From the NCBI GenBank assembly GCA_948439995.1, contig CAOJNP010000009.1:1-35941 (forward strand): a DNA stretch of 35,941 nucleotides, read 5' to 3'. Below, piece after piece: positions 1 through 35,941 of this stretch. The stretch's first letter is position 1, and each line of letters opens with the position of its first letter. The translations under genes were made by a program, and so were the position numbers. This stretch comes from an uncultured Erysipelotrichaceae bacterium. Lineage in GTDB: Bacteria; Bacillota_I; Bacilli_A; RF39; UBA660. The notes under the pieces are model-generated. The model did no database searches, was not told the origin of the DNA, and saw only the letters and a list, made by a program, of their open reading frames with translations.

Positions 1-48
1 TATTATTTGATAAACTTATATAAAATGGTGCGGTTGAGATTTCAATTA

Positions 49-86
49 AAAAAAACATTCATTTGACAAGCAAATGAATGTTTTTT
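49..86 (-). terminator. Intrinsic terminator of ileS
   Basis: A 12-bp perfect stem (54-65 with 71-82) with a 5-nt loop is followed by a T run when read on the minus strand. The ileS stop codon lies at 85-87, directly upstream. An A run on the other side means it could also terminate plus-strand transcription entering from the left. Positions 1-48 hold no gene I can recognise. Confidence 0.85.
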
Positions 87-3000
87 AATCCTCTTTTACA
101 ATTTGAAAAGAAATCATTTCTCCATTTAAATCATATTCCAATCCATCATTTTTTTCTTTTCGAATTTCTTTTGCTAATGTTTCTTCTTTAATATATGGTT
201 CGTAAATGTTGATTGCTTGATCTATTTTCTCATTTCCCATATAAGTAATATGAATGCGATCACTTACTTCTAAGTTTTTTTCTTTTCTTAAATTTTGAAC
301 TTTAGAAACTAGTTCTCTTGCCAATCCTTCTAAAATTAAATCTTCTGTTCGTTCTGTATTTAATATTAAAAATTGATTTTTTTCCATACCTACATTGAAT
401 CCTTCTTTGGCACAGATTCTAATTTCAACCATTTCTTTGGTAACAATAAATTTTTCATCATTTAATAAAATTTCAATTTCTCTTCCCTGTTGCAGTAATT
501 TTTTTTCTTCTTCTTTTAAATTTTCTAATATGCTTTGAAATTCTTTCATTTTGGATCCTAATACTTTTCCTACTTCTTTAAAGTTTGGTTTGATTATAAA
601 ATTCATAAATTCACTAAATTCATCTAAGAAAACTACTTTTTTAACATTTAATTCTTCTTCGATTAAAGGAACCAAATCTATGATTTTAACTTCTAATTTT
701 TGATCCAATAAAACTTCTTTTAAAGGTTCTCGTACCTTTATTTTTACTTCTTCTCTAATATTTCTTCCAATACTAATTAAGTCTCTTACTAAATCCATTT
801 TTTCTTCTAATTCTGAATTTAATAATACTTCTTGACATTTTGGATAATCACTTAAATGAACGCTTTCTTCTCCCGTTAAATTACGATAAATTTCTTCACT
901 GATAAAAGGAGTTATTGGTGCAATGAGTTTAGATAATCCTTCTAATACTTCATAAGTTGTTTTATATACACTTTTTTTCGAATCGTCTAATTCACTTTTC
1001 CAAAAACGTTTTCTATTTCTTCTAATATACCAATTGGATAAGTCTTCTGATACAAAGTTGGTAATGGCTCTCACTACTTTATTTAAGTCGAATTCTTCGA
1101 AAGAATGGACTACATATTTTACTAAATGGTTGTATTTTGATAAAAGCCATAAGTCAATTTCTTCTCTCTTTTCGTAAGGAATGTTACATTCTTCTAAGTT
1201 CACTTGATCTGTATTGGCATACATTGCAAAAAAATTATAAGTGTTTTTTAAAGGATTCATAAATTTTGAATATACTTCTTTTAATCCTTTTAAATCAAAA
1301 CGAAGTGGAGTCCATACCGGAGAAACATAAGGAAGATAAAATCGAGTAGTATCGGCTCCAAATTCTTTCATGGTAGTAAAAGGTTCTACAATGTTTCCCT
1401 TACTTTTGCTCATTTTTTTTCCTTCTGCATCTTGAACAAGTTCATTAACTAAAACATTTTTATATGGTGCACAACCTTTTAAAAAGGTAGAAATAATTAA
1501 AAGAGAATAAAACCAACCTCTGGTTTGATCAATTCCTTCACAGATAAAATCAGCTGGAAATTGAGTCTCAAATATTTCTTTGTTTTCAAATGGATAATGA
1601 TATTGTGAAAAAGGCATGGATCCTGAATCAAACCAACAATCGATAACATCACACACTCTATTCATTACTCCATTACATTTTGGACAAGTTAAATGAATGT
1701 CATCTACAAAAGGTCTATGAAGTTCTAGTTCTTCTTCCTTTAAAGTTTCTATTGCATTTTCACACAGTTCTTTTCTAGAACCAATCATTATTTCATGTCC
1801 GCAATTACATTTCCAAAGTGGTAATGGTGTCCCCCAATATCGATTTCTAGAAATGGCCCAATCTTTTAATTCTTCTAACCAATTACCAAATCTTTTTTCC
1901 CCAACATAACTTGGATACCAATTCACTTGTTTGTTTGCTTCTATAATTTTTTCTTTTAATTTTGTTGTTTCAATATAGTAACTTGGTTTGGAATAATAAA
2001 TTAAAGGGGTATTACATCTCCAACAATGAGGATAGTTATGACTTATCTTTTGTTTTTTAAATAGTTTATGATTGGCTTTTAAATATTTTATGATTTCTAA
2101 GTCGGCATCAAATACAAATTGATCTTTCCATAAACCTTCTATATATTTTCCATCTTCTCCAACTGGATTTAAATAAGGTAAATTATATTTTTTCCCAACT
2201 TTGGCATCATCTTCTCCAAATGCTGGAGCAATATGGACGATACCAGTTCCACTGTCCATGGTTACATAAGAGTCACATGTTACATAAAAAGCTTTTTTGT
2301 CTACCGATAAAGATGGAATTAACTGTTCGTATTCTTGGTATTCTAATTCTTTTCCTTGATAAGATTCTAATACAGAATAATCTTCTCCTAAAATATTCGT
2401 AGCTAATTTTTCTGCAACGATAAACTGATTTCCCTGAGATTCTGCTAAGATATAAGTTTCTTCTGGATTGACACATAAAGCAACATTGGAAATTAAAGTC
2501 CAAGGTGTTGTTGTCCAAACTAAAAAATATATATCACTATCCTTTTTTTTCATTGGAACAACGACAGTATCGACACTTACTTCTTTATAACCTTGCGCTA
2601 CTTCATGACTAGCAAGACCTGTACCACATCTTGGACAGTAAGGTAAAATTTTACTTCCTAAATAAAAGTATCCTTCTTCATGAAATTTTTTTAAGATCCA
2701 CCATTCGGTTTCAATATAATTGTTGTCATAGGTAATATAAGGATTTTTTAAATCAATAAATTGTCCCATTTTGCTTGTTAAATCAGAAAAAGTTTTTTCG
2801 TTTTCCCATACACTTTTTCTACATTCTGCATTAAATGTTTCAATTCCATATTCTTCAATATCTTTTTTCCCATTGAATCCTAATTTTTTTTCTACTTGAA
2901 CTTCAACTGGTAATCCATGGGTGTCCCATCCTATTTTTCTTATTACTTTATAGCCTTGCATCGATTTGTATTTACAAAAGGTGTCTTTTAAGAATTTTGC

Positions 3001-3186
3001 AAGCATATGATGAAGCCCTGGATGACCATTGGCTGTTGCTGGTCCATCATAAAATACCCAATAGGGAGCATTTTTTCTTGATTCTATTTGACGGTTTAAT
3101 ATTTCATTAATACTCCCCCAAGAATTTAAAATAACTTGTTCACTTTCTTCTACTGATTTATTTTCTAATAATTTAAACTCTTTCAT
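85..3186 (-). CDS. ileS: Isoleucyl-tRNA synthetase, class-2-like (IleRS2)
   Basis: Charges tRNA-Ile with isoleucine in the cytoplasm and edits misactivated valine. The 1033-residue length and sequence style fit the eukaryote-like IleRS2 branch. The N-terminal signature region reads PGLHH, so the usual HxGH is replaced by G57-L-H-H60; the KMSKS loop is intact at 591-595 (KMSKS followed by KGN). Two CxxC pairs (YCPRCG and HCWRCN) flank the inserted editing domain, and another Cys cluster (CNCGH, CPKC) follows. The start is the ATG at 3186, preceded by a GAAAGGA ribosome site. An Ile-type T-box and a strong promoter lie upstream, so expression should rise when tRNA-Ile is uncharged. In IleRS2 enzymes the GxHH form of the motif is known to give very high mupirocin resistance; its effect here is inferred. 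Confidence 0.97.
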   Translation of the reverse strand: MKEFKLLENKSVEESEQVILNSWGSINEILNRQIESRKNAPYWVFYDGPATANGHPGLHHMLAKFLKDTFCKYKSMQGYKVIRKIGWDTHGLPVEVQVEKKLGFNGKKDIEEYGIETFNAECRKSVWENEKTFSDLTSKMGQFIDLKNPYITYDNNYIETEWWILKKFHEEGYFYLGSKILPYCPRCGTGLASHEVAQGYKEVSVDTVVVPMKKKDSDIYFLVWTTTPWTLISNVALCVNPEETYILAESQGNQFIVAEKLATNILGEDYSVLESYQGKELEYQEYEQLIPSLSVDKKAFYVTCDSYVTMDSGTGIVHIAPAFGEDDAKVGKKYNLPYLNPVGEDGKYIEGLWKDQFVFDADLEIIKYLKANHKLFKKQKISHNYPHCWRCNTPLIYYSKPSYYIETTKLKEKIIEANKQVNWYPSYVGEKRFGNWLEELKDWAISRNRYWGTPLPLWKCNCGHEIMIGSRKELCENAIETLKEEELELHRPFVDDIHLTCPKCNGVMNRVCDVIDCWFDSGSMPFSQYHYPFENKEIFETQFPADFICEGIDQTRGWFYSLLIISTFLKGCAPYKNVLVNELVQDAEGKKMSKSKGNIVEPFTTMKEFGADTTRFYLPYVSPVWTPLRFDLKGLKEVYSKFMNPLKNTYNFFAMYANTDQVNLEECNIPYEKREEIDLWLLSKYNHLVKYVVHSFEEFDLNKVVRAITNFVSEDLSNWYIRRNRKRFWKSELDDSKKSVYKTTYEVLEGLSKLIAPITPFISEEIYRNLTGEESVHLSDYPKCQEVLLNSELEEKMDLVRDLISIGRNIREEVKIKVREPLKEVLLDQKLEVKIIDLVPLIEEELNVKKVVFLDEFSEFMNFIIKPNFKEVGKVLGSKMKEFQSILENLKEEEKKLLQQGREIEILLNDEKFIVTKEMVEIRICAKEGFNVGMEKNQFLILNTERTEDLILEGLARELVSKVQNLRKEKNLEVSDRIHITYMGNEKIDQAINIYEPYIKEETLAKEIRKEKNDGLEYDLNGEMISFQIVKED

Positions 3187-3207
3187 TTTTTATATCCTTT
3201 CTTTTCA

Positions 3208-3418
3208 TAAAAAAAAGGTAATACCAAAGGACGAATAAATCGTGGTACCACCTTATTTAGACTCTTTTTGATAACGCAGACATCTGCGAATAAAAACTTA
3301 CTTCTATTCAGTTTCCTAGCTCCCAAGTGATTTTTACAAAAAGAATATGATCTATTTTCACCAATTCTAGACTCTCTTTTTTCATTTCTTTTTATAACGT
3401 CTTGTTCTTTGCTTTTCT
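3208..3418 (-). promoter_or_regulatory. T-box riboswitch, isoleucine type, controlling ileS
   Basis: The minus strand shows the stem-I AGAGAG bulge and GGTG distal loop (about 3359-3377), a specifier-loop strand ending ATCA (specifier ATC at 3329-3331, pairing with tRNA-Ile), and the conserved T-box AAGGTGGTACCACG (about 3240-3254), whose TGGT bulge would pair with an ACCA acceptor end. The specifier loop is framed by AAAAAG/CTTTTT and CAAG/CTTG pairs. The competing terminator pairs AAGGTGGTACC with GGTATTACCTT and ends in a run of eight T (3209-3216). Uncharged tRNA-Ile should stabilise the antiterminator and allow ileS transcription. Confidence 0.92.
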
Positions 3419-3424
3419 TTTATC

Positions 3425-3453
3425 ATTATATGTTTAAACCTTTGAAAAGTCAA
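3425..3453 (-). promoter_or_regulatory. Housekeeping promoter of ileS leader
   Basis: The -35 is TTGACT (3448-3453) and the -10 is TATAAT (3425-3430), with an exact 17-nt spacer. Predicted transcription starts near 3418, just before stem I of the T-box. Confidence 0.85.
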
Positions 3454-3461
3454 ATTTAATT

Positions 3462-4235
3462 TCATTTCATTTCTTTCTTACGACTTATTTCCAAATCGAT
3501 TAGAGGATCACCATTTCTCGAAATTGCATTTTTTATTAAGTTTCCATTTCTAAAAATTTTATATAACCTGGAACCTTCAATATTAATATCAAAACTAATT
3601 GTTTTTAATTCTGTGATAATTGTAGGTAGTAATTTTTTTAGAATTTCAAAATAAAGATTTGCTTCTTTTATATCGTTGGATTCCAATTTTTTTATTACTT
3701 TTTCAACTTTACTTATTCCAATACATGGTAACGTTAAGTGACCTTGAAAACAGATTATGGAAATATGATTGTCTGATTGGATTCCAATTCGAACTATTTT
3801 ATTTTGTGAACCTATGTTTTCTTTATTGGCTATGGTTATTTTTGTTTGGCCTGTACAATATTCAAATAATTTGCATGAAAGTCGATTTTGCCTTTTTACA
3901 TACTCATATTTGGATTTTAATTGATCATTTTTTACTTCAATGGTTGGATAATCTTCGATATTGCCACAACAAAATCCGAGATTATATACTGAATTATCTG
4001 TAATTAAATTTGCGTAAAATTTACTTTTTTCTTGTGTTACAACTTGAAAGTCCATATTAGTTGCATTTTCTATTCCTAACATTTTTAACAAATTTTTCAT
4101 TTTTTCCGTTAATTGTTTCTTTGACTGATTGAATTTTAAGTATCCAATTAAACCTTTTTGTTCTATATATTCCATTCCAAACCATTCACATAATTGTTTT
4201 ATTCCTAAATTGTTTGTTTGTTTTTTTATTTTCAT
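3462..4235 (-). CDS. Hypothetical protein, 257 aa
   Basis: I do not recognise this family. The preferred start is the ATG at 4235, preceded by GAAAGGAA at good spacing; an ATG eight codons upstream has no ribosome site. The protein has no signal peptide and no obvious membrane segment, is Lys/Ile/Asn rich, and carries scattered cysteines (GFCCGN, CKLFEYC). The pattern of an N-terminal helical part followed by beta-rich stretches looks like a soluble cytoplasmic protein. It sits alone between lon and the ileS promoter, with 113 nt between its start and the lon stop. It is absent from the equivalent B. subtilis neighbourhoods as I recall them. It could be lineage-specific. No terminator is visible, so it may read into the ileS leader. 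Confidence 0.7.
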   Translation of the reverse strand: MKIKKQTNNLGIKQLCEWFGMEYIEQKGLIGYLKFNQSKKQLTEKMKNLLKMLGIENATNMDFQVVTQEKSKFYANLITDNSVYNLGFCCGNIEDYPTIEVKNDQLKSKYEYVKRQNRLSCKLFEYCTGQTKITIANKENIGSQNKIVRIGIQSDNHISIICFQGHLTLPCIGISKVEKVIKKLESNDIKEANLYFEILKKLLPTIITELKTISFDINIEGSRLYKIFRNGNLIKNAISRNGDPLIDLEISRKKEMK

Positions 4236-4348
4236 AATTTGATTCCTTTCTTTTTTCATGTTTTTACCATTTTTTTAGCTTTTTTTAAGTATTGACAGCT
4301 TATGATTTTGGAAAATTAATAACTTAATTTTAAACGTAATGAATAGTA

Positions 4349-6664
4349 TTATTTTTCTGTAAATAATTGTTTATAGATTTCTTTATAGTTGTTTACTTCA
4401 ATAATTTCAATATTTTGTTTTAAAAATTCTGGAATTTCTTCTAAATCCATATGATTTTTTTTGGGAATAAATACTTTTTTTATTTTCTCATTATAAGCTC
4501 CAATTAACTTTTCTTTTAAACCTCCAATTGGAATGATATCACCTCTTAAAGTCATTTCTCCTGTCATGGCAATACTAGACGATATCTTATCTCCTTTTAT
4601 TAGACTAATTAATGAAGTAACTATGGTGACACCAGCACTTGGTCCATCTTTTGGAACCGCTCCTTCCAAAGCATGAATGTGGATATCTTTGGTATTAAAA
4701 TAATAATCATTTATTTTAAATTCATTTTTATGAGATTTAATATAACTAATTGCTACATCAATACTTTCTTGCATCACTTTTCCAAGTGATCCTGTATATT
4801 TTATTTGACCAGTTCCTTCATACAAGCAACTTTCAATTGGAAGAACAGCACCACCTACTGAAGTATAAGCAAGACCATAAACCAGTCCTGGCATCATATT
4901 TTTGGTAACATTATCATCAATAAAATGATATTCTCCCAAAAACTTTATTACATCTTTTTTGGTTATATTTTTTTTCATATCAGTATTTTCTTTTAAACAT
5001 TCTGTTAAAATTTTTCTAACGATTGTAGATAACACTCTTTCTAATTCTCTTACTCCTGCTTCTTTTGTATAGTGATTAATGATAATTTCTAAAATAGTGT
5101 CACTCATTTTAATATTGCCTTCTAAAATTCCATGATCTTTTAATACTTTTGGTAACAAATATTTTTTAGCAATATCTAATTTTTCAAAAAGGGTATAACT
5201 TGATAATTCCAAAATTTCTAAACGATCACGTAACTCTACTGGAATATTATATTTATCATTTGCAGTTAATATGAAGAAAATCTGTGATAAATCAAACGGT
5301 TCTTCTATATAATTGTCAGTAAAAAAGCGATTTTGTTCGGGATCTAGAATATCTAATAAAACACTTGCTGGATCTCCTTTATAGTCTTTTACCATTTTGT
5401 CTACTTCATCAATTAAGAATAATGGATTTTTACTACCACATTTTTTTAATCCTTGAATAATTTTTCCAGGAGATGCTCCCATGTATGTTTTTCTGTGTCC
5501 ATTTAATTCATTGGAATCAGAAAGCCCTCCCACACTAATTTTATAAAATTCTTTTTCTAAACTTTTGGCAATGGAAATCGCAATGGATGTTTTTCCAACT
5601 CCTGGAGGCCCAACTAGGCAAAGAATCGGACAACGAATATCTTTGTTGTATTTTTTTACAGCAACATATTCAATGATTCGTTCTTTTATTTCCTCTAAAC
5701 CATAATGAGTACTATCTAATTTATTTTTAATTTGTTTTAAGTTGTCTTGTTCTTCTTGAAAATTATTCCATGGTAAATATAAGATCCAATCTAAATAATT
5801 TCTAATAATAGAAGCATCTGGACTCATTTCAGGTGTTAAATCATATTTTCGGATTTCGCTGGCTATTTTATCTTTTATTTTAATTGAAATATCTAATTCT
5901 TTTAGTCGATTTTCAAAAACTTCTACTTCTTTTTTCTTGAAGTCTTCTTCTCCTAATTCTTTTTCAATTTCATGAATTTTTTCACGTAAAATATATTCTT
6001 TTTGATTTTGTTCCATTTCATTACGAAGTGAATTTTCAATTTTTTGATCTAATCTAATTACTTGTAATTCAAATTCTAAATCTTGCAATAACTTTTCAGC
6101 ACGTTTTACAGCATTTATTTCCTCCATGTACTCCATTTTTCTTTCAAAGGTAATGGGCAAAAATGTTGATATGATATCTGTTAAAGTGGATAAACACTCA
6201 ACATTTTCAGTTACATTTAAAATACTATTGGATATATTTGGACTGGCTTTGATATATTTTTTTAAACTAGTTGTAATTTTTCTTTTAAATGCTAAACTTT
6301 TTGCTTTTTCGATTTCTTCTATTTTAATGTTGTGATAAATGCAATGCAAAATTTCTTCTTCTTCACTAAAATATTTTTCTACTTCTACGCGACGAAGTCC
6401 TAATAATTTTACTCTTAAATGCCCATTGGGTAATTCAATCTTACTTTTAATTTTACCAACGACTCCAACTTTTGGTAAATCATCGACATCAGGTATTTCT
6501 TCTAATTCATTTTTGGGACAAACAATTAATACTTCTTTATTATATTTGCTGCAAGAAAGCATAATAATTTCTCTAGTTAAGTCATTATTTAATTCTATTT
6601 TTACTTCTTGATCTGGTAGTAAAAGGAGTTTTCGGAGTAATAAAACTGGAAGATTTTGATTCAT
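4349..6664 (-). CDS. lon: ATP-dependent protease Lon (LonA type)
   Basis: Cytosolic AAA+ serine protease that degrades misfolded and regulatory proteins. The 771-residue protein has the N-terminal substrate-binding domain (LPVLLLRKLLLLP at the start), a coiled-coil middle, Walker A GPPGVGKTS and Walker B LFLIDEVDK, and a C-terminal peptidase domain with the Ser-Lys dyad S676 (DGPSAG) and K719 (GGLKEK); the 43-residue spacing equals that of E. coli Lon. A strong AAAGGAG site precedes the ATG. It follows tig on the same strand; the clpX and second lon gene found beside tig in many Bacilli are not here. I saw no CIRCE or CtsR operator upstream. Confidence 0.97.
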   Translation of the reverse strand: MNQNLPVLLLRKLLLLPDQEVKIELNNDLTREIIMLSCSKYNKEVLIVCPKNELEEIPDVDDLPKVGVVGKIKSKIELPNGHLRVKLLGLRRVEVEKYFSEEEEILHCIYHNIKIEEIEKAKSLAFKRKITTSLKKYIKASPNISNSILNVTENVECLSTLTDIISTFLPITFERKMEYMEEINAVKRAEKLLQDLEFELQVIRLDQKIENSLRNEMEQNQKEYILREKIHEIEKELGEEDFKKKEVEVFENRLKELDISIKIKDKIASEIRKYDLTPEMSPDASIIRNYLDWILYLPWNNFQEEQDNLKQIKNKLDSTHYGLEEIKERIIEYVAVKKYNKDIRCPILCLVGPPGVGKTSIAISIAKSLEKEFYKISVGGLSDSNELNGHRKTYMGASPGKIIQGLKKCGSKNPLFLIDEVDKMVKDYKGDPASVLLDILDPEQNRFFTDNYIEEPFDLSQIFFILTANDKYNIPVELRDRLEILELSSYTLFEKLDIAKKYLLPKVLKDHGILEGNIKMSDTILEIIINHYTKEAGVRELERVLSTIVRKILTECLKENTDMKKNITKKDVIKFLGEYHFIDDNVTKNMMPGLVYGLAYTSVGGAVLPIESCLYEGTGQIKYTGSLGKVMQESIDVAISYIKSHKNEFKINDYYFNTKDIHIHALEGAVPKDGPSAGVTIVTSLISLIKGDKISSSIAMTGEMTLRGDIIPIGGLKEKLIGAYNEKIKKVFIPKKNHMDLEEIPEFLKQNIEIIEVNNYKEIYKQLFTEK

Positions 6665-6691
6665 AGTTTTCTCCTTTCATCATTGCGACTT

Positions 6692-6720
6692 ATTATATTC
6701 ATTTTAATTTAGAAAGTAAA
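6692..6720 (-). promoter_or_regulatory. Predicted promoter of lon
   Basis: TTTACT (6715-6720) and TATAAT (6692-6697) are separated by 17 nt, about 28 nt upstream of the lon start. Confidence 0.6.
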
Positions 6721-6793
6721 TCAATTTTACATTATTTTACACAATTTTTTTAACAATTTTTGGGTTCTTTTCAATCATAAAAAAAGAACTTTT

Positions 6794-8041
6794 TTAAGCT
6801 CTAATTTTTTCCATTGCTTCACGCATTTTCATATCATACTTGACAATATCGATGCTTCCATATGCTTTGATTAATTCTTCTTTTGAAATACCATAATTTT
6901 CTGCCATCTCTTTTGTTTTTTCTTCTACTTCTTTTTCCGTAAAATCTATTTTTTCTACTTCTGCAACTTCTTCTAGTAAATAACGGTATTTAACTCTTTT
7001 TATTGCTTCTGGTTTCATTTGCTCATGTAACTTTTCATGATCTACACCAGTAAACTTTGCATATTGTTCTAAAGATAATCCTTGCATTTTTAATTGTTCT
7101 TCAAATTGATGAATCATGCGATGAATTTCATCGTCAATTATTTCATCATTTAAATCAATGGTCATATTTTCAGCAGCTTTTTCTAAACATGCATCTAAGT
7201 AAGTATCTTCTATTTCTTTTTCTTTTCGTTCTTGAATTACTTTTTCAATTTCTGTTTTTAATTCTTCTTCATTGGTAACTTTATCATATCCTAAATCTTT
7301 GAAAAAATCTTCATTCATTTCTGGAAGTACTCTTGTTTTTATTTCCATTACTTCGACATCAAATTTTACATCTTTTCCACCAAGGTCTTGAGCATAATTT
7401 TCTGGGAATGTTAATTCAAGTGTTTTCTTGTCTCCTTTTCTTAGTCCAATTAAACCACTTTCAAATCCTGGAATAAAAGTATTTGAACCAATTTCTAATG
7501 GGAAATTCTCACCATTTCCACCTTCTAATTCGTTTCCATCTACATAACCTTTAAAATTAATTACTGCAGTATCTTTTTCTTCAATCTTTTCTTTTTCATC
7601 TTTTAAAGAAATTTCTGCAAATTGATTTCTTAAATTTTCAATTTCAGAAGCAATTTCTTCTTTGGTAACTTTTGGTGTTTCTTTTTTTATTTTTAAGTTT
7701 TTATATTCTCCTAATTTTATTTCGGGTTTTGTAATTATAGTAAATAAAAATGTTACTGATTTTTCATCGATTGTTTTTACATCTAATTTTGGTTCAATTA
7801 CAGGAATTAATTGATTATCTTTCATTACGTTTTGATAAGCTTTCTCTACAGCACAATCAATGGCGTCCATATATAATGATTCCATTCCAAATTTTTTGAT
7901 ATATACTTCTTTTGGTGCAGTTCCTTTTCGAAAACCATCTATCTTTACTTCTTTATTTTTTTTCTTAAAAGACTTATCCAAACAATTTTCCCAATCTTTT
8001 CCTTCCACTTTTACTTCAATTTCATGTACGTTTTTTTTCAT
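6794..8041 (-). CDS. tig: Trigger factor, ribosome-associated chaperone
   Basis: Binds the ribosome near the exit tunnel and folds nascent chains; it also has peptidyl-prolyl isomerase activity. The 415 residues show the N-terminal ribosome-docking signature GFRKGTAP (about 37-44), an FKBP-type PPIase domain (about 150-245, with TAVINFKGYVDG and the ENFPLEIGSNTFIPGFE stretch) and a long helical C-terminal chaperone domain. The start ATG has a GAAAGGAT site. The gene has its own promoter and precedes lon. Length is slightly short of the 424-432 usual in Bacilli, within normal variation. Confidence 0.96.
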   Translation of the reverse strand: MKKNVHEIEVKVEGKDWENCLDKSFKKKNKEVKIDGFRKGTAPKEVYIKKFGMESLYMDAIDCAVEKAYQNVMKDNQLIPVIEPKLDVKTIDEKSVTFLFTIITKPEIKLGEYKNLKIKKETPKVTKEEIASEIENLRNQFAEISLKDEKEKIEEKDTAVINFKGYVDGNELEGGNGENFPLEIGSNTFIPGFESGLIGLRKGDKKTLELTFPENYAQDLGGKDVKFDVEVMEIKTRVLPEMNEDFFKDLGYDKVTNEEELKTEIEKVIQERKEKEIEDTYLDACLEKAAENMTIDLNDEIIDDEIHRMIHQFEEQLKMQGLSLEQYAKFTGVDHEKLHEQMKPEAIKRVKYRYLLEEVAEVEKIDFTEKEVEEKTKEMAENYGISKEELIKAYGSIDIVKYDMKMREAMEKIRA

Positions 8042-8067
8042 ATTTTTAATCCTTTCAGTTACGTTTT

Positions 8068-8096
8068 ATTATATCGAGTTCTAGAACACTTTGCAA
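8068..8096 (-). promoter_or_regulatory. Promoter of tig with palindrome in spacer
   Basis: TTGCAA (8091-8096) and TATAAT (8068-8073) with a 17-nt spacer. The spacer contains the perfect 10-bp palindrome GTTCTAGAAC (8078-8087), which is placed as an operator would be. Confidence 0.75.
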
Positions 8097-8104
8097 GTTA
8101 TTTC

Positions 8105-9181
8105 CTAGTCAATTCTTTTTCTCGCTTCTCCAAACACTTTTTTTTCGATTTCTTTTAAAAAATTAAAATCAATATTTTCTGGTAAATCTGCAATATCTAT
8201 TGTTGCTTCTCCAGCATGAAAAAGACTCATTTCTTCATCTAGGGAAGATATGGTGATAAAATTAATATATCTTGAAGTCGGATTAAAAAGATACCAATTA
8301 TGATTTTGATAAAATAAAACATAACAATGATATTTGATTTGCTGATTTTCTCTAATTCGCATCATTCTAATTCTACTTGGAAAACCAAGATGTTTTAAGA
8401 ATTTATCAACGACTCTAGCTATGTCAAAGCAACAACCTTTTCTTGTTATTAAGGTGTGAGTAATCGGGGGAATTACATACTGTTTTTGAAATTCTTTTGA
8501 AATATTTTCATGATACTGCCATTTTTCATTCATCCAACTATATTGTATTTTATTCCATATAAAATAATAAATATCTTCTACCGATTTTATTTCTTCTTCT
8601 TGTTTCCAATATTTTCTTTTTAAAAATTGAAAACTGATTTGATTTAATTCTTTTTGATTAGCTTGTTTTAACAATTTGAATTTCCATTGATTCCATGCAA
8701 TAATTTTGTCTTGCTCTTTTACATTAGATATTTTTAATTCTCTTACAAAAAATGGTCCAAATAATTCATAGAAATAAGATAGTTGCATCAAAGGATAAAG
8801 TAATTTTGCTTCTTTTTTTAAATATCCATCGGAAGTACATATTTGTTCTAAGAATATACATATGCGATGATCTTGTCTGTCAACTTCTTCTTCGAATAAA
8901 AGATATTCTACAATGATATCAAAGAGGTAAGTAAATTTTTTTTCCATATTTTTTTCTAATATTTTTCTTACTATTTTTGATAACAATTGTTTTATATTTT
9001 CATCGATTATTATTAACAGTTCTTCTTGTTCCAGATTAAAAATAATATTGATAGATTTATAACATCCCAAATATTCTATAATTCGATTGAGATTATTAGA
9101 TAAAATAGAATCTAGTTTTCTAAAATGGTTGTCGTCTAATTTATTTAAACTAATTTTTACAATTCCATAATCTTTTTCCAT
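8105..9181 (-). CDS. Transglutaminase-like fold protein
   Basis: The C-terminal part (about 235-320) resembles the transglutaminase-like cysteine-protease fold: ITRKGCCFDIARVV places C251 before a long helix, H285 lies in IKYHCYVLFY, and the third position is N300 in WYLFNPTSRY where an Asp is usual. This triad suggests a peptidase or peptidoglycan-linked enzyme or a degenerate relative. The first 230 residues are helical, Lys/Glu/Ile rich and not recognised. No signal peptide or membrane span is evident, so a cytoplasmic location is likely. The start has AAGGAAATC upstream. The gene lies between greA, whose terminator precedes it, and tig. Specific substrate is unknown. Confidence 0.7.
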   Translation of the reverse strand: MEKDYGIVKISLNKLDDNHFRKLDSILSNNLNRIIEYLGCYKSINIIFNLEQEELLIIIDENIKQLLSKIVRKILEKNMEKKFTYLFDIIVEYLLFEEEVDRQDHRICIFLEQICTSDGYLKKEAKLLYPLMQLSYFYELFGPFFVRELKISNVKEQDKIIAWNQWKFKLLKQANQKELNQISFQFLKRKYWKQEEEIKSVEDIYYFIWNKIQYSWMNEKWQYHENISKEFQKQYVIPPITHTLITRKGCCFDIARVVDKFLKHLGFPSRIRMMRIRENQQIKYHCYVLFYQNHNWYLFNPTSRYINFITISSLDEEMSLFHAGEATIDIADLPENIDFNFLKEIEKKVFGEARKRID

Positions 9182-9207
9182 AATGATTTCCTTACTTCGT
9201 GATTTAA

Positions 9208-9233
9208 CTAAAAAAACTAGCCGTTATGCTAGT
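9208..9233 (-). terminator. Intrinsic terminator of greA
   Basis: The 6-bp stem ACTAGC/GCTAGT (9228-9233 with 9216-9221) is followed by a T run on the minus strand. The greA stop codon (9224-9226) lies in the loop. Confidence 0.7.
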
Positions 9234-9688
9234 GCTTTAATTTCTACAGTATAAGAACCATTTGGACTTTCAATTTCAATTTTTTCGCCCACTTTTTTTC
9301 CTAATACTGCTTTTCCAAATGGAGACTCATTCGAAATTTTATTTTCCAAAGGATCGGCTTCTAAAGAACCAACGATTTTATAAACTTCCTGTTCTCCATC
9401 ATCATATAAAATGGTAACAGTGGAACCAACATTAACGATATCTGTTGCTTTTTGTTCTGCAATTACACAATGTTCTAGTTTATATTCTAATTCTTTAATT
9501 CGTCCTTCAATTTTAGCTTGTGCATCTCTGGCAGCATCATAATCAGAATTTTCAGATAAATCTCCTTGCGCTCTCGCTTCTTTTAATTCTTTAATCACTT
9601 GAGGTCTTGTTACTGTTTTTAATTCATTTAATTCCGTTTCTAATTCTAAGTAACCTTCTGAAGTTAACATTATTTTTTCTTGTTCCAT
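9224..9688 (-). CDS. greA: Transcription elongation factor GreA
   Basis: Rescues backtracked RNA polymerase by stimulating transcript cleavage through its secondary channel. It shows the N-terminal coiled coil with the acidic tip GDLSENSDYDAA (about 39-50) and the C-terminal FKBP-like domain (ESPFGKAVLGKKVGEKIEIESP). I choose the ATG at 9688 (154 aa): the GTG three codons upstream lies only 2 nt after AGG. In B. subtilis greA follows udk and trhP2; here a glycosyltransferase gene stands where udk would be. Confidence 0.96.
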   Translation of the reverse strand: MEQEKIMLTSEGYLELETELNELKTVTRPQVIKELKEARAQGDLSENSDYDAARDAQAKIEGRIKELEYKLEHCVIAEQKATDIVNVGSTVTILYDDGEQEVYKIVGSLEADPLENKISNESPFGKAVLGKKVGEKIEIESPNGSYTVEIKALA

Positions 9689-9718
9689 TTTTTTCACATC
9701 CTAAAAAACATCTTTTTA

Positions 9719-9747
9719 AGGATACTACACTTATACTTGTTTGTCAA
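9719..9747 (-). promoter_or_regulatory. Predicted promoter of greA
   Basis: TTGACA (9742-9747), 17-nt spacer, TATCCT (9719-9724). The -35 is perfect and the -10 weak. It separates greA from the upstream membrane glycosyltransferase. Confidence 0.55.
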
Positions 9748-9804
9748 ACATTTTTGATGTATACTCCTGCCCCATTATTCTACGCAGAAATGAAAAAAAG
9801 TTTC

Positions 9805-10980
9805 CTATTTTTGATTCAAATCTTCAATTACTTTTTTTGTAGAGATTCCAAGTAGGAATAATTCTGGAATCGCAATCCAAAAGTAATTTACATGAAAAGG
9901 ATCATGATATAAAAAATATGTGTATGTAATTAATGAATTTAGAATTAACATGCCAAAAACTAATCCATATTTTCGGTAACATAGGTAATATAAAACTCCT
10001 AATATTTCTCCTACAAAAAGATATCTTTCATGCATTGCAGGCATAAAGTAAGTTATGATAATAATAAGCCATGTTCCCAAAAGAAGTTTCTTTTCTAAAT
10101 TTAATTTTATTTTTTTGTTCCATAAGTAAAATAAGAGGAAAGCACAAATAGAAATGGTAAACAAAATTCCAGCTTTGGTAAAAATAGATGAATCAACTTG
10201 TAATATTTGATAAATATTAATGAAATTTCTAGTTAAGATATCACTTTGCGCTGATGATTGATGAAAGTAAATAGTCATACAATCTAGAAATGGTTTTCCC
10301 ATTATCATAGCTGGTAGACACATCATTATATTTACAATTGGTATCATTAAAAAATGGAAGAAAGAGAATTTTCTTTCTAAAAAATATAAAATAATATAGA
10401 AAGGTAAAATAAAGATAAATTGTAATTTAAAAGCAAATGATATTCCTAAGAGAATAAAAGAAATGGTAGGTTTGTCTTGGAAAAGATAATTTAAAGATAA
10501 TAATATAAAACTAGCATAAATGGCGTCGCATTGCCCCCAGCATGAACCATTTAAAATAACTTGTGGTAAGAATAATACAGTCAAGTATGCAAGTATGGCA
10601 TACCATTTTTGATTTTTCTTTCCTTGCATTACTGTACAAACTAGTAAATAAGCAGAAAAAGCAAGTAATAAATCTCCTAGTATTGATACCATTTTAATGG
10701 AATATAAAGGATCAATTGGCAAATAAGTAAGAAAGGCCAGAATCGTCATATAAGGAACATTGTAATCTCCAGGATAATTTGCTAAAGCAGAAAACCCTCC
10801 ATTTAATTTTAGTTCATCAAACCAAGGTCTTAAAAAGACTTGAAAGTCTCCAGATTCTTTTGGAAAAAGACAGAATCGAATGACCAAGGCTGCTCCTGTA
10901 AAAAAAAGTAAAAAGAATATTATTTGATGCGACTCGATAAAATCTAATACTTTGTTTTCTATTGTTTTTATTTTTTTCAT
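9805..10980 (-). CDS. Gpi18-like membrane mannosyltransferase family protein (GT-C fold)
   Basis: Polytopic membrane protein, 391 aa from the ATG at 10980, which has AAAGGAG eight nt upstream; a GTG three codons earlier is too close to that site. It has about ten hydrophobic segments. Hallmarks of the Gpi18-like family (COG5542-type) are the extracytoplasmic loop GDFQVFLRPWFDEL, WGQCDAIYASF, and HERYLF near the end. Such enzymes use lipid-linked sugars to glycosylate on the outer face of the membrane; the donor and acceptor here are unknown. It lies between greA and the trhP/mltG operon where B. subtilis has udk, 62 nt beyond the trhP2 stop. Confidence 0.75.
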   Translation of the reverse strand: MKKIKTIENKVLDFIESHQIIFFLLFFTGAALVIRFCLFPKESGDFQVFLRPWFDELKLNGGFSALANYPGDYNVPYMTILAFLTYLPIDPLYSIKMVSILGDLLLAFSAYLLVCTVMQGKKNQKWYAILAYLTVLFLPQVILNGSCWGQCDAIYASFILLSLNYLFQDKPTISFILLGISFAFKLQFIFILPFYIILYFLERKFSFFHFLMIPIVNIMMCLPAMIMGKPFLDCMTIYFHQSSAQSDILTRNFINIYQILQVDSSIFTKAGILFTISICAFLLFYLWNKKIKLNLEKKLLLGTWLIIIITYFMPAMHERYLFVGEILGVLYYLCYRKYGLVFGMLILNSLITYTYFLYHDPFHVNYFWIAIPELFLLGISTKKVIEDLNQK

Positions 10981-11042
10981 AAAACTCACTCCTTTCCATT
11001 TATTATAAATTGAATTTTTTCTTTTGACAACTGATCTTTTCT

Positions 11043-12239
11043 TTAAAAATCTTGAATATCAAATTGTTTGATTCTCATCATATCAAATTTTTCTAATTTT
11101 ATTGAGATGGGAATTTTTACTAACATTCCTGGATGATTGGCAACTTCAATTAATTCATTTTCTTCATTGTAAAAGTCTTGTAATGTAATAGTAAATTGTT
11201 CCATATGAGGACCAAAAAACTCTACGATATCACCTTTGTGAAAAATATTTCTTTCTTCTATGATTACTAGTCTATTTTTTTCATCGTAATCCATTACTAA
11301 TCCAAGAAAATCTTGATTGGAAATTTCGTCTCTTCCTAAGAAATACTGTTCTTTTTCGGTAGGAAGTTTAGTAAAAAACTGTGGTGTAGATTCTCGATTT
11401 GCACAACGATTTAAAATAGCCAATGAATAATTAGCAAGTGATGTGGTTAACCTTTTTTTTTCTATGGCATCGATTAATCGTCGATACGTTAAAATCACTG
11501 TTGCAATATAATAAATTCCTCTCATTCTTCCTTCAACTTTAAAGGAATTCACACCTATTTCAATCATTTCTTGGATGTGAGGAATTAAATTTAAGTCTTT
11601 GCTTGTCATAGAAAAAGGATGTATTGATAATTCTGATTGAAAAAGCCAACGACAAACTTGAGCACATCCACCTCGATTGGCATCGCGGTTGGTACAATAA
11701 TTTGATAAAACACATCTACCGCTGATAGAGGTGCACATTGCACCATGAATAAAGCATTCTAATTCTAATCCAGTTCTTTTTTTGATTGCTCTAATGTCTT
11801 CTTTATTTGCTTCTCTTGCTAATACAATTCTTGTTACTCCCAAATTTTTATAAAATAATGCTGCTCCTTCATTTAACACACTACTTTGTGTAGATAAGTG
11901 AAGTTCGTAAGTGACTCCCAGTCTCTTAGCAGTTGTTAAAACAATGATATCACTGGCAATAATCGCATCAATCTTAATTTCATCTAATGCTTTTAAATAC
12001 TCTTCTAATCCATTTAAATTGCTTTCATGAAATACAATATTTACGGTGACATAAATTTTTTTTTGCAGTGCATGAGCATATTCTACTGCTTCTTTCATTT
12101 CATTTAAAGAAAAGTTTTTGGCGTTTGCTCTTAAACTATAATTTCTTCCCCCAATATAGACAGCATCTGCGCCATATAAATAGGCAATTTTTAATTTTTC
12201 AAAATCACCTGCTGGAGCTAATAATTCTATTTTATTCAT
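11043..12239 (-). CDS. trhP2: tRNA hydroxylation protein TrhP2 (peptidase U32 family, YrrO-like)
   Basis: Peptidase-U32-family protein that, with TrhP1, makes 5-hydroxyuridine at tRNA wobble position 34. The N-terminal ELLAPAGDFEKLK and the U32 signature ELECFIHGAMCTSISGRC are present, followed by CTNRDANRGGCAQVC; these cysteines are the expected iron-sulfur ligands. The start is the ATG at 12239, with AAGGAGG six nt upstream; the frame is open two codons further. It overlaps the trhP1 stop by 8 nt, which indicates translational coupling. The hydroxyl donor in this pathway is thought to be prephenate. Confidence 0.88.
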   Translation of the reverse strand: MNKIELLAPAGDFEKLKIAYLYGADAVYIGGRNYSLRANAKNFSLNEMKEAVEYAHALQKKIYVTVNIVFHESNLNGLEEYLKALDEIKIDAIIASDIIVLTTAKRLGVTYELHLSTQSSVLNEGAALFYKNLGVTRIVLAREANKEDIRAIKKRTGLELECFIHGAMCTSISGRCVLSNYCTNRDANRGGCAQVCRWLFQSELSIHPFSMTSKDLNLIPHIQEMIEIGVNSFKVEGRMRGIYYIATVILTYRRLIDAIEKKRLTTSLANYSLAILNRCANRESTPQFFTKLPTEKEQYFLGRDEISNQDFLGLVMDYDEKNRLVIIEERNIFHKGDIVEFFGPHMEQFTITLQDFYNEENELIEVANHPGMLVKIPISIKLEKFDMMRIKQFDIQDF

Positions 12240-13044
12240 GATCATCCTCCTTCAAGCGATAAATGGTTTTGGTATTTAAAAATCCTTGATCTTCTTTTTC
12301 AAAATCACGTTTATTTTCATTTAATAAGTCTTGTATTAATTTCTTTTGCTCGTGTTCTTCTAAAAAAAGAGGATTGATTAAATAAAATAATATTTTTTCA
12401 TCATTGAAATTACTTTGCCCATTCATATATTTACCATGATATAAAATCGTTCCATATTCATTTTCCACAGCAATAAACTCTTTTTTGGTTCCTTCTTCTT
12501 TTAATGTAACCATTTTTTTCTCTGGTAATGCAAATTCATGTGCAAAATTGGTAAGTAATGTTCTTCTTGAATACATTCCAGGGATTAAACCATATAAATA
12601 ATAAACAAGTGGCTTTGTTGTTTTACTTAAAATAAAATCAATTTCTTCTTTTGTGATATCGGTTCCAATTACAATACTATCCACATAGTTTAGGTTTTCA
12701 TTGATGCTTCTTACGTTGGTAGCAAAATGTGTTTGAAATAGTATCAGAGTTTGAGTTAGTTTTAATTCTTTTGCAATCGTAATAACTCCAAAGTCTTCAA
12801 AAACAATTCCTTTGATTTCTTTTTTTAAATTTTTTAATGTTTTTTTCAGTTGTTCATATGCTTTTTGATCTAAGATACGATTTATATATAAGTATCCTTC
12901 TTTTATTTGTGATAAGGAAAAGGTATTGATAAATCCAACGGAAAAGTCAGAAAGTGGAAAAAGAAAGTTAGTAATCCTAGCTTTCTTGTATTCTTCTATT
13001 TGTTCTAAGTCATGGATTATGACGAGAAATTTATCGGGATTCAT
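12232..13044 (-). CDS. trhP1: tRNA hydroxylation protein TrhP1 (peptidase U32 family, YrrN-like)
   Basis: Smaller partner of TrhP2 in making 5-hydroxyuridine at the tRNA wobble base. The 270 residues keep the U32 TIM-barrel style: FEDFGVITIAKEL, LFQTHFATN, and VYYLYGLIPGMYSRR, but lack the cysteine-rich signature of TrhP2. Its start ATG overlaps the trmR stop as ATGA (13041-13044), and its own stop overlaps the trhP2 start. The assignment rests on position and on similarity to YrrN; the sequence alone is less conserved. Confidence 0.8.
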   Translation of the reverse strand: MNPDKFLVIIHDLEQIEEYKKARITNFLFPLSDFSVGFINTFSLSQIKEGYLYINRILDQKAYEQLKKTLKNLKKEIKGIVFEDFGVITIAKELKLTQTLILFQTHFATNVRSINENLNYVDSIVIGTDITKEEIDFILSKTTKPLVYYLYGLIPGMYSRRTLLTNFAHEFALPEKKMVTLKEEGTKKEFIAVENEYGTILYHGKYMNGQSNFNDEKILFYLINPLFLEEHEQKKLIQDLLNENKRDFEKEDQGFLNTKTIYRLKEDDHE

Positions 13045-13628
13045 TTTCTTCTTATACTGAAAGAAAGTCCATCTCCAAGATCATAAAACTTGGTTTCAAA
13101 TTCTTCATTTTCCTTTAAAAATTCAATATAATTTTCTATTTTTCCAACTAAACCTTTTAGATTTTTGCTTTCAATGTTTTCACTATTTCCAACATAACCA
13201 TGAAATTTAATGTTATCGGTTACAATGACTCCATCAGAAGCTAAAAAGTGTTTGAATTTTTCAAAAAATTTTGTGTATTGTCCTTTGGCAGCGTCGATTA
13301 ATATTAAATCGTAAGTGACATCACTTAAGTTTACTTCTAATGCATCTTGAAATACAACCGTTATTTCTTTTTCTAATCCTGCTTTTTTTACATTTTTTAA
13401 GCATTCCATATATCTAGTTTCATCGCGTTCAATTGTCGTAACTTTCGTTTCTAAATTACTAGAAGCCATTAAAATGGAAGAATAACCAATGGCACTTCCA
13501 ATTTCTAAAATATTTTTGACATTTTTCATTTTGATATATTTCATTAAAAAGGCTATGCTTTCTTTTTCCATAATGGGAATATTTTTCTCTTTGGCATAAC
13601 TCTCCATTTCAATTATTAATTCTTTCAT
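13041..13628 (-). CDS. trmR: tRNA 5-hydroxyuridine methyltransferase TrmR (YrrM-like O-methyltransferase)
   Basis: Class I SAM-dependent O-methyltransferase of 195 aa that converts 5-hydroxyuridine-34 to 5-methoxyuridine in tRNA. Motif I is NILEIGSAIGYSS (about 39-51), followed by the acidic TTIERDE strand, and LILIDAAKGQYTKFFE carries the metal-binding Asp of the family. A good AGGGTGAG site precedes the ATG. It sits 6 nt after mltG and overlaps trhP1, giving a complete hydroxylation plus methylation cassette in one operon. Confidence 0.88.
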   Translation of the reverse strand: MKELIIEMESYAKEKNIPIMEKESIAFLMKYIKMKNVKNILEIGSAIGYSSILMASSNLETKVTTIERDETRYMECLKNVKKAGLEKEITVVFQDALEVNLSDVTYDLILIDAAKGQYTKFFEKFKHFLASDGVIVTDNIKFHGYVGNSENIESKNLKGLVGKIENYIEFLKENEEFETKFYDLGDGLSFSIRRK

Positions 13629-13634
13629 TAAAAC

Positions 13635-14681
13635 TCACCCTATTTCTTTTTGTATTGCTATATGCTCTTCATAAGTATGTGTAAAATATACAATACCTGT
13701 TTTAACATCAGCAAAGAAGTAAACATAGTCGGTATCCGTTGGATGCAATGTCGCGTTTATACTCATCAAAGAAGGATTACAAATTGGTCCAACTGGTAAT
13801 TTTCCAGCCATACTGCTATTGCTCTCACTAGTATTATATGGATTTACTGTTTTTAAATCCGTTAAAGTTAATCCTGTTCCCATATCTTTTTTGACAGCAT
13901 AATAAGTGGTTACGTCCATACCTAGACCTTTTCCCATTTCTAATCTTTTATATATTACTTGGCTAACTGTATTTCGATCATTTTCACTTACTGCTTCTAA
14001 TTCAATGATCGAAGCCATGGATAATAGTTCATGTACAGAATAATTACTATTTTGTATTTCTTCTTTTAATGGGTCTAATTTATTTTCTGTATGATTTAAT
14101 ATTTTTTCTATAATTTCACTTGCTGTATTATTTTTTAAAAATGTATAAGTGTCTGGAAATAAGTAGCCTTCTAGAGGATAATATAGTTCTGAATTCAAAA
14201 TGGATTCATCTAAAAACCAATATTTTTTAATTAAAGTATTTAGATATTCTTGATCTTGCATTTTTTCTAATATTTCTTCTTCTGTAACATCTAATTTTTC
14301 ACTAATATTTTTAATATATTCTTTTAGTCTTCTTCCTTCAATCAACGTAATGGAATAAGAATCATTTTTCACTTTACCTTGATTCATGATTTCCATCATT
14401 TCTTTTGGAGACATATTTTTTGTAAATTCATAAGTCCCTGCTTGTAGGTTTAAATGATGAAAAAATAAATATATTTTTAAAGCAGTTGCACTTTTAATGT
14501 ATCCTTTCTTTTTTAAATCATTGGCAATTTCTATTTTACTAGTTTTAGGATTTACTTGATAAGTAATTACTTCATTGGAAGAACTTATTGGGGATAATCC
14601 ATAAAAATAAAATCCAAAAAAGAAAAGGATAAAAAGAATTAAAATGAAAATGATCCATACACTTTTTTTTACTTTACGCAT
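13635..14681 (-). CDS. mltG: Endolytic murein transglycosylase MltG (YceG-like)
   Basis: Cleaves nascent peptidoglycan strands at the outer face of the membrane and so sets glycan chain length. The 348-aa protein has a short basic N-terminus, one membrane span (about 8-28), a LysM-like region and the YceG domain with ASIIELEA, where E227 is the predicted catalytic Glu, then GLGMDVTTYYA and the typical PYNTSESN / LPVGPICNP ending. The start is the ATG at 14681, which overlaps the yrzB stop; a TTG eight codons earlier lacks a proper ribosome site. Confidence 0.93.
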   Translation of the reverse strand: MRKVKKSVWIIFILILFILFFFGFYFYGLSPISSSNEVITYQVNPKTSKIEIANDLKKKGYIKSATALKIYLFFHHLNLQAGTYEFTKNMSPKEMMEIMNQGKVKNDSYSITLIEGRRLKEYIKNISEKLDVTEEEILEKMQDQEYLNTLIKKYWFLDESILNSELYYPLEGYLFPDTYTFLKNNTASEIIEKILNHTENKLDPLKEEIQNSNYSVHELLSMASIIELEAVSENDRNTVSQVIYKRLEMGKGLGMDVTTYYAVKKDMGTGLTLTDLKTVNPYNTSESNSSMAGKLPVGPICNPSLMSINATLHPTDTDYVYFFADVKTGIVYFTHTYEEHIAIQKEIG

Positions 14682-14967
14682 CGTTTTTTTCTTCCTTACT
14701 TTCAATTAATTTATTTAAAATCGCATCAATGGTATTCCATTCTTCTTCTGTTGTGATTGGAATTAAGTTTTTATTTGATCCACTTGGATCATAAGAATAG
14801 GCATAAGTTTTCCATGCTCCACTTTCATCTGTTGTATAATCTGTAAAAACAAGATAACTTTTTTTCGTTTGATCCGAATCAAAAGTGCATATCACTTCTG
14901 CTTCGATTTCTTCACCTTTTTCATTTTTTAATATGATCACACTATTATTATTTTTCAAGTCGTCCAT
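14674..14967 (-). CDS. yrzB: DUF1292 protein (YrzB-like)
   Basis: Small acidic 97-aa protein with the DUF1292 pattern: a beta-rich core (VIILKNEKGEEIEAEVICTF, YLVFTDYTTD, WKTYAYSYDP) and a C-terminal helix after ITTEEEWNTI. The biochemical role is unknown. It overlaps ruvX by 20 nt upstream and mltG by 8 nt downstream, in the same order as in B. subtilis. Confidence 0.88.
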   Translation of the reverse strand: MDDLKNNNSVIILKNEKGEEIEAEVICTFDSDQTKKSYLVFTDYTTDESGAWKTYAYSYDPSGSNKNLIPITTEEEWNTIDAILNKLIESKEEKNDA

Positions 14968-15388
14968 TTTGAATCCTTCTTTCTTCTAAATAGGTATCTA
15001 AAATAATCGCAGCTGCGACATTATCCACCACTTTTTTTCTTTTTTTTCTTTTCATATCAGTACTAATTAAAATATTTTCTGCTTCTTTACTAGATAATCT
15101 TTCATCCACTAAATGAATCGGAAGTGCAAAATGATTAGCTAATATTTTTTCAAATTGTTTCGAACGTTCGGTTGCAAATCCACAGGAATTATCCATATTT
15201 TTTGGAAGACCTAATACAAAATCGGTGATTTGTTTTTCTGTTACAATGTGAGCTAATTCTTCTATTACAGTTTCATATTGTTCTTCTAAAAAGCGAATTG
15301 TTTTATAAGGAGTTGCTACTAAATTCGTTTTATCACTTATTGCAATTCCTAATGTTTTTGTTCCTAAATCTAATCCGAGAAATCGCAT
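14948..15388 (-). CDS. ruvX: Pre-16S rRNA nuclease / Holliday-junction resolvase-like YqgF family
   Basis: RNase H-fold nuclease of 146 aa implicated in 16S rRNA 5' maturation and proposed as a resolvase. Visible motifs are FLGLDLGTKTLG with the first catalytic Asp (D7), VLGLPKNMD, HLVDERLSS, and VDNVAAAIILDTYL with the last catalytic Asp. It overlaps ireB by 19 nt and yrzB by 20 nt. The ribosome site is weak, which fits translational coupling to ireB. Confidence 0.93.
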   Translation of the reverse strand: MRFLGLDLGTKTLGIAISDKTNLVATPYKTIRFLEEQYETVIEELAHIVTEKQITDFVLGLPKNMDNSCGFATERSKQFEKILANHFALPIHLVDERLSSKEAENILISTDMKRKKRKKVVDNVAAAIILDTYLEERRIQNGRLEK

Positions 15389-15630
15389 GCTTTGAAACTT
15401 TCTTTTAATAAGTATTCCAATATGTCAGCTCGTTCTATTTCTAATATTTTTTCTCTGGCATTTTGATAATTAGAAATATAACTAGCATCTCCACTCATTA
15501 AATATCCAATTAATTGATTCATGGGATTGTATCCTTTTTGTTCTAAACTTTGATAAATCTCACTTAATGTCCTTTTTATATTTTCTTTTTTTATGACAGA
15601 AAGATTAAATAAACTTGTTTCTTCAGTCAT
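15370..15630 (-). CDS. ireB: IreB family regulatory phosphoprotein (UPF0297, YrzL)
   Basis: An 86-aa UPF0297 protein; in Enterococcus the homologue is phosphorylated by the PASTA kinase IreK on N-terminal threonines and affects cephalosporin resistance. Signature KGYNPMNQLIGYLMSGDASYISNYQNAR (middle, shown in two overlapping parts as KGYNPMNQLIGYL and SGDASYISNYQNAR) is clear. Threonines T2 and T5 in MTEETSLF are the candidate phosphosites. The N-terminal region departs from the usual TMRFNF. First gene of the ireB-ruvX-yrzB-mltG-trmR-trhP1-trhP2 operon, with a GAGGTG site. Confidence 0.92.
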   Translation of the reverse strand: MTEETSLFNLSVIKKENIKRTLSEIYQSLEQKGYNPMNQLIGYLMSGDASYISNYQNAREKILEIERADILEYLLKESFKACDFSD

Positions 15631-15656
15631 ATTTCACCTCGCTTAGATCCAGCAAT

Positions 15657-15685
15657 ATTTTATCAAACTATTCTATCCATTACAA
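15657..15685 (-). promoter_or_regulatory. Promoter of the ireB-trhP2 operon
   Basis: TTGTAA (15680-15685), 17-nt spacer, TAAAAT (15657-15662), about 27 nt upstream of ireB. Confidence 0.6.
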
Positions 15686-15993
15686 GTAAGTGATGAAATA
15701 TGATGCCTTTTTTCGACATTTTTCTTGTTTTAGATCTTTTAATATAATTTTTTTTATGACTTTTTTGCTTTTTTTGATCTTCCTAAATTTTCACCTTTTT
15801 ATCTAAATTGTTATTTTAAATCCTTGTTTCTCCTTTTATTAATCATAAATTGTTTTTTTATAAAATATACCAATCTTTTCTTTTAAATATTGATTCTACA
15901 ATTTCCTAACAATTGTTTTAATTTGATTCATAAACGAAAAAAGAATGTGAATCACACTATTTTATTTAAAATATTAAATCATTTTAAAAAAAT
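15686..15993. other. AT-rich intergenic region without a gene
   Basis: This part of the 415-nt gap between ireB and the plus-strand gene is very AT rich and has no convincing frame. Apart from the promoters at its two ends I see only a small dyad, TGTGA-A-TCACA (15946-15956), about 40 nt upstream of the plus-strand promoter. Confidence 0.5.
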
Positions 15994-16022
15994 TTGCTTT
16001 TTTTAGATTATAACACTATAAT
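15994..16022 (+). promoter_or_regulatory. Promoter of the plus-strand unknown gene
   Basis: TTGCTT (15994-15999) and TATAAT (16017-16022) with a 17-nt spacer; an AGAGGAAA ribosome site and the ATG at 16046 follow. Confidence 0.75.
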
Positions 16023-16045
16023 ATCATTTTAAAAGAGGAAATATT

Positions 16046-16792
16046 ATGAATAGAATTCATTTATCAGAAACAATCTTTCAATTATATTTTTTATTTGATT
16101 TCGAAGATTCAAATGAATTTATTATTTGGCAATTTATGGATTATTTTCAATGTCATGATCTTGATATTCCAGATTTAACTGTAAGTGAAATGTATTTATC
16201 ACAAAATTCATTATTAAAATCTTTTTTACAACATGACCTATTCTATGTCGTTATATATAAAATTCATAAAATACAAGAATGCTTGAGTTTAAGTGGTTTA
16301 AAAAATCATATTTTAAATACTTATGTAGACTCTTGTAACGATATTTTAAATCAATTATTAACGTATTTATATCACGTGAAGATTTATGCGGTGTTTTCTA
16401 ACTCTACAATTCAAGAATACTTAAAAACTCATTCTTTTCTTTCTTACATATTGGATAGCGAATTTTTACCTCTTGACTTGATTTTAATTACCAACGAAAA
16501 TGAAACTATTTCTCTTTTTCCTACTTCACGCACTTCTATGGATCTAATCGATTCCAAGAAAAAAAACTCTTTTTTAATTCGCGATCGGGCAAGAACAAAG
16601 TGTCACAACGTTTGTCAACCAATGCATCATAAAATGTTGATGCATTTAAAACAAGAAATAGATGAATGGGATATTGTTCAATATCCTTTTGCCAAAATAT
16701 ATCAAAGAAATTTTTATGAAATTTATGCTTCACTAATCAAGTCAATAAATATAAAAAGTAAGATTCGCAAAAAAGCAAAACTTACTTTATAA
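16046..16792 (+). CDS. Hypothetical protein, 248 aa, with CxxxC-HH cluster
   Basis: I do not recognise this family. It is soluble, aromatic and Ile/Leu rich, with alternating helical stretches and no signal peptide. Near the C-terminus (about 178-203) a basic segment RDRARTKCHNVCQPMHHKML carries a Cys/His cluster (C-x3-C-x3-HH) that could bind metal or nucleic acid, followed by a helix and a basic Lys-rich tail (KSKIRKKAKL). It has its own good promoter and ribosome site, so it is a real gene despite lying on the opposite strand to all neighbours. It splits alaS from ireB, which are adjacent in B. subtilis, and it converges on alaS with only 13 nt between stops. Confidence 0.72.
   Translation: MNRIHLSETIFQLYFLFDFEDSNEFIIWQFMDYFQCHDLDIPDLTVSEMYLSQNSLLKSFLQHDLFYVVIYKIHKIQECLSLSGLKNHILNTYVDSCNDILNQLLTYLYHVKIYAVFSNSTIQEYLKTHSFLSYILDSEFLPLDLILITNENETISLFPTSRTSMDLIDSKKKNSFLIRDRARTKCHNVCQPMHHKMLMHLKQEIDEWDIVQYPFAKIYQRNFYEIYASLIKSINIKSKIRKKAKLTL
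16755..16790. terminator. Possible bidirectional terminator between the plus-strand gene and alaS
   Basis: The 8-bp stem AAAGTAAG/CTTACTTT (16755-16762 with 16781-16788) lies in the last codons of the plus-strand gene. On the minus strand the 3' arm is followed by a short T-rich stretch. The 18-nt loop makes it a weak candidate. Confidence 0.35.
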
Positions 16793-16805
16793 TTATGAAA
16801 AAAAT

Positions 16806-18551
16806 TTATTCTAATACAGCTTTAATTCGTCTAATCCCAGCACTGGATGCTTCTTCTTTTTTGATTTTAAATTTACCAAGCTCATTGGTATTTTTAACGT
16901 GAGGACCACCACATATTTCTTTGGATACATTTCCTATAAAATATACGTTTACAAGATCTGGATATTTTTCAATAAACATGGCTTCTGCTCCAATTTCTAA
17001 AGCTTTTTGTTTTGTCATTTCTTCTTTTGTAACATCTAGGCCTTCTTGAATCCAGGAATTTACTAGACTCTCAATTTTTTCTTTTTCTTCTTCGGTTAAT
17101 TTATGATCACAGTTAAAATCAAAGCGTATTCTTTCTGCTGTTATGTTACTACCTCTTTGATGAGTGTCTTGTCCTAGTACTGCTTTTAAGGCTGCATTTA
17201 ATAAATGAGTTGTGGTATGATATTTGATTTCCATTTCTCCATTTCCAGCTAAACCACCTTTAAATTTTCCTGCTGCAGCTGTTCTAGATTTTTCTTGGTG
17301 TTCTTTCATTTTTTCTTGGAAGCCCTTTTCATCTACTTTCATATTTCTTTCCTTAGCAAGTTCTTGAGTAAGCTCAATTGGAAAACCATAGGTATCATAT
17401 AAATGAAAAGCAGTATATCCATCTATATCATTCTTTTTGGAAGCCATTTTTTCAAACTCTTTTAATCCTTTTTCTAAGGTACGATTAAACTTCTTTTTTT
17501 CTTCTTTTAAGATATTTAAAACAATTTCTTTCTTTTCATTTAATTCTGGATAATAATTTTCATATTTTGAAATGATTTTAGAAGCAATTTTTTCTTCCCA
17601 ATTACTTTCTATTTCAATATTTAATTTTTTCGCATGTCTTATTGCTCTTCTTATTAAACGTCTTAAAATATAACCCTGATCTGTGTTACTAGGAACAATA
17701 CCTGCTGGATCGGATGCAATAAATACTGCCGTTCTAATATGATCTGCAATAATTCTCATACTGATTTCGTTTTCTTGATAAGTAATATTTGCAATTTCTT
17801 CGATTAAATTAATGATATCTTTCCAAAGAGATGACTTATAATTATCATTTACTCCTTCTAAAACTGAAACAATTCTTTCATAGCCCATTCCTGTATCTAC
17901 GTTCTTCTTAGGTAAAAAAGAAATACTGCCATCACTTTTTCGATCATATTCCATAAAGACATTATTCCAGATTTCAACCCAGCGATCATCTTCTGGATCA
18001 AAAACGGTTGGAACGGGTTCGTCACTTCTCCAATAAAAAATTTCTGTATCAGAACCGCATGGTCCTGTTTCTCCTGCTTTCCAAAAATTATGTTCCATAC
18101 CCAAATAAGCTATTCTTTCTTTTGGAATGCCAAGTAAACTCCAAACTGATGCACTTTCTTCGTCCATTGGAATGGTATCATTACCTTTAAAAACTGTTAC
18201 CGCAAGGCGTTTTACTGGAATGTTTAATACACTCGTTAAAAATTCGAAACTATATTGAATGCTTTCTTTTTTAAAATAACTTCCTAAACTCCAATTTCCT
18301 AACATTTCAAAAAATGTATGATGTGTGGTATCTCCAATTTCTTCTAAATCGGTTAGTCGAATACATTTTTGATAGTCACATAAACGATCTCCACTTGGGT
18401 GTATTTCACCCATCAAGTATGGAATCAAGGGTTGCATTCCTGCAGTATTAAATAAAACTGAAGGATCATTTTCTGGCACAAGTGGTGCCGATGGAATTTG
18501 TTTGTGTCCTTTCTTTATAAAAAAATCAATGTATAAATCTTTAATATTCAT
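16806..18551 (-). CDS. alaS: Alanyl-tRNA synthetase, short form without C-Ala domain
   Basis: Charges tRNA-Ala and edits misacylated Ser/Gly. The catalytic class II core is complete (FNTAGMQPLIPYL, RLTDLEEIGDTTHHTFFEMLGNWS, WNNVFMEYDR, VDTGMGYER), the tRNA-recognition helices follow (DQGYILRRLIRRAIRHAK), and the editing domain has its zinc set H445-xxx-H449 and C547-xxx-H551 (CGGPH). The protein stops right after the editing domain at 581 aa, whereas standard bacterial AlaRS is about 870-880 aa; the oligomerising C-Ala domain is missing with no remnant downstream. Intact signature residues argue for a functional short form rather than a pseudogene. It follows the dNMP-kinase-like gene by 3 nt under an Ala T-box. 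Confidence 0.94.
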   Translation of the reverse strand: MNIKDLYIDFFIKKGHKQIPSAPLVPENDPSVLFNTAGMQPLIPYLMGEIHPSGDRLCDYQKCIRLTDLEEIGDTTHHTFFEMLGNWSLGSYFKKESIQYSFEFLTSVLNIPVKRLAVTVFKGNDTIPMDEESASVWSLLGIPKERIAYLGMEHNFWKAGETGPCGSDTEIFYWRSDEPVPTVFDPEDDRWVEIWNNVFMEYDRKSDGSISFLPKKNVDTGMGYERIVSVLEGVNDNYKSSLWKDIINLIEEIANITYQENEISMRIIADHIRTAVFIASDPAGIVPSNTDQGYILRRLIRRAIRHAKKLNIEIESNWEEKIASKIISKYENYYPELNEKKEIVLNILKEEKKKFNRTLEKGLKEFEKMASKKNDIDGYTAFHLYDTYGFPIELTQELAKERNMKVDEKGFQEKMKEHQEKSRTAAAGKFKGGLAGNGEMEIKYHTTTHLLNAALKAVLGQDTHQRGSNITAERIRFDFNCDHKLTEEEKEKIESLVNSWIQEGLDVTKEEMTKQKALEIGAEAMFIEKYPDLVNVYFIGNVSKEICGGPHVKNTNELGKFKIKKEEASSAGIRRIKAVLE

Positions 18552-18554
18552 TTT

Positions 18555-19094
18555 CTATACTCCTTTATCTATCTTTTCTAATATTTTTTCTATTTTTTCA
18601 ATTAACCCTTTTTTTTCACGATTTACAATGACAAAGTCAAAATCAGTAAAATGATCGAGTGCTGTCTCTGAAATATGACTTGCCTCTTTTTTGGATAAAT
18701 TCGATTCGCCATGTTCGTTTATAATATAAAAAGAATAAACTTTCGAATGATTTTGTTTTATTTTTTTTATTTCATTCGGAAATCGAACATCACTAATTAC
18801 TATATTATCATAAAAGTTTTGATATATTTTAATATCTTCTTTCATTCTGTCAATAAAGAAAAATGGCATATTCATATCATTTCTTATAAAATCCCCCATT
18901 TCTTGTAAAAAAGTTCTAGGTTTATTGTCTGTATTACCATCCCAATTCGTCATTTCTTTCGCTAATAATTTTACGTATTTACTATATTCTGTTAATATTG
19001 ATTTCTGATCTTTTTTATCGTAATAATGTTTTATTATTTTAGCGACTTCATTTTTTCCACTTCTTGCTTTTCCTGCGATTAAAAAAATTTGCAT
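18555..19094 (-). CDS. P-loop nucleotide kinase, deoxynucleoside-monophosphate-kinase-like
   Basis: A 179-aa protein with the P-loop GKARSGKN (8-15) and the motif IVISDVRFPNEI (about 95-106), which is typical of phage-type dNMP kinases and related AAA-like small kinases. It would phosphorylate a (deoxy)nucleoside monophosphate; the exact substrate cannot be read. The start is the ATG at 19094, preceded by AGAGGA; a longer frame to 19142 is excluded because it would run through the T-box terminator. It is the first gene of the T-box-controlled unit and lies 3 nt ahead of alaS, so a nucleotide kinase is here tied to tRNA-Ala charging. Confidence 0.78.
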   Translation of the reverse strand: MQIFLIAGKARSGKNEVAKIIKHYYDKKDQKSILTEYSKYVKLLAKEMTNWDGNTDNKPRTFLQEMGDFIRNDMNMPFFFIDRMKEDIKIYQNFYDNIVISDVRFPNEIKKIKQNHSKVYSFYIINEHGESNLSKKEASHISETALDHFTDFDFVIVNREKKGLIEKIEKILEKIDKGV

Positions 19095-19109
19095 TGGTTC
19101 CTCTTTTCT

Positions 19110-19316
19110 AAAAAAATACCACAGATTACTTCCAAGGAGCAATTCTGCGGTACCATCCTTTTTTTTACTTTCTTAACATAACGAGTCTTCCCGATTAATC
19201 TTAGAAGGTAGCTATCAAAGTTTCTTTTGTAAGTTTTCACCAATTTCTTACTCTCTTTTTAAAAAGATTTTCTTTTATTTTCCTTCTTCATCGATTAATA
19301 AAATTTCACTATCATC
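19110..19316 (-). promoter_or_regulatory. T-box riboswitch, alanine type, controlling the kinase-alaS operon
   Basis: The minus strand has the stem-I AGAGAG bulge and GGTG distal loop (about 19234-19256), a specifier loop with GATAGCTA giving specifier GCT (19210-19212, Ala), and the T-box GGATGGTACCGCA (about 19146-19158). The base of stem I pairs AGAAGG (19282-19287) with CCTTCT (19203-19208), and AAAG pairs with CTTT above the specifier loop. The terminator pairs ACCGCAG with CTGTGGT and ends in seven T (19110-19116). Stem I starts inside the last codons of the upstream AI-2E-family gene, whose stop codon lies in the specifier-loop strand. Confidence 0.9.
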
Positions 19317-20444
19317 AAATAAATTATACTTTTCTACAAAGAATTTGTAAACAACTTTTGCAAGAGCAATGGAAGGCGTGGCTAAAATCATACCAAGAAT
19401 CCCAAAGAAGTGTTCAAAAATTAACAGACCTAAAATGATGGTGATAGGATGTAATTTCATCGTTTTACTCATAACAACTGGTTGTAAGATAAAATTTTCA
19501 ATTAATTGCACAACTACTACTATTACTAGTGTCATAATTCCTAAAATATTACCTTGACTAAATCCAATTAAAACAGCCGCTGCTCCTCCAATATAAGGGC
19601 CAACATATGGAATTAAATCGGTTAATCCACAAAATAATCCAAATAAAAGTGGTGCTTGAAGTCCAACAATAGCAAAACCCAGTGAATCTCCAACAAAAAC
19701 CATAGAAGCTACTAATAAAGTACCATTTACGCTTTTTCTTACTTCAGTGCTAATATTTGTAATTAATAAAGAGAGTTCAAAACGATTTTTTTTAGGAAAT
19801 AAATTTAATAGATGATGATTAATGGAATCAAAGTCTAATAACATATATAAACCAATTACCAATCCAAAGCCAATTGTTAATAAACTAGAAAAGAAACTGC
19901 CTACGAAATTGATTATAAAAGCAGGTAAATTGGTTGTGAAATCGTGGAAAAAGCGATTCATAGTTTCCATTAAGCTGGTCTGTACATTAGATAAATCAAT
20001 TCCATTAAAACTTGATAAATTTCCAAAAAAAGTATTGACTTCTTTTTCAACAGTTTTAAATATTTCTGGAAAGTTTACTAATAATTCATTTAATTGATTA
20101 TAAAGTGTTGGAATTAATAAACGGAAAAATACTACTATAAATAGTATAAAACAGGAATAAACTAGAAAGGATCCAGCCATTCTTGGAAACCCTTTGGATT
20201 CCATTTTTTTGACAATTGGATTAAAAATCCAAGCAATGACAAAACCAATAAATAATGGCGATAGTACTTTTAATATTTGAAATAAAAATTGGATGACTCC
20301 CCATTCTCTTAAAATAATTGTCACGATTAGCATAATGGCAATAATCATTCCAATATAAAGCAAGTGCAATATTTTCTTGGAAAGACTAACTACTTCATTT
20401 ACTTCAATTAAATCTATTTTGTCTTTATTTTTTCGAAAGTTCAT
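19275..20444 (-). CDS. AI-2E family membrane transporter (YrrI-like)
   Basis: A 389-aa polytopic membrane protein with about eight spans and the family signature DLIPYVGPYIGGAAAVLIG in the second half, plus NFILQPVVMSKTMKLHP and the final MILATPSIALAKV. Members include the AI-2 exporter TqsA and sodium/proton antiporters; substrate cannot be assigned. B. subtilis yrrI occupies the same place upstream of alaS. The ribosome site AGGAG is rather far (about 12 nt) from the ATG. Its last codons double as promoter and T-box stem I for the next operon. Confidence 0.9.
   Translation of the reverse strand: MNFRKNKDKIDLIEVNEVVSLSKKILHLLYIGMIIAIMLIVTIILREWGVIQFLFQILKVLSPLFIGFVIAWIFNPIVKKMESKGFPRMAGSFLVYSCFILFIVVFFRLLIPTLYNQLNELLVNFPEIFKTVEKEVNTFFGNLSSFNGIDLSNVQTSLMETMNRFFHDFTTNLPAFIINFVGSFFSSLLTIGFGLVIGLYMLLDFDSINHHLLNLFPKKNRFELSLLITNISTEVRKSVNGTLLVASMVFVGDSLGFAIVGLQAPLLFGLFCGLTDLIPYVGPYIGGAAAVLIGFSQGNILGIMTLVIVVVVQLIENFILQPVVMSKTMKLHPITIILGLLIFEHFFGILGMILATPSIALAKVVYKFFVEKYNLFDDSEILLIDEEGK
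19323..19351 (-). promoter_or_regulatory. Promoter of the T-box-alaS operon, inside the upstream gene
   Basis: TTTACA (19346-19351), 17-nt spacer, TATAAT (19323-19328). It lies within the final 25 codons of the AI-2E-family gene and would start transcription near 19316, just ahead of stem I. Confidence 0.7.
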
Positions 20445-20556
20445 ATTTTAAAAACACTCCTATCTACTATAGGTAATTATGATCAGAAATTAAAAATTTT
20501 AATCATTTTTATTATATTACGCATTTTATGAAATTTCTAGTTTTACTTTTGCTTTT

Positions 20557-20583
20557 AAAAAAAGAATGTATTAGTTACATTCT
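20557..20583 (-). terminator. Intrinsic terminator of the acidic membrane protein gene
   Basis: The 7-bp stem GAATGTA/TACATTC (20576-20582 with 20564-20570), 5-nt loop and seven T on the minus strand. The stop codon (20575-20577) is inside the hairpin. Confidence 0.85.
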
Positions 20584-21444
20584 ATTTTCATCATGATAAA
20601 TTGGAATTTCATTTTCTAAACTTGGAAACATCATATTTGGTGTTTCTTGTTCAGTTTTTTGCATCACTTCTGGATTTAATTTTGGTAATTCAATCTTTTT
20701 TGGTAAATCCATTGGTGGATTTGAAGTATTTACAACATTCTCTTCTTCTGCTTTATTATTTACATAAACGGAGCTAAATTGTGTTGGATTTGGCATGGTA
20801 TTAATATCTGTTGTTTCTGTTATATTTACTGGATCTAAATTCATTTCAATTGTAGGTTCTGTTTGTTTTGGAGGATCATATAAATTCAGATTTGTATTAC
20901 TATTTTCTTTTTCTTCTTCCATTTTTGATGTTTCCATATTTTGATTTTTTATTTGATTTTGGATATCATCATAATGATTTGGCTCTGCTACAAAGGTATC
21001 TTCACTTAATCCAATGCTTTCTAATTCTTTTGAAATCGAAGCTGCTAATGCATCAAAATCAAAATCACTTTTTGGTGGAACTGGCACATTCTCTAATTCT
21101 TCTTCTGATGAAGGTTCTTCCATTACTGTAGATTCTTCATTCACTTCTGTTTCTTTTAAAGTGATTATATCACTCGCTTGTGTATTTAAAAAATCATTTG
21201 TTTTATTATTATTTGGAAGTTCTACATTGGTAATTGAATCATTAGTACCAAATGCTACCTCACTTTTTATATTTGTTTCATTCATATTCTCATTGTTTGT
21301 TTGTTCGTTTGCTATATTACGCTCTTTTTGATCTTTTTTTCCGAAGAATAAAATAATTAAAAACGCTAGCACTAAAATGGATACCGATGTAAATAAAATT
21401 ATTCCAAAATTTTCATTACTATATAAACTGGTTAAAAAATCCAT
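20575..21444 (-). CDS. Single-pass membrane protein with long acidic disordered tail
   Basis: Not recognised. From the ATG at 21444 (AAAGGTGGTG upstream) it is 289 aa: a short N-terminus, one transmembrane segment (about residues 14-35) ending in GKKDQKER, which by the positive-inside rule puts the tail in the cytoplasm, then about 250 residues of Asn/Glu/Pro/Thr-rich low-complexity sequence. A short possible helix (FDFDALAASISKELESIGL, about 127-145) is the only ordered-looking piece. The architecture resembles membrane-anchored scaffold or division proteins, but no family motif supports that. It lies between yneF and the AI-2E-family gene and has its own terminator. Confidence 0.75.
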   Translation of the reverse strand: MDFLTSLYSNENFGIILFTSVSILVLAFLIILFFGKKDQKERNIANEQTNNENMNETNIKSEVAFGTNDSITNVELPNNNKTNDFLNTQASDIITLKETEVNEESTVMEEPSSEEELENVPVPPKSDFDFDALAASISKELESIGLSEDTFVAEPNHYDDIQNQIKNQNMETSKMEEEKENSNTNLNLYDPPKQTEPTIEMNLDPVNITETTDINTMPNPTQFSSVYVNNKAEEENVVNTSNPPMDLPKKIELPKLNPEVMQKTEQETPNMMFPSLENEIPIYHDENRM

Positions 21445-21579
21445 TTTACTCACCACCTTTTATTCTATTGATAGAATATCATAAATACTTTTCAAAAGTC
21501 AATACTGATTGTCGACTTCTGTTTGTTTCATTAATTTTTATGTCATTTCAAGAAATTTATTCCTCAAAAAAAGAAATAA

Positions 21580-21789
21580 TTACATATTTCTTGTCATTTG
21601 ATTCATTACTTGTTTTACTTGTTTTTGGCTTGGTTTTCTACCCATACTACTCATCATTGCTTCAATCATCTTTTCATTGATTGGAGGATTTTTTTGCATA
21701 TATTTTTTCATAGCAATTCGAGCTACTAAAAATCCAGTTACTGCTCCAATTACAAGTCCTAATAAAATTAAAAGTATATCGTGTAACAT
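21580..21789 (-). CDS. yneF: YneF family small membrane protein (UPF0154)
   Basis: A 69-aa protein with one N-terminal transmembrane segment (ILLILLGLVIGAVTGFLVAR, about 5-24) followed by the UPF0154 core KKYMQKNPPINEKMIEAMM and MGRKPSQKQVKQVM. Function is unknown. The AGAGGTT ribosome site and conserved position next to the sirA-like gene and the transketolase-family gene match B. subtilis. Confidence 0.93.
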   Translation of the reverse strand: MLHDILLILLGLVIGAVTGFLVARIAMKKYMQKNPPINEKMIEAMMSSMGRKPSQKQVKQVMNQMTRNM

Positions 21790-21843
21790 GCTTAACCTCT
21801 TTTCATATTTCTATTTTACTAAAGATTATGCTGAAACTCAAGG

Positions 21844-22260
21844 TTATATCATTATTTTATCTAACCAAAAATAATCTTTGTTTTTAAAATCGCAGAAAAA
21901 TAAATTATGTTCTTCTTCTAAGTCTTTCATAAAAGTAGGTCTTAAAACTGTACTTTCCATTTCTAAAAATGTTTTACAAACTTTTAAAACTGTTTTTTCA
22001 TGTCGATAAGCATCATGAATTTGATGAACATTACTATATTTTGTGTAAAAATAATTATCTTTATATTTTTTAAAAAGAGTAATATCCAATTGTTTTGGAT
22101 TAAATAAATCAACAATTCGTTCAAATAAATCTAATCCTAAATGAATATCACTTCGATCAACATAATATATTTGTTCTAAAGTTCTATAAAGGTGATATGG
22201 ATTTTTTTTCGTTAACATAGCATACTCATCCTTTATTTTAAAAATATAAAATTGTCTCAT
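21844..22260 (-). CDS. sirA: SirA-like protein (sporulation inhibitor of replication)
   Basis: In B. subtilis SirA binds DnaA domain I and blocks new replication rounds at sporulation onset. This 138-aa protein starts MRQFYIFKIKDEYA, comparable with YTYLIKEEFA of SirA, and ends FFCDFKNKDYFWLDKI, comparable with FLAMDFNSKRYGWL. It sits between yneF and the transketolase-family gene exactly as in B. subtilis. The ATG at 22260 follows GGGTGAAGGG; the frame opens with a GTG three codons earlier. Similarity is recognisable but modest, so the call rests on both sequence and synteny. Confidence 0.72.
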   Translation of the reverse strand: MRQFYIFKIKDEYAMLTKKNPYHLYRTLEQIYYVDRSDIHLGLDLFERIVDLFNPKQLDITLFKKYKDNYFYTKYSNVHQIHDAYRHEKTVLKVCKTFLEMESTVLRPTFMKDLEEEHNLFFCDFKNKDYFWLDKIMI

Positions 22261-22294
22261 ACCCTTCACCCAATTTTAGAGTATCACTATTTTC

Positions 22295-22334
22295 TTAAAA
22301 AAAATGTCGAAATTTATTTTAATAAATTTTCGAC
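22295..22334 (-). terminator. Intrinsic terminator of the transketolase-family gene
   Basis: A long stem (GTCGAAAATTTAT with ATAAATTTCGAC, one bulge; 22306-22334) is followed on the minus strand by a run of T (22297-22304). It covers the last six codons and the stop codon (22314-22316). Confidence 0.85.
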
Positions 22335-24293
22335 TTTAATTTTTAAAGATTCATAATCAAATCCCATTTTCTTTAATACTTCATTTGAATGGCCACTGTA
22401 ACCATAATCATTTAACCCAATAACCATTTCATTATTACTAGCAAAACGATTCCAAATAAGAGGATTGCTTGCTTCGATTACAATTCGTTTTATATTTTTT
22501 GGTAGAATAAGTTCTTCATACTCTTTTCCTTCACTTAAAAACAATTCCATGGAGGGCATTGACACAACTCGTAAATCCAAACCATTTTTTTCTAAGTCGT
22601 AAGCAATCTGTAATGTATATGGTAATTCACTTCCCGAACTGATTAAAATTCCATCCAATCGATTTTTTTCTTGTTTGATAATATAAGCTCCCTTTGAAAC
22701 CATTTTTGCATTGCTATTTGGTAGTTTTGGAGCATTATTTTGAGTAATGATTAATGCTGATGGAAGGTTTCTTTTTAGTATAGTTTCCCAAGAACCCATT
22801 ACTTCTAAAATGTCAGCTGGTCGATAAACTACTAAATTTGGAATGGTATGCAACATAGATAATTGTTCAATCGGTTCGGCAGCGGGTCCTTGCTCTCCTA
22901 CACTAATTGTGTCATGCGTAAAAATATAAGTAACTGGTATATTCATCAAAGAAGACATACGGATAGATGGTTTAATATAATCTGCATAAATCAATTTTGT
23001 ACTTCCAAACACTTTTAATCCAGTTACTGCCATCCCATTGATAATTGATCCCATTGCATGACTTCTTAATCCAAAATAAATATTTCGTATCCATTTATTT
23101 TTTTCTGATAATTCATTTTGTTTAATAAAAGTTTGACAAGTTGAAAAATGGTCTGTACTACCTCCTAAAAATAGATTACTTTGCGGAGCGATCATATTCA
23201 TTATTTTTTGATTTGTCTCAGTTAAAGGTTCACAATATCCATCATTAATTTTATAATGATCCGAATCAAATGAGAGATGAAGTTGTTTTTGGGATATAGA
23301 ATCTATGATTTCTTTCAATTTTAAGCTGGTACTACTATTGGAACGGTTATAAATTTCAATCCACTTTTTATATTTTTTTTCTGTTCTTTCTTGTATGTTT
23401 TTTTGCATGAATATCATACTGTCTTTAGAGATTTCAAAAGGTGGCAAGAATAAATTCCATTTTTTTCTTAAATTAGCTACATCAGTAGTTGCCAAAGGAT
23501 TATTATATGTTATATTTGTATTTTCATTAAAAGATTCTTTTCCAAGAGCTACTTTCATAATCAAAATGGATGGCTTTCCACTTTTTTTTGCATTCAGGAT
23601 TGCTTTATCAATTTCTTTTATATTGGTTCCATCTTTTAAATAATCAACATAAAAACCCATTGCTTGATATTTTTTTACCATATCTTCTTGTTTTACTATA
23701 TCAAGTGGTCCATCTTGGATCATATTGTTGTGGATATATAAAAAAATTAAATTGCTAATTTTTTTAGATGCAGCAAAAGATAATGATTCTTCTGCATTTC
23801 CTTTTATCATGTCACGGTCTGTACAAATACAATATGTGTCATAATCCAATAATTTGATACGATCATCTTCATTATCAATTATCGTTTGGCATATATTTCT
23901 TGCAAGCGCCATTCCTACTGCATTACCAATTCCTTCCCCAAATAATCCCGTTGAAATTTCAATACCTGGAGTTAAACCATATTCTGGATATCCAGGAGTA
24001 ATGGATCCAAGTGAGCAATAATTCATTAAATCTTCTTTGCGAATTGAATAACCACACAAATATAGCATTGCATAAAGTAGACTAGAAGCATTTCCAGAAG
24101 ATAAAACAACACGATCTCGATTGATCCAATTTGGCTCATTCGGTCGAACTATTAAATGTCTAGAAAATAAAGTGTATATGGTAGGTGCCATACTAAGAAC
24201 TAATCCTGGAGATCCACTTTTGGCTCTTGATATCATATCAATACTTAACATTTTTAATTCGTTTAAAGTTCTAATATCATCTTGATTCATCAT
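22314..24293 (-). CDS. Transketolase-family protein with degenerate active site (probable pseudoenzyme)
   Basis: Full-length transketolase architecture (659 aa; E. coli TktA is 663) in the place where B. subtilis has tkt. Most catalytic and cofactor residues are replaced. By alignment with TktA from memory: H26 to S28 (SGSPG), H66 to N68 (SSGNAS), H100 to Y102 (TPGYPE), GDG154-156 to T158-D159-R160, E160 to K164, H261 to Y263, the thiamine-activating E411 to S411 (GLRSHAM), D469 to Q468, H473 to A472 (GPAAEP) and R520 to Q518. Mg ligands D159 and N189, and THDT, remain. The frame is intact with normal codon use, a terminator and an extended -10 promoter, so it is expressed and selected. It is unlikely to be an ordinary transketolase; a structural or regulatory role is inference. 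Start could be either of two adjacent ATG codons. Confidence 0.88.
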   Translation of the reverse strand: MMNQDDIRTLNELKMLSIDMISRAKSGSPGLVLSMAPTIYTLFSRHLIVRPNEPNWINRDRVVLSSGNASSLLYAMLYLCGYSIRKEDLMNYCSLGSITPGYPEYGLTPGIEISTGLFGEGIGNAVGMALARNICQTIIDNEDDRIKLLDYDTYCICTDRDMIKGNAEESLSFAASKKISNLIFLYIHNNMIQDGPLDIVKQEDMVKKYQAMGFYVDYLKDGTNIKEIDKAILNAKKSGKPSILIMKVALGKESFNENTNITYNNPLATTDVANLRKKWNLFLPPFEISKDSMIFMQKNIQERTEKKYKKWIEIYNRSNSSTSLKLKEIIDSISQKQLHLSFDSDHYKINDGYCEPLTETNQKIMNMIAPQSNLFLGGSTDHFSTCQTFIKQNELSEKNKWIRNIYFGLRSHAMGSIINGMAVTGLKVFGSTKLIYADYIKPSIRMSSLMNIPVTYIFTHDTISVGEQGPAAEPIEQLSMLHTIPNLVVYRPADILEVMGSWETILKRNLPSALIITQNNAPKLPNSNAKMVSKGAYIIKQEKNRLDGILISSGSELPYTLQIAYDLEKNGLDLRVVSMPSMELFLSEGKEYEELILPKNIKRIVIEASNPLIWNRFASNNEMVIGLNDYGYSGHSNEVLKKMGFDYESLKIKVENLLK

Positions 24294-24317
24294 AACACCC
24301 TCTTATTATTTTGGTTT

Positions 24318-24328
24318 ATTATACCAAA
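24318..24328 (-). promoter_or_regulatory. Extended -10 promoter of the transketolase-family gene
   Basis: TGGTATAAT (-10 at 24318-24323) with an upstream TG; no good -35. It gives the gene a start independent of the SOS operon upstream. Confidence 0.5.
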
Positions 24329-24380
24329 AAATAGTGATTCGGGAAAAACTTTTGAATCTTTTTTTAATAATTAGACATTA

Positions 24381-24671
24381 TTAATTTAAAACTTTTTCGA
24401 ACGAAGAGTTGGATTTTAAGATATGAATTTCTAATTTTTCACATAAAGAGAGGAGTACGGAAAAAATACTAGAAATATCGAATTCTTGAGAGTATTTGTC
24501 TTCTTCATATAAATCATTTGCTAAATCTACTACTTTTTCAAACAGGCAAAAAATTTCTTCATTTAATAAATTATTATGGTATTTTTCTTTTACAATTTCT
24601 TTGACATAATTTTGAATCATTACCAAACTACTTTTTGCTTTTATTTTTTCAATTAATTCTTTTTTACACAT
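24381..24671 (-). CDS. Hypothetical helical protein, 96 aa, in LexA-controlled operon
   Basis: Not recognised. Almost wholly helical, Lys/Glu/Leu rich, with three cysteines and no membrane span. It starts 2 nt after the small membrane protein gene and uses the AAAGGAGG site contained in that gene's last codons, so the two are co-translated. By position it corresponds to yneB/ynzC in the B. subtilis SOS operon, but the sequence is neither a resolvase nor a YnzC protein. Confidence 0.7.
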   Translation of the reverse strand: MCKKELIEKIKAKSSLVMIQNYVKEIVKEKYHNNLLNEEIFCLFEKVVDLANDLYEEDKYSQEFDISSIFSVLLSLCEKLEIHILKSNSSFEKVLN

Positions 24672-24672
24672 A

Positions 24673-24837
24673 TTACATTCCTCCTTTTATGTTTTGAATT
24701 GCAATTTTATTTTCTTCTACATTTTGATTATTTATTTGATTTAAATATCGAAATCTCTCATTTAAAAGAATCACTCCAATAATGATCACTCCATAAAACA
24801 AGATAAGTCCTCCATAATTTTTCCATAATTGATTCAT
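24673..24837 (-). CDS. 54-aa single-pass membrane protein under LexA control (YneA-position)
   Basis: A short frame starting MNQLWKNYGGLILFYGV and ending QNIKGGM, with a transmembrane segment at about 9-25 followed by NERFR and a polar tail. The GAAGGAGTGATT ribosome site before the ATG is strong, and the promoter has a LexA box between -35 and -10. The location, divergent from lexA, is that of the SOS cell-division inhibitor yneA of Bacillus. It lacks the LysM domain of YneA. An SOS division-inhibitor role is inferred from context only. Confidence 0.75.
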   Translation of the reverse strand: MNQLWKNYGGLILFYGVIIIGVILLNERFRYLNQINNQNVEENKIAIQNIKGGM

Positions 24838-24862
24838 AATCACTCCTTCTTTCTACATTCAT

Positions 24863-24890
24863 TTTATAATCGAATATTAGTTCGTGTCAA
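24863..24890 (-). promoter_or_regulatory. LexA-regulated promoter of the small membrane protein operon
   Basis: TTGACA (24885-24890), 16-nt spacer, TATAAA (24863-24868). The spacer is the SOS box at 24871-24884. Confidence 0.75.
24871..24884. promoter_or_regulatory. LexA operator (SOS box 1)
   Basis: CGAATATTAGTTCG matches the Gram-positive consensus CGAAC-N4-GTTCG at 9 of 10 positions. It lies in the core promoter of the divergent operon. Confidence 0.85.
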
Positions 24891-24898
24891 GAGTATTT

Positions 24899-24912
24899 TG
24901 AACAAATGTTTG
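24899..24912. promoter_or_regulatory. LexA operator (SOS box 2)
   Basis: TGAACAAATGTTTG matches CGAAC-N4-GTTCG at 8 of 10 positions. It overlaps the -35 of the lexA promoter and its centre is 28 nt from that of box 1. Confidence 0.7.
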
Positions 24913-24938
24913 ACAACTTTACTTTCCTATGTTAATAT
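24910..24938 (+). promoter_or_regulatory. Promoter of lexA
   Basis: TTGACA (24910-24915), 17-nt spacer, TAATAT (24933-24938). The predicted start near 24945 would leave a very short leader that begins at the GGAGG ribosome site (24945-24949). Confidence 0.75.
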
Positions 24939-24957
24939 TTGAATGGAGGAATGGAAA

Positions 24958-25590
24958 ATGATATTAGAAAGTGAAAAATCATTAACAAAAAAACAGTCTG
25001 AGGTATTGGATTACATCAAAAAATATACTGCAGAACATGGTTATCCCCCTGCCATTCGAGAAATTGGAGCAGGTCTTGGTCTTTCTAGTCCTGCTACCGT
25101 TCATACACATGTTAAAAAATTAGAAGAAGCTGGTGTTATTAAAACATCAAGTAATAAATTTAGAACAATTGAAATATTAGTAGAAAATGAATATGAAGAA
25201 ACAAAAGATGATGTAATAAAAGTTCCCCTACTTGGTAAAATTACGGCAGGAAATCCCATTGAAGCAATTGAAAGACCAAATGATTTTTTTGATTTACCTG
25301 CTGTATTAATTCCAAAGAAAGAAACTGTTTTCACATTAGAAGTCAGTGGTGAATCAATGATTAATGCCGGAATTTATGATGGCGATTATGTCATTGTTCA
25401 AAAACAAAATACTGCTAGAAATGGTGATATTGTTGTTGCAATGACTGAGGAAAATGAAGTAACTTTGAAAACCTTTTATAAAGAAGATGGGCATATACGC
25501 TTACAACCAGAAAATGATACCATGGCGCCTTTTATTTTTGAACACATAACCATTTTAGGAAAAGCAATTGGTTTATATCGAAAATTTTAA
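24958..25590 (+). CDS. lexA: LexA repressor
   Basis: SOS repressor that self-cleaves when RecA filaments form. From the ATG at 24958 (GGAGG eight nt upstream; an in-frame ATG at 24943 overlaps that site) it is 210 aa. The N-terminal winged helix includes GYPPAIREIGAGLGLSSPATVHTHV. The cleavage site is A97-G98 in KITAGNP, and the Ser-Lys dyad is S133 (SGESM) and K171 (VTLKTF). Two SOS boxes upstream predict autoregulation together with the divergent operon. Confidence 0.97.
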   Translation: MILESEKSLTKKQSEVLDYIKKYTAEHGYPPAIREIGAGLGLSSPATVHTHVKKLEEAGVIKTSSNKFRTIEILVENEYEETKDDVIKVPLLGKITAGNPIEAIERPNDFFDLPAVLIPKKETVFTLEVSGESMINAGIYDGDYVIVQKQNTARNGDIVVAMTEENEVTLKTFYKEDGHIRLQPENDTMAPFIFEHITILGKAIGLYRKF

Positions 25591-25620
25591 AACATGTATG
25601 AGAAATCATACATGTTTTTT
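25589..25620 (+). terminator. Intrinsic terminator of lexA
   Basis: A perfect 12-bp stem (25590-25601 with 25606-25617) with a GAAA tetraloop ends in T6, directly after the lexA stop codon. Confidence 0.9.
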
Positions 25621-25663
25621 AATGAAATAGATGACATTTATTAAAAATTAAAAATTTTATGTT

Positions 25664-25703
25664 TAAAAAAAGACTATTGATAAAATTTTTTTTCAATAGT
25701 CTA
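25664..25703 (-). terminator. Intrinsic terminator of the rhomboid gene
   Basis: The 9-bp stem AGACTATTG/CAATAGTCT (25694-25702 with 25671-25679) is followed by seven T on the minus strand, 29 nt past the stop codon. Confidence 0.85.
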
Positions 25704-25731
25704 AAAATCAGATCCTATTTTATTATTTTAT

Positions 25732-26880
25732 TTATCGAAAAAATACGATGTAAGATAAAAAGATGATATAAATCACTAAAACAATACTTCCATTTATTTT
25801 TTCAGATTGATCGGATTTTCCATCTACACCAAATGCCATCATAGAAAGATAGCCTCCTAGTAATCCACCGATATGGGCAGCATTATCTATTCCTGTAGAT
25901 AAAAAACCAATTGATAAATTAATAATAATTAAAGGAATGATTTGATTTTTTAACACACTTCCTAAATATAAACGATAATGATATCCAAAATATAATATTG
26001 CTCCTAATAAACCAAAAATTGCTCCAGAAGCACCCACACTGATACTATTACTAAATACACAAGATAGTAAAGATCCACTGATTCCACTTATAATATAAAT
26101 GCCTAGAAATTTCCATTTTCCTACATAATTTTCTAATTGATTTCCAATGATATATAAAGAATACATATTAAATAAAAGATGAAATAAATTGGCATGTAAA
26201 AAAGTACAAGTCATTAATCTTAATATTTCTTTTCCACCAGATTTAACAAGAGGTGCAAAATTTGCTCCAAAATTTAAAAGTGTTATACCATCTAATTTTC
26301 CCCCACTTACAATAAAAGTGATAAAAAAGACAACGATGCAGATTGCTATCAATAATGAAGTAATTACTATTTTTTTTGGTTTAAATGTTTTTTCATACAC
26401 TTTATTTTCTTTTTCTGTCTTTTCATTAATGTCTTTGGTTACATTTAAAATTAGATCCATTCCTACAGTATCATCTAATAATTTTTCAGTAATATCTGGA
26501 AAATTATCACATTTTAATTTCTTTTTGACATCTTTTAAATTTTTTACAATGACAGAATCAATGTTTTTTTCTTCCGCAATGGTTACGGTGTCATTTACAT
26601 CTAATAAAATGTTTAATGTATTCATGGAAAAAGATACTGTTTTTCGTTTAATTTGACGCATTACATTTCTTATTTTAAAAATATCAAATTTATATTGTTC
26701 TTCATTGTGTATATAATTTGCATTAATTCTGATAATTTTATATGGTCCATCTTGATTTTCTAACCATATTTCATCTTTTACTCCATTAACTACAATGGGA
26801 GTATAATTTTGTTCTGTTACAAAATAATGCACTAATCTCATAATGATATCATCTTTTTTATTCATGATAACTGTGCTCAT
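25732..26880 (-). CDS. Rhomboid family intramembrane serine protease (GluP/YqgP-like)
   Basis: Cleaves transmembrane segments within the bilayer. The 382-aa protein has a large N-terminal cytosolic part (about 1-170, resembling the YqgP N-terminal region with repeated IV-rich strands) and a rhomboid core with about seven spans. Catalytic residues are S285 in GASGAIFG and H336 in DNAAHIGGLLGG; the ETLRL-like HANLFHLLFNMYSL motif of the second span is also present. The TAGGAGG site gives the ATG at 26880. A divergent small membrane protein gene is 67 nt away, sharing a palindromic site. Confidence 0.93.
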   Translation of the reverse strand: MSTVIMNKKDDIIMRLVHYFVTEQNYTPIVVNGVKDEIWLENQDGPYKIIRINANYIHNEEQYKFDIFKIRNVMRQIKRKTVSFSMNTLNILLDVNDTVTIAEEKNIDSVIVKNLKDVKKKLKCDNFPDITEKLLDDTVGMDLILNVTKDINEKTEKENKVYEKTFKPKKIVITSLLIAICIVVFFITFIVSGGKLDGITLLNFGANFAPLVKSGGKEILRLMTCTFLHANLFHLLFNMYSLYIIGNQLENYVGKWKFLGIYIISGISGSLLSCVFSNSISVGASGAIFGLLGAILYFGYHYRLYLGSVLKNQIIPLIIINLSIGFLSTGIDNAAHIGGLLGGYLSMMAFGVDGKSDQSEKINGSIVLVIYIIFLSYIVFFR

Positions 26881-26896
26881 AGATTGCCTCCTATGC

Positions 26897-26914
26897 GTAT
26901 TAATATTTTAATAC
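26897..26914. promoter_or_regulatory. Perfect palindrome between divergent genes, candidate operator
   Basis: GTATTAATATTTTAATAC has two 7-bp perfect arms (26897-26903 and 26908-26914) separated by 4 nt. It occupies the middle of the 67-nt gap between the rhomboid gene and the plus-strand membrane protein gene, where both promoters must lie. Confidence 0.5.
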
Positions 26915-26947
26915 ATTTCATAAAATTAGTAAAGAGGAGGTCTTTTT

Positions 26948-27274
26948 ATGTTCCCTTTTTTCTATTTACTTAGTTTTCTTTGTTTTTTAATATCTTTGTT
27001 TTTTCTATTTCAAGCAAAAGATAATCATGATGACTATTGGTATTTACTGTTTTCTAATTTTATTTTTCATCTTGGCTTTGTCTTGTTTTATTATTTTTTT
27101 TCTAATTTATATTTTTCTTTTTTTTCTATTTTCTTTTGCTTTTTATTTACATTGATAATAATCATCCATATTAAAAAAGAAATTCCCCCAAAAATTTTGT
27201 TCGGAATTCCTTATCTTTTTTTTCAATTTTATTTCGTATTATTTTTACTTATCCAACTCATTCAAAGTATTTAA
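26948..27274 (+). CDS. Small polytopic membrane protein, 108 aa
   Basis: Not recognised. Four strongly hydrophobic, Phe/Leu/Ile-rich segments (about 2-21, 31-50, 53-73, 84-105) with short polar turns (QAKDNHDDYW, HIKKEIPPK). The AGAGGAGG ribosome site and the divergent arrangement with the rhomboid protease show it is a genuine gene. Its 3' end overlaps the 3' end of rluD by 30 nt on the opposite strand. Confidence 0.7.
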   Translation: MFPFFYLLSFLCFLISLFFLFQAKDNHDDYWYLLFSNFIFHLGFVLFYYFFSNLYFSFFSIFFCFLFTLIIIIHIKKEIPPKILFGIPYLFFQFYFVLFLLIQLIQSI

Positions 27275-28132
27275 AAATTCTTCTATTTCTTTTGGTATAG
27301 GAGAAGTAAAGTTCATTTCCTGTTTGGTGATTGGATGAAGAAAGTGAATTTTATCTGCATGTAAGAATTGACCAAATTCGGTACATGCTTTTTTTGTATA
27401 AACAGGATCATTATAAATTGGATATCCAATATATTTCATATGAACGCGTATTTGATGTGTTCTTCCTGTTTCTAGCTTTAATCTAACAAAGGTATAGCCT
27501 TCATATCTTTTTAAAACCGTTAAGTGCGTGATTGCATTTTTCGAGTTTTTAGCTGTTACTGTCATTCTTTTTCGATTTTGTTCATCACGACCAATGGGTG
27601 CATCTATGATTGCATTTTTATTTTTAAATTCTCCGATTAATAATGCAACATATTCTCTAGAAACTTTTTTTTCTTTAAATTCTTCTACTAAAATTTGATG
27701 AGCTTCATTTGTTTTTGCAATTAATAATAAACCACTTGTGTCTTTATCAATTCGGTGAACAATACCTGGTCTTATGTCTCCATTTTCATTACTTAACTCT
27801 TTGGTATAATATAAAAGTCCATTTGCAAGCGTACCACTTTTGTTTCCACTCCCAGGATGAACTACTAAACCACTTGGTTTATCAATTACCATTATGTGAT
27901 CATCTTCATAAACAATATTTAATTTTATGTATTCTGGTATCATTTCCGTAGAAAAATGATACTCGTCGACAAATTTTATTACATCATCTATTTTTACTTT
28001 TGTACTTCTTTTTGCAAAATTATCATTGATGGTAATACAATGTTGTTCTAACATTTTTTCAATTTGACTTCTTGAATATTCGGTTACTTCTGCTAAATAT
28101 TTATCAATCCGTATATCATTTTTCGTTACCAT
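27245..28132 (-). CDS. rluD: Ribosomal large-subunit pseudouridine synthase RluD-like (YlyB)
   Basis: Converts uridines of 23S rRNA to pseudouridine. From the ATG at 28132 it is 295 aa: an N-terminal S4 RNA-binding domain (RIDKYLAEVTEYSRSQIEKML) and the RluA-family catalytic domain with HRIDKDTSGLLL (D129 catalytic), then GRTHQIRVHM. The open frame runs 20 codons further upstream but those codons lie inside lspA. It overlaps lspA by 17 nt. The order lspA-ylyB is that of B. subtilis; the exact target uridines are not determined. Confidence 0.93.
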   Translation of the reverse strand: MVTKNDIRIDKYLAEVTEYSRSQIEKMLEQHCITINDNFAKRSTKVKIDDVIKFVDEYHFSTEMIPEYIKLNIVYEDDHIMVIDKPSGLVVHPGSGNKSGTLANGLLYYTKELSNENGDIRPGIVHRIDKDTSGLLLIAKTNEAHQILVEEFKEKKVSREYVALLIGEFKNKNAIIDAPIGRDEQNRKRMTVTAKNSKNAITHLTVLKRYEGYTFVRLKLETGRTHQIRVHMKYIGYPIYNDPVYTKKACTEFGQFLHADKIHFLHPITKQEMNFTSPIPKEIEEFLNTLNELDK

Positions 28133-28595
28133 GATCTTTTCCACGATGATCTTCTCCTTTCCAAACTGCATATAAAAGAAGGACAACTCCAACTACAATT
28201 CCAATATCGGCAATATTAAAAATAGGATAATCATATTTTAGTATTTGAAAGTCAAAAAAATCTCTGACATATCCAAATAACCAACGATCAATTAGATTTC
28301 CTACTAATCCTCCCACAATCAGCCCAAAAGCAATATTATTACGTTTGTTTTCTTGAAACAAATACATAAATCGGTAAATAATGATTAGGGCAAGAATACT
28401 AATTATAATGATGAATGAAATTTTATTATTTAAAATACTCCAAGCTGCTCCATAATTGTTAATATAGTGAATGGAAAAAAAGTTTTTGATAATGATCCAT
28501 TCTTCATTTAATTTTAAAAATGTTTCAATCATTACTTTCGATATTTGATCAATTAATAAAGTACTAATTGCAACAATTAATATTTTCCGATTCAT
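28116..28595 (-). CDS. lspA: Lipoprotein signal peptidase (signal peptidase II)
   Basis: Removes signal peptides from diacylglyceryl-modified prolipoproteins in the membrane. The 159-aa protein has four spans and the catalytic Asp pair D103 (GNLIDRW) and D130 (FNIADIGI), together with LIDQISK near the N-terminus and NYGAAWS. An AAGGGTGG site precedes the ATG. The hydrophilic tail (GEDHRGKDHGNEK) is read in part in a second frame by rluD. Confidence 0.95.
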   Translation of the reverse strand: MNRKILIVAISTLLIDQISKVMIETFLKLNEEWIIIKNFFSIHYINNYGAAWSILNNKISFIIIISILALIIIYRFMYLFQENKRNNIAFGLIVGGLVGNLIDRWLFGYVRDFFDFQILKYDYPIFNIADIGIVVGVVLLLYAVWKGEDHRGKDHGNEK

Positions 28596-28623
28596 TTTTC
28601 CACCCTTTTCGTAATTTATTATA

Positions 28624-28851
28624 TCACATTTCTATATCTACTAATATTACATCTTCTCCTATTTTAGTAATTTGTTTAAAAGTGACCGTCGTTTCTTCAC
28701 TTCCACCAAAGAAGCGAAAAAATCTTTTTGGTTCTACAACGAGGTATTCAATTGTACCCATATGATTGATTTCTACATCAACAATTCTTCCAAGTCTTCT
28801 ACCATCTTTGATGCTTACTACATCTTTTCTTTGTAAATCTGCTAAACGCAT
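28624..28851 (-). CDS. ylmC: YlmC/YmxH family PRC-barrel protein
   Basis: A 75-aa PRC-barrel protein: MRLADLQRKDVVSIKDGRRL and GRIVDVEINHMGTIEYLVVEP are typical of the YlmC/YmxH family linked to sporulation. The start is the ATG at 28851 with GGTGG close upstream; the frame runs four more codons to an ATG without a ribosome site. It follows sigG as in B. subtilis. The biochemical function is unknown. Confidence 0.88.
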   Translation of the reverse strand: MRLADLQRKDVVSIKDGRRLGRIVDVEINHMGTIEYLVVEPKRFFRFFGGSEETTVTFKQITKIGEDVILVDIEM

Positions 28852-28877
28852 GTTACCACCCATTAAATTATATGTTG

Positions 28878-28911
28878 AAAAAAATAGGTCAACGACAAAG
28901 TTTTCCTATTT
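28878..28911 (-). terminator. Intrinsic terminator of sigG
   Basis: The stem AAATAGG/CCTATTT (28905-28911 with 28882-28888) with an inner AAC/GTT pairing is followed by T residues. The sigG TAG stop (28906-28908) is inside the stem. Confidence 0.65.
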
Positions 28912-29682
28912 TATTAATCTTCTAACATGATTCATAGCACTTTTTTCTAATCTTGATACTTGAGCTTGACTAATCCCTAAACTTTGTGCAATTTCCATTT
29001 GTGTTTTTCCAACAATAAATCGTTCCATTAAAATGTTTTTCTCTCGATCTTTTAGCTTATGTATTGCTTTATTCATAGAAATCAGCATATCTTTATCTTT
29101 ATTTTTTTCCTTTTTATCAGCTAGCTGATCTAATAAATAAATGGTATCTCCTCCATCATTATAAATTGGTTCAAAAATACTCATTGGTTCTCTTAATGAA
29201 TCAAGTGCATAAGAAATCTGAAATTCTTCAATTTGTAATGCTGATGCAATTTCACCATAATTTGGCTCTTTTCCATTTTTTAATGTATATTCTTCTTTGT
29301 ATTTTAGTATCTGATAAGCAATATCTTTTACACTTCTACTTACTCGCACACTGGTATTATCACGAATGTAACGTTTGATTTCTCCTAAAATTAATGGGAT
29401 CGCATAAGTACTTAATTTTAAATTATAAGATAAATCAAAATTATCGATTGCTTTAATAAGACCAATTACTCCAACTTGAAATAAATCATCTAAATTGTGC
29501 TTTGAATTATTAAATTTTTTTAAAACACTTAAAACTAATTTTAAATTTCCATTGATTAGATCTTCTTTAGCTTGTAAATCTCCATTTTGATATTTTTGAA
29601 ATAATTCTATCATTTCGTCATTTTTTAATACTTTAATAAGGTTGGTATTAATTCCTGTTATTTCTACTTTATATTTTGACAT
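28906..29682 (-). CDS. sigG: RNA polymerase sporulation sigma factor SigG
   Basis: Late forespore sigma factor. The 258-aa protein begins MSKYKVEITGINTNLIKVLKN, which matches the SigG-specific N-terminus, and shows region 2 (LVLSVLKKF, DDLFQVGVIGLIKAIDNFD), region 3 and region 4 (MEIAQSLGISQAQVSRLEK). A GAAAGGGG site precedes the ATG. In B. subtilis it follows sigE directly; here a retron separates them. A possible forespore-type promoter GAATA-N18-CAATAA lies in the 110-nt upstream gap but is weak. Confidence 0.95.
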   Translation of the reverse strand: MSKYKVEITGINTNLIKVLKNDEMIELFQKYQNGDLQAKEDLINGNLKLVLSVLKKFNNSKHNLDDLFQVGVIGLIKAIDNFDLSYNLKLSTYAIPLILGEIKRYIRDNTSVRVSRSVKDIAYQILKYKEEYTLKNGKEPNYGEIASALQIEEFQISYALDSLREPMSIFEPIYNDGGDTIYLLDQLADKKEKNKDKDMLISMNKAIHKLKDREKNILMERFIVGKTQMEIAQSLGISQAQVSRLEKSAMNHVRRLIK

Positions 29683-29737
29683 AAACTACCCCTTTCACTT
29701 TTTTATTGAGTAAAAAGAATAAATTCTATTCAAAATT

Positions 29738-29771
29738 TCAAAAAAAAATAGAAAATTTTGCTTTTTCTATT
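29738..29771 (-). terminator. Intrinsic terminator of the retron
   Basis: The 8-bp stem ATAGAAAA/TTTTCTAT (29763-29770 with 29748-29755) is followed by a run of nine T on the minus strand, 22 nt after the reverse transcriptase stop. Confidence 0.8.
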
Positions 29772-29792
29772 TCATTTTATATTGTTTTATTA

Positions 29793-30734
29793 CTAAAATT
29801 TATTTTTCAAAAAATCTCTATATTTTTGAAATTCTAGATTATCAGGTGTAATTTGTAACACAAAATTAATTTTTCCTAGGAGTTGTTCTTTTGTTATAAA
29901 AGACTTTTCTTTCTTTTGATATTGATAAAAAGATTCTATACCATATTTTTTTATATAATACATCTTTTGCCTGATTTCTCTTCGATATTTTTTTGAAACA
30001 TTCATTTTTTCATTAATTACAATTCCTGTTACTACTTGCCTATTATGAGATTTTAAAATGCGAATCTTTTTTTCATTTAAACAAAAATGTCTTTTCTGTA
30101 ATTCTTTTCTAACAAAATGAATGATTTCTTTTGGATTAAAACTTCCAGAAAAAGTTAAATCATCTGCATATCTTGTATAATCAACTTGTAAAAGATCACA
30201 AAAATGCGCTACTTCATAGTCAAAATCACGTAAAATAAGATTTGAAATTTTTGGAGAAGTGGGAGATCCTTGAGGAAGTTTATTATCTAATGTACAAAGA
30301 TTAGTAAGCAATACCCGAATTGGTTCTGGATAAATGGAAGGAAGAAACACAATTTCGTATACCATAGAAGAAGTAATGGAATGAAAAAAATCTTTTATAT
30401 CTAATTTTAAAATAATTTCTTTATTCATATGAATGGATACGTTTTCTTTTAATGATATTCCATTTTGAAAAGCTTTGGCATAAGGGGATATTTTTCTTTC
30501 ATTTAAAATATTTTGCATGATTTTCTTTTGAATCCATTTTAAATTTTTTAAGGGTTCTTCTATCATTCTTTTGGTACCATCTCTTTTTGGAATCCAAAAT
30601 ATTTTATAATTATTATGAATATTATTGCTAATACTATACAATCGTTTTAGACTATCTTTTTTCTTTTTTGAATCAATTAATTGATTTGAGAGTAAGTATT
30701 CTTCCATATTCTCTTTTGTAAAATATTTCCACAT
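29793..30734 (-). CDS. Retron reverse transcriptase
   Basis: RNA-directed DNA polymerase of 313 aa that should copy the adjacent msd RNA into msDNA. Motif A is ILKLDIKDFFHSI, motif B is LPQGSPTSPKISNLI, the catalytic box is RYADDLTFSG (YADD at 189-192), and the retron-specific region Y is VTGIVINE. The region-X NAxxH motif appears as NVSIH. The start is the ATG at 30734 with AGGAG seven nt upstream; the frame opens eight codons earlier with TTG inside the ncRNA a2 arm. There is no maturase or endonuclease domain, so it is not a group II intron protein. No effector gene lies next to it. Confidence 0.92.
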   Translation of the reverse strand: MWKYFTKENMEEYLLSNQLIDSKKKKDSLKRLYSISNNIHNNYKIFWIPKRDGTKRMIEEPLKNLKWIQKKIMQNILNERKISPYAKAFQNGISLKENVSIHMNKEIILKLDIKDFFHSITSSMVYEIVFLPSIYPEPIRVLLTNLCTLDNKLPQGSPTSPKISNLILRDFDYEVAHFCDLLQVDYTRYADDLTFSGSFNPKEIIHFVRKELQKRHFCLNEKKIRILKSHNRQVVTGIVINEKMNVSKKYRREIRQKMYYIKKYGIESFYQYQKKEKSFITKEQLLGKINFVLQITPDNLEFQKYRDFLKNKF

Positions 30735-30747
30735 ACTTACTCTCCTT

Positions 30748-30904
30748 TTGCAATGCAATATATAAAAGTGCGAAAATGTACGGACCCACGTTAGTGGTTC
30801 TACGAGAATCGTAGTATTGTACTTTGAAGCAATTTTATTTTTTCATTTTATTATTTTAGAACCTTAGCGACTCGCTAAAGTAGATTTTTCTTTTGCCATT
30901 GCAA
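30748..30904 (-). ncRNA. Retron msr-msd RNA
   Basis: The sequence upstream of the reverse transcriptase has the retron layout. Arms a1 TTGCAATG (30897-30904) and a2 CATTGCAA (30748-30755) are perfectly complementary. Shortly after a1 comes TTTAGCGAG within a TTTAGC/GCTAAG hairpin (about 30861-30879), which matches the branch-point region of known retrons such as Ec86, where the priming guanosine lies. The msd part contains stem-loops CTACGA/TCGTAG and CCAC/GTGG inside an outer GTAC/GTAC pairing (about 30778-30821). a2 ends 14 nt before the reverse transcriptase ATG. Confidence 0.85.
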
Positions 30905-30908
30905 CTTT

Positions 30909-30914
30909 ATTATA
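30909..30914 (-). promoter_or_regulatory. -10 element of the retron RNA promoter
   Basis: TATAAT lies 4 nt upstream of arm a1, so transcription would begin at the arm itself. The -35 position is an uninformative T-rich stretch. The sigE stop codon is 40 nt upstream. Confidence 0.6.
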
Positions 30915-30953
30915 CAATAAAATAAAATCAAAAAAAATATAGAATAAGCATTT

Positions 30954-31637
30954 CTATATTTTCATTAAATTTTTTAAATTTTTTATTACTTTTTTTTCAA
31001 TTCTAGAAATGTATGATTGACTAATTCCTAACATTTCTGCTACTTCTTTTTGTGTGTACTCTTCGGTATTATTTAATCCATAACGTAATACCATAATTTG
31101 TTTATCACGTTCTTTTAGTTTGTTAATTTCTTTTGATAATAAAGATCTTTCCATTCCTCTTTCAAATTCTTTACTTACTAAATCATCTTCAGTTCCTAAG
31201 ATATCTTCTAAGTGCAGTTCATTTCCTTCCGCATCATAATTTAGAGCATCTTCAAAAGAAATTTCTCCTCTTCTTTTTTTATTTTTTCTTAAAAACATTA
31301 AAATTTCATTAGCAATACATCGAGATGCATATGTAGCTAGTTTTATATTTTTATCTATTTTATAAGTATTAATTCCTTTTATCAAACCAATGGATCCAAT
31401 ACTTACTAAATCTTCGACATCATATCCTGTATTTTCATATTTTTTTGCTAAAAATACAACCAGTCTTAAATTATGTTCGATGAGTATATTTCTAGCTTCT
31501 TCATCTCCTTGACTTACTTTAATTAAACATTCTAATTCTTTTTCTTTACTTAAAGGTGGTGGTAATTTATCGGTACTACCTACAAAGAAACATTCACTAT
31601 ATTTTTGTCTTAACCACTCTAATATTTTTTTTAACAT
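30954..31637 (-). CDS. sigE: RNA polymerase sporulation sigma factor SigE (pro-form)
   Basis: Early mother-cell sigma factor, made as inactive pro-SigE and cleaved by SpoIIGA. From the ATG at 31637 (TTGGAGG upstream) it is 227 aa. The N-terminal pro-sequence MLKKILEWLRQKYSECFFVG precedes LPPPLSKEKE, as in B. subtilis SigE. Region 2 (NLRLVVFLAKKYENTG, DLVSIGSIGLIKGI, LATYASRCIANEIL) and region 4 (TQKEVAEMLGISQSYISRIEK) are intact. It overlaps spoIIGA by 7 nt. Confidence 0.96.
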   Translation of the reverse strand: MLKKILEWLRQKYSECFFVGSTDKLPPPLSKEKELECLIKVSQGDEEARNILIEHNLRLVVFLAKKYENTGYDVEDLVSIGSIGLIKGINTYKIDKNIKLATYASRCIANEILMFLRKNKKRRGEISFEDALNYDAEGNELHLEDILGTEDDLVSKEFERGMERSLLSKEINKLKERDKQIMVLRYGLNNTEEYTQKEVAEMLGISQSYISRIEKKVIKNLKNLMKI

Positions 31638-32425
31638 GGTAAATCCTCCAAACATTTTGAATTTAAAATACAACTAATTCCATCAATGTGAAATTTTTCT
31701 TCACTAATTCCAATTAAATAATTTTTGGAACTCACTCCATTTATTTCAACGCATTTTGGTGAAATACATTTTAATAATCCTTTGTGATTTAAAGCATGAT
31801 ATGGTACGAATATAGGACTTTTAATTTTAACTTGTTTTAATGATTCTTTTTCGACTAAGATAATTGCTTTATTGGTGATAGGATCCACTAATTTATTGCC
31901 CGTATCCAAAAAAGCATTTAACTCGATTTTTTTTTCATTTTTAAATGTCACTATTAATTTATAATAATGAGCATACTGACTTTTTAATTTTTTTTGACTT
32001 CTTATATATATATATAAAATAATTGGTGAAATTATGATTAAAAATAAAAAATTAATGGATAACCCTTTATGAAAAAACACAATCCCTTCTTGCTTATAAC
32101 TAAATTCTAAATTTAGGTAATATAAAAAGCCTCCTAAAATTGTTCCAGTCATATAAAAATAGGTCATATTTTGAATCGTATACTTCGGTGAATGAAAACC
32201 AAAAGTGATAATACATATTAAAAAACTTACTATTATTTTAAAAAGAAATAATAATAGAGATGGAATTGGTAAAAATAAAAATAATAATGTAATACTACCA
32301 ACGAAGGAACCAAATAACATCTTTTTCATGGATGTGTTTCTTTTTAAAGTAAGATTTACAGTTAGTAACAAAAGAAAATCCATAGCAAAGTTTAAAAATG
32401 CTACTAAATCTACATAGATTGTCAT
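31631..32425 (-). CDS. spoIIGA: Sporulation sigma-E factor-processing peptidase SpoIIGA
   Basis: Membrane aspartic protease that processes pro-SigE in the mother cell. The 264-aa protein has five hydrophobic segments in its first 140 residues and a cytosolic C-terminal protease domain with AFLDTGNKLVDP (D174 catalytic, DTGN). It is translationally coupled to sigE. A TATAAT at 32441-32446 upstream is a candidate -10; the Spo0A-dependent spoIIG promoter of Bacillus would lie here, but I see no convincing 0A boxes. Confidence 0.92.
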   Translation of the reverse strand: MTIYVDLVAFLNFAMDFLLLLTVNLTLKRNTSMKKMLFGSFVGSITLLFLFLPIPSLLLFLFKIIVSFLICIITFGFHSPKYTIQNMTYFYMTGTILGGFLYYLNLEFSYKQEGIVFFHKGLSINFLFLIIISPIILYIYIRSQKKLKSQYAHYYKLIVTFKNEKKIELNAFLDTGNKLVDPITNKAIILVEKESLKQVKIKSPIFVPYHALNHKGLLKCISPKCVEINGVSSKNYLIGISEEKFHIDGISCILNSKCLEDLPC

Positions 32426-32479
32426 ATTATCACCAGATTAATTATAAATAATCTAAATTGGATATTATGTCGTTTTAAT

Positions 32480-32509
32480 GAAAAAGTTCTTAAGAAATTC
32501 TTAAGAACG
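32480..32509 (-). terminator. Intrinsic terminator of the surface protein pair
   Basis: Two 11-nt perfectly complementary arms (32486-32496 and 32498-32508; core CTTAAG) form a strong hairpin followed by five T on the minus strand, 30 nt past the stop of the downstream surface gene. It also insulates spoIIGA. Confidence 0.8.
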
Positions 32510-32539
32510 AAATTTTAATATGAATATTTTTGTTAATTT

Positions 32540-33304
32540 CTAGTATCCTATTACTTTCACTGTAACAGAATGCCCTTCGGTTATTCCACCATCATAAATT
32601 CCTATTGTGACAGTATTACCACTTACGGTAACATTATATTGAAGACTACTTTTTGATACAGAAACAGAACTAAGAAAACATCTTGTAAATTGACTAAATG
32701 TATGCGAAACAGTATGATATCCTTGACCAGCATTGTTACCAGCATTTGTAAAAGTATATGATACTTCTCTAAATGTTGGTGCTGTTTTAATATTACTTAT
32801 TTTTTCTGCCATGGTTTCAAATGTATCTTCTGGACTTGTATTGACTCCTTTTTGTGTAATAGCATTGGCAATGGCTTGTTTTCCTTCTTCGATATTTTCT
32901 ACTACTGGATAAACAAATTCATTATTTTCTTTAAAATTAATACTACATTTTGTTCTTGTAATATTGAAATTCGTTATTTCTGGTTTCCATTCTTGATAAT
33001 TCCAAGAACCTATCGCATCATTATTACAGTTCACTTCTACTTCATATTTTTGATTCTCATTCTTTTCTGGAACTTGATCTATTGTTGTTTTATTTTGTTC
33101 CATGTCTTCTCTTGTTAATGAAAGCATGAGATCATAATTTTGTTCTGGAATGCTTCCTTTTATAATATTAAACTCTTCTTTTTCTTCAAACAATGCAAAA
33201 CTTCGATATAGAAAAATAATTGCTAATAATAGAATGAAAACAATACTTCCAATTAGCATTATCTTTATTTTTAAATTTTCTTCTTTAAAACTTTTTAACT
33301 TCAT
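32540..33304 (-). CDS. Membrane-anchored surface protein, variable C-terminus (copy 1)
   Basis: A 254-aa protein of unknown function. It has an N-terminal membrane anchor (about 13-35) with the rest outside by charge distribution, a domain with two cysteines (VEVNCNNDAIGSW and ITRTKCSINF), a helix AIANAITQKGVNTSPEDTFETMAEKI of a kind seen in phage tail and surface proteins, then a Ser/Thr-rich beta domain ending TVKVIGY. The first 155 residues are nearly identical to copy 2; the C-terminus is unrelated. The start is the ATG at 33304, since the frame begins with GTG three codons earlier. It occupies the ftsZ-spoIIGA interval. Confidence 0.75.
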   Translation of the reverse strand: MKLKSFKEENLKIKIMLIGSIVFILLLAIIFLYRSFALFEEKEEFNIIKGSIPEQNYDLMLSLTREDMEQNKTTIDQVPEKNENQKYEVEVNCNNDAIGSWNYQEWKPEITNFNITRTKCSINFKENNEFVYPVVENIEEGKQAIANAITQKGVNTSPEDTFETMAEKISNIKTAPTFREVSYTFTNAGNNAGQGYHTVSHTFSQFTRCFLSSVSVSKSSLQYNVTVSGNTVTIGIYDGGITEGHSVTVKVIGY

Positions 33305-33380
33305 AAAAAACACCTTTATTTTAGTTTAAAGGTATTTTTTCATTTGCTCTTTTTTGTAACATTATTTTTATCTATTTTCT
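32836..33380. repeat. Direct repeat copy 1
   Basis: About 545 nt, roughly 90% identical by eye to 33819-34362. It covers the 5' leader and the constant N-terminal coding part of surface gene copy 1. Similarity stops sharply near the variable domain. Confidence 0.85.
33312..33333 (-). promoter_or_regulatory. Leader hairpin of surface protein copy 1
   Basis: ACCTTTA (33327-33333) pairs with TAAAGGT (33312-33318) across an 8-nt loop and is followed by GTTTTTT and the ATG. The 3' arm holds the AAAGGT ribosome site, so folding would hide it; the T run also makes it terminator-like. Confidence 0.5.
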
Positions 33381-33387
33381 TTTTATA

Positions 33388-34287
33388 TTAATAAGTATAA
33401 ATATCTATAATGGCATCAGAAAGATACCATCTTGCATCCGCACAACCGCTATTAGAAAATCTAATGCCATTAACAGTAACTGTATTTGATGTTGCACGGA
33501 ATGCTAAAAATATCAAGCCAGCATAGTTGGCATTTCCTTGGCCTAAAGTAAATTTTTTCATTAATGTACCACCACTTAAAGTAATATTTCCTGCAGCATA
33601 ATCTCCGCTAGTCCAACCACAGCCGCTATTACTACTTTGAAGTCGGAAAACTAATACATAATAATGTCCATTTGATAAATTGTAGCTTTTTGATATTTGC
33701 TGACTATAGCTATAATTAGAATTAAAAACAGAGATGCCCCACCCATTCATACCAATATTAGGTGTAGTTTTAATATTTTTGATATTATTTGCCATTTGAT
33801 TTAGTGTAGCTTCAGCACTAGTATTAACTCCTTTTTGTGTAATTGCATTAGCAATGGCTTGTTTTCCTTCTTCTATATTTTCTACTACTGGATAAATATA
33901 ATCATTATTTTCTTTAAAATTAATACTACATTTTGTTCTTGTACTATTGAAATTCGTTATTTCTGGTTTCCATTCTTGATAATCCCAAGAACCTATCGCA
34001 TCATTATTACAGTTCACTTCTACTTCATATTTTTGATTCTCATTCTTTTCTGGAACTTGATCTATTGTTGTTTTATTTTGTTCCTTGTCTTCTCTTGTTA
34101 ATGAAAGCATAAGATCATAATTTTGTTCAGGAATACTTCCTTTTATAATATTAAATTCTTCTTTTTCTTCATACAATGCAAAGCTTCGATATAGAAAAAT
34201 AATGGTTAATAATAGAATGAAAACAATACTTCCAACTATCATTATCTTTATCTTTAAATTTTCTTCTTTAAAACTTTTTAACTTCAT
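33388..34287 (-). CDS. Membrane-anchored surface protein, variable C-terminus (copy 2)
   Basis: A 299-aa paralogue of the next gene, sharing the membrane anchor, the two-cysteine domain and the helix AIANAITQKGVNTSAEATLNQM. Its C-terminal 125 residues (starting NIGMNGWGISVF) form a different beta-rich, Ser/Asn/Gly-rich domain with two cysteines (SGCGW and SGCADARW). No sortase motif or lipobox is present, so it is held by the uncleaved N-terminal anchor. Function is not known; the architecture suggests adhesion or ligand binding at the cell surface. Confidence 0.75.
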   Translation of the reverse strand: MKLKSFKEENLKIKIMIVGSIVFILLLTIIFLYRSFALYEEKEEFNIIKGSIPEQNYDLMLSLTREDKEQNKTTIDQVPEKNENQKYEVEVNCNNDAIGSWDYQEWKPEITNFNSTRTKCSINFKENNDYIYPVVENIEEGKQAIANAITQKGVNTSAEATLNQMANNIKNIKTTPNIGMNGWGISVFNSNYSYSQQISKSYNLSNGHYYVLVFRLQSSNSGCGWTSGDYAAGNITLSGGTLMKKFTLGQGNANYAGLIFLAFRATSNTVTVNGIRFSNSGCADARWYLSDAIIDIYTY

Positions 34288-34362
34288 AAAAAACCTCTTT
34301 ATTTTAGTTTAAAGGTATTTGTTTCATTTGTCTTTTTTTTAACATTATTTTTATTTGTTTTT
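33819..34362. repeat. Direct repeat copy 2
   Basis: Partner of the repeat at 32836-33380, offset about 983 nt. It includes the leader hairpin and constant coding region of surface gene copy 2. Confidence 0.85.
34293..34316 (-). promoter_or_regulatory. Leader hairpin of surface protein copy 2
   Basis: Same structure as in copy 1 with a one-base bulge (ACCTTTA with TAAAGAGGT) before TTTTTTATG. The ribosome site AAAGAGG is again in the 3' arm. Confidence 0.45.
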
Positions 34363-34475
34363 ATGTTACGTTATAACATTTTTTTCTAATATTTCTTTTC
34401 TATAATTATAAAAATGATAACAAATCCATATTTTAAATTTTAATTTTTATTCATTATTCTTTCATAAAAAATAAT

Positions 34476-34506
34476 CAAAAAAAAGCTGACATTTATTTTT
34501 GTCAAC
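34476..34506 (-). terminator. Intrinsic terminator of ftsZ
   Basis: GTTGACA (34500-34506) pairs with TGTCAGC (34485-34491), 8-nt loop, then eight T on the minus strand. Confidence 0.85.
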
Positions 34507-34538
34507 AATTTTTCCAAAACTATTTTAATGAATCATTT

Positions 34539-35597
34539 TTAAAATTCGTCGTCTCTATTTCTTAAGAAAGATGGAATGTCATATTCATTATCAATCCCAC
34601 TACTTTTTCTTCTTTTTGGCAGTCCTTCTTCTACTTCAGAAGATCCATTTTTTCCATCAAATCCTGTTGCAATAACGGTTACAATAACTTCATCACTTAA
34701 ATTAGAATTTTGAATAGCACCAAAGACAATGTTAATTTCACTATTGGCTGCTTCTCTTACCGTTTCAACTGCATCTTCAATTTCAAATAATGTAAGTGAA
34801 TCTCCTCCTGTAATATTGATAATTGCATCAGTTGCGCCATCAATTGTCGTTTCCAATAGTGCACTGGATACTGCTTGATGAGCTGCGTCAATAGCACGAT
34901 TTTCACCAACACCCATTCCAATTCCAATTAGGGCAGTTCCACTATTTTCCATTACTGTTTTAACATCAGCAAAGTCTAAGTTGATTACTCCTGTTACAGC
35001 AATTAAATCAGAAATAGATTGAACTCCACGATGTAATACATTGTCTACTTCTTTAAATGCATCTTGAAAACTAGTTGTTTTATCGATAATATCTCTTAAT
35101 CGATCATTTGGAATAATAATTAATGTATCTACATGCTTTTTCAATTCTTCTAACCCAATTAAAGCATTTTCCATTCTTTTATTTCCTTCAAAACGGAACG
35201 GTTTGGTTACAATTCCAACTGTAAGAGCTCCTGATTCTTGAGAAATTTCTGCAATGACTGGAGCGGATCCAGTACCAGTTCCTCCTCCAAGTCCACAAGC
35301 AATAAATACCATATCAGCACCTTTTACTGCTTCTTCAATTTGAGCTTTGCTTTCTAATGCTGCTTCTCTACCGATTTCTGGATTTGAACCTGCACCACGT
35401 CCACCTGTAATATTTTCTCCGATTTGGATTTTCTTTTGAGCTTTTGATGCATTTAATACTTGTAAATCAGTATTTACTACATAAAATTCTACTCCTTGAA
35501 CTCCCTCTTCTATCATGCGGTTTACAGCGTTACATCCTCCACCACCACAACCAAATACTTTAATTTTTGCGATTGGGTCTATTTTTAATCCGTCCAT
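34539..35597 (-). CDS. ftsZ: Cell division protein FtsZ
   Basis: Tubulin-like GTPase that forms the division ring. The 352-aa protein has the N-terminal [13 protein letters not shown], the tubulin signature GGGTGTG (104-110), the T7-loop NLDFADVK (206-213) that completes the neighbour's GTPase site, a short linker and the conserved C-terminal peptide [10 protein letters not shown], which binds FtsA and other partners. An AGGAG site lies 6-7 nt ahead of the ATG. It lies 12 nt after ftsA. Confidence 0.98.
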
Positions 35598-35609
35598 AAA
35601 AACTCCTCC

Positions 35610-35941
35610 TTAATTGTCAAAAAAGTAACCAAACAATTTTCCTAATATGGAATTGTCAGAAAAATTAATTTTACGCCCTAAGCTACTTAATTCTTCCTGT
35701 TCTTCCAATGTGTAAATTGAAAATTCTTTATTTCTTAAACGCATTTTATTTTCATAATATTTAATAAATCCTACAGCTGCTGAATATTTATTATTTCTAG
35801 CACCTACGTAATTTAAAGAAGCTATTTTTGCACTGTGACCAAAGACTTCTTCTAGTATTAATGAGAAATCTGTCATCTCCGTCAAGCCTCCCGTTATTAT
35901 TATATAATGAATTTCTTTCTTTGTTAAGAGGTTAATTTGTT
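35610..35941 (-). CDS. ftsA: Cell division protein FtsA, C-terminal part (runs off the window)
   Basis: Actin-like protein that tethers FtsZ to the membrane. Only the last 110 or so residues are here. The frame stays open to the window edge and reads IIITGGLTEMTDFSLILEEV and later YVGARNNKYSAAVGFIKYYE, as in the FtsA C-terminus. The end SILGKLFGYFFDN is an amphipathic membrane-targeting helix. An in-frame TTG at 35885 is not the start. Confidence 0.92.
   Translation of the reverse strand, partial: QINLLTKKEIHYIIITGGLTEMTDFSLILEEVFGHSAKIASLNYVGARNNKYSAAVGFIKYYENKMRLRNKEFSIYTLEEQEELSSLGRKINFSDNSILGKLFGYFFDN

Follow-up and report, generated by a model that had tools for sequence, protein, structure and literature searches.

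The gene described here poses a simple question: why would a bacterium keep a full-length transketolase (TK) gene, in its ancestral place and with an intact reading frame, when nearly all of the active site has been replaced? The gene lies in the window, the whole stretch of 35,941 nucleotides that was analyzed. An earlier, sequence-only reading of this DNA had proposed a maintained pseudoenzyme or a repurposed fold, not decay. We have followed up that proposal by comparing the gene with its homologues across the family.

A transketolase by descent

The TK homologue (22314..24293, minus strand) is encoded in one uninterrupted frame as an intact protein of 659 amino acids. Pfam identifies the three TK domains, in order, on a single chain: Transketolase_N (263 bits), Transket_pyr (100 bits) and Transketolase_C_1 (100 bits). 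They correspond to a PP/TPP-binding module (residues ~8-335), a Pyr module (~362-522) and a C-terminal domain (~535-646). The closest solved structures are the full-length transketolases 8r3r and 4c7v (phmmer 1.4e-133); a structure prediction (AlphaFold) made from only two sequences reached a pLDDT of 31. The window locus also keeps the ancestral Bacillus order lexA-tkt-sirA. Domain order and orthologous position thus identify the protein as a TK by descent, and the length, domain order, Bacillus-like position and clean frame noticed in the sequence-only reading all hold.

The marks of a functional TK are missing from the same protein. It scores 569 bits against the TIGR00232 equivalog model, under the model cut-off of 682, and it has neither the TPP/Mg motif GDG...N with the activating Glu411 nor the catalytic and substrate histidines H26, H66, H100, H261 and H473. 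It is the only TK of its genome (1.14 Mb, 90.6% complete): when PF00456, PF02779 and the TK homologue were used as queries, no second TK, split TK or DXS was found there, which answers the earlier suggestion that a second canonical tkt be looked for. A scan of other genome contigs yielded one relative, 80% identical at the locus and recorded as 'uncultured Tenericutes bacterium'; the family would belong to RF39, an order of gut Bacilli.

Replacement of the active site

The roles of the active-site residues of E. coli TktA are established from TK structures. A multiple alignment with TktA (from NC_000913) places the replacements exactly where the sequence-only reading had put them: H26 is S28 in the window protein, H66 is N68, H100 is Y102, H261 is Y263, H473 is A472, E411 is S411 and R520 is Q518, while G154-D-G156 has become T158-D-R160 (TDR for GDG). 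Further changes that had escaped that reading are F434 to K433, F437 to Y436, L116 to F118, E160 to K164 and D469 to Q468. Misregistration, which would have left the residues present at shifted positions, is excluded, since the fixed anchors THD, RN..FG.R and GST flank the sites and six congeners agree.

The losses are not equally informative. All 7 species of the genus are without H26, H66, H100, G156, H261 and H473 (one congener sequence ends before H26), and F434 to K and F437 to Y are common to all of them. The loss of Glu411 is real in the window species, which has Ser411, but occurs only there, the six congeners having kept Glu411; among the lost residues it is the least typical. G154 and R520 say little about loss, since S at 154 and K at 520 are frequent among canonical TKs of the family. 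The metal and diphosphate ligands D155 and N185 (here N189) are still present in the window species and vary among congeners (D/E/Q and N/T/S, respectively), and H461 and D381 are kept in the window protein and in most of the clade to which it belongs. Some weak cofactor binding may therefore persist in the window species, judging from D155, N185, D381 and H461.

Degenerate transketolases in the family

About 160 TK sequences of the family were read and scored for loss of 13 core residues. The distribution is bimodal: 126 entries have lost 0 or 1 residue, three have lost 2-3, and 33 have lost 5 or more. These are table entries, among them the E. coli reference and some fragments, and low scorers were oversampled, so the tally is not a frequency. 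Of the 33 high-loss entries one is a duplicate and three are TK-like proteins that have diverged very far; without these, 29 genomes are left. Very divergent proteins of this kind, about 580-650 amino acids long, are L050 (genome G033), L130 (G401), L131 (G144) and L132 (G263); L050 retains few of the canonical active-site residues and the other three almost none. They may be a further stage of degeneration, or a family of their own.

A maximum-likelihood tree of 61 rows requires at least 10 changes between the canonical and the degenerate state, all forced by well-supported branches. Most of these must be separate losses, because regain of a whole active site is unlikely. The genus of the window species forms, together with genera g103 and g168, one degenerate clade of 14 species (support 100/98), whose sister g12 is canonical. 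The homologues with shared substitutions that the sequence-only reading suggested looking for thus exist, 7 species strong in the genus and 14 in the clade. The active-site replacement dates from the common ancestor of the three genera, and divergence has continued since. Horizontal gain or origin as a paralogue is ruled out by the conservation of the locus and by the tree. Elsewhere the conversion is recent in places, since genera g8, g38, g4 and g137 each hold both canonical and degenerate TKs. No TK match at all was found in 100 of 386 family genomes, about a quarter, part of which reflects the incompleteness of metagenome-assembled genomes; any second role of TK is therefore not universal.

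The independent degenerate lineages are not all alike. The TKs of g41 (L022, L135 and L136, from genomes G046, G218 and G312) became degenerate independently and keep H66, D155-G156, N185, H261 and E411, that is, the TPP/Mg ligands and the activating glutamate. Their changes are on the substrate side (H26Y, H100F, H461N, H473E and R520N), the pocket is better conserved than the remaining positions (identity 0.97 against 0.87), and the C-terminal domain evolves fast. From these residues the g41 protein looks like a candidate TPP enzyme with a new specificity, unlike the window's clade, where catalysis appears to have been lost. A TPP enzyme with a changed substrate is the better reading for g41, and the retention of D155 and N185 might be taken to extend it to the window species. 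We consider that extension improbable: G156, H100, F434 and, with one exception, H473 are gone from the 14-species clade, L116 is mostly gone, and congeners lose D155 or N185.

Selection and the location of constraint

Pairwise codon maximum likelihood, the kind of dN/dS comparison proposed in the sequence-only reading, very strongly rejects neutral evolution (omega=1). For the window species and its nearest congener dN is 0.105, dS is 3.3 and omega is 0.03 (2lnL 539), and every pair within the clade rejects omega=1 with 2lnL >285. Because dS is saturated, the estimates of omega cannot be relied on, but neutrality is rejected all the same. These results bear on slow decay, by which a TK no longer needed would simply not yet have acquired stop codons. 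Complete loss of TK is indeed common in the family, and relative to LexA the protein evolves faster than canonical TK. Yet at saturated dS the proteins of the genus remain 59-80% identical with no broken full-length frame, the codon models contradict decay, and the sole apparent stop (in L006) lies at a contig edge beside a truncated match. Decay is thus very improbable, the more so as the C-terminal domain has kept its canonical rate, as described below.

Constraint has been redistributed within the protein. The cofactor/substrate shell is the most conserved part of the canonical set, at an identity of 0.93 where the full-length value is 0.54; within the degenerate clade it falls below the protein average (0.35 against 0.53, P=0.001). 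Neighbouring LexA was used as a clock in three bins of divergence, with the proviso that LexA may change rate too. The LexA-normalised rate of the catalytic modules is 2.79 in the clade and 1.52 in canonical TK at LexA identity 0.7-0.8, and 3.08 and 2.01, then 4.16 and 1.50, in the other two bins, the last of which has no more than 5 canonical pairs and 9 from the clade. The TPP modules therefore evolve about twice as fast in the clade. For the C-terminal domain, which stays near the canonical rate, the corresponding values are 2.48 and 2.42, 2.87 and 2.89, and 3.32 and 2.84. When C-domain divergence is divided by that of the catalytic modules, the clade median is 0.87, lower than the value of 0.98 that marks the 1st percentile among 5400 canonical pairs; because pairs share sequences, this percentile is a description and not a p-value. 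Nearly all of 11 independent pseudo lineages have lost H26, H100 and H473, and G156 and L116 also go. Twelve structural residues that are invariant in canonical TK (R57, D58, R59, N404, R410, N419, G420, R446, D462, E477, R492 and D495) are kept in at least 10 of the 11. The window protein therefore shows what is expected of a pseudoenzyme, with catalytic residues lost, scaffold residues kept (the fold being judged from sequence only) and purifying selection maintained.

The catalytic modules of the clade are also under purifying selection, and this could equally be explained by a new binding or catalytic site. The old pocket might bind another small molecule, or support TPP-independent catalysis, through residues such as Lys433, Asp381 and His460. 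F434 is replaced by K in 13 of 14 clade members and by Glu in one, and D381 and H461 are kept in most. The low conservation of the old pocket is the opposite of what a shared new site would produce, and K at 434 is the only new fixed pocket residue found. We regard a repurposed pocket as unlikely.

Promoter and neighbouring genes

An extended -10 promoter element, TGGTATAAT (24318..24326, minus strand), is read 25-33 bases before the start codon of the TK homologue; its function is predicted from its sequence. A Shine-Dalgarno-like sequence, AGAGGGTG, is found at 24296..24303 on the same strand. All 13 clade members whose upstream DNA could be read keep the form TG-N-TATA[A/C]T at a distance of about 25-50 bases from the start, although the intergenic sequence around it has diverged, and most have a recognisable ribosome-binding site after the element. 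Retention of the promoter across three genera is a further argument against decay.

The divergent neighbour of tkt is the LexA repressor gene used as the yardstick of rate (24943..25590, plus strand), assigned by Pfam and synteny. Downstream of tkt lies a gene for a SirA-like protein of 141 amino acids (21844..22269, minus strand), which matches the Pfam SirA model over its full length with E=0.002, below the cut-off. SirA is a sporulation inhibitor of replication. In most family members, canonical and degenerate, a few tens of bases separate tkt from the downstream sirA, a spacing that would suit a frame kept open merely so that transcription or translation can pass through tkt into sirA. Such coupling would not preserve amino acids over 659 codons, and the SirA model also matches in 13 of 17 TK-less genomes and, in clade member G284, on another contig. 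We find this account of the open frame scarcely credible; the SirA matches in TK-less genomes and on another contig also disfavour SirA as an obligate partner of TK. The SirA-like gene is kept in very small genomes with or without TK.

Three other genes of the window, all on the minus strand, deserve mention. Between lexA and tkt a gene for 96 amino acids (24381-24671) has no known family; it occurs in the window's genus and weakly elsewhere (L059). Downstream of sirA is a gene for a fast-evolving acidic protein of 293 amino acids (20575-21456), again of no family, with an apparent single N-terminal membrane helix. The gene at 18555-19142 matches deoxynucleotide monophosphate kinase (PF21448, E=9e-7), a family known mainly from phages, and is found here in a bacterial genome.

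Phosphoketolase and pentose phosphate metabolism

Loss or inactivation of TK goes with phosphoketolase. This enzyme is encoded on another contig (C20) of the window genome and was found in 25 of 29 genomes with degenerate TK, in all 4 with very divergent TK-like proteins and in all 17 without TK, compared with 48 of 102 genomes with canonical TK. Grouped as 46 of 50 TK-dead or TK-less genomes against 48 of 102 canonical ones, the difference has a Fisher p of 1.9e-8, calculated with kinship ignored, with two borderline genomes left out and from a TK sample enriched for low scorers. The pentose pathway has not been dismantled: Rpe is present in 72 and RpiB in 71 of 74 family genomes. Transaldolase was found in none of the 74, canonical-TK genomes included, by a search that was positive in 10 of 14 control genomes. 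The non-oxidative pentose pathway must therefore run without transaldolase here, even where TK is canonical, and the absence of transaldolase is no sign of dismantling. Phosphoketolase, Rpe and RpiB together would dispose of pentose phosphates as glyceraldehyde-3-P and acetyl-P, so that TK catalysis probably became dispensable in this lineage. On the simplest ordering, phosphoketolase came first and freed the cell from its need for ketol transfer, after which TK either disappeared or became a pseudoenzyme.

A probable maintained pseudoenzyme

The reading that we favour, at a probability of a little under 60%, is that the gene is an ancestral tkt turned into a maintained pseudoenzyme, its catalysis dispensable after phosphoketolase and its product kept for a non-catalytic role. 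The proposal of a maintained pseudoenzyme or repurposed fold, not decay, is supported by homologues that share the losses, the lack of a second TK and the rejection of omega=1. TK activity has probably been lost, to judge from the residues replaced. The cofactor and substrate residues were replaced from the three-genus ancestor onward and then kept diverging. Purifying selection has continued to act strongly on the remainder of the protein, above all on its C-terminal domain. Replacement combined with retained constraint suggests that a second, catalysis-independent role keeps the gene, probably as a contact between the folded dimer and another protein. In TK the C-terminal domain takes no part in the TPP site; as it keeps the canonical rate, we infer that it is involved in this role. 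F434 normally packs on the TPP pyrimidine, and Lys at this position may form a salt bridge with Glu411 in the congeners, stabilising an empty pocket; the window species has Ser411.

A broader version is that TK in this family has a general catalysis-independent second role, largely C-terminal, that phosphoketolase frees the protein from catalysis, and that pseudo-TKs arose many separate times, as the state changes on the tree would imply. This we put forward tentatively, at somewhat less than even odds. TK is a textbook housekeeping enzyme, and a protein that is kept while its chemistry is repeatedly discarded amounts to a natural separation-of-function experiment, in which whatever stays conserved in pseudo-TK would mark the second function. 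The results also suggest a rule, that phosphoketolase precedes loss or inactivation of TK, and they call for caution: domain-based automated annotation would call such genomes TK-positive and assign the wrong pentose phosphate pathway to many uncultured gut bacteria.

Comparison with known systems

A literature search, with most subscription journals outside its coverage, turned up no earlier description of a pseudo-transketolase in bacteria, nor any of recurrent conversion or a link to phosphoketolase. The window protein resembles canonical TktA/Tkt (TIGR00232) in length, domain order and lexA-tkt-sirA locus, and is 45-49% identical to the canonical TKs found in sister genera, but differs in lacking the cofactor and substrate residues, in scoring below the TIGR00232 cut-off and in its faster TPP modules. 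Phosphoketolase (XFP, PF09364) is a distantly related TPP enzyme that uses the same substrate, xylulose-5-P, and is present in the window genome; it is, however, a separate gene product of ~800 amino acids that presumably replaces TK function and is not the window protein. The split-chain transketolase (PDB 6yak/6yaj) shares the TK modules and was matched in the sequence search, but its two chains are described as transketolase components, whereas the window protein is a single chain whose active-site residues are lost. Pseudoenzymes are themselves a known category; the closest parallel is human TKTL1, a debated TK case. TKT-delta38 folds but shows no specific TPP binding and no activity (PMC3485151), while a modelling paper disagrees for TKTL1 itself (PMC6334435). 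TKTL1 is expressed, and like the protein described here it is a TK homologue that has been kept after losing part of its active site. TKTL1, however, coexists as an additional paralogue with an active TKT and has lost a block of 38 residues, whereas here the only TK of a bacterial genome has been converted, by point substitutions, at full length and repeatedly.

Follow-up and report, generated by a model that had tools for sequence, protein, structure and literature searches.

In the window, by which we mean the whole 35,941-nt stretch of DNA analysed here, a short open reading frame runs divergently from lexA in the place that yneA holds in Bacillus. The questions it raises are whether the frame encodes a protein at all, whether that protein belongs to the SOS response, and whether it could hold back cell division without a LysM domain. 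A sequence-only reading had described a small gene with a good ribosome site and one transmembrane helix, two LexA boxes (9/10 and 8/10) between it and lexA, a yneA-like position and no LysM. The frame, its ribosome site and both boxes were all found (Table 1), and neither Pfam nor NCBIfam returned a LysM or YneA match for the small protein. Its start codon is most likely ATG 24837, giving 54 aa, with GTG 24843 as an alternative that would give 56 aa.

Table 1. Positions of the features at the lexA locus and of the phage-like homologues of the small gene
Feature	Position	Strand	Evidence or context
Small SOS gene, 54 aa, one N-terminal transmembrane helix	24673..24837, stop included (ORF 24676-24837, stop codon 24673-24675)	-	ORF, conservation, AF2 model; divergent from lexA
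Ribosome site AAGAAGGAG and 5-nt spacer of the small gene	24838..24851	-
Second gene of the operon, 96 aa	24381..24671	-	Ribosome site within the small gene's last codons
lexA, 210 aa, frame open from 24943	24958..25590	+	TIGR00498, 226.5 bits
Transketolase gene (tkt)	22314..24293	-	Downstream of the small gene, as in Bacillus
SirA-like gene	21844..22269	-	Pfam PF10747, E 0.002, below cut-off
LexA box 1, CGAATATTAGTTCG, 9/10	24871..24884		Within the spacer of the small-gene promoter
LexA box 2, TGAACAAATGTTTG, 8/10	24899..24912		Overlaps the lexA -35
Small-gene promoter	24861..24890	-	TTGACA 24885-24890, spacer 16-18 nt, -10 TATAAA/TAAAAT
lexA promoter	24910..24938	+	TTGACA-17-TAATAT, TTGACA at 24910-24915
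Phage-like copy L320, 50 aa	L320:1576-1725	-	Between a helix-turn-helix gene and replication genes (primosomal/O-like, DnaB-like helicase)
Phage-like copy L321, 55 aa	L321:1412-1576	-	Followed by genes whose PHROG matches have no assigned function
Phage-like copy L326, 51 aa	L326:1334-1486	-	Precedes a DnaD-like helicase loader gene
IMG/VR copy L330, 55 aa	L330:282-446	+	Early-looking, upstream of a DNA methyltransferase
IMG/VR copy L331, 52 aa	L331:12-167	+	Identical to the L332 copy; upstream of SSB and DnaD-like genes
IMG/VR copy L332, 52 aa	L332:5980-6135	+	Identical to the L331 copy; upstream of SSB and DnaD-like genes

Conservation was assessed on the lexA loci of one GTDB family, taken from a subset of the listed lexA places; 80 of these loci were the best LexA matches and not a random draw. 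Removal of duplicates, defined by identical upstream 200 bases, of 13 loci from other families and of 7 with contig ends or unaligned N-termini left 165 loci. To count as a candidate, an ORF had to be 30-75 aa long, possess a ribosome site and an N-terminal helix, and lie divergently from lexA at a distance of 60-260 bp. Such a one-helix ORF, 34-60 aa long, stood beside lexA in 134 of the 165 distinct loci, with a median length of 47 aa and a median start 116 bp from lexA. Relaxed criteria recovered it in five of the 31 negatives (L008, L027, L032, L065, L118), raising the count to 139/165. About 26 loci seem to be without the gene, so it is dispensable in places, and these absences are soft because the MAGs are incomplete. 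An initial count, made on some of these loci, was positive in 71 of 92, while dinucleotide shuffles were positive in 16 of 1840 cases (0.9%); random stretches from the same loci held such an ORF in 32 of 1207.

The six other genomes of the same genus all carry the small gene, at 56-72% identity. Over 113 pairs above 55% identity the pooled dN/dS was 0.31 and pN/pS 0.43, and pN was below pS in 102 of the 103 pairs outside the genus. The protein evolves fast, with a mean column identity of 19% in alignment A1, yet it keeps a K-rich N-terminus, a helix in which FY is frequent and, in the window's clade, an LNxRFxYLN motif after the helix. A tkt gene lies near it in 71 of the 132 loci with more than 1 kb of sequence, and the downstream genes differ. 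Position, conservation and dN/dS make it very likely that the small ORF is a real gene. Conservation of the frame and its helix in relatives, which the sequence-only reading had proposed as a check, was thus found both within the genus and across the family, as was the position beside lexA.

The AlphaFold2 model of the small protein is a single helix over residues 3-51 with a mean pLDDT of 79.6; confidence is high over the membrane part only and drops to near 59 in the last 15 residues. Across the family the N-terminal flank of the helix is more positive than the C-terminal flank in 110 of 134 proteins, equal in 15 and reversed in 9, and in the window protein itself the flanking charges are nearly balanced. 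Hydropathy and charge predict a single N-terminal helix oriented N-in/C-out, the topology of SosA. The outer tail is a polar linker followed by a hydrophobic C-terminal patch: three consecutive VILMFYAT residues occur in the last 8 aa of 89/134 proteins, compared with the preceding 8 aa in 9/134. In the window protein this patch is IAI, followed by extra codons carrying the ribosome site of the next gene, AAAGGAGGA. A PDB profile search with alignment A1 retrieved nothing but one-helix stretches of unrelated proteins (KCNE channels, E 0.009). Against the family libraries, weak and scattered matches came from 1-3 of 118 members, and the small protein matches none of these libraries.

Turning to regulation, the minus strand reads TTGACA, directly followed by box 1 and then by the -10, so LexA on box 1 would occupy the promoter spacer of the small gene. 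A consensus scan of 24300-25000 placed these two promoters, of the small gene and lexA, at the top (11/12 and 10/12) among six promoter-like sites, where shuffles gave 5.6. Counts of box-like sites were not above chance in the window (5 versus 7.5 expected) or in the genome (114 versus a control of 181, and 15 versus 30 in a second count), and the LexA-box case therefore rests on position and conservation. None of 2680 shuffles of the stretch upstream of lexA contained two boxes of at least 8/10. Among the 134 gene-bearing loci, a box of at least 8/10 lies near lexA in 124 and two boxes in 80, and a box overlaps the predicted small-gene promoter in 119; small-gene promoters of at least 10/12 were present in 120, against 89 of 1340 shuffles. 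The spacing of paired boxes is mostly 28-29 or 38-39 bp, two clusters about one helical turn apart, hinting at a face-of-helix constraint between two LexA dimers. Two boxes also occur in three of the 31 loci that lack a strict candidate, and each of these three yields the small gene under relaxed criteria; loci truly without the gene carry one box at most, and two-box promoters occur only alongside it.

Further evidence came from other places in these genomes. In the genus, each of the six loci that include the start of recA (L206-L211) carries the box CAAACGAATGTTTG ahead of that gene. The same box lies in the window's genome beside a TIGR03916 putative DNA modification/repair radical-SAM gene (L224; G000:C7:42497-42510), a possible further SOS gene; uvrB had no box of 8/10 in any of the seven genus genomes. 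A profile search of 117 family genomes disclosed copies of the small gene away from lexA, and the ten places inspected comprised five displaced chromosomal copies, three phage-like copies and two weak profile matches (L327, L328), which were dropped. Four of the displaced copies (L322, L323, L324, L329) have a box of 8-10/10 in the promoter, and the fifth (L325) has no such box. The L329 copy adjoins a gene that we take to resemble murC. Because two-box promoters track the gene, a similar box precedes recA and four of the five displaced copies retain theirs, the small gene is very likely under SOS control through these predicted LexA boxes, in agreement with the earlier proposal.

The operon has a second gene, of 96 aa, which was absent from the sequence-only reading and begins 1 nt downstream of the small gene. 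Its ribosome site is coded inside the end of the small gene, so the two are tightly coupled. It was found in 8 of the 134 loci, namely all seven genus genomes and L126. Weak PDB profile matches of its product (1vmg, E 0.016; 2gta, 0.11; 4qgp, 0.65) suggest a helix bundle, presumably of the MazG kind. A Pfam search gave nothing in favour of a MazG-like reading, one 96-aa member matched a nucleoside triphosphate pyrophosphohydrolase in NCBIfam (E 0.053), and a fold search with the model (pLDDT 67) gave 0 matches at E up to 0.001. The SirA-like gene, two genes on from the small gene, completes a Bacillus-like order of lexA, small gene, tkt and sirA.

Homologues were also present in early modules of phage or prophage-like regions. 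When 2.9 million viral contigs were scanned for the motif, only those of L330, L331 and L332 matched. IMG/VR scans with the window, L321 and L326 proteins as queries gave no relative, and the INPHARED phages held no match to the small protein. Two candidates were rejected as homologues, L333 as a false match inside a capsid-like frame and L338 as a non-membrane frame. None of 5000 membrane-architecture decoys reached the score of the L320, L321, L330 or L332 copy, and 3 of 5000 scored as high as L326. No box of 8/10 was present upstream of L320, L321, L326, L330 or L332; the L331 copy starts too near its contig end to show whether it has one. In one genome (G055) whose lexA locus (L078) lacks the small gene, a phage-like copy is the sole strong profile match. 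We tentatively suggest, at somewhat less than even confidence, that LysM-free SOS checkpoint micropeptides of about 45-55 aa span a family of uncultured gut bacteria and that phages infecting this family took them over, stopping host septation during phage growth, independently of SOS, from an early replication module without a LexA box. If so, the phage copies would show phages putting a host checkpoint peptide to their own use.

Considered together, the small gene probably encodes a LexA-repressed one-helix micropeptide that delays septation after DNA damage, a functional counterpart of YneA and SosA. Division inhibition is likely by analogy, given the position and architecture of YneA and SosA, the presence of FtsW- and CtpA-type genes and the hydrophobic C-terminal patch. 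FtsW/RodA-type genes occur in all seven genus genomes, with three in the window's genome, and CtpA/Prc genes in 106 of 117 family genomes, the window's own included; the other 11 gave no CtpA match, and some of them hold the peptide (G007, G044, G079). We count against division inhibition the shortness of the protein relative to SosA, which itself loses activity on truncation, the nearly balanced charges of the window protein, the lack of a uvrB box, the CtpA-less genomes and the roughly 26 loci without the gene.

The proposed mechanism has five steps. LexA, with strong sequence evidence for this predicted binding, would cover the promoter spacer at box 1 and keep the small gene silent. RecA filaments would then trigger LexA cleavage, allowing transcription of the small gene and the 96-aa gene. 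The peptide is predicted to span the membrane once, through a helix of about 20 residues, leaving the N-terminus inside and a tail of 15-25 residues outside. By analogy with YneA and SosA, the helix and the membrane-proximal residues (LNxRFxYLN) would bind the septal synthase, with FtsW or its FtsL/DivIC partners as the most likely target, and septal wall synthesis would stall. When the gene is again repressed, CtpA or another tail protease could clear the peptide via the hydrophobic C-terminal patch. If this scheme is true, the DNA-damage division checkpoint of the lineage is run by one of the smallest inhibitors known, which does without the cell-wall-binding LysM that YneA needs, raising the question of the minimum that a one-helix peptide needs to stop a septal wall synthase. 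The LNxRFxYLN and C-terminal patches are named candidate residues for function.

Other functions could be served by a protein of this size. An SOS-induced membrane toxin of the TisB kind, making pores or lowering the proton motive force to cause dormancy with the divisome untouched, would likewise be very small, SOS-controlled and built on one hydrophobic helix; we consider it unlikely, as the polar motif after the helix and the C-terminal patch are both conserved and the gene has a fixed place beside lexA across a family. No Rfam antitoxin RNA matched up to E 1 in 24300-25100, a search in which an undescribed RNA would be missed. Slightly less probable still is that the peptide regulates some other membrane protein, for example a protease, transporter or sensor kinase, within the SOS response and outside division. 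Many one-helix micropeptides do regulate a larger membrane partner, which speaks for this idea; against it, the copies in phage early modules fit a host take-over, and in several genera the genes for known division inhibitors occupy the spot next to lexA (PMC6851548). A chance frame or leader peptide of the downstream gene, to which the short frame and its lack of annotation in any family library might point, was rejected as highly improbable in view of the counts against shuffles, the dN/dS of 0.31 and the retention of the gene with differing downstream genes and at sites away from lexA.

The micropeptide can be compared with several known systems. SidA and DidA of Caulobacter, a distant lineage, inhibit division and are induced by DNA damage; their very small size and one helix are shared with the present protein, and they are likened here by description only. 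In another family of the class, three loci that we take to be Turicibacter-like (L248, L252, L256) have a 57-aa one-helix ORF between lexA and a presumably YnzC-like gene, alike in position only. These ORFs were rejected as homologues, since the profile misses L252 and 1181 of 5000 decoys score as high. Our literature search, in which subscription papers and preprints were mostly outside coverage, found no publication on this micropeptide family.

Division inhibitors adjoin lexA in Bacillus, Listeria, Staphylococcus, Mycobacterium and Corynebacterium (PMC6851548). YneA of B. subtilis shares with the small protein the place beside lexA, the SOS control and the single helix. According to PMC13396833, YneA binds FtsW TM7 through its helix and requires its LysM for inhibition, whereas the small protein has no LysM. 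The same paper reports that the YneA helix alone localises without inhibiting, so a LysM-less peptide must act otherwise. YneA is a substrate of CtpA in vitro, and the protease is proposed to recognise the C-terminus (PMC6051672). The YneA model NF010723 of NCBIfam gave no match over cut-off in 149 genomes of a phylum sample, and its five sub-cut-off matches in the window's genome (G000) lie on contigs C27 and C11, away from the small gene. With neither a LysM nor an NF010723 match, YneA membership was rejected.

Lacking LysM, the peptide would work like staphylococcal SosA rather than YneA. Like the gene for SosA, the small gene lies divergent from lexA with a predicted LexA box in its promoter. 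As PMC6851548 describes, SosA of Staphylococcus aureus, a LysM-less SOS division inhibitor of 77 aa, also shares LexA control, a single N-terminal helix, an outer C-tail and the lack of clear similarity to YneA. The same text reports that SosA needs a membrane-proximal outer segment, with activity lost when 30 of the 77 residues are cut, and that SosA without its last 10 residues accumulates and inhibits more, as it does upon CtpA loss. The C-terminal end of SosA is implicated in CtpA turnover, and we liken the C-terminal patch to it. The small protein fits this SosA scheme, in that its helix would dock, its short membrane-proximal patch inhibit and its C-terminal patch serve turnover; SosA, at 77 aa with an essential membrane-proximal segment, is compared by description and not by residues with proteins of 34-60 aa. 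Phage use of such a peptide has a precedent in Gp11 of staphylococcal phage PhiNM1, which, according to PMC11237401, is a small early membrane protein blocking division via DivIC/FtsW and MurG. Gp11 shares small size, membrane location and an early phage gene with the phage copies and is likened by description only; the phage copies differ from it in resembling a lexA-linked host protein. A LysM-less SOS division inhibitor is thus already known in SosA, and what is new here is a shorter, family-wide form, together with predicted homologues without LexA boxes in phage and prophage early modules.
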